From contig JAGMZX010000003.1 of the NCBI GenBank assembly GCA_018005585.1, positions 39,751 through 91,022 on the forward strand: a stretch of DNA of 51,272 nucleotides. Direction: 5' to 3'. The notes beneath the pieces are model-generated. The model worked only from the letters and a program-made list of their open reading frames with translations. It did not search any database and was not told the DNA's origin. Below are positions 1 to 51,272 of this stretch, in pieces. The number at the start of each line of letters is the position of its first letter. The stretch's first letter is position 1. Made by a program: the position numbers and the translations under genes. Origin of the DNA: Candidatus Hydrogenedentota bacterium. GTDB taxonomy: Bacteria > Hydrogenedentota > Hydrogenedentia > Hydrogenedentales > JAGMZX01.

Positions 1-1516
1 TGGCGCAACGGTTGCTTCCGTTCAGGTAGTACCAGTCCGGCGTGTGAATATACACGCCGCGTTTGCGCAGTTCGTGGTAGAACCGCACGCACGCCTGCCA
101 CTGGGCCACCTGCGAGTCTTCAAGCCCACGGTGATGAGCGTGCCCGGTCGCGGCGCACACGTCGCCGTGATACGGGCCGTCCGTCTCGATTGCCTCCAAT
201 CCCGTCGCGTCGATGAAACGCAGCACCCGGTCGAAATAGCCGTCGGCCCAGGCGCTGGCGAGGCAGGCGCTCTGGCCGAACTTGCTGCCGGGCAGTCCTG
301 TCTCGGGCGATATGCAATTGAATTCCGGCCCCGCGTCGCGCGAAGCGCACATCAGCGTGTAGCCGCCCAATTCGACGCCTTTTTCGTGCGCGTACTCCAC
401 GTCTGCTTTGATGCGCGCGATGTAGTCCGGGTCTTCGCTTTCAATGTCGAAGCCGCTCCAAAAGGTGCAGATAACCATCTCGAATCCTGTATCCGCGCAT
501 TGGTCCACGGCCCGCCGGACGGCCCTCGAAGAAGAATCCCGTACATGCATCAGAATCGGGTTTTCCGTAACTTGCGGGGCTAGCACCCGGTACATGCGCC
601 GCCGCGCGAGACCCCGCCGCTCGCGGTCGTCGCTGTCGTGTGCGAGCACATAGGTCCGGAACGACTCGAACGACGCCCCCGGTTTCAGTGCGACGCCCGG
701 TCCCATCGGGTACTTGCTCGTAAGCAAGACCGGCGACTGGTATTCGTAATCGACCTGCGTCACATACTCGCTGTCCGGACCCCAAAACGTCGTATCCATT
801 CCGGCAAACGCGAAATTGCTTTCAACATGCAGCCGATGCCGCTCCTGTTCCGTCACCGCCAGTATCTCGCCTTCCAATTCGCCGATCAGCACCTCCGCCG
901 TTCCTGCGTTGGTCACCGTAACCCACTTCACCAGAACCGGCAGGCCGTCGTACAACGCGTAGGTGACGACAACCCGGATGCCCTCAAGCAGTCCCTCCGG
1001 CGCTCGAAAGCGCGCCGTAAGCGTGACGCCCCGCGGGGGCCATGCCGCATCGGGCGCGTGGCGCGCGTGCTCCCAGAAATACGGCGTTTGCGGCGCTCCT
1101 TGCTCCCAGCCTTCAAGCTGGAAAGCGCCGGGATCGCTCGTGAGCGCGCCGATCCAGGCAGGGTCGAGATAAGCGTAGTCGGGTTGTCCCTTCAGTCCTC
1201 CCACTTCGAATCGCCGCCCTTCTACGGATATCGCGGCCTCGGGTTTCACGCCGCGTAAAATCGATGCCCCTGTCATGAGGTTTTGAAACCCGGTCGTCGC
1301 AAAATTGGGTCGCGTAGCGAAAGAGCGGCTGATAAGTCCGTTGGTCAGCGTGACCACGTTCCGATCCTCCGTCTCCTCGATGCGCGCGGTCCAGCCTTCG
1401 GGGTCAACCAGCCAGTCACGGGAACAGGTATCCGCCAAGGGGACAGAAAGCGCCGCTGCACACATCGTCTCAAGAAGTACAGAGACCATAAGGGATGGCC
1501 ACCAACCGCGCCGCAT
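1..1516 (-). CDS. Alpha-galactosidase-like secreted glycoside hydrolase (3' end cut by window edge)
   Basis: An uninterrupted frame of 505 codons begins at an ATG at 1516 and runs off the left edge, so the C-terminus is missing. The start follows a strong ribosome binding site (GAGGTGA) that overlaps the stop of the upstream gene, with a gap of only 10 bases, so the two genes are probably co-transcribed. The first ~27 residues look like a signal peptide (MRRGWW, a hydrophobic stretch, then Ala-rich). A beta-rich N-terminal half leads into a barrel-like half with short motifs such as ICTFWSGF, GGYTLMC and ETDGPYHGD, where Asp would be the candidate catalytic residue as in clan GH-D (GH27/36). 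Established for the clan: alpha-galactoside hydrolysis. Inferred here: an exported enzyme acting on plant or algal oligosaccharides. The exact family is uncertain and could be a GH36-related 'hypothetical glycosyl hydrolase'. Confidence 0.7.
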   Translation of the reverse strand, partial: MRRGWWPSLMVSVLLETMCAAALSVPLADTCSRDWLVDPEGWTARIEETEDRNVVTLTNGLISRSFATRPNFATTGFQNLMTGASILRGVKPEAAISVEGRRFEVGGLKGQPDYAYLDPAWIGALTSDPGAFQLEGWEQGAPQTPYFWEHARHAPDAAWPPRGVTLTARFRAPEGLLEGIRVVVTYALYDGLPVLVKWVTVTNAGTAEVLIGELEGEILAVTEQERHRLHVESNFAFAGMDTTFWGPDSEYVTQVDYEYQSPVLLTSKYPMGPGVALKPGASFESFRTYVLAHDSDDRERRGLARRRMYRVLAPQVTENPILMHVRDSSSRAVRRAVDQCADTGFEMVICTFWSGFDIESEDPDYIARIKADVEYAHEKGVELGGYTLMCASRDAGPEFNCISPETGLPGSKFGQSACLASAWADGYFDRVLRFIDATGLEAIETDGPYHGDVCAATGHAHHRGLEDSQVAQWQACVRFYHELRKRGVYIHTPDWYYLNGSNRCA

Positions 1517-1526
1517 AGGTATCACC

Positions 1527-3494
1527 TCATTTAAACTGCAGACTTAACATGCAATGCCCCGCGACCTCCGGGACCGTGAAGCGCACATGACTCTCGGATT
1601 GCGTGAACACGAGCGGCTGTCCGTCTGGAACGCAGCGCACTTCCGCGACCGCTTGTGGCGCCCGCACCGATACTTCCACGCCGTAGAGCGGAATCACGTC
1701 CTCAATCACGTCGAAGTCTCTTCCGCGCCGTTCGGGAATGTAGTGCAGCAGGTGCGCCACCCAGCGGTTTTGCGCGGGTTGGGCGTTAATCGCGGCAAGC
1801 AGCGTCGAAGGCCCCTCCACGCGCAGCAACGGGTCGGGCAGCAGCAGTCCCAGCGCGTTCAGAACCAGCCGCTTGCACCACAACGGCGCGTTTGCGTGAT
1901 ATTGCGTGAACACAGGATGCGCAAAGTAGATTACGCGGTTCCGGCGCACGATTCCCGGATAACGCACCTCGCGCGAGGACGGCGTATGCCGGTGTGAACA
2001 GAAATGTTCGAACGTCCTGTTGAAGTACGGCACTGCGACGTCCGCCAGCACCTCCGTATCCGGAAGCGGGCGCACCTCCAGTCCGCGCATATACATGACG
2101 TGCGCGTCTTCGGGCAGTCCTTGCGCGAGCGGCCTGCGCGGAATCAGAAAATCCGGGCTGAATGGGGCTTCGCCAACCGGCTCGACGCCGAATGCATCGC
2201 ATGCGAACCGTCTTCCCATCGGATCCAGGCCTGACCGATGCGAAGCAATCATGGCGCCGCCTTGTTTCAGATAACCATGCAGTTTTCGCGCCAGACCGTC
2301 GTTCACGGGAATGGCATCCGGCAATAGCAGCACGGAGTAGGCCGAGAAATCCGCCTCCGAATCGACCACGTCGAACTGGTGTCTGGCCTCCTGGAGCATC
2401 CGCACCGCGCCGAGGGCCGCCTCCGGTTGTCCGGCCTCGCGGAACTCCTCCGGCGTCAGCACCGCAATCTCCGTGACCGGCCTCGCACCGGTGCACCACG
2501 GTTCTTTGGTCGAGACGGCGGCATAGACACGGCCTATCAGCTCGTACGTCGTCGAGCAGATGCGCCCATCCGGGTGCAGCTGGTCGCCAATCGAACATTT
2601 GGCGTTCAGCGCAAGCATATTGAAGCATTCGAATTCGAGCGCGGCCCGGTTCTTGAACGAATGGAAGTCGCCCCAGGACGTATGGAATTTGCCGGTCATG
2701 CCGAGGCAGTCCAGACCAAGCGTGCGCGCATACCGCGCCGCCAACGGGAAATGCATGTATCCCCAACCGCCGCTTGGCAGCGATTCGATCTCGAAATGGG
2801 TGTACGTGTCCGCGATGGGCCGGTGCCGCGGCCCGATGTGCCCCGCGTTATAGAAGATGGCGCAGTCATTGTTGAACCGTCGCACAAACGCGGTCATATC
2901 GCGCTGAAAGCGATGCAGCACCCCGCGCCCGAACGCTTTCCGTTCGTCCTCGCAGTCTGGGTTCAAGTGGGCCCCCGCCATCGCCCGCCAGCAATGCGTG
3001 CACGAACAATCCTGGGCATCTACAATGTCGAAAAACAGACCGTCCGCCGGGAACGTTTCAAGTACTTCACGCGTGACGGCCTTTAGAAAATCGACGTAAG
3101 GCGAGTTGAGGCAGAGCCGCCGGTAAAAACCCGGCTCATATGGCGGGGTACCCGCTATCCGTCCGTCCGCACTTTGAATCAGCCAATCCGCGTGCGCTTC
3201 CGCCGTGAATCGGTCCCATTGCACCGTGATGTAAATCGGGACGCGGATGCCGCGCCTGTGGCAAGCCTCAATTTGCTCGTGGAGCAGATTGCGCGTCAGG
3301 TGCGGGTGTCGCCGTTCGGGAAACCGCTGCGTGTTGTAGTAGAGGTAGCCGTGATGACATCGGGCGAAGCAGGTTACGGAGTTGACGTGCGCCCGGGACA
3401 GCGTATCGGCGAATTCCACGGGGTCAAAGGCCGAGCCTATCCCCAAAATATGTTCACTGGTATGGAAATCAAGGTGTATCTGTCGAAAGCGCAT
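1527..3494 (-). CDS. GHL6-like glycoside hydrolase with beta-galactosidase trimerisation-type domain
   Basis: The product has 655 residues and no obvious signal peptide. The first ~330 residues look like a TIM barrel of the 'hypothetical glycosyl hydrolase 6' type: an early HLDFHTSE motif, VNSVTCFARCHHGY, GIRVPIYITVQWD and DGLFFDIVD, with acidic residues at the predicted barrel strand ends. Residues ~350-560 resemble the GH42-type trimerisation domain (EIAVLTPEEF, then SVLLLPDAIPVNDG and a GGAMIASHRSG loop). A small beta domain closes the protein. Substrate cannot be told from sequence; beta-galactoside or fucoside hydrolysis are the usual guesses. The ATG at 3494 has AGAGGT upstream at a slightly long spacing. 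The next gene starts 10 bases after its stop, so they probably form an operon. Confidence 0.75.
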   Translation of the reverse strand: MRFRQIHLDFHTSEHILGIGSAFDPVEFADTLSRAHVNSVTCFARCHHGYLYYNTQRFPERRHPHLTRNLLHEQIEACHRRGIRVPIYITVQWDRFTAEAHADWLIQSADGRIAGTPPYEPGFYRRLCLNSPYVDFLKAVTREVLETFPADGLFFDIVDAQDCSCTHCWRAMAGAHLNPDCEDERKAFGRGVLHRFQRDMTAFVRRFNNDCAIFYNAGHIGPRHRPIADTYTHFEIESLPSGGWGYMHFPLAARYARTLGLDCLGMTGKFHTSWGDFHSFKNRAALEFECFNMLALNAKCSIGDQLHPDGRICSTTYELIGRVYAAVSTKEPWCTGARPVTEIAVLTPEEFREAGQPEAALGAVRMLQEARHQFDVVDSEADFSAYSVLLLPDAIPVNDGLARKLHGYLKQGGAMIASHRSGLDPMGRRFACDAFGVEPVGEAPFSPDFLIPRRPLAQGLPEDAHVMYMRGLEVRPLPDTEVLADVAVPYFNRTFEHFCSHRHTPSSREVRYPGIVRRNRVIYFAHPVFTQYHANAPLWCKRLVLNALGLLLPDPLLRVEGPSTLLAAINAQPAQNRWVAHLLHYIPERRGRDFDVIEDVIPLYGVEVSVRAPQAVAEVRCVPDGQPLVFTQSESHVRFTVPEVAGHCMLSLQFK

Positions 3495-3612
3495 GATTCA
3501 AACGTGCGACCTCTGGTTGCAGCCGTAATCGAGAAAAGATGCCTGACGGAGCATAAGATAAGGGAAGCGGCGCGGACAGGACAATCCGCGGCCGCGTTGG
3601 AAATCGGGGAAT

Positions 3613-6600
3613 TCACTGGCGCCTGCCTGGTCCGCGCGGCCTGAACAGAAACAGCATCGAGGCAGCGATCATGCCGAGCAGAACGTCGCCGGCCTTTGCG
3701 CTCAGGGGCGTGTCAACGCCAGGCGCCATCTTGAAACAACCGCATCCGTCCGTCGAGTCGCCCTTCTGAGCGCCCAGCGCGAATACCTGCGAGGCCGTCT
3801 CCCCCCCGCCCACGCTGACGGACCTGCTCACGGGGGCGTAGTCCGGTGTCGTGACAGTGACGGTATAGGTACCGGCCGGAATCGCGGCAAAGGCGTACAC
3901 GCCCTCCACGTTTTCCGTGACCTCCACGAATCCGCCCGGCGCCAGCGCTATCGAGGCATCCGTCACGGGATTACTTGTCGTTGCTTCCCAGACCGTGCAC
4001 ACGATTGACGCGGGCAGCAGCCCGCTGCCTTTCGCCAGGTAAGGCTCATAGTCAACCTGGCCTTCGATGAGTCCCGCAATCTCCGCGGGGTCGTCCGTAT
4101 CCCAGTCGTTGTTTTCGATGCTGATCGGCGCAGCGCGTTCATTCACTATTGCCTTGTCGCCGATATTCTCAAACCTGTTCCAGCCGCTGCCCGAGTCGCC
4201 GGCTTGACCCAGTGTGTTCTCGTCTTCCTGCTTCCGCGCCGTCGCCTTGATTACAATTGCATCGTCGCCAATGTTGCTGAAACGGGTACGCCGCACCAGC
4301 GGAAGGGCGTCCTCGATGACCATGCCCGTCTTTACTTGCGCAATCACGCAATCGGTCACCAGTACCGTGCGGGCCTCATTGCCCGAGAAAAGGATACCCG
4401 TCGCCTGACTGTTCGTGCGGCCCACCACGCCGACCCGGTCCAACAACACAAATCCGGAATCGACGGCAATCAACGGGGAGGCGCCGAGCGCAGGCTCCTT
4501 GACTCGCAGACTGACGAGAGCACTGAAAGGCGCGGTTCCGACCGTGCCTTCAATGGTGCTTTGACCGAGCGCTGCACCCTGCAGGCGGATGCCCGGGCGC
4601 AGCACAAGGTTCTCCGGGTATGTTCCGGGTTCCACGATTATCGTGGCGCGCGTGCCGTCCGCGAGCAGCCGCAGGCCTGCCTCAACGTCCTGTCCCACCA
4701 CTTCTCCAATCAAATCGCCCACCGCATTCACCGCATGTTGAATAGTGCGCCACGGGTATTCCTCCGTGCCCGCATTGGCGTCGTTGCCGGAAACGCTCAC
4801 ATGGAAATCCGTTCGGGGGCTGCCCGGGTCATTGGGGTCGGAACGAAGCTGGAACTCGCGCAGATTCGAGACTCCATCGCCGTCCGGGTCTTCCTGGGCA
4901 TCATTCCGCGTATTGTCCAGACCATGCTGAACCTCGAACAGGTCTGACATGCCGTCACCGTCACTGTCCGGAGAGTTCGGATTCGTCCCGTAGAGGCCGG
5001 TTTCCTCCTCATCAGGCAGGCCATCCCCGTCGCTGTCGCGGACGCCCGCGTCATTCCGGTCGAGCCAGAAGGAAAGCGTGGCGTACGCGCTATCTCCCGC
5101 AAAAACCAGCGGTTCCGATTCCGCGGTCTGGTAGTTCACCGCCGTGACGACCGCGCGGTACGTTCCCGGCATGTCGAGGAGGAATCGGTGATAGCCGTCT
5201 TCGCCGACTCGCGCGGTTTCGCCGGTAGGCTCGATTCGAACCACCGCCTGCGGCAGGACTGCCTGTGTGCCCGTTTCAGCCACGCGCACTATCAGGTCGG
5301 CCCGGCTGGGATCCCATTCGAGGACAAACGTGCCGAAGAACTTCACGCCTGACGAGCTGTCGTCTTCGGAAATGCCGTCGAAATACACACGCGCGCCATT
5401 TACCTTGACTTCAAAGAAACCGGACACACCACAACAATTCGCCTCGCTATACACGACAAAGCGAAATGTATTGAGTCCCAGGCGCAATGACGCCGTGACA
5501 TCGACCGGGCCACTGTTGCCGGGCTGGTCGCCAATATCCGTGCCGGCGGGCCCTTCCCCCCACGCCGTTTGCAGGATGGCCTCCCCGTTCAGGTACACCC
5601 GGCAGATATCGTCCGCTTGCGTGATTTCCACTGTCACCTGTTGCGTGATGGGTTCGCCCTCGCCCTCGCCTTCCGCCCCTTCCGGTATCGCAACCTGCAT
5701 GCTCAACAGGGATGTGTTTCCAAGGCTATCCGTAACGGCGGCGGTCAGGTTCTTGCCTATATGGGCGGACAGGTCCAGGTCTCCGAAGAATTCGCCGTCT
5801 GCGTCGGCGGAAAGCGTTCCAACGTATTCCTTGCCTTCATTCAACGCATCGGCATAGAAGTCCACGATGCCGTTCGGAGTTTGCGTTGTTCCCGAAACGG
5901 GGTTCACGGAGGTAATGACAGGCGCTTGAATGCCATCGTTCGCGCCGTCAACGAGTTCAATGGCCTTGCCCGTGTTGTTATGTATCGAATTTCCTCGAAT
6001 GGTATTGCGCCAGGAGCCGGTGCCGTTCACCTCGACACCGTCGCGGCCGTTGTGGCGGATGATGTTGCCCCAGCCTTCCTGAACGTCTCCGATGACATTC
6101 GCGCTGGAGCCGTTTCCGATGTACACGCCCCAATATCCGTTTGGCAATGGCGCGTTCCCGTCTGCCGCGACGCCAATGTAATTGCCTGAGATGACAGCCC
6201 TCGAGTTTTTCGACGTTTCTTCGTATAAGAAGACGCCGCTGCGCCCGTTACCGGAAATGACGTTGCGCATCTCTGGCAAGGCGCCGCCCACCAGATTCTG
6301 CGAAGCGCCGTAACCGATGGTTATCCCATTCCACCCGTTAGGGACGGCCAGTGAGCCGGTCTCGTCCGTGCCGATATAACAGCCAATTATCGTGTTATCA
6401 TCCGTTCCTGTGCCATAAATGAAAATGCCTACCTCCTGGTTGCCGGAGATTATGTTGCGAACCGCGCCGCTGCCTCCCCCGATTACGTTATTGTGGGCGC
6501 CGTTCCCGATTTCGATGCCGTAGCGATTGGGCGCCGCGGCGCCGTTCAGTATGCCGATACGGCATCCCCAGATTACGTTCTCCCTTGCGTCCGGCCCCTC

Positions 6601-7038
6601 GATAACCAGCCCAGACACGGGGCATCGGATAATTGTCAGCCCCTGAATGATGTTTCCACGGCTCACAATGCGCAACGCGGCTTGTGTCATCGGGTAATTC
6701 CTGCCGTCCAGGACAATCCCCGATCCGTCAATCAAAACGCCGCCCGAACCGGTCAGCCACAATTCCGAAGTAGTGCCGCCCGTGCCCAGCAGTATCGGTT
6801 CCTCGACGTCGGGCGAGAAGGTAATCGTGTCAAATCCTTCGGTATTGTTTGCTGCCTGAATGGCCTCGCGCAGCGACACCAGCCCGTCGGGGCCCACGTC
6901 TCCGTTCAGCAGGTCGTCGACAGTCGCACCCAGGCTGGCGTCCTGCACATCGAAATGTGTCGTGACTTCGATGGTCAGCCCGAACAATGGCGGCATCCCC
7001 CATAACGCCATTACAAGAATGATACACATCTTTTTCAT
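3613..7038 (-). CDS. Giant secreted right-handed beta-helix protein with C-terminal membrane anchor
   Basis: About 1141 residues. An in-frame GTG lies at 7047, but the ATG at 7038 sits 8 bases after GGGAG and starts a good signal peptide (MKKMCIILVMALWG). Order: signal ~1-20; a VSLREAIQAAN motif at ~54-64, typical of beta-helix surface proteins; repeated NVISGN / GIxI turns (~110-360) forming a parallel beta-helix; a GEGEGE linker at ~457-462; a beta-sandwich with NGEAILQ; a carboxypeptidase-regulatory-like domain (~590-660); calcium-binding DSDGDG thrombospondin-3-like repeats (~667-730); a second beta-helix with DUF1565-like start (~745-1000); another Ig/CarboxypepD-like domain; a GCGCF motif, one membrane helix (~1117-1133) and an Arg-rich tail. 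The tail order (Gly/Cys motif, helix, basic end) is that of a sorting or anchoring signal. Inferred role: cell-surface binding or cleavage of polysaccharide. No catalytic residues recognised. Confidence 0.85.
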   Translation of the reverse strand: MKKMCIILVMALWGMPPLFGLTIEVTTHFDVQDASLGATVDDLLNGDVGPDGLVSLREAIQAANNTEGFDTITFSPDVEEPILLGTGGTTSELWLTGSGGVLIDGSGIVLDGRNYPMTQAALRIVSRGNIIQGLTIIRCPVSGLVIEGPDARENVIWGCRIGILNGAAAPNRYGIEIGNGAHNNVIGGGSGAVRNIISGNQEVGIFIYGTGTDDNTIIGCYIGTDETGSLAVPNGWNGITIGYGASQNLVGGALPEMRNVISGNGRSGVFLYEETSKNSRAVISGNYIGVAADGNAPLPNGYWGVYIGNGSSANVIGDVQEGWGNIIRHNGRDGVEVNGTGSWRNTIRGNSIHNNTGKAIELVDGANDGIQAPVITSVNPVSGTTQTPNGIVDFYADALNEGKEYVGTLSADADGEFFGDLDLSAHIGKNLTAAVTDSLGNTSLLSMQVAIPEGAEGEGEGEPITQQVTVEITQADDICRVYLNGEAILQTAWGEGPAGTDIGDQPGNSGPVDVTASLRLGLNTFRFVVYSEANCCGVSGFFEVKVNGARVYFDGISEDDSSSGVKFFGTFVLEWDPSRADLIVRVAETGTQAVLPQAVVRIEPTGETARVGEDGYHRFLLDMPGTYRAVVTAVNYQTAESEPLVFAGDSAYATLSFWLDRNDAGVRDSDGDGLPDEEETGLYGTNPNSPDSDGDGMSDLFEVQHGLDNTRNDAQEDPDGDGVSNLREFQLRSDPNDPGSPRTDFHVSVSGNDANAGTEEYPWRTIQHAVNAVGDLIGEVVGQDVEAGLRLLADGTRATIIVEPGTYPENLVLRPGIRLQGAALGQSTIEGTVGTAPFSALVSLRVKEPALGASPLIAVDSGFVLLDRVGVVGRTNSQATGILFSGNEARTVLVTDCVIAQVKTGMVIEDALPLVRRTRFSNIGDDAIVIKATARKQEDENTLGQAGDSGSGWNRFENIGDKAIVNERAAPISIENNDWDTDDPAEIAGLIEGQVDYEPYLAKGSGLLPASIVCTVWEATTSNPVTDASIALAPGGFVEVTENVEGVYAFAAIPAGTYTVTVTTPDYAPVSRSVSVGGGETASQVFALGAQKGDSTDGCGCFKMAPGVDTPLSAKAGDVLLGMIAASMLFLFRPRGPGRRQ

Positions 7039-7047
7039 CGAAGCCAC

Positions 7048-7261
7048 TCCCGGCTACTGCATTCCGCTACTGCATAGTCCTCGCCGTTCCCGGCGTGGGA
7101 ACGTCCTTCACTCCCCGGCGCGGTTCAGGGCCTTGGCCCGAGATCCGTAACCTCCTATCCAACTCCGTAATACAATACCTGCCACGCCCGCCGTCGTTGC
7201 AGGCTGGAACGCGCTTCCAGCGTCCTGTGTTCTTCAAGGTTGCTTCCCTCGCTTCCGGCGC
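7048..7261. other. Spacer between beta-helix gene and cNMP-binding gene, with small hairpins and a short direct repeat
   Basis: 214 bases without a gene. CTACTGCAT occurs twice (7054-7062 and 7067-7075, 13-base period) just ahead of the beta-helix gene's ribosome binding site. A 7-bp inverted repeat lies at 7085-7103 (CGTTCCC/GGGAACG), GGGCC-TT-GGCCC at 7128-7139, and a 7-bp stem (GCTGGAA/TTCCAGC, 5-base loop) at 7203-7221, about 40 bases past the stop of the upstream minus-strand gene. None has a T-run, so they are weak as intrinsic terminators. They may simply structure the leader of the beta-helix mRNA. Confidence 0.45.
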
Positions 7262-8113
7262 TCAATGCACAAAATGCCGGTGCGCATTATTCTTCACGGC
7301 AACCCAGAAATGCGCCTGTGCTTCTGCCGCCGCCCTCTGCATGAACAAGGCATTGAACTCCAGCCACGAGAACTTCAGCGCCTCGACCGGGCCCCGCGCC
7401 GCCGCTGTCGCCGTCCACCGCAGGCCGGGGTCGAATTGCGGAAGCACGCCGAGCAGGTCGGGCGCGTGGCGAACATCATGGGTTTGGCCGGCCATGCGGA
7501 GTTCGACTTCGCCATGCGTGAGCAACCAGCCCTCGCCGCCGCACATGCCGCCTTGCTCAAACAGCACTTGGCCGCTGGAAAACGCGACCGGTTGGGTCAC
7601 CCATTGCAGCAACAAGCAGACACGCAGTTTCAACGCGTCGTCCAATCCCTCAAACAGCGCCAAATCCAGCAGCATGCTCCGGTGAAACCGCTCCAGAACG
7701 CAGCGTTCCATGGCGTCCACGATCAGGCCCTGCCCGGCAACGGAAAAGGAGGACCTGGCCTTCGCGTAGAACGCGGGCCAGGCAAAGCGCAGCGCGTGAA
7801 TCGGGGTCAGGGCGCGCACTGTCGCGGTGCGCTGCGCCTGTGGATTGAACTGGTTCATCTCGCCCAACAGCGCCGGGGCCATCAGCCGAATCGGCGCGCC
7901 GGCATCCGGCTCCACCTCGACAGAGCCGTCGACGAGCACATAGCCCGTCTCGCCGCCCAGTTCCCCTTGGCGGATGAGAATTTCCCCGGGCGCCAGCGCG
8001 ACCTCCTTCGACACATCGGCGAACAGCGCCGCCACGGCTCCCCGCTGCGCTTCGGGTATGTACTGCACGAGCGGCAACCCCTGCAGGGTCCGCAATACCT
8101 CACCTCGTTCCAT
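7262..8113 (-). CDS. Tandem cyclic-nucleotide-binding-domain protein
   Basis: 283 residues holding two cNMP-binding-like beta-barrels and nothing else: roughly residues 18-125 (LAPGEILIRQGELG, GYVLVDGSVEV, LLGEMNQF) and 145-260 (FSSGQVLFEQGGMCG, GWLLTHGEVEL, LLGVLPQF). No helix-turn-helix, kinase or channel segment follows, unlike CRP/FNR regulators. In the family the phosphate cassette normally contains an Arg (RxA); the second copy reads RWTATAA and the first QRTATVRA, so the pocket may be altered. The ATG at 8113 has GGGAGG 9 bases upstream. It is divergent from the membrane-protein gene at 8279. Likely a stand-alone sensor or regulatory subunit; partner and ligand unknown. Confidence 0.8.
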   Translation of the reverse strand: MERGEVLRTLQGLPLVQYIPEAQRGAVAALFADVSKEVALAPGEILIRQGELGGETGYVLVDGSVEVEPDAGAPIRLMAPALLGEMNQFNPQAQRTATVRALTPIHALRFAWPAFYAKARSSFSVAGQGLIVDAMERCVLERFHRSMLLDLALFEGLDDALKLRVCLLLQWVTQPVAFSSGQVLFEQGGMCGGEGWLLTHGEVELRMAGQTHDVRHAPDLLGVLPQFDPGLRWTATAAARGPVEALKFSWLEFNALFMQRAAAEAQAHFWVAVKNNAHRHFVH

Positions 8114-8228
8114 GAGCCGGACCTCCCAAGTTCCGGATAAGGTTTCCCCTCAGTGTATCACGTACCTCTTCCGGAGCACCTCATCCGCGATTTTCCTCAC
8201 GCAACCCATCCGGCGCTGACCAGCGGGT

Positions 8229-8260
8229 TTGACAGGATCCCCTTGTCTTCCCCCTATAAT
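8229..8260 (+). promoter_or_regulatory. Candidate sigma-70-type promoter with long spacer
   Basis: A perfect TTGACA (8229-8234) and a perfect TATAAT (8255-8260) stand on the plus strand just ahead of the gene starting at 8279. The spacer is 20 bases instead of the usual 16-18, which should weaken the promoter or require an activator. The expected transcription start (~8267) would leave a leader of only about 12 bases, overlapping the ribosome binding site AAAGGA. Confidence 0.45.
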
Positions 8261-8278
8261 ACTCAAAGGATGTCTCGC

Positions 8279-10330
8279 ATGCATGAAAACCGGCATCGCA
8301 ACCTATCCGCCGCTTTCGGTTCGGTCGTATTTCTCATAATCGCGGCATACGCATTCTGGTTGTCCGTGGAGGCGCGTGCGCCGTGGTTGGGCGAAGCGCC
8401 CATGAACATCGCCGGGTGGATGACCGGCGGTTCGACTCAGATGGCGCGCAACTGGTACCGCGAAGGCGCGTGGCCGTTGCGTTTTGCCATGTATTGGGAA
8501 CCTGCTTCGGCCGAACAGCAGTACGCCGGCGCGCGCACGCCTTATGTGTCATATCCGCCGGGCGCCATACTGCCGCTGTATCTGCTGGCGCTCCGGCAGG
8601 GAAAAGAACCCGTGCCCGGCCTCGCCATGTCGCTGAATCTCGCGCTGCAGGGCATCACGGCGATTTTACTGTCCGCCACAGGGACGCTGCTCTTGCGCCG
8701 CGCGGTCTTCTCACGCTGGACCGCTTTCGTGCTGGCGCCGGTCCCCTTCCTGCTCTACGTGTATCTTCCCATATCGTATCACGAACACGCCATGAGTTAC
8801 TTTGCGGATGCGGCTGTATTGCCGCTGTACGCGCTGTTCATCTTGCTCGAAGTGTGTCGCGAGCGCGCCCGCAGTCCCCGCGTCCGCCGTTGGCTGGCTT
8901 TGTCGCAGGCATTAACCGGTTTTTGCGGCATCCTGACGGACTGGCTGTTTGTGTTCCTCGCGTGCTGCGTCTGGCTGGCCCGAGTCTTCCGGGGCACGCT
9001 TGGCGACCGGTTGCCGGTCAAGGTCCGCAATACTCTCCTGTTGGGGCTTCCGTTCGCCGCGGGTGTGGCGCTGTTCCTCGGTCAAGTAATCCTCCTGGAC
9101 GGCATGGACCAGTTGCTGGAACGGTTTCTGATGCGCTCTGGCGTTACGCCGGGGCAGGGCTTCGGCGTTGGAAGAAATCCGCTCGAATTCGCTTCGGCGA
9201 ACACGTTCTTCACTTTTTCCCTGGACACGCGCTTCTGGAAGGAACATATCCCCGCTTCCTTTGGCACGTACGGGGCCGAGGTCATCGCCGGATGCCTTGC
9301 AGCATGGCTGGTAGCAACGGTGCTGGCCATGTGCGCGGCGCTGCGGCGCAGGTGGCTGGCGCGGGGGGCGGATGGCGAAGAGCAGGCGAACTCCTATGGG
9401 AGTGTGGGCGTGTTGCTTGCCGCGTGTTTTCTGTATCTTGCCCCTTGTTTGCTCTATTATCACGTATTCAAGCAACACAACAACCTGCTCTTTCACCGGT
9501 ACAGCGCCCTGAAGTTCGCGGTTCCGCTGGCTGCGATGCCGCTGGTATTGCTGCCCGCCGCGTACTGGCGTTTTTGGTTTCCCGCCAGAGTGTTTCAGAC
9601 ATGGCCCATGCGCTGTGCCTCGCGGATGGCGCCGCTGTTGCTACTGGCGGGCGCCACTCTCCTGCTCATTTCGCTCACGCCGGAACGGCGCGCCCTGTTC
9701 GCGTCGGACGACGACTTGCGTCACGTGTCCTCCGGGAAGTTCATCGGGCAGAATACGACGCCCGAAGATATTCTCTTCGCCCCCGCGCCTCCACCTTGGG
9801 CCGATATGCCGCAATTTCAGGCATACGCGATGAAGCGGCTGCATCCCGCCAAGTCCCTTTGGGAACTGTATGCTTTCCTGCGCGGTATCGACGGTCCCTG
9901 GCAGGCGGCGGTGTTTCTGGACCGGGCGGACCGCCTGGACCGTCTACCGGAATTGCAGGTCTTGGCTCATTCGGCGCGTGTCGCCGTATCGGAGGGTGCA
10001 ATGACGCTGTTGTTTATAGATAAAGCGCGTTTTGTATCGCTTTGTGACAGCCTTGGCGTTTCCGCGCGGCATCCGAATGACCAGAATGCTGATTATAGGC
10101 TCGCCATTCCGGAATTGACGCCGTTGATGCTTGCGTATGAGCATCAAATCGAGATACCCGGCTGGAAACGCGAGTTGGGGGGCATTCCACATCCCGCGGA
10201 TTATGCTCCAGAGACGCCCGATGGCCGCATCAGCCTCTCTGAACTGCTGCGTCAATTTCAATTGTGCAACAGCGGCGGATATCATCTGGACGCAGGCGCG
10301 GAAGGCCATTTCGCGCCGGGACTGGAGTAA
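8279..10330 (+). CDS. Multi-pass membrane protein, possible GT-C-type glycosyltransferase
   Basis: About 683 residues. The frame is open from a GTG at 8153, but the ATG at 8279 is preferred because AAAGGA (8265-8270) lies 8 bases before it and a membrane helix (SVVFLIIAAYAFWL) follows directly. About ten hydrophobic helices cover residues ~10-500, and a soluble C-terminal ~180 residues follow. The first loop contains acidic residues and an aromatic-rich SYPPGAILPLYL segment, reminiscent of the YPPG signature of lipid-phosphate-sugar-dependent GT-C enzymes (GT39/ArnT-like). A role in cell-envelope glycosylation is an inference; no assigned function. It ends 9 bases before zwf and may be co-transcribed with it. 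Confidence 0.7.
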   Translation: MHENRHRNLSAAFGSVVFLIIAAYAFWLSVEARAPWLGEAPMNIAGWMTGGSTQMARNWYREGAWPLRFAMYWEPASAEQQYAGARTPYVSYPPGAILPLYLLALRQGKEPVPGLAMSLNLALQGITAILLSATGTLLLRRAVFSRWTAFVLAPVPFLLYVYLPISYHEHAMSYFADAAVLPLYALFILLEVCRERARSPRVRRWLALSQALTGFCGILTDWLFVFLACCVWLARVFRGTLGDRLPVKVRNTLLLGLPFAAGVALFLGQVILLDGMDQLLERFLMRSGVTPGQGFGVGRNPLEFASANTFFTFSLDTRFWKEHIPASFGTYGAEVIAGCLAAWLVATVLAMCAALRRRWLARGADGEEQANSYGSVGVLLAACFLYLAPCLLYYHVFKQHNNLLFHRYSALKFAVPLAAMPLVLLPAAYWRFWFPARVFQTWPMRCASRMAPLLLLAGATLLLISLTPERRALFASDDDLRHVSSGKFIGQNTTPEDILFAPAPPPWADMPQFQAYAMKRLHPAKSLWELYAFLRGIDGPWQAAVFLDRADRLDRLPELQVLAHSARVAVSEGAMTLLFIDKARFVSLCDSLGVSARHPNDQNADYRLAIPELTPLMLAYEHQIEIPGWKRELGGIPHPADYAPETPDGRISLSELLRQFQLCNSGGYHLDAGAEGHFAPGLE

Positions 10331-10339
10331 CACGGGCAT

Positions 10340-11815
10340 ATGAGCAAGACCACATCGGCAGACCGCCCCCTGGTCATCATTCTCCTTGGCGCTTCCGGCG
10401 ACCTGGCTCTGAAGAAGGTGATTCCGGCGCTCTTTGCGCTGTACAGCCGGCGCTTGCTGCGCGAGCGTGTGCGGTTCGTCGGTTACGCGCGTTCTCCCAT
10501 GACGACAGAGGCTTTCCGCGAACGCATCATGGCGCATCTCACCTGCCGCTACGTGCCCGGCGAGAAATGCGATGATTGGATAAGCCGATTCCTCGACCGC
10601 TGCACGTACGTTTCCGGTCAATACGATTCTCCGGATGACCTGCGCCGGCTCCAGGAAATCGTCAGGCCGTCCGACGCGGACACGCCAGTCGATCGCATCT
10701 TCTACATGGCCATCCCGCCATTCTTGTTTCTGGACGTGGCGCAGTCCCTGGCAGGTGCGGGCCTCGTCACCGGTTCCGCGGAATCCGGCTGGTCGCGCGT
10801 AGTGATCGAGAAGCCGTTCGGGCGCGACCGCGCCTCGTCGGATGAACTCACGCGCAACATGACGCGGGTGTTTACGGAAGAGCAGACCTATCGTATCGAT
10901 CACTATCTCGGCAAGGAGGTTATCCAGAATCTCCTTGTCCTGCGTTTCGCCAACCTTATCTTTGACCCCATTTGGAACCGCGCGCATATCGAGCAGGTAA
11001 AGATTTCCTGGATGGAGGACATCGGCCTGGAAGGCCGCGCGGGTTACTTCGACGACTACGGCATCATCCGCGACGTCATGCAGAATCATTTGCTCCAGAT
11101 CCTCGCGCTCGTCGCAATGGAGCAACCGGTCCGGCTCGAGGCGGGGTATGTGCGCGACGAGAAAGTGAAGGCGCTCCGCTGCGTGCAGCCCGTGACCGTT
11201 GAAGACCTGGTTACGGGCCAATACACGGCGGGCGCGCTGGAAGGGCGGCGACGCCTCGGCTATCTCGAAGAGGAAGGCATCCCCGCGGGCTCGGTCACGC
11301 CGACCTATGCCGCCGCCGCACTGCACGTGCGCAACCGTCGCTGGGACGGCGTGCCGTTCCTGATCCGCGCCGGAAAGGCGCTCAACGCGCGCATGACAGA
11401 AATCCGCATACGTTTCCGGCCCGTGCCGGGCAACATCTTTCTCCATGCCGCGGGCCATCTCGCCAACAACGAACTGATTATCCGGGTCCAGCCCGATGCG
11501 GCGATCACCTTTCGCATCGTCAATAAAGTGCCCGGTCTTGGCATCACGCTCGAAGAAAGCGACCTCGACCTGCAATACGCCTCCGCCTTTCCTGTTCAGA
11601 TTCCCGATGCATATGAGTGCCTGCTCCTTGACGTCATCGAAGGCGACCGCAGCCTGTTTATTCGCGCCGATGAACTGGCCGCGGCGTGGGACATCTTCAC
11701 GCCGGTGCTGCACGAGCTGGCGACGCGCGGAACCAAGCCGCGGCCCTATTCGTTCGGCAGCGCCGGCCCCGAGGCGGCGCAGGCACTCGCTGCTCGCTAC
11801 GGCGCCACGTGGTGA
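10340..11815 (+). CDS. zwf: Glucose-6-phosphate 1-dehydrogenase
   Basis: 491 residues, the usual length for the family. It oxidises glucose-6-phosphate to 6-phosphogluconolactone with reduction of NADP+ (or NAD+), the first step of the oxidative pentose phosphate pathway, in the cytoplasm. Visible signatures are the nucleotide-binding GASGDLA (17-23), EKPFGRD (157-163) and the substrate-binding RIDHYLGKE (185-193). The His of this motif is in place; the catalytic base would be a second His further along. The ATG at 10340 has GGAG in the end of the upstream gene, 12 bases away. pgl begins 6 bases after its stop, so the two successive enzymes are encoded together and probably translationally coupled. 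Confidence 0.97.
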   Translation: MSKTTSADRPLVIILLGASGDLALKKVIPALFALYSRRLLRERVRFVGYARSPMTTEAFRERIMAHLTCRYVPGEKCDDWISRFLDRCTYVSGQYDSPDDLRRLQEIVRPSDADTPVDRIFYMAIPPFLFLDVAQSLAGAGLVTGSAESGWSRVVIEKPFGRDRASSDELTRNMTRVFTEEQTYRIDHYLGKEVIQNLLVLRFANLIFDPIWNRAHIEQVKISWMEDIGLEGRAGYFDDYGIIRDVMQNHLLQILALVAMEQPVRLEAGYVRDEKVKALRCVQPVTVEDLVTGQYTAGALEGRRRLGYLEEEGIPAGSVTPTYAAAALHVRNRRWDGVPFLIRAGKALNARMTEIRIRFRPVPGNIFLHAAGHLANNELIIRVQPDAAITFRIVNKVPGLGITLEESDLDLQYASAFPVQIPDAYECLLLDVIEGDRSLFIRADELAAAWDIFTPVLHELATRGTKPRPYSFGSAGPEAAQALAARYGATW

Positions 11816-11821
11816 TTGCGC

Positions 11822-12496
11822 ATGCCCGCTATCCTTGAGAAGACCTTTTTTTCGCCTGCGGCGCTTCTCGAAGCCGCGCAACACCTCCTGCGCGAAGAAC
11901 TGCGGCGCGTCTCGACGCAATCGCGCGCGGTCATCATTTCCGGAGGACGCACCCCCCTCCCCATCTATCACGATATTGCGCAGTCGGCGTCTCCGGCGGC
12001 GCCGAATGTGAGTGTCTGCTTCAGCGATGAGCGGCACGTCCCGGCCGGTTCTCCAGAAAGCAACTACGGCAACGCCCTTCCCATGCTCGAGGCGCTGCGG
12101 CTGCCTCAGGAACGTATCCTGCGCGTCAGGACCGAACTGTCCCTGGAAGAAGCCGCCGCGGATTATGACGCGGCACTTCACGCGTTTCTCGACCGAAGCG
12201 GACAAATCCCCCTCGCCCTGCTCGGCATTGGTCCCGACGGGCACACATGCTCTCTCTTTTCGGACGCCGACCTCGAGCGTGCGCGCGAGCGCTACGCGAT
12301 CCCCGTTACGCGGCCTGAACCGCCCCATCGCGTGAGTGTTACACCCGGACTGCTGGCGCATGTCGAGCGCGTCCTGTTCCTTGTCGCGGTTCCTGATAAA
12401 GACACGATTATCCGGCAATTGCTGGAAGCCCCCATGTCCGTCGTCGCGGGCAAGGCCGTCGCGGACTGTCCCCACGTCGAACTGTGGCGGGCGTAG
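11822..12496 (+). CDS. pgl: 6-phosphogluconolactonase (DevB type)
   Basis: About 224 residues, matching the SOL/DevB family. It hydrolyses 6-phosphoglucono-1,5-lactone, the product of the zwf enzyme encoded just upstream. Family features: ISGGRTPLPIY near residue 40, CFSDERHVP followed by SNYG, and GIGPDGHTCSLF, which carries the catalytic-type acidic and His residues of the glucosamine-6-phosphate-isomerase fold. A TTG at 11816 is in frame directly after the zwf stop, but the ATG at 11822 is the conventional start; no strong ribosome binding site is visible, consistent with coupling to zwf. A gnd or edd gene does not follow in this window. Confidence 0.95.
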   Translation: MPAILEKTFFSPAALLEAAQHLLREELRRVSTQSRAVIISGGRTPLPIYHDIAQSASPAAPNVSVCFSDERHVPAGSPESNYGNALPMLEALRLPQERILRVRTELSLEEAAADYDAALHAFLDRSGQIPLALLGIGPDGHTCSLFSDADLERARERYAIPVTRPEPPHRVSVTPGLLAHVERVLFLVAVPDKDTIIRQLLEAPMSVVAGKAVADCPHVELWRA

Positions 12497-12910
12497 CCAG
12501 GTGTGGATTGCTGACCGCTGAGTGGCGCGCACCGGACTCTGCCTTTGCGGGAATTGCGCCTCCGGTCAACGAGGCCGCAGCCAGGTGACGCGCTTCCTGC
12601 CCCATTGGCAGCTCTGGCATACCGCGCAGAAAGCGCAGACGGTTTTCCACCGCGAACGCGCGACCCATGGAGGGCTCTGCCACTACCAGCTCCGACGTAT
12701 GGAGTTCATACGAGGTCCGGTGATTTCCTGCCAAGCGGCTGCGACCAGGTTTCGACTCCGCCGTGCTGCGAGGTGACTGATAATCGAAGTTTCGATGTGG
12801 ATGCTTTGGCCCAGCGTGTGACACGTCCGCCAAATACACTCATTACGGGCAATCACGGGAAGTTGTTCTGCCTGTAGTCGAACCTGCATCCACAACCTGC
12901 CGAGCCGCTT
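12497..12910. other. Convergent intergenic region, no gene recognised
   Basis: About 414 bases lie between the ends of pgl (plus) and a glycoside hydrolase gene (minus). Short open frames exist on both strands, but none has a ribosome binding site with a plausible start or a recognisable product. Two small inverted repeats are visible: CGTATG/CATACG with a 5-base loop at 12696-12712, and ATCGAA-GT-TTCGAT at 12783-12796. Neither has a T-run. The spacer is long for a convergent gap and may hold a decayed gene, a dispersed repeat or a small RNA; the sequence alone does not decide. Confidence 0.5.
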
Positions 12911-15787
12911 TCAATTGGTTGCGCCGCCTGCGCAGAAGGACGCGAAGCGCCAGGCGGACCCGTCGTGAAGCAGTGTGCCGGTGAACGGATAGGGTCCGGC
13001 CCCGAAGGCAGGCGATGCGATGTCCCACGTGCCGGACATAACCGCAACGTCTCCCTGTACCGCCATGCCGTCTATCGTCAGGAGGGACCGCGCCGCCGCG
13101 CCCCACATGACCGCTGTGTCCAGCATCGTGACCAGGTAATCCGGCTCTCGGAACACGAAATACTCGCCGTTTTGTGTCGCCGCCGCCATCAGACATGCCC
13201 CATTATGGTAAATGCCATGCAGACCGCGCGTGTGTCCTTCCCGCAGTGCCCCCTCCCACCGGTGCGCCAAATCCGACAACGCTTCCGCCGTCCCGGCGTC
13301 CGGCGTTTCCGGTTGCCGCAAAACAGTCAGCGTGAGGAATCGCAGCGCGCCGCGCGGCCCGTCGGGCGTGGCAGCAAACCATGCCTTTGCCGGAGCGCCG
13401 CTACTGCCCGCCAACTCCAACTTCCCGATAACAAACCGCCCCGCATCTCGCGCTTCGCGCGCCTGCGCGCGGCAGGTTGCATCAAGACGGAACGCCTGCG
13501 CTCGCTCAGGACTGCGCCGCAATTCCTCGCGCGTCGCAGTGATTGCGCCGCTGCTCCCGCATGATACCGCCAGCGAACCCTGGCTGCTGAACAAGGTCCA
13601 AAGCGGCGGGTCACCATTTGCCAGCGCGCGGCACAATGCTTCCGCGAGTTGCTGCTCAGCCGCGGCGGGCTCCCCAAGCGGCCCGGTTTCCGTTTTGCCC
13701 CGCAGACTCTGAAGCAGTGGCTCCCGGTGCGCGTTGTCTGCAACGAGGAACGTCAGGCCGCGCGTGGCCGTATCCGGCAGGGCCGCGGGGTTGCCCCAGC
13801 GATCAAAGGAATGTACCCCGGGCGGTATCGCGACAGGCAGGGGCTCCTCCCCGTCTCCGTCGCTGTGCAGCACGACGATAATCGTGGGCGCTTTGCCATA
13901 GGGCCGGTCCGCATGCTGTTCAAACACATGTGCGCTGATATCGTGTGCGGGGCGCAATCGCTCTCTGTACGCCGCTCCCTCGACAAAATGCGCGAGCGCC
14001 GCGAGCGTAAGATGCATCGGCTTGAGCAAATACTCCGGTTCGACCAGCATGTGCGTTGGCCAGCCATGACGCGGGTCGTCGTGTGTCGAATAGGCAATGA
14101 AACAACGGTTTCCAGCGGCAATCGCGCTGAGGTACATCCGCGCGTACTGGTCCGCGCCACGCGACCAATCGCCGACGATTTCGGGGTTCGCGAAGGAGAA
14201 AAACGAGCCGTGGAACCGCGCCACGTCCGGGCCGCCCTCGCTGAACAATAGCGGCTTAGGCGCGCCGTACTTTGCCTGCTCCGCGTTCAAGCGTGCGGCC
14301 ACACGCGCAATGGCGTCGTTCGGACACCCGTGCAGATTCGGGTCGTACCGATGCCACGAGAGCATGTCAAAGTACGGATATGCCCCCTCGGCCAGCACCA
14401 ACTGTTCCCAGAACGGCGGGTAGGTATTTACGCCGGCAATAGTGCTATCGGGATTTGCCGTTTTTGCCTCCTCATATGCCGCGCGCAACAGTTTTGCGTA
14501 GAATTGCGGCGTACCGCCGGGAAAGAACCGGAACATGTCCCAAGGCTCGTTCCATACCTCCCAGCGGTCGATCCGGCCGGCGTAGTGTCCGACAACCGCA
14601 CGCACATAGGTTCGCCAATGGTCCACGCTGCGCGGCAGGCCGTAGATACTCCAGTAACCGCCTTGCTGCGTGCCCGATTCCCATGCCGGGGAACCATCGA
14701 GCATGCCCAGCACGCAGAGGCCGCGGTTCCGCGCCAAGTCGATTTCCGCGTCGAACCACCGCCACTTGCCCGGCTCCGGCTCCGCCACGCCCCACTTCGT
14801 GCATGCCGCGGCGTCGTGGATGCGGCACCACTTATAGCCCAACCTCGCCACCGCGCTGACATCAGGTTCGCGCAACGCCACATGCACGCCGAATGGCGAA
14901 TCCGGGCATAGCCCGGCCACCGGTTCCGCGGCCCGCGCCAGCAGGGTCTCTCCCATGAGCGATAAGGGCGCGCCCGCGGTATTGGCAACGTGCGCCTCCA
15001 CACGCAGCATACCGTTCAATGTCGTTGCAGACCCGGTCAGTTCCAACGTCTGTTGCCAAAACCCGGTCCCGTTGATGGGAACACTCGGACAGTCTTCCGT
15101 CGCGCCCGTGGCATGAATGAGGCGCAGCGCGAGGCGGCTTGCGTCCTGCGCGCCTACGACCCGCGCCTTGATGCGATGCGCCTCCAAACCTGTGACGACG
15201 CCCCAAGGGGCCACCGGTTCCAGGACAACCCCTGCAGGGTGCACCGGCGGACGCCACTCGGGCGGCAACGGCGCGACCTCCTCGCTTAACCACAACCCGT
15301 CCAGCCAGACCGTGCAGTTCTCGCCCTCCAACGCCAGCGAGAGGAAATAATGACCCTTCAGTGCTTCCGGCAGCACCCCCTGCAAGACGATGCCTGCCCA
15401 TTCCTTCCCGGCCATCGCCGTCCGGGACAGCAACCCTTGTTCCGGCTGATTATTGTCCCGCAGCGTCAAGAATACCTTGGCCCCCGGCGGCTCTGAACGC
15501 ACCCAGACCGCGGCCGCGTGCGGCAACCCGGCGCGTAACGCCCGCGCGGGGCCGAGAAGCTCCGCTCGTCCCCTGCCCTCGAATTGCAGCCGCGCGGCGC
15601 CTGTGCCGAACGGCTCCGCGGCATCGTCCGCCGTCCAGGAAACATTGTCTAGCTCCGCCAGCCAGCCGGCGCCCAGGCCCGCACCCAAATGTTCCATGTT
15701 AAGCAGGTTCTCATCTGCGTTCGCAGCGCTTCCCAAGAGCACGGAAGCAAAGCACGCTGATAGCGCCATCCGCAGGCTAAGGTGCAT
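12911..15787 (-). CDS. Secreted clan GH-A glycoside hydrolase (GH39-like) with C-terminal NTF2-like region
   Basis: 958 residues with a signal peptide (first ~24, cleavage near SAANA-DE). Residues ~30-170 look like a carbohydrate-binding beta-sandwich, ~190-290 like a second beta domain, and ~296-590 like a (beta/alpha)8 barrel. In the barrel, Glu414 of WNEP is the predicted acid/base and Glu517 of FSEGG the predicted nucleophile, the spacing and context expected in clan GH-A families such as GH39. The WHRYD motif also fits. The last ~120 residues (from about LAHRWEGAL, ending DGSAWRFASF) resemble an NTF2/SnoaL-like fold, which is unusual on such an enzyme. The ATG at 15787 has AAGGA 12 bases upstream. 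Substrate unknown; beta-xyloside-type bonds are a guess. Confidence 0.75.
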   Translation of the reverse strand: MHLSLRMALSACFASVLLGSAANADENLLNMEHLGAGLGAGWLAELDNVSWTADDAAEPFGTGAARLQFEGRGRAELLGPARALRAGLPHAAAVWVRSEPPGAKVFLTLRDNNQPEQGLLSRTAMAGKEWAGIVLQGVLPEALKGHYFLSLALEGENCTVWLDGLWLSEEVAPLPPEWRPPVHPAGVVLEPVAPWGVVTGLEAHRIKARVVGAQDASRLALRLIHATGATEDCPSVPINGTGFWQQTLELTGSATTLNGMLRVEAHVANTAGAPLSLMGETLLARAAEPVAGLCPDSPFGVHVALREPDVSAVARLGYKWCRIHDAAACTKWGVAEPEPGKWRWFDAEIDLARNRGLCVLGMLDGSPAWESGTQQGGYWSIYGLPRSVDHWRTYVRAVVGHYAGRIDRWEVWNEPWDMFRFFPGGTPQFYAKLLRAAYEEAKTANPDSTIAGVNTYPPFWEQLVLAEGAYPYFDMLSWHRYDPNLHGCPNDAIARVAARLNAEQAKYGAPKPLLFSEGGPDVARFHGSFFSFANPEIVGDWSRGADQYARMYLSAIAAGNRCFIAYSTHDDPRHGWPTHMLVEPEYLLKPMHLTLAALAHFVEGAAYRERLRPAHDISAHVFEQHADRPYGKAPTIIVVLHSDGDGEEPLPVAIPPGVHSFDRWGNPAALPDTATRGLTFLVADNAHREPLLQSLRGKTETGPLGEPAAAEQQLAEALCRALANGDPPLWTLFSSQGSLAVSCGSSGAITATREELRRSPERAQAFRLDATCRAQAREARDAGRFVIGKLELAGSSGAPAKAWFAATPDGPRGALRFLTLTVLRQPETPDAGTAEALSDLAHRWEGALREGHTRGLHGIYHNGACLMAAATQNGEYFVFREPDYLVTMLDTAVMWGAAARSLLTIDGMAVQGDVAVMSGTWDIASPAFGAGPYPFTGTLLHDGSAWRFASFCAGGATN

Positions 15788-15856
15788 CGGGCAAGGTTTC
15801 CTTGGAGCGCGGGCGCGTCAGACATGGGCCGCGACGGGCCCTCTGGGGAAGCTTAT

Positions 15857-16318
15857 TCATTTCTCGGCCGGGTCTTCTTCGAGACAGCGTTGCATCTCGG
15901 GAAACTGCTCGCGATATTTGACGACCGTCAACAGACTCGGCGCGGGATTGTCTTCGAGCATACGGTTCAGCGCGTTCAGCATCTCGCGTTCGTTCGGCGC
16001 CACTTGGCAATCGTCAAAGACTACGCGCAAGACTGCCGAGACGGCGGCAATGCCGAATACTCCCGCGTCCTCGTCCTGCGCGGCCTGCGCCAAGGCTTCC
16101 ACTTGCGCCCGCTCGGATTCCGGAATCTTCCCCATGGCGAGCAGCTCGCGATACTCGTTCGCGAATCGTTTCTGCATGGCTGTGCGGGTTTCAGTCAATT
16201 GTGTGGCGGCTTTTCGATAGACCACCGCACCGGCGGCCAACGCCATGCAAAGCGCGACCACCCCTCCGGCCGCGCAACCGCGCAGCCAGCGCCGCTCAGG
16301 GCGTTGACCCTCGCTCAT
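15857..16318 (-). CDS. Small membrane-anchored protein of unknown function
   Basis: 153 residues. A short basic N-terminus is followed by one membrane helix (~14-34, AGGVVALCMALAAGAVVY), then ~115 mostly helical, charged residues that would lie outside the cytoplasm. I do not recognise the family. Its ATG overlaps the stop of the upstream MEMO-family gene by four bases (ATGA, 16315-16318), so the two are surely co-translated and may act together. Base composition matches the neighbours. Confidence 0.7.
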   Translation of the reverse strand: MSEGQRPERRWLRGCAAGGVVALCMALAAGAVVYRKAATQLTETRTAMQKRFANEYRELLAMGKIPESERAQVEALAQAAQDEDAGVFGIAAVSAVLRVVFDDCQVAPNEREMLNALNRMLEDNPAPSLLTVVKYREQFPEMQRCLEEDPAEK

Positions 16319-17568
16319 GCGCCGTCCTTTGCGCTTTCCGCGAATGCCATGCTGGCGAACGACACGATGCCGCCCGCCGGGTCAGGCGCGTGCCCATAAT
16401 GCAGCACGCGTCCCACGCACGCGTCGTCCAGCATCTTCAGCGTTGCGTAGATGCAACCCAGACCACAGACTTTTCGCGCATTACCGTCCTGCATTACCGA
16501 TCCATACCAACGCTGGGGCGCGCACGCCGCCGCGTGGGCCAAGTCCTCTTCGTCACGCAGGCGCACCGCCTCGACCACGCCGTCGTCGATGTCGAAGGGG
16601 TCGCCGAACCGCTTGCCAACGTGGGCCAGGTCGGCGCCCGCGATCACCGAAACCCGGCGTTCGGCCGGCGCGGCATAGGCGCGGCACGCCTCCAGAAACG
16701 TCGCGACGGGCTCGATACCGGACGGGTCCGTGTTGTCACAGTCTTCCGAAAACGGCGCACACAGAATAGGAACAATCCTGACGGCCGTCCCGTAAAGGTA
16801 GGCCAACATGACCGCCTGAAACTCGACGGAATGCTCGTTCCGGTGCGCAAGTTCATTGGAGAAGATGTCCCATCCACAGGCCGCCGCAATGTGGTCGACC
16901 GCGTCCCGGTCCGTGTCCAGAACGCCGAAAGGCGTGGCGAACGGTTTGCGCGTGACGATGAAAGGCGTGGAGCCTCCCGCGTGCGCGACGCCAAAAATGA
17001 ATACGGTCCTGGGAACGCCCGCTTCGTACAAGCGCTTGTAGCCATGGGCGTAGGCCGCGCCACCGCGCGTAAAATCGATGTGCGGCACAATCACGCCGCG
17101 AAGAGGCGGCGCATCGTCTCCGCCGCGGGGTCCCAGCGCTCCTGGCCCTCCGTCAATAACGAAAAAGCTGTCTATGAATGCGCGCAGCAGCGCCGGGTCG
17201 CTTGGATAAGACTTGTCGGCAAATGCAGTAGGCCTCAAAGGCGCTTCTCGAAACTCCGCTTCCATCCGGGCCAGGCGCTTCAAGTAGCGGGGCGTCAACA
17301 GGAACCCCGCTTGGTCCAGATACTCAACGACCTGCATGATCTGGTCTTGCGGGACCTGCGCACCGCCGCATTGCTGGGCGAAGATGCTCTGCACTGCCGC
17401 AAGGTCGTTTTCGCCATCGAGACAGCTGGCGATGAGGAAAGCGTGGGGCGACAACAACAACTGTTCCTCGACGCACCCCGAGGGGTCGTGCATACAGAAG
17501 TGCGGCTGGCCCTCGTGCTCAATGAGCACTGTTTCAATCGCGCGTAGAGGCGGCAATGGCTTAGTCAT
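16315..17568 (-). CDS. amrB: MEMO1/AmmeMemoRadiSam system protein B with N-terminal PqqD-like extension
   Basis: 417 residues. Residues ~155-410 are a MEMO1 domain, related to metal-dependent extradiol dioxygenases. The expected metal-site residues are visible as His163 (VPHIDF), His196 (GVAHAGG) and Cys368 (VCGLGC), with EHSVEF at 245-250. The ~110 residues in front of it (LLLSPHAFLIASCLDGEN, then a winged-helix-like stretch ending GFLLTPRYLKRL) resemble a PqqD-type peptide-recognition domain; this is my inference. In many bacteria the domain occurs with an AMMECR1 protein and a radical SAM enzyme; neither lies next to it here. Biochemical function of bacterial members is poorly known. The ATG at 17568 follows AGGTC. 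It overlaps the small membrane-protein gene. Confidence 0.88.
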   Translation of the reverse strand: MTKPLPPLRAIETVLIEHEGQPHFCMHDPSGCVEEQLLLSPHAFLIASCLDGENDLAAVQSIFAQQCGGAQVPQDQIMQVVEYLDQAGFLLTPRYLKRLARMEAEFREAPLRPTAFADKSYPSDPALLRAFIDSFFVIDGGPGALGPRGGDDAPPLRGVIVPHIDFTRGGAAYAHGYKRLYEAGVPRTVFIFGVAHAGGSTPFIVTRKPFATPFGVLDTDRDAVDHIAAACGWDIFSNELAHRNEHSVEFQAVMLAYLYGTAVRIVPILCAPFSEDCDNTDPSGIEPVATFLEACRAYAAPAERRVSVIAGADLAHVGKRFGDPFDIDDGVVEAVRLRDEEDLAHAAACAPQRWYGSVMQDGNARKVCGLGCIYATLKMLDDACVGRVLHYGHAPDPAGGIVSFASMAFAESAKDGA

Positions 17569-17670
17569 GATGACCTAGCCTAAAGACCCGGAGGCCGTGG
17601 ATGCAATCCCCCCTGCAGAGTCGTTTTTCGAGCACGCAGCCAGGCTGTCGCCGTCTGGCGCATCCGGCGG

Positions 17671-18465
17671 TCATATGTCCTGCAGGCGTTCTTGTGCGTA
17701 CGCCACGGCGTTGCGAAAAACCTGCAGGCCGAATCCTTCCTCAGGGAGGTTCTCGCGCGTCCAGCGGGGATGCTGCGTGCGCGTGACAAAAGCCTCCGGG
17801 TGCGGCATCAGTCCGAATACACGGCCGGACGGATCGCAGATACCCGCGATATCGTCGATCGCGCCGTTGGGATTCGCGGGATAGATGCCCTGCGCGGGCG
17901 CGCCGCCGGGCGTGGCGTACCGGAACACGACCTGACCGTTGGCGCGCAGCTTTTCGAGCGTGGCGCCGTCTCGCGGGATGAACTTGCCCTCGCCGTGGCG
18001 GATGGGCACTTCGAGGCTGGTGATGCCCTTTGTCCATACGCAGCGGTTGGCGGGAACGGCTGTCAAGGTTACCCAACGGTCTTCAAATCGGCCCGAATCG
18101 TTGTTTGTAACGGTCACTTCCTGCCGGAATTCGCCGTTGAACAGCGGCAAGATGCCCATTTTCACCATAACTTGGAACCCATTGCAGATGCCGATGGCGA
18201 GTTTGCCCGCCCCAAGAAACTCGTGGAGTGGTTGGCCGAGCTTGAAACGCAGCCTGTTGGCGAGAATCTTGCCGGATGCGACGTCATCGCCAAAGGAAAA
18301 GCCCCCGGGAATGGCGAAGATGTGAGATTGCCGAAGTTTCTCCGGATCGGCGACCAGGTCGTTTAGATGGACGAACGCAGCCTCCGCGCCGGCCAGACGA
18401 AACGCGTGCGCTGTCTCGTTTTCGCAGTTAATCCCGAATCCGGTCAATATCAGTGTGCGTACCAC
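17671..18465 (-). CDS. purQ: Phosphoribosylformylglycinamidine synthase, glutaminase subunit PurQ
   Basis: 264 residues, a class I glutamine amidotransferase that supplies ammonia from glutamine to PurL for step four of IMP synthesis. Signatures: GFGINCENE near the start, IPGGFSFGDD, and GICNGFQVM with the nucleophilic Cys. The C-terminal His-x-Glu is in LMPHPEA. It starts with GTG at 18465 (MVRTLIL); an ATG is not available upstream in a sensible context. It is the last of the purM-purL-purQ set, 124 bases after purL, a gap that contains inverted repeats. Confidence 0.96.
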   Translation of the reverse strand: MVRTLILTGFGINCENETAHAFRLAGAEAAFVHLNDLVADPEKLRQSHIFAIPGGFSFGDDVASGKILANRLRFKLGQPLHEFLGAGKLAIGICNGFQVMVKMGILPLFNGEFRQEVTVTNNDSGRFEDRWVTLTAVPANRCVWTKGITSLEVPIRHGEGKFIPRDGATLEKLRANGQVVFRYATPGGAPAQGIYPANPNGAIDDIAGICDPSGRVFGLMPHPEAFVTRTQHPRWTRENLPEEGFGLQVFRNAVAYAQERLQDI

Positions 18466-18589
18466 AAGCCTGAATGCCTTTCAATGCTCATCATCCGTCT
18501 CGATACCCCGCCCCGGCGGTGTATCGCTTCCTCCAGGCGCTTTGCGCCGTTCCCTGACGCCCATTACACACGCCCATCACCAATGGGCG
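18466..18589 (-). repeat. Inverted and direct repeats between purL and purQ
   Basis: Directly after the purL stop lies a 7-bp inverted repeat, CGCCCAT (18571-18577) and ATGGGCG (18583-18589), with a 5-base loop. CGCCCAT recurs at 18558-18564, so two alternative pairings are possible. A further GGCGC-TTT-GCGCC stem lies closer to purQ (~18537-18549). There is no T-run, so these may stabilise or process the purL 3' end rather than stop transcription. Confidence 0.4.
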
Positions 18590-21550
18590 CTACCAGCGCA
18601 GTGGCCGTTGCCACGCTTCCTTGAGTTCCGCGAGCGGCGCTTGGATTGATGCGCCGTTGCGGCTCGCCACTTCGAGAAGCGAATCCGGCGTCACGACGCC
18701 CAGCCGCGTCACCGGGCACCCATCCAGCGCCGTTTCGAAACGGTCCGATTTCTCGGGAGGCACGGTAGCGACGAACCGGCTCTGCGACTCGCTGAACAGA
18801 GCAACAACATCGCTCTCGATATCCATCGGGGCGAGATCGAGGCGCATGCCATAACCGCCTGCGAAGGCGCTCTCGGCCAGCGCCACGGCAAGACCGCCGT
18901 CGCTGCAATCGTGACACGAAGCGACGAGTCCTTCGCGGATGGCCGACGACAGCTTTTCGTAGAGCAGGCGCGCCCTCGCCGGATCGACTTTCGGCACGTT
19001 TGCGCCCAGTTGCCTGCGCAGCGCGAGATACTCGCTGCCGCCCAGTTCGTTTCTCGTCTCACCAAGGACGTATACAAGGTCGCCGGGTTTCTTGACGTCC
19101 ATCGACACGACCTTGTCCGTGTCTTCGATGATGGCGGCGGCGGTGAACAGCACGGTCGGCGGGATCGAGATCTTCGTATCGCCGATCTTGTAGTCGTTCT
19201 TCATGCTGTCCTTGCCGCTGATGAGCGGGATGTCGTAGGCGGTGCAGACGTCGTACAGCGCCTCGCAGGCGCGAACAAGCTGCGCGAGTTTGAAGCGGCC
19301 ATCGGGCGTCTTCTCGCTCTGTACCGGATCGGGCCAGCAGAAGTTGTCGAGGCCGGCGATAAGCCCGAGCCGCGCGCCCACCGCAATCAGATTGCGGACG
19401 GCTTCGTCGATGGCGCACGCCATCATGTGGTACGTATCGAGGTCGCTGTATTTCGGGCAGATGCCGCAGGAGACCGCGAGACCGCGTTTCGAGCCGGGCA
19501 CGGGCCGGATCACGCCCGCGTCGCCGGGGCCGTCATGATGGACGCCCTGGAACTGCTTGAGTACGCTCTGCCCCTGCACTTCGTGGTCGTACATACGCAC
19601 GAACACTTCCTTGCTGCAGACGTTGAGCGAGCCAAGCACCGCTTTCAGGTCTTCGGTCAGGTTGGTGTCCCCGACGATGATTTCCGGTTCCGGTTGCGGG
19701 GGCGTCCAGGCCGCCTCGAGGCGCATCTTGGGAACGCCGTCGTGCAGGAAATCCATGTCGAGCGCGCCGATTAGCTCGCCGTCGTAATAACACTCGAGAC
19801 GTCCCGCGTTCGTGAAATCGCCGAGCACGGTCGCCTCGACTTCCCGCTTCCTCGCCAGCGCGAGAAAGGCGTCGATCTTCTCCGGCGGCACCGCGAAAGT
19901 CATGCGCTCCTGCGCCTCGGACAGGAATATCTCCCAGGGGGCGAGTCCGGCATACTTCAGCGGAGCGCGTTCAAGATGCACTCGCGCGCCGCCCGCGCCA
20001 CGCGCCATCTCCCCGACGCTCGAGGACAGGCCGCCCGCTCCGTTGTCGGTAACGCTGTTGTACAGGCCAAGGTCGCGCGCTTCCAGCAGGAAATCGGCCA
20101 TTTTCTTCTGTGTGATCGGGTCGCCGATCTGCACCGCCGTCGCAGGCGAACCCTCGTGCAACTCTTCAGACGAGAACGTCGCGCCGTGGATGCCGTCCTT
20201 GCCGATGCGTCCGCCGGTCATGACGATGAAATCGCCCTTGCAGGCCTTCTTCACGTGGCTGGGCCGCCCGGCGACTTCGCGCGGGATCAGGCCTCCGGTA
20301 CCGCAGAACACCAGCGGTTTGCCCAAGAAACGGTCATGAAAGACGATAGCGCCGTTTATGTCCGGGATGCCGCTCTGGTTGCCGCCGTCTTTCACCCCGC
20401 GATGCACGCCGCGCAAGACGCGCCGCGGATGCAGCAGGCGTTCCGGGATTTCGCCCTCGTAGAACGGCGACGCGAAGCAGAACACATCCGTATTGAAGAT
20501 ACAACGGCAGCCAAGCCCCGCGCCGAGCACGTCACGGTTCACGCCGACGATGCCGGTCATCGCGCCGCCATATGGATCGAGCGCGGACGGGCTGTTGTGC
20601 GTCTCGGCCTTTAGTGCGAAGTTGTGGTGCTCATCAAACCGGATAGTGCCGGCGTTGTCGTCGAACACGCTAACGAGCCAGTCGACCTTTTGGGCGACCG
20701 CATCGGTTGTTGCCTTCACATATGTTTTGAACAGGCTGTTGACCGTCCGTTCCTGCCCGGTTTCGTCCGTGTACTCTATGTCAGCATTGAAAATCTTGTG
20801 CTTGCAGTGCTCGGACCAGGTCTGGGCGAGGATTTCGAGTTCAATATCGGTCGGGCGCGGCGGCAGGCCGAGCTCCTCGCGGGCGGCGCGCACCGCCGGA
20901 TCGCGGTAGTGCGCCTGAATGGCCTTCATCTCGTGCCGTTCGAGCGCGAGCACCATGTCCCGGCTCAATTGCTGCAAGGCGTCATCGGATTGTTCAAGAT
21001 CGATTTCATGGACTTCCGGGTCGCTTTGCGTGGTGACGATCGGGAGCGCCAGCAGCGGCTTGCCGTCCAACGCGCGCATCTCGGCGGCGGACTTCACAAC
21101 CCATTGTTGAATAAGCTCGTTCGCCAGCAAATCGCGGGCTATTCGCGCGCACGTTGCCGTATCCACGCCGCCGCGAATGGCGTACAGCGTAGACTTGAAC
21201 ACCGTTTCGCCCGCGGCCAGCGGGCGGCCCAGCACGTCGGCAATTCCCTCCGCGGAAGTCTTGCCAACGTTGTCCGTGACGCCCGGCAGGAATCCAACCT
21301 CGACTACGAAATCGTAATCACGCGCCAGCGACCGGTTAATCGCTGACTGTTGAATGACCGGGTCGGTGAATAGTTCGCGACGGACGATTTCCAGGTCTTC
21401 GTCCGTCAAGGCAGCATGGATCGTATAGACGTCAATGGCGCGCACCTCATCGACGCGTATATCCAAGTCTTCGGCCAGTTGACTTCGCACCGACGCGCCC
21501 GCCGGGTCAGGCAAGCCAGGTTTCATCGCCACTTCGATACGGCTAGGCAT
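18590..21550 (-). CDS. purL: Phosphoribosylformylglycinamidine synthase PurL with fused PurS-like N-terminus
   Basis: 986 residues. The core (from ~185) is the ATP-dependent FGAM synthase catalytic subunit, which converts FGAR, ammonia and ATP to FGAM. It shows the PurL signature TWSEHCKHK, ETHNSPSALDPYGGA, KDGGNQSGIP and, in the second half, SGKDSMKNDY and CHDCSDGGLAVAL. Small PurL proteins are usually ~730-750 residues and need a separate PurS. Here the first ~170 residues hold two PurS-like alpha/beta stretches (MPSRIEVAMKPGLPDPAG, then DYDFVVEVGFLPGVTDNVG), so PurS appears fused. No separate purS is in the window. The ATG at 21550 overlaps the end of purM by eight bases. Confidence 0.95.
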   Translation of the reverse strand: MPSRIEVAMKPGLPDPAGASVRSQLAEDLDIRVDEVRAIDVYTIHAALTDEDLEIVRRELFTDPVIQQSAINRSLARDYDFVVEVGFLPGVTDNVGKTSAEGIADVLGRPLAAGETVFKSTLYAIRGGVDTATCARIARDLLANELIQQWVVKSAAEMRALDGKPLLALPIVTTQSDPEVHEIDLEQSDDALQQLSRDMVLALERHEMKAIQAHYRDPAVRAAREELGLPPRPTDIELEILAQTWSEHCKHKIFNADIEYTDETGQERTVNSLFKTYVKATTDAVAQKVDWLVSVFDDNAGTIRFDEHHNFALKAETHNSPSALDPYGGAMTGIVGVNRDVLGAGLGCRCIFNTDVFCFASPFYEGEIPERLLHPRRVLRGVHRGVKDGGNQSGIPDINGAIVFHDRFLGKPLVFCGTGGLIPREVAGRPSHVKKACKGDFIVMTGGRIGKDGIHGATFSSEELHEGSPATAVQIGDPITQKKMADFLLEARDLGLYNSVTDNGAGGLSSSVGEMARGAGGARVHLERAPLKYAGLAPWEIFLSEAQERMTFAVPPEKIDAFLALARKREVEATVLGDFTNAGRLECYYDGELIGALDMDFLHDGVPKMRLEAAWTPPQPEPEIIVGDTNLTEDLKAVLGSLNVCSKEVFVRMYDHEVQGQSVLKQFQGVHHDGPGDAGVIRPVPGSKRGLAVSCGICPKYSDLDTYHMMACAIDEAVRNLIAVGARLGLIAGLDNFCWPDPVQSEKTPDGRFKLAQLVRACEALYDVCTAYDIPLISGKDSMKNDYKIGDTKISIPPTVLFTAAAIIEDTDKVVSMDVKKPGDLVYVLGETRNELGGSEYLALRRQLGANVPKVDPARARLLYEKLSSAIREGLVASCHDCSDGGLAVALAESAFAGGYGMRLDLAPMDIESDVVALFSESQSRFVATVPPEKSDRFETALDGCPVTRLGVVTPDSLLEVASRNGASIQAPLAELKEAWQRPLRW

Positions 21551-22604
21551 ACTGCAATGTCCCGGTATAGTTCACTTTGCGCTCCCCCGCCAGTACACGG
21601 CCGACTATCATGGCTTTTTGGCCCGCCATCTCGATGTTCTCAATCGCCTTGGCCGCGTCTTTTTCAGGGACCACGATGAGAAAACCTATGCCCATGTTGA
21701 ACGTGCGCAGCATCTCGCTGTCCGCAACGCGGCCCGCTTCCTTCAGGAAGGCGAACAGGCGCGGTACCGTCCAACTGCCGAGGTCAATCTCGACACCGGC
21801 GCCGTCGGGAAGCACGCGCGGCAAATTGTCGGTGATGCCGCCGCCCGTCACATGCGCCATGCCACGCACATCAACGAGTTTCATAACGATTTGCATGAGT
21901 TTCGCGTAGGTGATGTGCGGCTCCATGAGCGCTTCCGCGACGGTCCTTCCGAGGCCGGGGATTTCGTCTTCCGGTTTGAGTTTGGCCGCCTCGAAAACAA
22001 TCCGCCGCGCCAGGCTGTAGCCGTTGGTGTGAAGCCCCGAGGACGGAAAGCCAATGACAACGTCACCGGGCTCGATGTGGGAGCCGTCCACGATGTTCTT
22101 GCGGTCTACGACGCCCACAATTGTTCCCGCCAGGTCGTATTCGTTTGCCGCGTACATTCCCGGCATCTCCGCCGTCTCGCCGCCGATGAGCGCACAACCG
22201 GCGTAGCGGCACCCCGCGGCCACGCCGCGAATAACATCGCCGATGATCTGCGGATCCATCTTGCCCGTGGCAAGATAATCGAGAAAGAACAAAGGCCGCG
22301 CGCCTTGGACGAGGATGTCGTTCACGCAATGCGACACCAAGTCCACGCCGACGGTATCGTGCTTGTTGGTCATGAACGCAAGTTTGAGCTTCGTGCCGAC
22401 GCCGTCAACGCTCGAGACGAGGACGGGCGCTTCCATCTCTTTCACGTCGAGCAGGTACATGGCCCCGAAACTGCCGAGGTCCTGCAAGACATTGTCATTG
22501 AACGTGCGCTTTATTGCCTCTTTCGCGCGGGACAGGGCCTCGTTCGCGGCATCGATATCGACGCCGGCGTCTTTGTAACTGAGGCCCGGTGCGTGTTCAC
22601 TCAT
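21543..22604 (-). CDS. purM: Phosphoribosylformylglycinamidine cyclo-ligase PurM (AIR synthetase)
   Basis: 353 residues, the family's usual length. It closes the imidazole ring: FGAM plus ATP gives AIR, the step after PurL. Signatures are YKDAGVDIDAANE at the N-terminus, SVDGVGTKLKLA, GGETAEMPGMY, GLHTNGYSLARR and HVTGGGITDNLPR. The frame is open up to 22793, but the ATG at 22604 (MSEHAPG) is chosen because it has GGAGG about 11 bases upstream and matches the normal N-terminus. First gene of the purM-purL-purQ group. Confidence 0.97.
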   Translation of the reverse strand: MSEHAPGLSYKDAGVDIDAANEALSRAKEAIKRTFNDNVLQDLGSFGAMYLLDVKEMEAPVLVSSVDGVGTKLKLAFMTNKHDTVGVDLVSHCVNDILVQGARPLFFLDYLATGKMDPQIIGDVIRGVAAGCRYAGCALIGGETAEMPGMYAANEYDLAGTIVGVVDRKNIVDGSHIEPGDVVIGFPSSGLHTNGYSLARRIVFEAAKLKPEDEIPGLGRTVAEALMEPHITYAKLMQIVMKLVDVRGMAHVTGGGITDNLPRVLPDGAGVEIDLGSWTVPRLFAFLKEAGRVADSEMLRTFNMGIGFLIVVPEKDAAKAIENIEMAGQKAMIVGRVLAGERKVNYTGTLQYA

Positions 22605-22835
22605 GGTTGGGGTTCCTCCGGAAAGAAAACAAGAATACCGGCCGTGGGCGGTCAAAGCAAATGCAGCGCCCTTGCGCGTCCGGCCGAACCGGCCGTTGAC
22701 ACCGCGCTTCCGGGCGCACACCCGCGGACGGGCCGCTGCACGCTGGCGCATGCAGCACAACGGAAATGTTAAGATGCCGCCCGTGCTTGCCAACGCCGGA
22801 ATACTGCCTCATATTCGATTAGGGTGAGACACCGC
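22605..22835. other. Divergent spacer between purM and ogt
   Basis: 231 bases that must hold the promoters of both divergent genes. I see ribosome binding sites at both ends (GGAGG for purM, AGGGTGAG at 22821-22828 for ogt) but no convincing -35/-10 pair and no purine riboswitch-like core. Confidence 0.4.
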
Positions 22836-23333
22836 ATGGAAGCAGCCAACTTCCTTTTCCTTCATCCCCGAGGTCCGATTTACGGATACATCGGAGCGCA
22901 CGGTGTGCGCGAATTACGCCTGCCGTCCGGTGACGGCTCAGACGCACGGATATACCTGCTGCACGGCGCGCCCAACATCGGTCTGGGCCGCCGCCTGCAC
23001 GCCGCGCTGGAACAGTACTTCCAGGGAATACCGCAGGACTTCGGTGACATTCCGCTCGATTACGGGCCCGCCACCCCGTTTCGGCGCTCGGTTTGGGACA
23101 CCGCACGGACGGTCGCCTGGGGCGTCACCAGCAGCTACGGCGACCTGGCGCGGCGCATGGGCAAGGGGCTGTCGTCCGCCAGGGCAATCGGCGCCGCGCT
23201 TGGGGCGAACCCGCTGCCGATTCTGGTACCGTGTCACCGTTTCATTGCGGCGGACGGCAGTCTCGCGGGCTTTGCCGCGGGCCTGGATTGGAAGCGGGAA
23301 TTACTCCGGCTGGAAGGGGCGCTTTGGTGTTGA
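22836..23333 (+). CDS. ogt: Methylated-DNA--protein-cysteine S-methyltransferase
   Basis: 165 residues. It repairs O6-alkylguanine by irreversible transfer of the alkyl group to its own cysteine. The active-site motif VPCHRF holds Cys133, followed by GSLAGFAAGLDWKRELL, the usual family tail. The DNA-binding region TPFRRSVWDTAR with SYGDLA (101-105) and a RAIGAALGANPLP stretch are in place. A GTG at 22824 is in frame, but the ATG at 22836 sits 7 bases after AGGGTGAG and is preferred. Divergent from purM, convergent with the Thx gene 9 bases downstream. Confidence 0.95.
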   Translation: MEAANFLFLHPRGPIYGYIGAHGVRELRLPSGDGSDARIYLLHGAPNIGLGRRLHAALEQYFQGIPQDFGDIPLDYGPATPFRRSVWDTARTVAWGVTSSYGDLARRMGKGLSSARAIGAALGANPLPILVPCHRFIAADGSLAGFAAGLDWKRELLRLEGALWC

Positions 23334-23342
23334 CGGAGCTGC

Positions 23343-23450
23343 TTATGCTGGTTTCTTCGCGGCGGCTTTTTTCCGCTTTTTGCGGCGGCTCTTGCCGAAA
23401 CTGCCCGCGTAAATCTTGCCCCGTCGGGTGCGCTTGTCGCCTTTGCCCAT
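23343..23450 (-). CDS. thx: Small ribosomal protein Thx (bTHX family), 35 residues
   Basis: A 36-codon frame (with stop) starts at the ATG at 23450, eight bases after an AGGAG (23459-23463). The product begins MGKGDKRTRRGKIYAGSFG and ends in a Lys/Arg/Ala tail. This is nearly the textbook start of the 30S protein Thx (Thermus: MGKGDRRTRRGK), which sits at the top of the 30S head in a cavity between rRNA elements. The match, the high basic content and the ribosome binding site make the call firm despite the size. It stands alone, convergent with ogt. Confidence 0.93.
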   Translation of the reverse strand: MGKGDKRTRRGKIYAGSFGKSRRKKRKKAAAKKPA

Positions 23451-23535
23451 AAACTCATCTCCTATCGTTTTGCCAAGTTGGCGTTTATCGCGAGAGCGTC
23501 TGTTCTGGCGGACGGCCGCGCGCGACCCTCCGCAA

Positions 23536-25872
23536 TTAGTTCAAGTACCCCAATGCTTCCAGTTGCCTGCGTTCGGCATCATCTTGTTCCAGTTGCGACT
23601 CCGTCGCGGGTCCGCTGACGGCAGTTGCCGCATGTCTCCGCCACGATAGCGCATGGGCGAGCAGGTAGTCTGTCAGAACAGGCCGCAACGGGACCAGGTC
23701 GCGCCGTTCCTCCGGGTCGCGCTCCAAGTCGTACACTTCCAGGCGCCGTCCCATGGTATCTCGAATCAGCTTGAACCGCTCCCACCAGAACGCCTCGAGC
23801 GGATCCCAAGTATGAGTTGCTACAAGCCAGTTGTTTTGAGCGTAGGCTCGCACATCCCCGGCGTCCAGCGCCTGCCAAGGCCGGACAAGGCTGCGCCCGG
23901 CGATGGATTCGGGCGCCGCCGCGCCGAGAACATCGCAGATCGTCGGGTAGAGGCACACGGTGGACACGGGCATGGTGTTGAGCGCGGGAAAAGCCTTTGT
24001 GACCCCGGCGCCCCATAGAACAAGCGGTACGTGCGTCACTTCCTCATAGAGGGTTTGCCCATGCGAAAGGAAATCGTGTTCGAGAAACGCCTCGCCGTGG
24101 TCGGCGGTTACGATGACGAGCGTATTCTCCGCCAAGCCCAGTTCCGTGAGCATGTCGCGCAGTTTGCCTATCTCTGCATCGACCGACAACAGATTTTCGT
24201 CGTAGCGCGCGCGCAGAACGAGGCGTTGCTCCCGGTTGAGCGCAACGCTGCTGTCCTTCACTCCGCGCATGAAGTCCGCGGTGGGTTTCACGGAGCCGGT
24301 GGGGTCCACGGTGAAATGGTCCCAGTACGGGGACGCTGCGATGTACAGCTCATGCGGCGGTCGGTAATGCAGATACAGGAAGAACGGCTTTTCCTTGCTC
24401 CTCTGGAGAAAGTCCCGCGCTTTCACCGTGAGCAGGTCGGGGTGACCGCCCGCATTGAGGATTTCCACCGTTTCGTAGGCTTCCGCCCATTCGTCAAAAT
24501 AGTCGGCGATACCGAACTTCGGTGAGATCCAGTGTTGCTGAGAGATGCATCCGGCATAAATGCCCGCTTGCCGGAGCACCTGCGCCAGGCGCGGCGCGGA
24601 GTCGGCCACGCGCAAGGGCTGTTCCGGCGCGTTGTGCTGGAAGGGATACAGCGAGGTCACGAGGGACCAGGAGGAACTGTAGGTATACGAGGCGGGCGCG
24701 TATGCACGGGAAAAACGCACCCCTTCCGCGGCAAGCGCATCGATGCTGGGCGTGGTATCGCGTTCGTATCCGTAGCAACCCAGGCCGGAAGCGCGCATGG
24801 CGTCGCAGATTATCAGGATTACGTTGCGCGTCTTGAATCCGGCATCCAGAGGAGCGTAGGTCACACCCGCTTCCGGCGCGGCAGCAAGAATCCGGGGCGC
24901 GCGCCAGCGCACCGTGGCGGGAAGCGCGCCACCCGTGGTGTCGAAAACGAATTCGACCACCTTGCCCTGGAACAGTGTCAAGTCGTACGCAAACGGCTGC
25001 GGGCTCCCATTCGCGAACAGTTTGCGGTCGGTGGGACCGTCCAAGTCGTCCGCGCGCAGCGACACGGACCACGCCGCATCGACCGGGCTGGTCTCCGGCG
25101 GCTCCATTTCGAAGCGGCAATAGCCGGAAGCCGGTAGCCGCACGGGATATTTTAACAGGGTGCCGGGCGGCTGAAGCACGGTCTCCCCGTCCAAGACCAA
25201 TTCCGGGCTGTCCGGCGGCGGGCCCGGAACGGCTGCGGCGCCAGCATCCGTGAGGTCAAGGCTGAGCAGGCTGAACGCGTGGTTGCGCTTGTCCTCCCCT
25301 TCTTCAAATGCTCCGCGCGAAAGCGCAAACCGGCTTACAAACGTAATGCGGTTGGCGCCGCGCTTCTGGATGGCCCGGGGCACGGAGAACGTGGCCGATT
25401 CGGTTCCCCAGCCACGTTTGAGGTCAAACTCGATAACGCCCAGACGGGTCTGGTTCCAGGAAACCTCCACGCGTTGCGCTCCGGCGTCTTCAAGGTACGC
25501 CGGCCGCATTTCCAGGGTCAGGTTCAGGTCGCGTGGCCGCAAGACGGTGATTTCCAGCGTGGCCAGCCGGGAGCGCGCCCAGAAATCCTTGTCCGACGCC
25601 ATGAATTTGCGGACCCCCTGTCCGACCCAGCCTTCGCCCAGGCATGAGAAGCTCTCATAGGTATCCTTGTTGAAAACAAGATGCGCGGTTTCCTGCTCCA
25701 GGAGATAGGCGCTCGCGGCAGCTGCAAAGGCGCGGTAGCAGGCCTCCGCCGCCGGGCCGGGCATTGGCTGAGCCAGAACAGGATTTGCCGCGGAAACACC
25801 CAGAACGCACCCCAATGCGCCGCACCAGATCACTATGCGATTCGGAGTTCCCCAACGGGGAATAGCAGCCAT
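23536..25872 (-). CDS. Exported sulfatase-fold (alkaline phosphatase superfamily) protein lacking the formylglycine motif
   Basis: About 778 residues. A TTG at 25875 is in frame, but the ATG at 25872 has GGGAG 8 bases upstream. A signal peptide covers ~1-35, and two beta-rich regions (~60-210 and ~225-330) precede the catalytic domain (~345-700). The domain has NVILIICDAMRA (metal ligand Asp357), CYGYERDTTPSIDALA, VTADHGEAF (Asp591, His592) and LSHGQTLYEE (His604). In true sulfatases a C/S-x-P-S-R motif precedes SLLTG; here the aligned stretch is T-Y-S-S-S (Thr397 onward), so the formylglycine Cys/Ser, Pro and Arg are missing. Thr nucleophiles are known in phosphotransferase members of the superfamily such as LtaS. 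Phospho-substrate transfer or hydrolysis at the envelope is therefore more likely than sulfate removal. Confidence 0.82.
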   Translation of the reverse strand: MAAIPRWGTPNRIVIWCGALGCVLGVSAANPVLAQPMPGPAAEACYRAFAAAASAYLLEQETAHLVFNKDTYESFSCLGEGWVGQGVRKFMASDKDFWARSRLATLEITVLRPRDLNLTLEMRPAYLEDAGAQRVEVSWNQTRLGVIEFDLKRGWGTESATFSVPRAIQKRGANRITFVSRFALSRGAFEEGEDKRNHAFSLLSLDLTDAGAAAVPGPPPDSPELVLDGETVLQPPGTLLKYPVRLPASGYCRFEMEPPETSPVDAAWSVSLRADDLDGPTDRKLFANGSPQPFAYDLTLFQGKVVEFVFDTTGGALPATVRWRAPRILAAAPEAGVTYAPLDAGFKTRNVILIICDAMRASGLGCYGYERDTTPSIDALAAEGVRFSRAYAPASYTYSSSWSLVTSLYPFQHNAPEQPLRVADSAPRLAQVLRQAGIYAGCISQQHWISPKFGIADYFDEWAEAYETVEILNAGGHPDLLTVKARDFLQRSKEKPFFLYLHYRPPHELYIAASPYWDHFTVDPTGSVKPTADFMRGVKDSSVALNREQRLVLRARYDENLLSVDAEIGKLRDMLTELGLAENTLVIVTADHGEAFLEHDFLSHGQTLYEEVTHVPLVLWGAGVTKAFPALNTMPVSTVCLYPTICDVLGAAAPESIAGRSLVRPWQALDAGDVRAYAQNNWLVATHTWDPLEAFWWERFKLIRDTMGRRLEVYDLERDPEERRDLVPLRPVLTDYLLAHALSWRRHAATAVSGPATESQLEQDDAERRQLEALGYLN

Positions 25873-25974
25873 CAAAAAGACTCCCAGGATTTTCGGAGAC
25901 TCTAGCAGAGCGCATTTACACGGGTCAAAGCGCGGACAAGAATTGCGGAATGAAATTCGCCGCGGTTGCGCCCG

Positions 25975-27843
25975 TCACGCCGAGTCAAAATATCGCTTTA
26001 GCGCATCAAGCAACGCCTCAGCGAACCACTGCCGCCATTGCGGATCAGCCAGGCGCTGCCGGTCCGTGGCGTTATTCATGTTCGCCACTTCCGCCAGAAC
26101 CTTCGTGGGAATCCCGGCGTTGCGCAGGACGGCGGGCAGATAGGCGCGGCCGCCGCTTTGGCGGATGACGCTACGGATTGGCGTGCTCGCGCTGTGCACC
26201 TTGAGGGGCGGGTTGTGGCCGCGCAAGCTCGCAAGCATGGTCTCCGCGAGATTGAGCGAGAGTGCTTCATCGTGGCGGCGCGACTCGGCCGTCGTCGTGA
26301 CGCGCCGGTAATCGCGCGCTTCTTCATAATTGTCGTAGATGCTTCCGTCGGGCTGCTCCGAATCGCGGCGATGCGCGGCGCCTGGTATGTAGATCATGGC
26401 GCCGCGCAGTTGTTCATTGAAAAGCATATCGCAGTGGATGCTGACAAAGACGAACTTGCGGTCATCCACGCCCGCGGCCCGTTCCTTCCTGTAGAAAGCG
26501 TTGGCCAGATACCAGCGCAGGTTGGCGGATATTTTCGCGTCGTCGTTGGGATATGGGGGCGTCGTCAGCAGTTCCTCGTCCGTATCGTGCTGGAATTCCT
26601 TCTGACCAACGCACGTGAAACCGGCGCTGCGGTCGCGAACGGTAATATACACTTTGGCGCGGGTGGTAGTTTCGAGCATTGCTTTGAGGCGGCAGGTAAT
26701 GTCGTACGCTAATTCGTCCTCGAAAAGCCCCGCGCTGTGGACTGCGGCGCCGTAGTCGCGGCCGCCGTGGCCCGGGTCGAGCACGATCACAATACCCTCC
26801 AGGTCCTTTGAGTGGACACGGTTCTGTTGCAGCCGGGTCGCCTCGGCCCGCGTGGCCTCGTAGGCCTCCCGCTGCGCGCTCCCCTGCGGATAGAACCGGT
26901 CGCTGAGCATTTCGATGGGAATGCGAATCTTCTGGCCTGCCGCAATGTCGCAAACGTCGCGGATTCCGCTGCGTTTCTGGATGCAACGGCAGGCCTCCAG
27001 TATGTCTGCGTGGTCCCGGAAGTCGGTGAATCGCACAACCACGGACGTGTAGAGCGCCTCGCCACGCTTGATGCGGTATACCGCGTGCTGGCCTTGCGCA
27101 TCGGTTTCAAACAGGAGGTCCTCGGGCAGGACGAGAGGCGGCGTCTCCCCTTCGCCCTCGCCAGGACTCCCAGGCGCGGGCTGTTCACCGGATTCCGGTT
27201 GCTGTGTCTGCCCGCCTTCCCGAGCCGCATCACGTACCGCAATCAGCGGCGGTGGAGGCTTTGGAGTCGGCGCCTGAAACGCTTCGGGCAGGAGCTGGCG
27301 CGGTATCAAGACCACCTGGCCTTTGCGCAGCGGTGTGGGAACGTCCTTGTTCTGTTCATTCCTTTCCAGCACGCAGGCGTTCGACGCATCGTTCGTGAAC
27401 CAGAGCGCCAAGGCCCGCCAGTCCTCCTGGGCCAATGCCCCCTCGAACATCACCGCATGCCACCAGCCATAGGAATCCACGTAGTCATCCGGGAACAGCG
27501 CGAGCAGGGTCGCGCGGCGCGTTGCGGCATTCAGCCGTTCATAAGAAACCGCAACCGCTATGCGGTTCCTGTACACGCCCCATTCGTCCGGGTTCGCAAG
27601 GTACTTTGCGAAGAATGCCTTCGCCCCATCCCCTTGCGGCGGACTGCACTCGAGGTACACCGTTCTTCCCCCCCGCACGGCCGCATAGACTCCCGGTTCC
27701 AACGGCTGCCGCGTTACAGCCTCGCCAAGAGCTGCTGAGACTCCCTGTACAAACAGAAATGTGAGGAAGAGACATCTTATTGGGACACAGGAACAAGGGG
27801 CAGAACGTGAGTAAGAGGCGAGGCTGCCACTGTGTTGGGCCAT
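25975..27843 (-). CDS. N-acetylmuramoyl-L-alanine amidase (Amidase_3) with LysM-like region
   Basis: 622 residues, exported (hydrophobic segment ~20-38). It cuts the amide bond between N-acetylmuramic acid and the stem peptide. The C-terminal catalytic domain (~350-620) has the zinc-site residues His359 (DPGHGG), Glu375 or Glu377 (LFEDELAYD), His470 (VSIHCD) and the catalytic Glu585 (LAEVANMNN). Residues ~255-313 ([11 protein letters not shown], then [14 protein letters not shown]) resemble a LysM-type peptidoglycan-binding motif, with a second LysM-like end near 175 ([12 protein letters not shown]). A Pro-rich linker with GEGEGE (229-234) joins the halves, the same linker as in the beta-helix protein of this window. 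The ATG at 27843 follows GGAG. Confidence 0.93.
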
Positions 27844-27980
27844 GTCTCGTGCTCCGCGCAGGTTCGGCCAATCCGGACCTGGAACCTACATATGGTAGCA
27901 CGTGCGGGCACCCGCACACAACATATAGTGTAAACGGGCGAAGACTCGGTCTTGCGGGAGGCGGAGCGGTCAGCCGCTGA

Positions 27981-28631
27981 TTAACGTAAGTGAAGCTGTT
28001 GCTGGGGATACAGCTCGCGGAGCCGGTGCCAGATGTACTGTCTGAGCGCCTGCGCGTCGGCGGGTTCGAGGTCCAAAAACCGGAACCCGTAGAGATGAGC
28101 GTTGCTCGTGCGCTCCGGGCTGGCGGCGACGGAAATGACCTCCGCGACGGTGGTGATGCGATGCCCGGAGGGGAGTGCGAAGGAAAGGTCGACCGCATCG
28201 TTCACGAGCAAGGCGGCGTCAGATTCCACGAGTATGCCTCCCGCGCTGATATTGCGCGCGTGCCCTTCGTAGGGCCGGGGGTGCGCCTGCTCGCGCATGG
28301 AGACGGCCAGAGCGGCGGGCACGCGCCAGTTGGTTCTGTGCTGCGTACGGAAGGGCGATTGGGTGCGCGCAAGCAGAAGGCCGTCACCAATGCCCTTCGG
28401 CGATTCGAACACTTCCATATCGTAGGACGTATATCCGTTTTCGTCGTGAAACTCGAGTTGCACCTGCATGCCTTCGATGGGAAAGTTCTGGACAGGAAAA
28501 CTGACGCGCACGCTGGCCGGGGTCACTTCGAGAATGCCAACGAGAAAACGCTGTCCCAAGAGCAACAACAGTGCCCGGTTGCCAACCTGCAGATGTTCGG
28601 CGGTGGAATCCGCGGACGATGGTTTCGGCAT
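27981..28631 (-). CDS. PilZ-domain protein (predicted cyclic-di-GMP receptor)
   Basis: About 216 residues. The N-terminal half resembles a YcgR-like beta-barrel, and the C-terminal half is a PilZ domain: an Arg-containing lead-in (RTQHRTNWRV) followed by NISAGGILVES, matching the RxxxR and (D/N)xSxxG elements that bind cyclic-di-GMP, then GFRFLDLEPADAQAL. A second ATG three codons upstream (28640) is only one base from AAGGAG, so the ATG at 28631 with ten-base spacing is preferred. The output partner (motility, polysaccharide synthesis) is not shown by the context. Confidence 0.85.
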   Translation of the reverse strand: MPKPSSADSTAEHLQVGNRALLLLLGQRFLVGILEVTPASVRVSFPVQNFPIEGMQVQLEFHDENGYTSYDMEVFESPKGIGDGLLLARTQSPFRTQHRTNWRVPAALAVSMREQAHPRPYEGHARNISAGGILVESDAALLVNDAVDLSFALPSGHRITTVAEVISVAASPERTSNAHLYGFRFLDLEPADAQALRQYIWHRLRELYPQQQLHLR

Positions 28632-28651
28632 GAGCAGCATTCTCCTTCGGA

Positions 28652-28678
28652 CTCTATGATAGCATCATTCTATCAGAG
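28652..28678. promoter_or_regulatory. Bulged inverted repeat ahead of the PilZ gene
   Basis: CTCT-AT-GATAG (28652-28662) and CTATCAGAG (28670-28678) form a nine-base-pair stem with a two-base bulge and a seven-base loop. It lies 21 bases upstream of the PilZ start, just beyond its ribosome binding site, in the divergent spacer shared with the nucleotidase gene. It could be an operator or an mRNA hairpin; no T-run follows. Confidence 0.4.
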
Positions 28679-28765
28679 AGCCGGTGCGATGCACAGCCCG
28701 GAGAACATGAACCCGGAACGAACAATCGTTAGGGGCCGCAGGCCGGCACCCCGACTCTGTGTGCT

Positions 28766-28793
28766 GTCTCATCCCGTTCTGATAAGATGAGAC
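28766..28793. promoter_or_regulatory. Perfect 8-bp inverted repeat in the PilZ/nucleotidase divergent spacer
   Basis: GTCTCATC (28766-28773) and GATGAGAC (28786-28793) are exact reverse complements separated by 12 bases. It is placed midway between the two divergent genes, about 108 bases ahead of the nucleotidase start, so it is a plausible repressor or activator site. Confidence 0.4.
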
Positions 28794-28901
28794 CCGGCCC
28801 CTTGACACGCAAGAGTCTCCGTCGTGACGCGGCGGTCGCTGCGAATGTCGGGTTTTCCTGTATCCCGATGTCCCCCGCGGCAAGAAATAAGGAATCACCT
28901 G

Positions 28902-29912
28902 ATGATGGATTTTCTGGACCCCGAGACAGCCTTCGCCCTGGCGAGCGTGCGCACCGCAGCGCGGCTGACCGCCCGCATCCGCGCAGGAATGCCGCCCGCA
29001 CATCTGACCAAGACCGACATGAGCCCGGTGACCGTGGCGGATTTTGCAGTACAAGCTTATGTCGCGAGGGGATTGGCGGAGACGTTCCCTGATGACGCGC
29101 TGGTGGGCGAAGAAGGGTCCGCTGTGCTTGAATCAGACAGCGGTGCGACGATGCGGTCGCTGGTTGCGGCGTTTCTGAAGGAGGAGGCGGCGGACACGAC
29201 GGAGGAGCGCGTCTGTGCGTGGATTGACCGCGGCGCAGGTCAGGCGACGGGTCGATTCTGGACGCTCGACCCGGTCGACGGCACGAAGGGCTACCTGCGC
29301 GGCGGACAGTACGCGATCGCACTGGCGCTGATCGAGGACGGCGTGGTTCAATTGGGCGCGCTGGGCTGCCCGGGGCTCGACACGCAGTGCCGCCCCGCGC
29401 AAGAGAGCGGTGCAGTGCTCGTGGCGCGGCGCGGCCATGGCGCGTGGATAAGCCCGCTCTCCGCAGGAAGCAACGATTTCACGCCGCTTCGCGTATCGGA
29501 CTGCGCCGACCCGCGGCAGGCGCGAATTCTCCGTTCCTACGAGTCGAGCCACACGAATGAAGGCCAGATCGACGCCATTGCCGCGCACCTTGGGGCGGCG
29601 GCGCCGCCGGTCTTGATGGACAGCCAGGCAAAATATGCGGTGCTGGCGGCGGGTGGAGGTGAGATCATGCTGCGTCTCTTGTCTCCGAAACAGCCCGATT
29701 ACAGGGAACGTATCTGGGACCAGGCGGCGGGCAGCATTGTGGTCGAAGAGGCGGGCGGCCGCGTGACGGACCTGTGCGGTGAGGCGTTCGATTTTCGCGC
29801 GGGCCGCCTGCTCGAACACAACACGGGCGTATTCGTATCCAACGGCCATTTGCATGAAGCCGGTTTGCGCGCCATTGCGGCCGTATGCGGATCGGGAAAC
29901 TGTTTGATTTGA
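28902..29912 (+). CDS. 3'(2'),5'-bisphosphate nucleotidase (HAL2/SAL1/CysQ family)
   Basis: 336 residues, nearer to the eukaryote-like HAL2/SAL1 length than to ~250-residue CysQ. It removes the 3'-phosphate from PAP (and PAPS), using magnesium and normally inhibited by lithium or sodium. Inositol-monophosphatase-fold metal motifs are present: GEEGS (69-73), DPVDGTKGY (123-131) and WDQAAG near the C-terminus. The ATG at 28902 is 9 bases after AAGGA; the longer frame upstream is not needed. The window also encodes CysC, which makes PAPS, so the two genes belong to the same metabolite cycle although 10.6 kb apart. Confidence 0.93.
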   Translation: MMDFLDPETAFALASVRTAARLTARIRAGMPPAHLTKTDMSPVTVADFAVQAYVARGLAETFPDDALVGEEGSAVLESDSGATMRSLVAAFLKEEAADTTEERVCAWIDRGAGQATGRFWTLDPVDGTKGYLRGGQYAIALALIEDGVVQLGALGCPGLDTQCRPAQESGAVLVARRGHGAWISPLSAGSNDFTPLRVSDCADPRQARILRSYESSHTNEGQIDAIAAHLGAAAPPVLMDSQAKYAVLAAGGGEIMLRLLSPKQPDYRERIWDQAAGSIVVEEAGGRVTDLCGEAFDFRAGRLLEHNTGVFVSNGHLHEAGLRAIAAVCGSGNCLI

Positions 29913-29937
29913 AACATGTCGTGGTAAAGTCTAGAAT
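29909..29937 (+). promoter_or_regulatory. Sigma-70-type promoter for ilvC
   Basis: TTGAAA (29909-29914), a 17-base spacer and TAGAAT (29932-29937) form a good housekeeping promoter. The -35 box overlaps the stop codon of the nucleotidase gene. Transcription would start near 29944, leaving a leader of about 107 bases before the ilvC ATG at 30051. Confidence 0.6.
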
Positions 29938-30050
29938 ATATGCTTCTTAGCCGGGGCATGTGTGGAAACGCGGCGCGCGGGATTGTTCAGTCGCCCCAAT
30001 GATGGCACATCCGGGCGATGGCCGCATTTTTCAGAATGGAGGTCAGATCG

Positions 30051-31145
30051 ATGTTGATTGATTTCGGTGGCGAAAGAGAGAACGTCATAACGCGCAGGGA
30101 ATTTCCGATGGCCAAGGCGCGCAAGGTGCTCAAACAGGAGACCATCGCGGTCCTCGGATACGGCGTGCAGGGACCTGCGCAGGGTCTGAACATGCGCGAC
30201 AATGGCTTCAATGTGATCGTCGGTCAGGCCAAGGAATTCAAGCGTGACTGGGACCGAGCCGTGAAAGACGGCTGGAAGCCGGGCAAGACCCTGTTCAGCA
30301 TCGAGGAAGCCTGTGATCGCGGCACCATCGTGCAGATGCTGGTCTCCGACGCGGCGCAGAAGGCGATATGGCCGACGGTAAAGAAGCACCTTAAGCCCGG
30401 CGATGCCCTCTATTTTTCGCACGGGTTCTCCATTGTCTATAAGAAACAGACAGGCGTCATTCCGCCCGATTTCGTCGACGTGATCATGGTCGCGCCGAAG
30501 GGTTCGGGCACGTCCGTGCGCCGCAATTTCCTGAACGGGGCGGGCATCAATTCCAGCTTCGCGGTCGGGCAGAACTACACGGGCCGCGCGGAAGAGCGCA
30601 CACTTGCCGTCGGCATCGGTATCGGTTCGGGCTACCTTTTCCCCACCACGTTTGAACAGGAAGTGTTCAGCGACCTGACTGGAGAACGCGGCGTGCTCAT
30701 GGGCGCGCTCGCGGGCATTATGGAAGCTCAGTACGACGTGCTCCGCTCGCATGGCCACAGTCCGAGCGAGGCGTTCAATGAAACGGTCGAGGAATTGACC
30801 CAAAGCCTCATCCGGCTCGTCGATGAAAACGGCATGGACTGGATGTACGCCAATTGCTCCGCGACGGCGCAGCGTGGCGCCCTCGATTGGAAGCCCAAGT
30901 TCAAGAAGGCAACGCTTCCGCTCTTCAAGGAACTGTACAAGCGTGTCAAGGATGGCGTCGAGACGAAGCGCGTGCTGCAGTCCACCGGCGGCAAGGACTA
31001 CCAGGCCCAACTCCGCAAGGAACTGGAGGCGCTTCGCAATTCCGAAATGTGGCAGGCGGGCGCGGCCGTGCGTTCGTTGCGCCCCAAGACGCCAGAAGGC
31101 AAGCGGACCAAGTCCGCGACAGGCACCAAAGGGCGCGGCGCCTGA
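30051..31145 (+). CDS. ilvC: Ketol-acid reductoisomerase, yeast/plant-like type
   Basis: 364 residues. It isomerises and reduces acetolactate (or acetohydroxybutyrate) with NADPH in valine and isoleucine synthesis. The NADPH-binding GYGVQGPAQG is at 36-45, YFSHGFS (catalytic-type His124) at 121-127 and SDLTGERGVLMG, with metal ligands Asp208 and Glu212, at 207-218. Motifs such as NLRDNGFN-like, VAPKGSG, GINSSFAV, HSPSEAFNETVEE and GALDW match the eukaryotic mitochondrial enzyme (Ilv5) more than the common ~330-residue bacterial class I. The ATG at 30051 has GGAGGT seven bases upstream. A strong terminator follows, so it is probably a single-gene unit; ilvB/ilvN are not adjacent. Confidence 0.95.
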   Translation: MLIDFGGERENVITRREFPMAKARKVLKQETIAVLGYGVQGPAQGLNMRDNGFNVIVGQAKEFKRDWDRAVKDGWKPGKTLFSIEEACDRGTIVQMLVSDAAQKAIWPTVKKHLKPGDALYFSHGFSIVYKKQTGVIPPDFVDVIMVAPKGSGTSVRRNFLNGAGINSSFAVGQNYTGRAEERTLAVGIGIGSGYLFPTTFEQEVFSDLTGERGVLMGALAGIMEAQYDVLRSHGHSPSEAFNETVEELTQSLIRLVDENGMDWMYANCSATAQRGALDWKPKFKKATLPLFKELYKRVKDGVETKRVLQSTGGKDYQAQLRKELEALRNSEMWQAGAAVRSLRPKTPEGKRTKSATGTKGRGA

Positions 31146-31162
31146 GCAAGACAGTACGCTTT

Positions 31163-31218
31163 CGCAACGGGCAGCGCCCCGCATGCCGCTGCCCGTTGCG
31201 TCGTTTTTGTGGTTTTTT
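31163..31218 (+). terminator. Strong rho-independent terminator after ilvC
   Basis: CGCAACGGGCAGCG (31163-31176) pairs perfectly with CGCTGCCCGTTGCG (31187-31200) to give a 14-bp GC-rich stem with a 10-base loop. It is followed by T-runs TTTTT (31204-31208) and TTTTTT (31213-31218). It starts 18 bases after the ilvC stop. Confidence 0.9.
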
Positions 31219-31328
31219 GCAATTTTCCCCGTATCTGTGCCATGCTCCTCCCAACGCTTGCGCAATGAAGGAAAACACGTGGTGAGGTTCGTGAATTACA
31301 CGGCCGCAGTGTGGGGATAGACGCGTCG

Positions 31329-32252
31329 ATGCATCAAGTGGAGTTGCACGATTACATCCCCATGTCGGAATTCGGCCCTCACGAGACCGAAGAATACGAG
31401 TATTGCTGGCAAGGGGCGTTTCTGCAGGCGTGCTTCCTTTCCAATGTCGGCAGGAAGCGCAAGAACAACGAAGACGCCTGCATGCTGTGCGTGCCGCAAG
31501 ATCCCGGTCTCGCCGCGCAGCGGGGCCTGCTTTTTGCCGTTGCCGACGGCATGGGCGGTGCGAGCGCGGGCGAATTCGCCAGCCGCATGGCCTTGCGCCT
31601 GACCACCAGCTGCTACTACCGCAGCGACGACCCTTCCATCCCCCACGCGCTCCGTGACGCCGTCGAGACCGCCAATCTCAAGGTGTTTGAAGAATCCGAA
31701 GTGAATCCCCTGCTCTCCGGCATGGGCACTACGATCTCCGTGCTCGTCGCCGTGGGCGAATACGGATATATAGCGCATGTCGGTGATAGCCGTGTCTATC
31801 TCCTGCGCGACGGCGCGCCGCTCCAGCAAATCACCCATGACCATTCCCTCGTGGCCGAACAAATGCGCTGCGGGTTGCTCACGGAAGAAGAGGCGCGCAA
31901 CCACTCGATGAAGAATCTGATCACGCGCGCCGTGGGTATCAAGAATGAGGTCAAGGTCGATATGTACGCGGTGCGCCTCGAGCGCGGCGACCAATTGCTT
32001 ATCTGCACAGACGGCCTCTCCAACCAGGTCCCCGACCGCGACATTGCGCCGCTCATTCAGGCGGCGGCGCCCCGCGAGGCGGCCCGCCGTCTTGTCAACG
32101 CGGCGCTGGAAAACGGCGGCTCCGACAACGTCACCGCTGCGCTGCTTCGGGTCACCGAAAAACCGCCCAAGGGCAGCATCGAACCCGGCATCGAGGAAGT
32201 GCTTCTCCCTCAAGCCAGCCTTATAACGCGGTTGCGGCGGTTCTTCGCTTAG
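31329..32252 (+). CDS. PP2C-family protein serine/threonine phosphatase (Stp1-like)
   Basis: About 307 residues. All PP2C motifs are visible: SNVGRKRKNNEDA (the R..NEDA metal motif), VADGMGG, MGTTISVLV, HVGDSRVYLLRDG, the T-x-DHSLV stretch, LITRAVG, CTDGLSNQV and GGSDNVTAAL. Such phosphatases reverse Hanks-type Ser/Thr kinase phosphorylation. No such kinase gene is adjacent. The frame also offers a GTG at 31311; the ATG at 31329, with GGGGA 12 bases upstream, is taken as the start but is not certain. A short N-terminal extension of ~35 residues precedes the catalytic core. Confidence 0.93.
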   Translation: MHQVELHDYIPMSEFGPHETEEYEYCWQGAFLQACFLSNVGRKRKNNEDACMLCVPQDPGLAAQRGLLFAVADGMGGASAGEFASRMALRLTTSCYYRSDDPSIPHALRDAVETANLKVFEESEVNPLLSGMGTTISVLVAVGEYGYIAHVGDSRVYLLRDGAPLQQITHDHSLVAEQMRCGLLTEEEARNHSMKNLITRAVGIKNEVKVDMYAVRLERGDQLLICTDGLSNQVPDRDIAPLIQAAAPREAARRLVNAALENGGSDNVTAALLRVTEKPPKGSIEPGIEEVLLPQASLITRLRRFFA

Positions 32253-32554
32253 TGATCCCTTCCATAGCTTCGCCAGCGCATTGCTGCTTTTCGTGCGGAG
32301 TGCGGCAGCTTTCTTTGCCTGGCGACCTGTTTGTCGCGGGGCAAGAAGCGCAAGCATCTGCCTTCGCAAGAGCTGCTACTGAAAAGAGCTGACGTATTCC
32401 ACCCGTGGCCGCATATCTGAAATGGAGCACTTGGACCGGGCGATTCGCTCGCGAAGACGTTTCATCTCTCCGGCGTGGATTTGCGTTTCTTGACTCGCAT
32501 GTTTGTGTTATCGTGTGGCTTCAATCGTGACCCGGCTTCCGGGAGGAACCCTGC
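32253..32554. other. Intergenic region between PP2C and oxidoreductase genes
   Basis: 302 bases with no convincing gene. A stem-loop at 32315-32344 pairs TTGCC/GGCAA and GCGAC/GTCGC around a 2x2 internal loop and a six-base loop; it lacks a T-run, so it is at best a weak terminator for the phosphatase gene. A TTGACT lies about 50 bases ahead of the next gene, but no matching -10 at normal spacing is seen. The ribosome binding site GGGAGG of the next gene ends the region. Confidence 0.45.
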
Positions 32555-33874
32555 ATGTCTGAACGCACCATCACCCGCAGGTTCTTTGTCAACAAGGTCT
32601 GTCTTGCAGCCGTGGGCGCATGGGGCGCCGCGGCCATCCGCCCGCGCCCCGCGCCGGCCGCGGTCAGCCGCGCCGCCGCCAACGAGAAGATTGTGCTCGG
32701 TTTCATCGGCGCCGGCGGCATGGGCCGTTCGCACTTCGACCGGCTGTGCGCGCATCCCGAGGTAACCTTTGCCGCAGTGGCCGATCCCGACCGTCAGCGC
32801 CTCAACGCAGCCCAGACGCACGCCGCCGGCTACGGCATGAATATTGAGATATACGTCGATTTCCGTGAAATGCTCGAACGGCATCCCGACATCGACGCGG
32901 TGTTTGTCACCACGCCGGACCACTGGCACGCGCTGGCCACTGTTCATTGTCTGCGTGCGGGCAAGGACGTGTACTGCGAGAAGCCGCTTGCGCTCACCAT
33001 AGCCGAGGGCCGCGCCATAGTCGAGACGGCGCGGCGCTACGGCCGCATCGTGCAGGTCGGCACGATGCAACGCAGCGACCAAGGCCAATTCCGGCACGTG
33101 TGCGAGCTTGTCCGGAACGGGCGCATAGGCACGGTCAGCAAGGCCGTGTGTTTCTTCGATGCCAATCCGTATCATGAGTACATCACGCCGGAGCCGCCGC
33201 CTGATTATCTTGATTGGGACTTCTATCTGGGCCCCGCGCCGTGGCGGCCTTTCAACAGGCTCATTCACCCTTATAACTTCCGGTATTTCCGCGACTACTC
33301 GGGCGGCCTGTTGACGGATTGGGGCGTGCATCTGTTCGACATCGCGCAGTGGGGCTTGGGCAAGGACGCCACAAGCCCGGTGCGCATAGAATCGGAATCG
33401 GAGATGTATCCGGACAATATGTACGAGTTTCCCCGCTTTCAGCACATTACGTACAGCTACGGAGATGTTGAGATTGAGTGGTGGTCGGACTCAAAGCAAC
33501 ACCCTTTTGAGCCCGGTCAGAGTTACGGCACGAAGTTCTACGGGTCGGAAGGCGAAATCTGCGTCAACCGGGGCGGCTACTGGATCCACGGCAAGGACGG
33601 CAGAGTCATCAACGAGGATCTGGGGTTGAACGACGTCTGGCTGTACGCAAGTCCGGGACACCATCAAGATTTCTTCAACGCCATGCGTTCGCGAAGACCG
33701 CCTGTCTGCGACGCGGAAACCGGGCATCGCGCGACGGCGATTTCGCACCTGGGTAATATCGCGGCGCGCGCCGGCCGGCCGGTCGTATATGACCCTGTGA
33801 AAGAAGCGTTTTCGCAGGACGAGACCGCGAGCAAGCTTCTGCACAGGCCCATGCGCGCGCCATGGCGGCTCTAG
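32555..33874 (+). CDS. Tat-exported Gfo/Idh/MocA-family oxidoreductase
   Basis: 439 residues. The N-terminus has a twin-arginine signal (TRRFFVNK with Arg8-Arg9, then a hydrophobic stretch and an AxA-like end near 37), so the folded protein with its bound cofactor is probably exported. The Rossmann motif GFIGAGGMG (49-57) binds NAD(P), and YCEKPLAL (140-147) carries the family's conserved Lys. The C-terminal half has the usual alpha/beta domain with GGLLTDWGVHLFD. Exported members are common in Planctomycetes and relatives, and some act on sugars or glycosides by transient oxidation; the substrate here is unknown. The ATG has GGGAGG upstream. The next gene starts 15 bases later. Confidence 0.92.
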   Translation: MSERTITRRFFVNKVCLAAVGAWGAAAIRPRPAPAAVSRAAANEKIVLGFIGAGGMGRSHFDRLCAHPEVTFAAVADPDRQRLNAAQTHAAGYGMNIEIYVDFREMLERHPDIDAVFVTTPDHWHALATVHCLRAGKDVYCEKPLALTIAEGRAIVETARRYGRIVQVGTMQRSDQGQFRHVCELVRNGRIGTVSKAVCFFDANPYHEYITPEPPPDYLDWDFYLGPAPWRPFNRLIHPYNFRYFRDYSGGLLTDWGVHLFDIAQWGLGKDATSPVRIESESEMYPDNMYEFPRFQHITYSYGDVEIEWWSDSKQHPFEPGQSYGTKFYGSEGEICVNRGGYWIHGKDGRVINEDLGLNDVWLYASPGHHQDFFNAMRSRRPPVCDAETGHRATAISHLGNIAARAGRPVVYDPVKEAFSQDETASKLLHRPMRAPWRL

Positions 33875-33889
33875 TCAGGGAGACATGCA

Positions 33890-36004
33890 ATGCACCGGAC
33901 CCCGTTCGTATTCCTTATGGCGGCCACATGTGTTTCGTGTATAGCCGCGGCCCAGGAAGATATCGGCGCGCTTGTCCGGTCTCTCTCGAGCGGAGATGCG
34001 CTTGCCCGCCATGCTGCCTTTGAAAACGCCGCGCAATTCGGGCCGGAAGCGATCATCGCCGTGGCGCCGCTGCTCGACAATGAGCGGCCGGACGTCGTCT
34101 ACGCGGCAACGCAAGCGCTCGAGAATATCGCCGGGGCCGCGACTTCCGCCGAAGAAACGCGCAAGGCCGCCTCTAACGCCCTCACCGTGGCGGCGCTTGC
34201 CACGCAGAATCGCGACCCGCTGCTTTCGCTCCTGGCCTATGTGGGCGATATAGAAGTCCTGCCTGCATTGACTAATCTCTTGACGAAGGCGCCGGAATCA
34301 TTCGACGCCGCTTTGCGCGCCATTGAGAGCATCGGCCGCAACGCAGCGCAACGCGGCAACGCCGCCGGAGCGGAGACTGTATGCGCTGCGCTACTGTCCT
34401 GCCTGCAACGCAGCGAGGGACGGGAGCGGATTGGGATCATAAACGCAATCGGTGCGGCCGGAAGCGGCTGCGCCGTAGATGCGCTTATTGCCGAAGTGCA
34501 GGTCCGTGGCCCGTCCGCGGATGCCGCGGCGCAAGCGCTGGGCTATCTTGGAGGCATTCGGGCCTTCGATGCGCTCTGGCAACAGTTCGAACGCCTCGGG
34601 TCTGACATCGCGCTTGAAGCCTGCCTGCGCATGATCGAACGGCAACCCGACGCAAAAGCCGCGAAACTCTATGCGCGGATGCTGGACCGCGCGCAAACGC
34701 AGGAAAAAGCCGCGCAAGAGGGCGGCGCCCGCCACACAGCCGTTTCAGGCGACCCGCGCGTTCTGTGCCCTTCCTTGCGCGGCATCGGAAGGACCGCGGC
34801 GTCCGGCAAAGCCGTCAAGGTGCTGTTGCCCTTCCTGCGCGCTGCGCGCGCGGATGTCTATGGAGCGGCGCGGGACGCTCTGGTTGCCGTGCGCGACGAA
34901 ACAGCCACGCGCAAGATGGCCGCGACCGCGCGAAAGGCCGAGCCCGACCTCAAGGCGGCCTTATTGGAAATCGTCACCATCCGCGACGTGGCCGCGGCGA
35001 CGCCGTTGCTTGAAGGAGGGCTGCGCGACGGCGACCACCGTGTGCGCGCCACGGCGCTGCGCCTGTTAGGCCAACGCGCCGACGCTCGCTATGCGGACGC
35101 GTTTCTCGAGGCGGCGCAAGACAGCGACCCGAGCGTGCGCACGCAAGGCGTACGCGCCTGGCTGAACCTTGCCCACGCGGCCGGGGCCAGCGGCGATACT
35201 GCGCGGGCACGCGACATGTACCACGAGGCTCTGGGGTTCGAGGCGGAGGACACGGAGCGCGCGGCCGCCGTCGAGGGATTGACAATGATCGCCGCGCCCG
35301 AGACTTTGACCTATCTTCAGCCGCTTGTGGGGAATCCAGCCCTCGAAGGGCCGGTTGCGCGCTGCGCCTTCGCCATTGCGGACAAGATGGCCGCGGCGGA
35401 CCGGGCCGCGGCGCAGGGGATCTTTGAGGCCGCGTTGCGCACCACGAAGGACCGCGAACTGGCAAAGCGCGCGCAGGCCGCGCTGGCTGCACTAGGCTTG
35501 CCGGCCAGTCTTGCCGCCGAACGTGGGTTCGTTCTACGCTGGCGGGTCATTGGCCCCTTCCCGAAGACCGCGTTTGACGCGGCGTTTCCGCCCGAATCTG
35601 AATACCAGCCCGACGCGGCGTATACAGGCGCAGACGAACAGCAGGTGCGCTGGCGGGACCATGTCGTAAACGACCCCTTGGGTATAACGGACCTCGATGA
35701 CTTCCTGCAACCCACGGAGCAGGTCATCGCGTATGCCCGCGCCGTCGTCGTTGTCGATGCCGCACAGGATATTCTGGTCAAGGCCGGGTCGGACGACGGG
35801 ATCGTGTGCTGGGTGAACGGCGAAAAGGTGCATGAAAACGATGCGGCCCGCGCAGTATCCGTGGACGAGGACACGAAACCCGCCGCACTTGCGGCGGGCG
35901 AGAATGTCATACTCCTGAAAATTGTGCAGGGTGGTGGTGACTGGGGTTTTTGCCTGCGGTTGACGAACCGGCAAGGCGAACCGCTTCTCTTCCGCTACGA
36001 ATGA
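33890..36004 (+). CDS. Exported HEAT-repeat protein with C-terminal PA14-like domain
   Basis: 704 residues, with a signal peptide (~1-22, ending near CIAAAQ). Residues ~25-540 form a run of alpha-helical HEAT/armadillo-like repeats (for example the units around PDVVYAATQALENIA, DGDHRVRATALRLLG and DPSVRTQGVRAWL), a scaffold for protein binding. The last ~160 residues (WRVIGPFP, then LVKAGSDDGIVCWVNGEKV and GGGDWGFCLRL) resemble a PA14/carbohydrate-binding beta-barrel. It is 15 bases after the oxidoreductase gene and probably in the same operon, so a shared role at the cell surface is likely but undefined. It ends 17 bases from the end of the convergent kinase gene. Confidence 0.82.
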   Translation: MHRTPFVFLMAATCVSCIAAAQEDIGALVRSLSSGDALARHAAFENAAQFGPEAIIAVAPLLDNERPDVVYAATQALENIAGAATSAEETRKAASNALTVAALATQNRDPLLSLLAYVGDIEVLPALTNLLTKAPESFDAALRAIESIGRNAAQRGNAAGAETVCAALLSCLQRSEGRERIGIINAIGAAGSGCAVDALIAEVQVRGPSADAAAQALGYLGGIRAFDALWQQFERLGSDIALEACLRMIERQPDAKAAKLYARMLDRAQTQEKAAQEGGARHTAVSGDPRVLCPSLRGIGRTAASGKAVKVLLPFLRAARADVYGAARDALVAVRDETATRKMAATARKAEPDLKAALLEIVTIRDVAAATPLLEGGLRDGDHRVRATALRLLGQRADARYADAFLEAAQDSDPSVRTQGVRAWLNLAHAAGASGDTARARDMYHEALGFEAEDTERAAAVEGLTMIAAPETLTYLQPLVGNPALEGPVARCAFAIADKMAAADRAAAQGIFEAALRTTKDRELAKRAQAALAALGLPASLAAERGFVLRWRVIGPFPKTAFDAAFPPESEYQPDAAYTGADEQQVRWRDHVVNDPLGITDLDDFLQPTEQVIAYARAVVVVDAAQDILVKAGSDDGIVCWVNGEKVHENDAARAVSVDEDTKPAALAAGENVILLKIVQGGGDWGFCLRLTNRQGEPLLFRYE

Positions 36005-36021
36005 CTGCCGGCGGTCACGGA

Positions 36022-38754
36022 CTATTGCCCAAGGGCCTTGCGAATCTCGCTCAGCAGGTCCCGTGCATGATAGGGCTTGCGCACAAAGCCGACAAAACCG
36101 TCGCCGTGGCTGGTCACGTTGACCTGTTCGCTGTGGCCACTTGAAAACACAACGGGAATGTCGGGGCGTATGCCGCGGATGAGGGCGAACAGTTCGTCGC
36201 CGTCCCGGACCGGCATGGACACGTCGAGCAGGACCGCGTCAATCTCCGCCGCCCGTGCGCTGAAAATCTCCAGGCCTTCGCCTCCATCGCAAGCCGTGAT
36301 CACCACCAGTCCGGCGCGTTCCAGAAAAGCCTTCGCCACGCCAAGCACGGGTTCCTCGTCATCGACGACGAGCACGGTGCCCCGGCCCCGCCACTCCGCC
36401 TGACGGTCCTCTTCAGCGCCAATCACGGGTTCCGCCACTGCCGCGCAGATGGGGAACAGCACTTCAAACGTGGTTCCTTCCGCGGGCCGGCTCTCCACGT
36501 GTATCCCGCCCCGATGCCCCCGTACCGTGCCCAAGACCGCCGCCAGACCGAGCCCGCGTCCAATGAATTTCGTGGTGAAGAAGGGGTCGAAAATACGTTC
36601 CAGCATCTCCGCGTCCATGCCGCACCCGGTGTCCGCAACACGGAGAAACACATACTGGCCGGGCGCAAGCGTTGTCTCCCTGCGAACCCGCAGGAGAAAT
36701 TCGCGGTCGTACGTGCGTACGCCCGTCTGCACATAAATGGACCCCGCCCGGTCGTTCATAGCGTCCACAGCGTTGACGACAAGGCTCAGTACAAGCTGGC
36801 GCAATTGCGCCCCGTCGCCCTGGATTAGGGGCGTCCTGTCTCCGGCTTCGAGATGGAGCCGGACCTTGCGTGGCACGCTGACCTGAAGGAGGTGCGCCAT
36901 TTCGCCGAGGAGTTTTCCAAGGTCAACCCGCTCCCTGGCAAGCCTGCCACGCCCGGCGTAGGTCAACAGTTGATGGGTCAGTTCGGCGGCGCGCTTCGCC
37001 GAGCTTTCGATTTGACGCAAGCACTCGCGCGCCGGGGCGTCCGCTGACAAATCGAGCAAGGCCATTTCCGCGTACCCCAGGATGCCGACAAGCAAGTTGT
37101 TGAAATCGTGAGCGACACCGCCCGCAAGCGCCGCAAGACTTTCGAGCCGTTGCGCATGCTGCATCTGCGCCTCGAGGAGGCGCCGCTCCTGCTCTGCCTG
37201 CTTGACTGCCGTGACATCATTGCCGATGCAGAGGATTTCCTTGATGTTCCCGTGTTCGTCCCGGATGGCCTTGTTGGTCCAAGCGACCCAAACCCGCTCG
37301 CCGTTGCGGCGTATGTTTTCATTCTCATTCGTTGAGTAGCGCTCCGGATTGCGGCCAATATCATCGATCATCGCGGCAAGATCGCGGCCGTTCGAGTCCA
37401 GCCCCGGCACTACCGTTCCTACCATGTGCTTGCCAAGGATCTCCGGTTCGGAATAATCGAAGAACTGCTGCGCATACTCGTTGAAGAAGGTGATGCGCCC
37501 GTCTGGTCTCCGCCGTAGGATAATGCTGTTGGCGCTTTCCACCAGTTCGCGGTATTTCTCTTCGCTGGCACGCAGGGCTTCTTCGGCGCGGCGCCGTTGG
37601 GTAATATCCACATCCATGCAGAAGACTTCCGCCACCTCGGTGCCGTCGAATACCGGAAACATGCTCGAGTAGACCCAGCGCACTTCGCCGGAACGGGTTC
37701 GGACGGGCCATTCCTTGGGCGTCGTCGCGGTTCCCGAGCGCCAAATCCCGGCAATTATCGATTCAAAGTCGCGGGCATCTTCCGGGCTCAACAGGAGGTC
37801 CCCCAGGCGCTTTCCGACCGTCTCGCGGGCTGCATATCCGTAGAGGTCGCCGCTTGCGCCGTTCCAGTGGCGCACCACCCCGTCGCGGTCGAAACCCTGA
37901 ATGGCCACAAGCGGCGTATGCTCGATTACCGCCTCAAAGCGGTCCAGCGCAATTCGCAGAGCATGCTCTGCTTGCTTCTGCCTCGTGATGTCGCGACAGA
38001 CCGCCTGGAACCCGGTCACCAGGTCTTCATTCTTGAGAATCTCCAGGTTCTGCCCCAGCCAGACCTCCTGCCCGTCTTTGGTCAGCACCGGAAATTCGTG
38101 ATACACGCTGCAACGCCCCGCTCGCTGCTCCGCGCGCACGTACTCCCGCACTTCGTCGCGTGCATCGGGGCGGACAAACTCCGAGTAGTGCCGCCCCAGA
38201 ATCTCCTCGATCGGGAAACCCAGCGTCCGGATCGCCACTGGGTTCACATATACAAAACACCCTTCGGCATTCGTCTGATAGATAATATCGCCCGCGTGCT
38301 CCACCAGCCGCCGGAATCGCTCCTCGCTCCGGCACAGCGCTTCTTCCGTCCGTCTTCGCTCCGTAATGTCTTGGAGGAATACCTGAATCGATTCCTCGCC
38401 CGACCTGGGGTCGCGCACCAGACAGGAAGTATGCGCCGCCCATTTCAGGTTCCCGCGCTGGGTCCGGAAGGGGTAGGCAAGGTCGCGAACGCGGCGCTCC
38501 TGGCGCATCCGATTGCGGATCGTGCCCACGGGCAGGACATGCGTGACCAATTCGGACACATTCTTGCCTACGGCGTCCGCGGGATTGGGATAACGGTCTT
38601 CGAGTTCCAGGATTGCGAGTGCACCACGGTCGATGAAGAGAATCGTGCCGTCGAAGGTGTAGCGGAAAAGACCGACCCCCGCGAATTGGAGCACTTCGCG
38701 TTGGATTTCGTCTATTTCCTCAGGGGTAAGGTTGGATTCGCGATTCTCGGCCAT
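36022..38754 (-). CDS. Cytoplasmic hybrid histidine kinase with four PAS domains and a receiver
   Basis: About 910 residues, no membrane helix. Order: PAS (~22-140), PAS (~143-265), PAS (~268-395), PAS (~397-522), dimerisation/His domain with phosphoacceptor His549 (GGVAHDFNN), ATPase domain (N-box Asn661, DTGCGMD at 708-714, RGLGLAAVLG) and a C-terminal receiver (VVDDEE at 796-801, phospho-Asp844 in LLDVSMP, Lys in VRKPY). The final response regulator is not in the window. The frame is open upstream to a GTG at 38973, but the ATG at 38754 has GGAG seven bases before it and begins at a normal N-terminus. The signal is probably soluble (redox, oxygen or light), as PAS domains suggest. A possible 25-codon leader ORF lies upstream. 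Confidence 0.93.
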   Translation of the reverse strand: MAENRESNLTPEEIDEIQREVLQFAGVGLFRYTFDGTILFIDRGALAILELEDRYPNPADAVGKNVSELVTHVLPVGTIRNRMRQERRVRDLAYPFRTQRGNLKWAAHTSCLVRDPRSGEESIQVFLQDITERRRTEEALCRSEERFRRLVEHAGDIIYQTNAEGCFVYVNPVAIRTLGFPIEEILGRHYSEFVRPDARDEVREYVRAEQRAGRCSVYHEFPVLTKDGQEVWLGQNLEILKNEDLVTGFQAVCRDITRQKQAEHALRIALDRFEAVIEHTPLVAIQGFDRDGVVRHWNGASGDLYGYAARETVGKRLGDLLLSPEDARDFESIIAGIWRSGTATTPKEWPVRTRSGEVRWVYSSMFPVFDGTEVAEVFCMDVDITQRRRAEEALRASEEKYRELVESANSIILRRRPDGRITFFNEYAQQFFDYSEPEILGKHMVGTVVPGLDSNGRDLAAMIDDIGRNPERYSTNENENIRRNGERVWVAWTNKAIRDEHGNIKEILCIGNDVTAVKQAEQERRLLEAQMQHAQRLESLAALAGGVAHDFNNLLVGILGYAEMALLDLSADAPARECLRQIESSAKRAAELTHQLLTYAGRGRLARERVDLGKLLGEMAHLLQVSVPRKVRLHLEAGDRTPLIQGDGAQLRQLVLSLVVNAVDAMNDRAGSIYVQTGVRTYDREFLLRVRRETTLAPGQYVFLRVADTGCGMDAEMLERIFDPFFTTKFIGRGLGLAAVLGTVRGHRGGIHVESRPAEGTTFEVLFPICAAVAEPVIGAEEDRQAEWRGRGTVLVVDDEEPVLGVAKAFLERAGLVVITACDGGEGLEIFSARAAEIDAVLLDVSMPVRDGDELFALIRGIRPDIPVVFSSGHSEQVNVTSHGDGFVGFVRKPYHARDLLSEIRKALGQ

Positions 38755-39164
38755 AGCGCACTCCTGAATATTCCCTCCGGCAACCCGCGGCGGAATACCC
38801 AAACACGGCATTCGTATCAACCCGTTAATCGCAAGCGGGAGGATAACACAAACACATTCTGCCCCGAAATGCCCTGAAATGCTCTGGCTAAGACGCCTGG
38901 GTCCGGCACTGACCAGAGCCGTCCCCCAAGATTGCGCTACGGATCGAGCGCTCGAGAATGCGCATGCCGTCACCTCCCAATACCGGCATCCGATACCGGC
39001 GTGACACCAGGGGGCCGCGGGGCAGAATGGCGTTGTTCCTCTCGCGGCGTATTACGCGCGGTTGGGACTCCACAGGCCGTCTGCGTCACTCCCAACAAGA
39101 CGCTTGCCCCTCAGCATGGCCCCTGCGACGTCAAGAAGCACGGACACCTCTTGGGTCCGGTTCG
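38755..39164. other. Intergenic region between anmK and the hybrid kinase
   Basis: 410 bases. Apart from the candidate short ORF at 38888-38965 it holds no recognised gene. It contains a perfect 12-bp palindrome (TCGAGCGCTCGA, 38944-38955), a hairpin enclosing a ribosome binding site (38964-38989), and a twice-repeated TACCGGC. No clear promoter or terminator with a T-run is visible. Confidence 0.45.
38888..38965 (-). CDS. Possible 25-residue leader peptide upstream of the kinase gene
   Basis: An ATG at 38965 is preceded, with seven-base spacing, by an ideal GGAGG (38973-38977). The frame encodes 25 residues (MRILERSIRSAILGDGSG, then QCRTQAS) and stops 133 bases before the kinase start. The binding site lies in the loop of a six-base-pair hairpin, ATGCCG/CGGCAT, whose 3' arm includes the first two bases of the start codon. 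It could be a regulatory leader peptide or a chance match; there is no similarity to support it. Confidence 0.3.
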   Translation of the reverse strand: MRILERSIRSAILGDGSGQCRTQAS

Positions 39165-40322
39165 TCATGGCGGCGTAATTTTGCCGAGGATGACCTGTCT
39201 GCGGGCGCCGGTGGCGCGCGGCACGTTCGCGGGCGTGCCACAGATGGTCTCGTTGCCGAGGATGGCGAAGGCGACGGCTTCCCGCGCCTCCATCGGGATG
39301 CCGTACTGGTCGCTGGTGAAGACCTTAACCCCGCGCAACGCCTTGCGCAACAGCTTCATGAGCGTCTTGTTTTTCGCGCCGCCACCGGCCACGACCATGT
39401 ATGAAATGTCGTGCTGCGGCTGAATGAACCGCTTGAACGCGTCGCTGATGCTCTGTGCGACGGCGTGCGTCACGGTGGCTACCAGGTCCTCATAAGAGTG
39501 CTCCCGCCGCGCGGCGAGCGCGTCCCGCAGGTACACCGCCGCGCCGAACTCCTCTCGGCCCGTGCTTTTGGGCGGCACCTTGTGAAAATAGCGCGGACTG
39601 AGCAGGTATTCGAGGAATTCGTCGACCACGATACCCTTGGCTGCCGCCTCTCCGTCCTTGTCGAATTCTTTCGTTCCACGCGTGAGCAAACGAACCGCGC
39701 CATCAATCGCCATATTGCCTGGCCCCGTGTCAAAGGCAATGACGTTCTCGAATTCAGGCGTGACCACGGTGAAATTCGCGATGCCGCCAATGTTCAGACA
39801 CGCCACCGGATTCTCGGATTTCCGGAATAGCACCCAGTCGGCGTAGGTAACCAGCGGCGCGCCCTGCCCTCCCGCGGCCATGTCGCGCGGCCGGAAGTCC
39901 GAGACGACCGGCAACCCGGTACGTTCGGCTATGACCGCCGTTTCGCCTATCTGCAAGGTACCGCAGGGTTCCTCGGCGGAGGGCGGGATATGCGCGACGG
40001 TGTGTCCGTGCGAGGCAACGAAGTCGACGGTGCAATCGTTGGTCTCCGCGACCTTAAGCAATTCCACTACGGCGTCCGCGAATCGCTCCCCCAGTTCGAA
40101 ATTGAGCAGACAGATTTCTTTTGAATCCATGTGCTCCGCGAGAAGACGCGTGCGAAACCATGGCGTATAGGGAAAATGCCTGTGCGCGATTAGTTTCATG
40201 GCCTGCCCCGGGCCCGTACCCTTGACCCGCACCAGCACAGCCTCCAGCCCGTCGCTCGAGCTTCCCGACATGAGCCCGATCACAAACCGGGCAGGCTTGT
40301 TGCGCAGTTCTTCCAGGTTCAT
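39165..40322 (-). CDS. anmK: Anhydro-N-acetylmuramic acid kinase
   Basis: About 385 residues. It phosphorylates and opens 1,6-anhydro-MurNAc released from peptidoglycan, giving MurNAc-6-phosphate for recycling. Signatures: [15 protein letters not shown] near residue 20 (the family's GTSxDG ATP motif), [23 protein letters not shown]-like [23 protein letters not shown] and the C-terminal [10 protein letters not shown] longer frame begins eight codons upstream (40346); the ATG at 40322 (MNLEELRN) is preferred, with AAGGGA upstream. Divergent from cysC. No murQ is adjacent. Confidence 0.96.
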
Positions 40323-40547
40323 GCTCGCAGTCCCTTCCGCTTGCACGAATTACAGCACACACTCTCTCCTTCTCATAGTACCACATTTGCCCGCTTCGAT
40401 TGTTCGTGCAGCCAAGCAACTGAACGACAATGTCCTGACTGGGATCAGCGCAACGCCGCGCCGCATTCGCGTCGCGCCGGTCAGGTCTGGTATATTCACG
40501 GTTCCCGCCGTGCAAGAGACTTTGAGGCAAAAACAAAGGGATGTATC
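40323..40547. other. Divergent spacer between anmK and cysC
   Basis: 225 bases. A TATATT (around 40492) could be a -10 box for cysC, but no acceptable -35 lies 16-18 bases ahead of it. No conserved RNA structure recognised. Confidence 0.35.
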
Positions 40548-41165
40548 ATGGCAGATGTGATCAAGGCGACCAATATTACGTGGCATGACCACACGGTAAC
40601 GCTGGAAGAACGCGAGGCGCGCTACGGCCACAAGCCGGCCGTGATCTGGTTTACCGGTCTTTCCGCATCGGGGAAATCGACGATTGCCCAGTCCGTTCAA
40701 TCGGAACTGTTCGACCGTGCGTGTATGACCTTTGTCCTCGACGGCGACAATGTCCGTCATGGGCTTAACAAAGACCTTGGCTTCTCGCCGGAGGACCGGG
40801 AAGAGAACATCCGCCGTATTGGCGAAGTGGCCAAGTTGTTTGCGGATGCGGGCCTGATCGCCATGACGGCGTTCATTTCTCCGTACCGGGCCGACCGTGA
40901 CAAGGCACGGGCCATCGCCGGAGACCGGTTTATCGAAGTATACGTAAAGGCTGACGTGAGCGTGTGCGAGGAGCGCGACCCGAAAGGCCTGTACAAGAAG
41001 GCCCGCGCTGGCGTTATCCCCGAGTTCACGGGGATATCGGCGCCATATGAAGAGCCGCTGAATGCGGAACTCGTGCTCGACACGGGCTCGGAGTCGCTGG
41101 CGGAATGCACGGCGCGCGTGCTCAACTACCTGATCGAACGGGGTATCCTGAAGGCGGGTTCGTGA
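40548..41165 (+). CDS. cysC: Adenylylsulfate kinase
   Basis: 205 residues. It phosphorylates adenosine 5'-phosphosulfate (APS) to PAPS. The P-loop GLSASGKS is at 37-44, [10 protein letters not shown] at 65-74 and [16 protein letters not shown] at 83-98; FISPYRADR and the lid motif KGLYKKAR also match. The ATG at 40548 has AAAGGGA six bases upstream; the frame extends to 40341 but that region is the divergent spacer. No cysD, cysN or sulfite-forming genes are adjacent, so PAPS may feed sulfation or assimilation encoded elsewhere; the PAP phosphatase gene at 28902 would clear its by-product. Confidence 0.96.
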
Positions 41166-41446
41166 ACACTACGTACCGGTAGGTAAATACCTTGATACCG
41201 GGCGCACTGGGCTGTACGGCTATCGTACAAGGGTGTTTGGACTAAGCCCGCGCCAGCCTCCGGCCCACAGCGCTAAGTGCCCTGTGCAGACAACAAGATA
41301 TCTGCGTATTATGCTTGAGATATGAAAAGCTGGATTACCTGCCGCGAATAACTTGCAATTCACACCCGGTTTATGCGAGCATTTAAGAGTCTTTATGCGT
41401 CCACGCGTTTTCCCCGTTGTCTGCGCGTAAGGGAAGCGATTTTGTC
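41166..41446. other. Leader/spacer upstream of the nuo operon
   Basis: 281 bases that should contain the nuo promoter. I see a short CCGGTA/TACCGG inverted repeat (41176-41181 and 41196-41201, 14-base loop) just after cysC, and AAGGGAAG ahead of nuoA. A TATTAT around 41308 has no good -35 partner. No gene recognised. Confidence 0.35.
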
Positions 41447-41884
41447 ATGTATGAAGAGTTCGCTGCGGTTGTCGTGTTCTTACTACTGGGCGTTGTCGTC
41501 GTTGTGGCCACGCTGCTGCTGGGATGGTTTATCCGCATCCAGCGTCCAAACACAACGAAGAACGCCATATATGAATGCGGCGAGCCGACCATCGGCTCGG
41601 CCTGGATACGTTACAACAGCCGGTTCTACACCGTTGCGCTGGTTTACTTGCTGTTCGACGTGGAGGTCGTGGTGCTGGTTCCCGCGGCACTGGTGTTGAA
41701 AGAAATGGCCGCGGCGGGCGCAGGCTGGGTCCCCCTGGGTGCGCTGCTCCTGTTCATGCTCTTGCTGGTGCTTGGTCTGGCTTACGAGTGGCGCTACGGC
41801 AATCTGGATTGGATTGGGGAGCAGGTATACAAGACGGTACGCAAAGAAACGGGGCATCCGGAGCGTGGAGAGCATGTTGCCTGA
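41447..41884 (+). CDS. nuoA: NADH-quinone oxidoreductase subunit A
   Basis: 145 residues, three membrane helices (~5-27, ~62-88, ~95-118). It is part of the membrane arm of complex I near the quinone site. The conserved YECGEP motif and the [16 protein letters not shown] segment with its buried acidic residues are present. The ATG at 41447 follows AAGGGAAG; an upstream frame to 41417 is not needed. First gene of the nuo operon; nuoB overlaps its end by 11 bases. Confidence 0.96.
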
Positions 41885-42470
41885 AGCGCCTCACGATACG
41901 CCGCAGACAGCCGAACAGCTGCTGACCACGTATTTGCGTGAGCCGCGTGATTTGACGCGTTACCTGCACTACGTGAAGGTGTGCCGGGAAGAGGGCTTGC
42001 CTCTCGCGGTCATTCCGCTGGATGCCGCGGTGAACTGGTCCCGGGCGAGTTCGTTATGGCCGCTGACGTTCGGGCTCGCATGCTGCGCCATTGAAATGAT
42101 GGCCACCGGCGCGTCGAAATACGATTTGGACCGCTTTGGCGCGGGCGCGTTCCGGCCCACGCCCCGGCAGGCGGACCTGATGATTGTTGCGGGCACGGTA
42201 ACGCACAAAATGGCTCCGCGCGTGAAGCGGCTGTATGACCAGATGCCCGAGCCGAAATACGTGATGGCAATGGGCGCATGCACGATTGGCGGTGGACCCT
42301 ACTCGGTATACGGCTATCACGTAGTAAAAGGGATCGACCGCTTCCTGCCGGTGGATGTATACGTGCCGGGTTGCCCACCGCGCCCGGAGGCGCTCATAGA
42401 CGCGCTCCTGTGGCTGCAAGCCAAGATTAGCCGGGCACACCCGATTCGAGAACGTTATCAAGGATCATGA
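41874..42470 (+). CDS. nuoB: NADH-quinone oxidoreductase subunit B
   Basis: 198 residues, carrying the N2 [4Fe-4S] cluster that passes electrons to quinone. Ligands are visible as Cys70-Cys71 (LACCAIE), Cys136 (GACTIGG) and Cys167 (PGCPPRPE). The N-terminal ~45 residues are an extension rich in charged residues ([18 protein letters not shown]), longer than in many NuoB. The ATG at 41874 lies inside the end of nuoA with GGAG close upstream. Confidence 0.97.
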
Positions 42471-42477
42471 CGGCACC

Positions 42478-42951
42478 ATGACCACAGAAGAGATCCATGC
42501 GCAATTAAAAGCGCGATTCGGCGACGCAGTGGCCGAATGGCGCGCCGTCGAGCATGGCGACTCGTATATTCAGGCGGCGCCAGCGGCCTGGCATGATATT
42601 GCCGGCTTCCTGCGTGACGAGGACGGTCTCCGGTTCGACTTTCTGAGGTTGATTTCGGGAGTGGACCGCGGCGAACGGTTCTCCTCCGTGTATCACCTGT
42701 ATTCCTACGAGCATGGCCACGCGGTTACCTTGCGCATCGACGTGGAGCGCGCCGACCCGCGCATCCCAAGTGTCGCGGACCTCTGGCCCGCCGCCGAATG
42801 GCACGAGCGGGAAGCGTACGACATGATGGGCATCGTGTACGAGGGCCACGAAAACCTGCGGCGGATTTTGCTGCCGGACGACTGGGAAGGCTTCCCGCTG
42901 CGCAAGGACTACGTGCCGCCGAAGAGTTACCACGGCTTAACCAATGAGTAG
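42478..42951 (+). CDS. nuoC: NADH-quinone oxidoreductase subunit C
   Basis: 157 residues, the 30-kDa-type subunit of the peripheral arm. The signature EWHEREAYDMMGI followed by GHENLRRILLPDDWEG and PLRKDY is complete. It is a separate gene and not fused to nuoD, and it begins seven bases after nuoB with AAGGAT upstream. Confidence 0.96.
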   Translation: MTTEEIHAQLKARFGDAVAEWRAVEHGDSYIQAAPAAWHDIAGFLRDEDGLRFDFLRLISGVDRGERFSSVYHLYSYEHGHAVTLRIDVERADPRIPSVADLWPAAEWHEREAYDMMGIVYEGHENLRRILLPDDWEGFPLRKDYVPPKSYHGLTNE

Positions 42952-42954
42952 CCT

Positions 42955-44106
42955 ATGGCAGACAAACGCACCATAGCCGCCTCGCGCGAGAATGCGCTGC
43001 GGACCGAGGAACTGCTGATCAACATGGGTCCGCAGCATCCCTCGACCCATGGCGTGCTGCGTCTTGTCGTGCGCACGGACGGCGAGATGGTCCGCGAGAC
43101 GTGGCCGCAGATCGGGTTCTTGCACCGCTGTTTCGAGAAGGTCGCCGAATCGATCAAGTACCCGCAGATCATCCCCTATACGGAGCGGATGGACTACTTG
43201 GCGGCGATGAACAATGCTCTGGCCTATTGCCTGGCTGTCGAGAAACTCGGCCGCATCGAAGTGCCGGAGCGCGCGGTCTACATCCGCGTTGTCATGGCCG
43301 AACTGAACCGCATCGCATCGCACTTGATAGCTTTCGGCACTTACGCGCTCGACCTCGGGGCGTTCACGCCGTTCCTTTATGCGTTCCGTGAACGCGAGAT
43401 GATCTTGTCGATTTTCGAAAAGGTCAGTGGCGGCCGGCTCCTCTACCACTATTCGCGTATTGGCGGCGTCGCGCGCGATATCACCCCGGACCTGGCCGAG
43501 GACATCCGCGCGTTCCTCGCGCAGATGCGCAAGGCCTGGCCCGAATACAACACCCTGCTGTCCGAGAATCAGATTTTCGTCAAGCGCACCGCGAACGTGG
43601 GCGCGATTTCACGCGAACAAGCCATAGCCTGGGGGCTGACCGGACCGTGCCTGCGCGGCAGCGGCGTCCGGTATGACCTGCGCAAGCAGCATCCCTATTC
43701 TCTCTACGAGCGCTTTGCCTTTGACGTGCCCGTCGGCGAAGGCGCCAAGGGCACGGTCGGTGACTGCTGGGATCGGTACTGGGTACGGATGCGCGAGATA
43801 ATGGAAAGCTGCAACATAGTGGAGCAGGCGCTCGACGGTTTGCCCGAGGGCGAGGTCATGGCGAAGCTGCCGCGCACCATCGACCTGCCGGAAGGCGAGG
43901 TTTACGTGCCGTGCGAAAACCCGCGCGGCGAACTGGGCTTCTATATCGTTTCCGGCGGCGGTTCAAAGGCGTTGCGCATCAAAGCGCGCGGGCCGTCGTT
44001 CTGCAACTTGAGCATTACCCACGAAATCTGCCGGGAAGTGCTTCTGGCGGACGTCGTAGCCATCGTCGGTTCGATCGACATCGTCTTGGGCGAGGTGGAC
44101 CGATGA
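42955..44106 (+). CDS. nuoD: NADH-quinone oxidoreductase subunit D
   Basis: 383 residues, the 49-kDa-type subunit that lines the quinone cavity with NuoB and descends from [NiFe]-hydrogenase large subunits. NMGPQHPSTHGVLRL is near the start, IGFLHRCFEKVAES follows, and it ends with the standard GSIDIVLGEVDR. Hydrogenase metal cysteines are absent, as expected. Three bases separate it from nuoC. The next gene is nuoH; nuoE, nuoF and nuoG, which usually follow, are missing. Confidence 0.97.
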   Translation: MADKRTIAASRENALRTEELLINMGPQHPSTHGVLRLVVRTDGEMVRETWPQIGFLHRCFEKVAESIKYPQIIPYTERMDYLAAMNNALAYCLAVEKLGRIEVPERAVYIRVVMAELNRIASHLIAFGTYALDLGAFTPFLYAFREREMILSIFEKVSGGRLLYHYSRIGGVARDITPDLAEDIRAFLAQMRKAWPEYNTLLSENQIFVKRTANVGAISREQAIAWGLTGPCLRGSGVRYDLRKQHPYSLYERFAFDVPVGEGAKGTVGDCWDRYWVRMREIMESCNIVEQALDGLPEGEVMAKLPRTIDLPEGEVYVPCENPRGELGFYIVSGGGSKALRIKARGPSFCNLSITHEICREVLLADVVAIVGSIDIVLGEVDR

Positions 44107-44126
44107 CGCAACCGGTGGCGTAGCCA

Positions 44127-45368
44127 ATGGACGAGTTTGTACGGTCATTCGAGAGCGGCGCGATGCGCACCCTGTGGCCAGCGCTCGAGCACATGCCGGC
44201 GTGGGTGCCTTTTGCAGTCGTCTACACGCTCGGCGGTCTGTTCTTCGCCGCGTGGATGGGCCTTATGGCGCTCGTCTGGACGTACGGGGAGCGCCGCATC
44301 GCCGGATTTATCCAAGTCCGGTTCGGCCCGGACCGCGTTGGCCCCGTCGGTATCCTGCAGCCCTTGACGGACGGCATCAAGCTCCTCGCAAAAGAGGATA
44401 TCATCCCGCGCGCCGCGCACCGGTTACTGTTCGAGGCCGCGCCGCTGCTCGTGTTTCTTGGCGTCATGATCCCCTATGCCGTACTGCCCTTCAGCGAGCG
44501 GTTCGTGTTGTCCAACATGGACGTGGCGTTGTATTACGTGCTGGCGTTTGAGGCTATCGAAGTCATCGGCGTACTGATGGCGGGTTGGGCCTCAGGCAGC
44601 AAATGGTCGCTGTACGGCGGCGTGCGCCTTGTGGCCCAGATGTTGTCCTACGAAATCCCCGTGGGGCTGTGTGTGCTTGTCGTGGTGCTGCTTGCGGGGT
44701 CGCTGAATCTGGGCGAAATCGTGCAATGGCAAACGCACGACGCGTTCGGCCTGGAGCATCCCTGGATACTTGGCTGGACGGTATTCCGCTCGCCCGCGGC
44801 CTTCATCGCGTTCATAGTGTTTTATGTTGCCGGGCTCGCGTCGACGAAACGCGCCCCCTTCGACCTGCCCGAGGCGGAAAGCGAGCTTGTCGCCGGATAT
44901 CACACCGAGTACTCCGGCATTCGCTTCTCCTTCTTCTTCATGTCGGAGTATGCGGCCATGTACGTCATGTCCGCGCTGACGGCGATACTGTTCCTGGGCG
45001 GGTGGCATGGCCCGATCCCGCGCCCGGACGTGCCCGAGGGTCTGACATTCCTGTCGCTGTGGAGCCAGGCAATGAGCGGGGGGATCTCCGGCGTGGACTC
45101 CTTCCTTGACAAAGTCTTTCTCTTCGTCGCAAGCGGGTTTGGGGCGCTTTTCAGTGGCCAGGGGCTGCGTATCGCGGCATCGGAGACAATTGGCGTCGTC
45201 AACATGGTTGGCAAGGCGTTTCTCCTTTATTTCGTCATGATCTGGGTGCGCTGGACGCTGCCGCGCATCCGTATCGACCAGGTCATGTATCTGTGTCTCA
45301 AGGTTTTTCTGCCCGTCAGCCTCCTATGCGTGCTGTGGGCCATGATCCAAGTGGTGGTATTCTCATGA
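44127..45368 (+). CDS. nuoH: NADH-quinone oxidoreductase subunit H
   Basis: 413 residues, with about eight or nine membrane helices; it forms the quinone entrance. ERRIAGFIQVRFGPDRVGP, PLTDGIKLLAKEDIIP and FDLPEAESELVAGYHTEY are the family signatures, with the conserved acidic loop residues. It is longer than the usual ~330-350 residues, mainly in the loop segment around residues 195-220 and near 285-330. Its stop overlaps the nuoI start (ATGA). Confidence 0.97.
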   Translation: MDEFVRSFESGAMRTLWPALEHMPAWVPFAVVYTLGGLFFAAWMGLMALVWTYGERRIAGFIQVRFGPDRVGPVGILQPLTDGIKLLAKEDIIPRAAHRLLFEAAPLLVFLGVMIPYAVLPFSERFVLSNMDVALYYVLAFEAIEVIGVLMAGWASGSKWSLYGGVRLVAQMLSYEIPVGLCVLVVVLLAGSLNLGEIVQWQTHDAFGLEHPWILGWTVFRSPAAFIAFIVFYVAGLASTKRAPFDLPEAESELVAGYHTEYSGIRFSFFFMSEYAAMYVMSALTAILFLGGWHGPIPRPDVPEGLTFLSLWSQAMSGGISGVDSFLDKVFLFVASGFGALFSGQGLRIAASETIGVVNMVGKAFLLYFVMIWVRWTLPRIRIDQVMYLCLKVFLPVSLLCVLWAMIQVVVFS

Positions 45369-45925
45369 GCGCACAAGTGAAACGCAGGCGCAACCCGCTG
45401 GCTCAGTACTTCGCCGATATCTGGGCCGGCATTGTGACCACCTATGCGGGGATGCGCCTGACGCTGGGTTACTTCTTCTCGAAGCCGGTCACGTTGCGTT
45501 ATCCCGAGCAGCGGCCCGTCATCCCGCCCACCCACCGCGGAATTCACACTTATGACGAGGACAGCTGCACCATCTGCCGGCGCTGCGCCATGGTCTGCCC
45601 CGTCGATTGTATCGATATCGAGACAGTCGGGCGCGGCAAAGACCAGCTCATGCTCCACTTCAGAATCGACTACGCGCGCTGCCTGTTCTGCAATCTGTGC
45701 GCGGAGGGCTGCCAGTCAAGCGGACTGAAGCTGACGGAAGGATATAACCTTGCTACAGGGTCGCGCGCGCTTTGTGTTCGTGAATTGGCCCGGCCCAAGA
45801 CGGAGGAAGAGATCCAGGCAGTGAAGGACCGTATCGCGCAAAAGGACGCCGAAAAAGCGGCAAAGGCGGCAAGAGAGGCGCTGGATAAGAAGGCGAAGGA
45901 ACAGCAGGAGGGCACCACGGCATGA
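45365..45925 (+). CDS. nuoI: NADH-quinone oxidoreductase subunit I (two [4Fe-4S] ferredoxin-type)
   Basis: 186 residues. Cluster motif one is CTICRRCAMVCP (Cys68, 71, 74, 78) and motif two CLFCNLCAEGC (Cys106, 109, 112, 116), which hold clusters N6a and N6b. The second motif is followed by Gln instead of the usual Pro. The C-terminal ~45 residues are a Lys/Ala/Glu-rich helix (QKDAEKAAKAAREAL), an extension not needed for the fold. The ATG at 45365 overlaps the nuoH stop. Confidence 0.97.
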   Translation: MSAQVKRRRNPLAQYFADIWAGIVTTYAGMRLTLGYFFSKPVTLRYPEQRPVIPPTHRGIHTYDEDSCTICRRCAMVCPVDCIDIETVGRGKDQLMLHFRIDYARCLFCNLCAEGCQSSGLKLTEGYNLATGSRALCVRELARPKTEEEIQAVKDRIAQKDAEKAAKAAREALDKKAKEQQEGTTA

Positions 45926-46455
45926 CCCCGGACCTTGCAGGGGCCGCGCCCGCGGCGTGGCAGGGAGCGAACATCTCCTTCTGGGGGATCACTGCGCTCG
46001 TGCTCGTATCCGCCTGCTTCGCCGCGTTCAGCCGCCGGATCGTCTATGCGGCATTTGCCCTGTTCTTCACGCTGGTCGGCATGGCGGGCTACTACGTCCT
46101 GCTCGGCTCCGGCTTCCTTGCCGTCACGCAAATCATCATCTATGTCGGGGGCATTCTGGTGCTGCTCATGTTCGGCATTCTGCTCACGAGCGCGCCCATC
46201 GTGCGCGAACCCATCGAGTCCCGATACCTGTACGCCGCCGCGCTAGTCTGCGGCGTGGTGCTCTTCGCGGTGCTGGCCACTGCCGTACTGAACACACCCT
46301 GGCAGGTGACGCCGTCCGCGGCGGAGCCACCAAGCGAGGTGCGCGCGCTGGGCAGGCAAATGCTCACTACGTACCTCGTGCCGCTGGAAGTCGCGGGTAT
46401 TACGCTCTTGTTCTGCCTCGTGGGCGCGGCTTATCTGGTGCGGAGGCGCGAGTAA
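45922..46455 (+). CDS. nuoJ: NADH-quinone oxidoreductase subunit J
   Basis: 177 residues with five predicted membrane helices. Family markers include AGYYVLLGSGFLAVTQIIIYVGGILVL-type helix three (read as short pieces GFLAVTQ and YVGGILVL), including the pi-bulge region. It starts at 45922 overlapping the nuoI stop (ATGA) and ends sharing one base with the nuoK start. Confidence 0.95.
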   Translation: MTPDLAGAAPAAWQGANISFWGITALVLVSACFAAFSRRIVYAAFALFFTLVGMAGYYVLLGSGFLAVTQIIIYVGGILVLLMFGILLTSAPIVREPIESRYLYAAALVCGVVLFAVLATAVLNTPWQVTPSAAEPPSEVRALGRQMLTTYLVPLEVAGITLLFCLVGAAYLVRRRE

Positions 46456-46808
46456 TGCCAAACACCGCCAACCTGTTCAGCGCCCATCCCGGCGGCATTC
46501 ACCTCTACCTGCTCGTCGCCGTCGCGCTATTCTGTCTGGGTCTCACCGCTTGCATCATGCGCCGTAACGCGATCGGCGTCCTTATCGGCATAGAACTGTT
46601 GCTCAACGCCGCGATCCTCAACTTCATGACCTTCTGGCATTTCCGGGGCGGGCTGGAGACGGATGGGGCGCTGTCCGGCCCGGTCATGGGCGTGTTCATC
46701 ATTATTCTCGCGGCATGCGAAGCCGCAATCGCGCTGGCAATCCTGATCAACCTGTTTCACAATTTCGGCTCCGTCCAGGTGGACAAACCGCAGCGGATGA
46801 AGAAGTAG
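46455..46808 (+). CDS. nuoK: NADH-quinone oxidoreductase subunit K
   Basis: 117 residues, three membrane helices, slightly longer than the usual ~100. The GIELLLNAAILNF helix carries the conserved Glu of the proton path, and a second Glu lies in AACEAAIALAI. Start at 46455 by TAATG overlap with nuoJ. Confidence 0.96.
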   Translation: MPNTANLFSAHPGGIHLYLLVAVALFCLGLTACIMRRNAIGVLIGIELLLNAAILNFMTFWHFRGGLETDGALSGPVMGVFIIILAACEAAIALAILINLFHNFGSVQVDKPQRMKK

Positions 46809-46816
46809 CCGTGGAC

Positions 46817-48919
46817 ATGACCGTGCTGACATATGCGTTGTTAATCTTTGCGCTGCCGCTGGCTGCGTTCCTGCTGCTTGGCCTGTGCAACAAGCGTCTG
46901 CCGCGGCGGGGCGATTTCATCGCCACGTCCGTGCTCGGCACATGCCTCTTTCTTGCGCTGCTGCTGTTTTACAGGGCGTGGCGGTCGCCGCAGCACATCA
47001 TGCTCGACGTGACGTTCGACTGGCTGCCCCTGTGCGCAGGGGTGAACCTGAATGGCGGACTGATGGTGGACCGCCTGACCGCCGTCATGCTGGTAGTAGT
47101 GACGCTGGTCAGCTTTCTTGTCCATCTCTTTTCGACGAAATACATGGAAGGCGATGTCCGTTACGGGCGGTACTATGCGTCGCTGCTGTTGTTCACGACC
47201 TCGATGCTCGGGCTCGTGCTCGCGAACAATCTCCTGTACTTGTACATGTTCTGGGAATTGGTCGGCCTCTCCTCCTATGTGCTTATTGGCCACTGGTTCG
47301 AAAAGAAGTCGGCGTCTGACGCGGCGATGAAGGCGTTCATCACAACACGCCTCGGCGACGTTGGCATGTTTATCGGCATCATGGTCTGCTATTTCCAGGT
47401 GGGATCGCTGCACTACGCGGACCTGTTTGCCGCCGTGAGCGACGGAACCCTCTCGGAATCGTGGCGGACGCTGGCGGGGCTGGGCCTCTTCTTCGGCGCC
47501 ATGGGCAAGAGCGCGCAGTTCCCGCTGCATGTCTGGCTTCCGGACGCGATGGAAGGCCCGACGCCGGTAAGCGCGTTGATTCATGCCGCCACCATGGTGG
47601 CGGCGGGCGTCTACCTGACGGGCCGGCTGTTGCCGTTCTTCAATGAACCGACTTTGCTCTTCATCGCGTACGTCGGCGCGTTCACGGCCTTGTTTGCGGC
47701 CACCATCGCGCTGGTGCAGGACGACATCAAGAAAGTGCTCGCCTACTCGACCGTGAGCCAGCTCGGATACATGATCCTGGCTTTGGGCGTGGGCGGGTAC
47801 GTGTCCGGACTGTTCCACCTCACAACGCACGCGTTTTTCAAGGCCGGTCTGTTCCTGGGCGCGGGCGCGGTCATCTACGCGATGCATCACGAACAGTCCA
47901 TGAGCAAGTACGGCGGTCTGCGCCACAAAATGCCAATCACGACGGTGTGTTACTTGCTCGCGACGCTGGCGCTGACCGGTTTCCCCGGGTTTTCCGGCTT
48001 CTGGAGCAAGGACGCAATTCTCAGCGACGCACTGGCCTTCGCCATGCTGCACGGCCATTGGTTCCTGCCCGTCGCCGGGTTTACGACCGTGTTTCTGACC
48101 GCGTTCTACATGTTCCGGCAGTTCTTTCTGACCTTTACCGGAAAACCGCGCGACCATCACGCCTACAGCCACGCGCATGAAGTCCCGTGGCCGATGCTGG
48201 CGGCGCTCATCGCGCTCGGCGCGTTGGCGGTCATCGGAGGCGGGTTCGGTCAGTGGTTCGGCGTCATGAATCCCAGCCGGGACGGCATTGAGCAGGTCTC
48301 CGACTTCCGTGAAGCCGGTTTCCACTCCCCCATCACGGAAAGAGCGATGGAGCATGCGCCGGAACGCGGCCAGGCTGTCACGCACGCGCACGACGAAGCC
48401 CACGACCCCGCATCAGAAGCGAAACATGCCGCGCACGGCATCGCCATGAAGCTTTCTACGCTGCTCGCACTGAGCGGCATCGTTTTCGGTGCGCTGATGT
48501 ACCTGCAGCGGCGCAACGGGCGCACGGTCCTGCAGCCCGAATTCTTCGTCAAGACGTTCCGGCCGGTACACACGCTTCTGCTGAACAAGTACTATTTTGA
48601 CGAAATTTACATGGCTTGTTTCGTGATGACCACGCGCGCCTTGGGCGCGTTCGCCGCCCTGTTCGACCGGAAGATCATCGACGCGGTGGTGAACCTCTTT
48701 GGGCGCCTGAGCATCGTCTGGTCCATAGTCATTGAGTGGGTGGACCGTCGCATCGTCGACGGCCTGTTCGTGAATGGAGCATCCAATACAACCTATGCGG
48801 CCGGGGAGCGCCTCGCGGCAGCCCAGACCGGCCGCATTCGCGACTATCTGTTGCTGACGGTGGTGGGACTACTGGTCATTTGCGGCGCCTGTTTCCTGGT
48901 GTATTGCCAGATTCAATGA
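46817..48919 (+). CDS. nuoL: NADH-quinone oxidoreductase subunit L
   Basis: About 700 residues, an antiporter-like proton-pumping subunit with 14-16 helices and the long lateral helix at the C-terminus. MFWELVGLSSYVLIGHWF carries the key Glu, and FPLHVWLPDAMEGPTPVSA, SALIHAATMVAAGVYL and VLAYSTVSQLGYM are present. A His/Glu-rich loop (about residues 505-540, THAHDEAHDP) precedes the C-terminal part. A GTG at 46811 is an alternative start two codons upstream; neither has a strong binding site. Confidence 0.96.
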   Translation: MTVLTYALLIFALPLAAFLLLGLCNKRLPRRGDFIATSVLGTCLFLALLLFYRAWRSPQHIMLDVTFDWLPLCAGVNLNGGLMVDRLTAVMLVVVTLVSFLVHLFSTKYMEGDVRYGRYYASLLLFTTSMLGLVLANNLLYLYMFWELVGLSSYVLIGHWFEKKSASDAAMKAFITTRLGDVGMFIGIMVCYFQVGSLHYADLFAAVSDGTLSESWRTLAGLGLFFGAMGKSAQFPLHVWLPDAMEGPTPVSALIHAATMVAAGVYLTGRLLPFFNEPTLLFIAYVGAFTALFAATIALVQDDIKKVLAYSTVSQLGYMILALGVGGYVSGLFHLTTHAFFKAGLFLGAGAVIYAMHHEQSMSKYGGLRHKMPITTVCYLLATLALTGFPGFSGFWSKDAILSDALAFAMLHGHWFLPVAGFTTVFLTAFYMFRQFFLTFTGKPRDHHAYSHAHEVPWPMLAALIALGALAVIGGGFGQWFGVMNPSRDGIEQVSDFREAGFHSPITERAMEHAPERGQAVTHAHDEAHDPASEAKHAAHGIAMKLSTLLALSGIVFGALMYLQRRNGRTVLQPEFFVKTFRPVHTLLLNKYYFDEIYMACFVMTTRALGAFAALFDRKIIDAVVNLFGRLSIVWSIVIEWVDRRIVDGLFVNGASNTTYAAGERLAAAQTGRIRDYLLLTVVGLLVICGACFLVYCQIQ

Positions 48920-48979
48920 GAAATACGCGAACACTACACGTGGGAAGAACGAATAAATAGCCGGAATTGAAACAAAGCC

Positions 48980-50515
48980 ATGGACAAATCTCTGCTTTCG
49001 CTGATTACCTTCGTGCCGCTGGCCGGCGCGGCCGTCATGCTGGTGTTGCCGGGCCGCGCACACAACGCGATCCGAGCGGCGGCAGTTGCCACCAGCGGCA
49101 TCGTCTTCCTGCTGACGTTGTACCTGTGGCGGGTCTTCGACCCCTCTTTGCTGTCGGCGGGCACGCCCTATTCGCCCTACGATGGGAGAACGTTCACGGA
49201 AATTGCCTGGATCCCCTCCTATCACATCTATTTCCGGCTGGGCGTTGACGGGCTTTCGGTCATGCTTATCCTGCTCACCGGTCTGCTCTCGTTTCTGGCC
49301 TGTTTCAGCGCCTTCACCATAAAGAAACAGGTGAAAGGCTTCTTCGTCTTGTTCATGCTGCTGATCACGGGGATGATGGGCGTGTTCATGGCGCTGGATT
49401 TCTTCCTCTTTTATGTGTTCTGGGAAGTCATGCTGCTGCCGATGTACTTTCTCATCGGTATCTGGGGCGGCCCCCGCAAGGAATACGCGGCTATCAAGTT
49501 CTTTATCTACACGCTGCTGGGCTCGGTCCTGATCCTGCTCGTCATGCTGGCCTATTACTTCAAGATGACTTCCGCGGGCTTCCCCGAATATGCGTTCAAC
49601 ATTCCGGAACTCGTTGCGCGCAAGCCCTTCAATGTGCCCGGCGGCCCGACTCTATTCCAGTATCTCATGTTCTGGGGCCTGTTCATCGGTTTCGCGATCA
49701 AGGTGCCGATCTTCCCGTTCCATACGTGGCTTCCCGACGCGCACGTCGAGGCGCCGACCGCGATTTCCGTCATACTCGCGGGCGTATTGCTGAAAATGGG
49801 CGGGTACGGCATCCTGCGGCTGAACTATCCCCTGCTGCCGGAGGTCGGGGCGGCGCCGGGCGTCATGTGGTTCCTCGCGCTGCTGGGCGTCGTCAACATC
49901 ATCTATGGCGCGCTGTGCGCGCTGGGCCAGAGCGATTTCAAACGGCTGGTCGCCTACTCGTCCGTGAGCCACATGGGCTACGTGCTGCTGGGTATCGCAA
50001 TCCTGCGCACCGAAGGCGTCAACGGCGCCATATTCCAGATGTTCGCGCACGGGTTGTCCAGCGCGATGATGTTCATGCTCGTCGGCGTGGTGTATGAACG
50101 CGCACATCACCGCGAAATCGCGCGTTTCGGCGGCATTGCCGTGCAGATGCCCGTCTATTTCGCGCTGGCCGTGATCGGCTTCTTTGCGTCGCTCGGCTTG
50201 CCCGCGCTGGTCGGGTTCATCGGCGAAGTCATGGTCTTCCTGGGCGCGTTCCGCTACAGCCCCTGGATCGCCGGCGTTTCCACGCTCGGCATGCTGCTGA
50301 CCGCCGCTTACATCCTCTGGACGATGCAGCGGGTCTACCTGGGCAATCCGAAGGAAGAGCATGCGGGGTTTCCCGACAGCAACCGGTGGGAACTGATCTC
50401 GATTGCGCCGCTCGCCGTGCTCTGTATCGTGTTTGGCGTCATGCCAATGCTCATACTCAACATTTTCAGCGGTTCAACGGAAGTGTTCATGAGCCTGTTC
50501 AAGGGCCTCGTATGA
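48980..50515 (+). CDS. nuoM: NADH-quinone oxidoreductase subunit M
   Basis: 511 residues, a second antiporter-like pumping subunit with 13-14 helices. The FLFYVFWEVMLLPMYF helix with its Glu, FPFHTWLPDAHVEAPT, and VAYSSVSHMGYVLLG are all present. A 60-base gap separates it from nuoL, the longest gap inside the operon, with no hairpin that would stop transcription. Confidence 0.97.
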   Translation: MDKSLLSLITFVPLAGAAVMLVLPGRAHNAIRAAAVATSGIVFLLTLYLWRVFDPSLLSAGTPYSPYDGRTFTEIAWIPSYHIYFRLGVDGLSVMLILLTGLLSFLACFSAFTIKKQVKGFFVLFMLLITGMMGVFMALDFFLFYVFWEVMLLPMYFLIGIWGGPRKEYAAIKFFIYTLLGSVLILLVMLAYYFKMTSAGFPEYAFNIPELVARKPFNVPGGPTLFQYLMFWGLFIGFAIKVPIFPFHTWLPDAHVEAPTAISVILAGVLLKMGGYGILRLNYPLLPEVGAAPGVMWFLALLGVVNIIYGALCALGQSDFKRLVAYSSVSHMGYVLLGIAILRTEGVNGAIFQMFAHGLSSAMMFMLVGVVYERAHHREIARFGGIAVQMPVYFALAVIGFFASLGLPALVGFIGEVMVFLGAFRYSPWIAGVSTLGMLLTAAYILWTMQRVYLGNPKEEHAGFPDSNRWELISIAPLAVLCIVFGVMPMLILNIFSGSTEVFMSLFKGLV

Positions 50516-50540
50516 CAAAGTCCCGGATTGAGAATTAGCC

Positions 50541-51272
50541 ATGCCGCCAGGTCAAGCCAACAGTTTTTTGCCCATCCTGCTCGTGGCCGCGGGCGCGTGC
50601 GCGGTGATTGTGGCGGACATGCTTGCGCCGCTGTCTCGCAGCCGCCGGGTATCAGGCCTGACCGCGCTCGCGGCCGTGCTGGCGGCGCTGGCCGCGCTGC
50701 TGGCCGACATGGGCGCGGGCGTGTTTCACGGCCTCAACTACCGTTTCAGCGGCATGCTGGCCTATGACACGGTGTCCACGTTCCTGACGCTGGTCTTTCT
50801 CTGCGGTGCGGCAGCGGTCATTCTCTTCGCGCTGCGCAGCGGCGAAACCGCCGCGTACCGGCAAGGCGAATTCTACGCGTTACTGTTGGGCGCGGTTCTC
50901 GGCGCCATTCTCCTTGTTACCGCGAACCATCTCGTTCTGTTCGTTCTCGGAATCGAAACGCTGAGCATGTGCTCCTACGTCCTCGCGGGATTCCTCAAGG
51001 ACGACCGCAACTCAGCGGAAGCAAGCCTCAAGTACCTGATCTACGGCGCTGTCGTCTCGGGCATCCTGTTCTTTGGACTGAGTTATCTATACGGGCTGTC
51101 CGGGACGCTGGAAGTGAAGCAGATCGGCGTAAACATGGCCGCTAGGGTGCAGTCCGGCGAAACCGGTCTGGTGTTTCTCTATGCTCTCGGCGCGCTGCTG
51201 CTCGCCGGCCTCGGCTTCAAGATGGCGCTGGTGCCGTTCCACTTCTGGTGTCCGGACGTGTACCAGGGCGCT
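50541..51272 (+). CDS. nuoN: NADH-quinone oxidoreductase subunit N (cut by right edge)
   Basis: The first 244 codons of a third antiporter-like subunit, starting at the ATG at 50541, 25 bases after nuoM. GIETLSMCSYVLAGF (with the conserved Glu), SLKYLIYGAVVSGI and the closing KMALVPFHFWCPDVYQG are diagnostic of NuoN. The remaining half lies beyond the window. Confidence 0.95.
   Translation, partial: MPPGQANSFLPILLVAAGACAVIVADMLAPLSRSRRVSGLTALAAVLAALAALLADMGAGVFHGLNYRFSGMLAYDTVSTFLTLVFLCGAAAVILFALRSGETAAYRQGEFYALLLGAVLGAILLVTANHLVLFVLGIETLSMCSYVLAGFLKDDRNSAEASLKYLIYGAVVSGILFFGLSYLYGLSGTLEVKQIGVNMAARVQSGETGLVFLYALGALLLAGLGFKMALVPFHFWCPDVYQGA

Follow-up and report, generated by a model that had tools for sequence, protein, structure and literature searches.

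A gene of Candidatus Hydrogenedentota encodes what appears, judged from sequence, to be a MEMO-type metalloprotein of two domains belonging to a distinct MEMO subfamily, which we call RRE-MEMO. Its N-terminal domain would bind a peptide or protein and present it to the metal site of the MEMO domain, a reading to which we assign a probability of roughly 0.45. The features concerned lie in the window, by which we mean the whole stretch of DNA analysed (51,272 nucleotides):

16315..17568 (-): RRE-MEMO protein, 417 aa, with an N-terminal PqqD-like domain and a MEMO metal-binding domain (metal site predicted)
17239..17568 (-): PqqD-like/RRE-fold domain, residues 1-110
16381..17226 (-): MEMO domain, Pfam match to residues 115-396
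15857..16318 (-): single-pass membrane protein, 153 aa, its first bases overlapping the MEMO stop (ATGA)

The Pfam Memo family (PF01875) matches residues 115-396 of the 417-aa protein with 133.2 bits against a cut-off of 27 (E-value = 1.3e-38), and no signal peptide was seen on this protein. The closest named locus, among the matches listed, is 73% identical. No promoter-like sites were found at window positions 15600-17800, where two terminator-like sites compare with 2.3 expected from shuffles.

Distribution and phylogenetic position

RRE-MEMO is present in 47 of the 68 Hydrogenedentota genomes (matches with E-values below 1e-40); eight further genomes exhibit weak matches only, which we took for paralogues. 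We retained 40 Hydrogenedentota loci, leaving out the seven of the 47 genomes with only partial copies, and an alignment of 37 orthologues was built from these without three truncated genes (L040, L049, L058). A wider scan (one genome per species, two peptide motifs) found at least 567 stretches encoding relatives, of which the best 80 were examined for their titles and for the extra domain. The titles of these best 80 of at least 567 include Rokubacteria, Deltaproteobacteria, Syntrophaceae, Dadabacteria, Elusimicrobia and Binataceae, and further Planctomycetota, Poribacteria, Latescibacterota, Verrucomicrobiae and others. The alignment of 70 proteins, the window's included, omits 11 of these 80 loci, either as partial (L081, L101, L102, L105, L106, L111), for want of a proper start or stop (L117, L128, L131, L156) or for an over-long start (L144).

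A phylogenetic tree of MEMO domains, taking 34 of the 70 RRE-MEMO rows and 18 other MEMO domains, places the two groups on opposite sides of one branch with a support of 100/100, a split that is helped by the selection of sequences through MEMO motifs. The other MEMO proteins in this tree come from genomes that also carry RRE-MEMO. One locus titled Tectomicrobia (L089) groups among the Hydrogenedentota, and its title may be a mislabel. RRE-MEMO is a widespread and separate MEMO branch.

Predicted metal site of the MEMO domain

The AlphaFold2 model of the MEMO domain matches the human MEMO1 structure 3bcz with Z 30.5 over 276 aa. With the full-length model, extradiol dioxygenases come next after MEMO1, at Z about 16-18. 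When the profile of the 37 orthologues is aligned with MEMO1 (7kq8, E-value = 1.9e-15), residues H163, H196 and C368 fall in the human motifs PHAG, GPSH and CG, respectively; their residue-by-residue match to MEMO1 numbering was counted manually. The iron ligands of MEMO1 are H49, H81 and C244 according to PMC11081632. The window protein keeps the metal ligands of human MEMO1 and is predicted to form a metal site, in agreement with the initial annotation, which had assigned both histidines and the cysteine of the site to this domain.

Residues H163, H196, D313 and H316 are invariant in the 70-protein alignment. Residue C368 is kept in 68 of the 70 proteins and is replaced by aspartate in L104 and L157, a natural change in the direction of the 2-His-1-carboxylate site that extradiol dioxygenases have. 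Despite the related fold (Z 16-18), the site is not of the 2-His-1-carboxylate LigB type, its third ligand being cysteine in those 68 sequences. Both traits of the Memo family, the MEMO fold (Z 30.5) and conserved His-His-Cys ligands, are found. RRE-MEMO thus resembles human MEMO1 (3BCZ, 7KQ8) in fold and in its His-His-Cys motifs; MEMO1 differs in having no N-terminal RRE domain, and the RRE-MEMO motifs PHID-x-x-RG, ADLAHVG and EHSIEFQ depart from the MEMO1 forms.

The N-terminal domain

All 37 intact Hydrogenedentota orthologues conserve the N-terminal extension, which is about 108 residues long; it is also present in the 69 aligned loci of the named scan, some of which are from the same genomes as the 37. 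A wrong start codon or a chance extension can therefore be rejected. The AlphaFold2 model has a pLDDT of 95.8 at full length and 96.0 for residues 1-110 alone. It exhibits strands at residues 12-18, 21-27 and 37-39 and helices at 41-48, 56-66 and 74-87, with a further helix (93-108) connecting the domain to the MEMO domain. PMC12710340 requires of an RRE three strands followed by three helices, and this is the order seen in our model. The extension of about 110 residues with winged-helix appearance, as it was first described, is thus a conserved and confidently predicted three-strand, three-helix domain. Within it D28, G52 and L84 are invariant, and R9, D51, D85 and F106 nearly so.

In a structural comparison (VIA) of the N-terminal domain alone, the top match is TfuB1 with its leader (6jx3, Z 9.4 over 83 aa, 3.1 A), a score only modestly above background, since Z values of 7-8 are common for models that lack a clear match. 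TbiB1 (Z 8.7 and 8.6) and TigE (Z 8.4) follow, then the winged helices of PKMT (Z 7.8-7.4), and then the RREs of MccB, a heterocyclase and PbtF. The top rows (Z 9.4, 8.7 and 8.6) bear out a structural likeness to leader-bound RREs. In the full-length comparison, residues 2-93 match lasso B1 RREs, TigE, PKMT, PqqD, MccB and TruD. Winged helices of PKMT and GdmN, which are not known to bind leaders, score Z 6-8 against the N-terminal domain. Foldseek returned no match to the domain alone at E≤0.001 (best E-value = 0.075).

Profile comparison points in the same direction as the structures. HHalign aligns the N-terminal profile with 24 PqqD-family proteins (of 30 matches, from 18 genomes), giving a probability of 93.8 over 55 columns; two control alignments gave 0.8 and 0.9. 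Scanned singly, 23 of the 37 N-terminal domains match PF05402 (PqqD) at E≤10, the best at 3.3e-5, and the next Pfam family matches three of the 37; in the wider set, PF05402 matches 21 of the 70 at E≤1. The profile matches Xanthomonas PqqD (3g2b) with an E-value of 0.0069. The top PDB sequence matches of the profile are TALE repeats, which we set aside because their scores add up over many copies and no single stretch is significant. No Pfam family, PF05402 included, matches the first 114 residues of the window protein itself, and in the genome of the window PF05402 has no match at E≤1. The PqqD-like character first proposed for the extension is thus borne out by the predicted fold, the leader-bound RRE matches and the profiles of its relatives, while the proposed profile check holds for 23 of the 37 relatives and fails for the window's own sequence. 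We class the domain as a PqqD-like fold, not as PqqD.

Relation to the AmmeMemoRadiSam system

The window protein matches NCBIfam TIGR04336 (AmmeMemoRadiSam system protein B) with 95.3 bits against a cut-off of 26, and all 70 aligned RRE-MEMO proteins match it at E≤1e-5. RRE-MEMO could therefore be a stray protein B, working with AMMECR1 and a radical SAM protein encoded elsewhere. Such a role would agree with the finding of AMMECR1 in 42 of the 47 Hydrogenedentota genomes with RRE-MEMO, and with two genomes where the genes adjoin: in G059 (C345) an AMMECR1 match lies about 40 bp from RRE-MEMO in convergent orientation, and in G089 (L127; C51 15446-18178) a canonical MEMO gene, AMMECR1 and RRE-MEMO are consecutive on one strand. 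AMMECR1 is, however, about as common in Hydrogenedentota without RRE-MEMO (17 of 21 genomes, Fisher p 0.44). Outside this comparison, we sampled carrier genomes from 50 of the 54 named loci (omitting L141, L144, L149 and L151, and including L089). AMMECR1 is present in 13 of these 50 and was not found in 37, where single absences weigh little as completeness is not given; in 33 of the 50, a single MEMO match was found and AMMECR1 was not.

The window's genome contains four MEMO genes. One is fused to AMMECR1 and adjoins a radical SAM gene (C10), another is followed by AMMECR1 (C36), and a third has neither AMMECR1 nor a radical SAM gene in the 3.8 kb around it (C13). The window gene has neither partner beside it, both being on the other contigs C10 and C36. 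Two MEMO genes of this genome are thus already joined to or followed by AMMECR1, which together with the 100/100 branch and the 37 sampled carriers makes a stray protein B very improbable, and we reject a dependence on AmmeMemoRadiSam. The same observations lend no support to the original idea that the gene had lost, or become separated from, its usual partners, since canonical MEMO, AMMECR1 and radical SAM genes persist elsewhere in the genome. RRE-MEMO shares with protein B the MEMO domain and a score over the cut-off, and differs by its extra domain, its separate branch and its frequent occurrence where AMMECR1 was not found. The name AmmeMemoRadiSam protein B is hence a poor guide, the automatic label covering proteins that often live without AMMECR1.

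The neighbouring membrane protein

The TGA of the 417-aa ORF and the ATG of the 153-aa ORF have the four bases ATGA in common, exactly as the overlap was first reported. The 153-aa protein exhibits one hydrophobic segment from about residue 15 and has no convincing Pfam or PDB relative. Its family lies directly downstream of RRE-MEMO in six of the 37 intact Hydrogenedentota loci (G000, G040, G045, G034, G033 and G044, with two copies each in G045 and G034, and in G044 a copy of which 24 residues precede the contig end). These six loci represent five genera in three families and exceed chance expectation. Six is a lower bound, because in two loci the sequence stops shortly past the MEMO gene (L044 after 261 bp, L055 after 95 bp). 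The four-base overlap of the window recurs in G033, giving two genera; in G040, of the same genus as the window's genome, there is no overlap and a likely GTG start follows the MEMO stop.

The membrane protein might tether the MEMO protein or present a membrane substrate to it, as a functional pair. Besides the six adjacent loci and the overlap in two genera, this would agree with the genomic distribution of the family: its profile matches 24 of the 68 Hydrogenedentota genomes, of which 21 contain clear members and three only weak partial matches (E-values above 1e-5), and RRE-MEMO is present in every one of the 21 (Fisher p 1e-4, weak matches excluded), an association that shared ancestry confounds. 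Two of the weak matches (G021 and G037) are nevertheless in genomes without RRE-MEMO, copies elsewhere have few neighbours common to different genera, no member was found downstream in the other 31 of the 37 loci, and the profile matches none of 50 further genomes sampled, so that among the genomes sampled the family was found only in Hydrogenedentota. We consider a functional pair improbable. The pairing proposed initially is real, its adjacency being above chance, but with six of 37 loci and none of the 50 further genomes it is local, and a lock across the RRE-MEMO family is rejected. At best, the membrane protein has an accessory role in some Hydrogenedentota.

Precursor peptides and peptidase genes

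Neighbour counts were obtained by clustering unannotated ORFs with BLAST, family names being taken from one representative per cluster. Among 97 loci (40 + 57), a search within 1.5 kb for ORFs of 20-100 aa clear of larger conserved ORFs found no precursor peptide gene near RRE-MEMO. The small ORFs recurring in at least three loci amounted to one convergent ORF plus its antisense shadow, both in six loci of Syntrophaceae. A RiPP precursor beside the gene is rejected on this search, and the conserved nearby precursor gene that marks a RiPP enzyme was thus not found in these loci.

Of the 54 loci whose titles place them outside the phylum, 15 have an upstream M20 peptidase, always within 16 bp and in ten of them with a 4-base overlap (start codons chosen manually). 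An M19 dipeptidase is downstream in eight (within 300 bp in seven), together with hydantoinase B upstream in seven; Lon is upstream within 300 bp in six, and a fumarylacetoacetate-hydrolase-type gene divergent upstream in six. In total, M20, M19 or Lon is found on the same strand within 300 bp in 28 of the 54 loci, a pattern that we treat as a lead and not as a test because it involves about three lineages and was noticed after the fact.

Possible function

We propose that the N-terminal domain would dock a peptide or an exposed protein segment, as RREs do, and would hold the bound strand so that a nearby residue could reach the MEMO metal site. The metal site might then modify or cleave the presented peptide or protein, and RRE-MEMO would act without AMMECR1 or a radical SAM protein. 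In favour of presentation are the AlphaFold2 fold, the matches to leader-bound RREs, the HHalign probability of 93.8, the conserved ligands, the 100/100 branch and the 28 of 54 loci with peptidase genes; against it are the lack of a Pfam match for the window's N-terminal domain, the Foldseek result, the modest Z, the failure to find a precursor and the proximity of AMMECR1 in G059 and G089. Human Memo is said to bind a phosphopeptide in its active site, which fits presentation. A related arrangement has been described in TglHI, where the passage of PMC9016710 concerned models the RRE of TglI as presenting the peptide to the iron enzyme TglH. RRE-MEMO is alike in combining an RRE with a metal centre that would act on a peptide (non-haem iron in TglHI), with a weak structural match (Z 4.7). 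TglHI differs in that its catalytic subunit is of another family (DUF692), its RRE is on a separate chain and its precursor peptide is known.

The N-terminal domain might instead have a purely structural role as a PqqD-shaped piece, packing against the MEMO domain, covering the active site or forming a dimer, without binding any external peptide. The conserved residues (D28, G52, L84, R9, D51, D85 and F106) could then be interdomain contacts, some enzymes for which no leader binding is known do have RRE-like winged helices, and no precursor peptide was found nearby. Yet the domain is predicted to be an independently folding unit (pLDDT 96) and its nearest structures are leader-bound RREs; a purely structural role is in our opinion unlikely, though a serious competitor. 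We consider it very unlikely that the winged helix binds nucleic acid, with the MEMO domain acting on RNA or DNA or sensing metal for regulation: lower-ranked matches do include Fur/Mur-type proteins, NsrR and other DNA-binding winged helices (Z 4-5), but RREs outrank them (Z 9.4 against about 5).

If presentation of a peptide or protein is indeed the role of the N-terminal domain, a RiPP precursor is less likely as its substrate than some peptide or protein, housekeeping or recycled, whose gene lies elsewhere, given the lack of a precursor gene beside RRE-MEMO and its presence in many phyla. Syntrophaceae are strictly anaerobic, and such carriers disfavour an obligatory O2-dependent reaction; oxidation and a non-oxidative step such as cleavage are equally likely. 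It is a more speculative proposition, on which we would not insist, that RRE-MEMO forms a widespread and mostly non-RiPP branch of peptide- or protein-modifying or -cleaving metalloenzymes independent of AmmeMemoRadiSam, with M20, M19, hydantoinase B and Lon as recurrent, operon-like partners in peptide or amide turnover. Were this true, the fused recognition domain would reveal that MEMO-fold chemistry acts on peptides.

Relation to known proteins

Fusions of an RRE to Memo-like proteins (PF01875) have already been listed, and called unprecedented in RiPPs, in PMC12710340 (mSystems, Nov 2025). Those fusions resemble RRE-MEMO in joining an RRE/PqqD-like domain to a Memo domain; the part of that paper that names them gives them one clause, without analysis of subfamily, distribution, neighbourhood or metal site. 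Memo is not named in the main text of the 2020 RRE-Finder paper. The architecture is therefore already in print; within the open-access literature searched, what is added here is the subfamily, how often it is independent of AMMECR1, and its gene neighbourhood. PqqD and the RREs of lasso-peptide B1 proteins (5SXY, 5V1U, 6JX3) share with the N-terminal domain the three strands followed by three helices and are its top structural matches; they differ in that no leader peptide gene was found near RRE-MEMO. MEMO1 is widely conserved, yet PMC11081632 describes what it primarily does at the molecular level as unknown. That RRE-MEMO carries a peptide-recognition fold suggests what class of substrate MEMO may have, and it offers a soluble protein with which that class can be tested.

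Other genes around the MEMO gene

Directly upstream of the window's MEMO gene, on the same strand, are purM, PurL and purQ (17671-22793 (-); names read from Pfam matches), the PurL carrying an N-terminal PurS-like stretch (PF02700, E-value = 6.5e-6). A function in a purine operon is rejected, purQ being found in one of the 40 Hydrogenedentota MEMO loci, the window's own. Positions 12911-15787 (-) encode a protein of 958 aa whose GH39/GH10 matches are weak and fall short of the cut-off, and 10340-12496 (+) a glucose-6-phosphate dehydrogenase followed by a 6-phosphogluconolactonase-type protein. Of the 40 Hydrogenedentota loci L035-L074, 16 have a divergent glycine-zipper lipoprotein next to the MEMO gene and 17 a divergent small membrane protein; these neighbours suggested no mechanism. 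Further on, some of these loci encode a protein that we take to be PIG-L-like.
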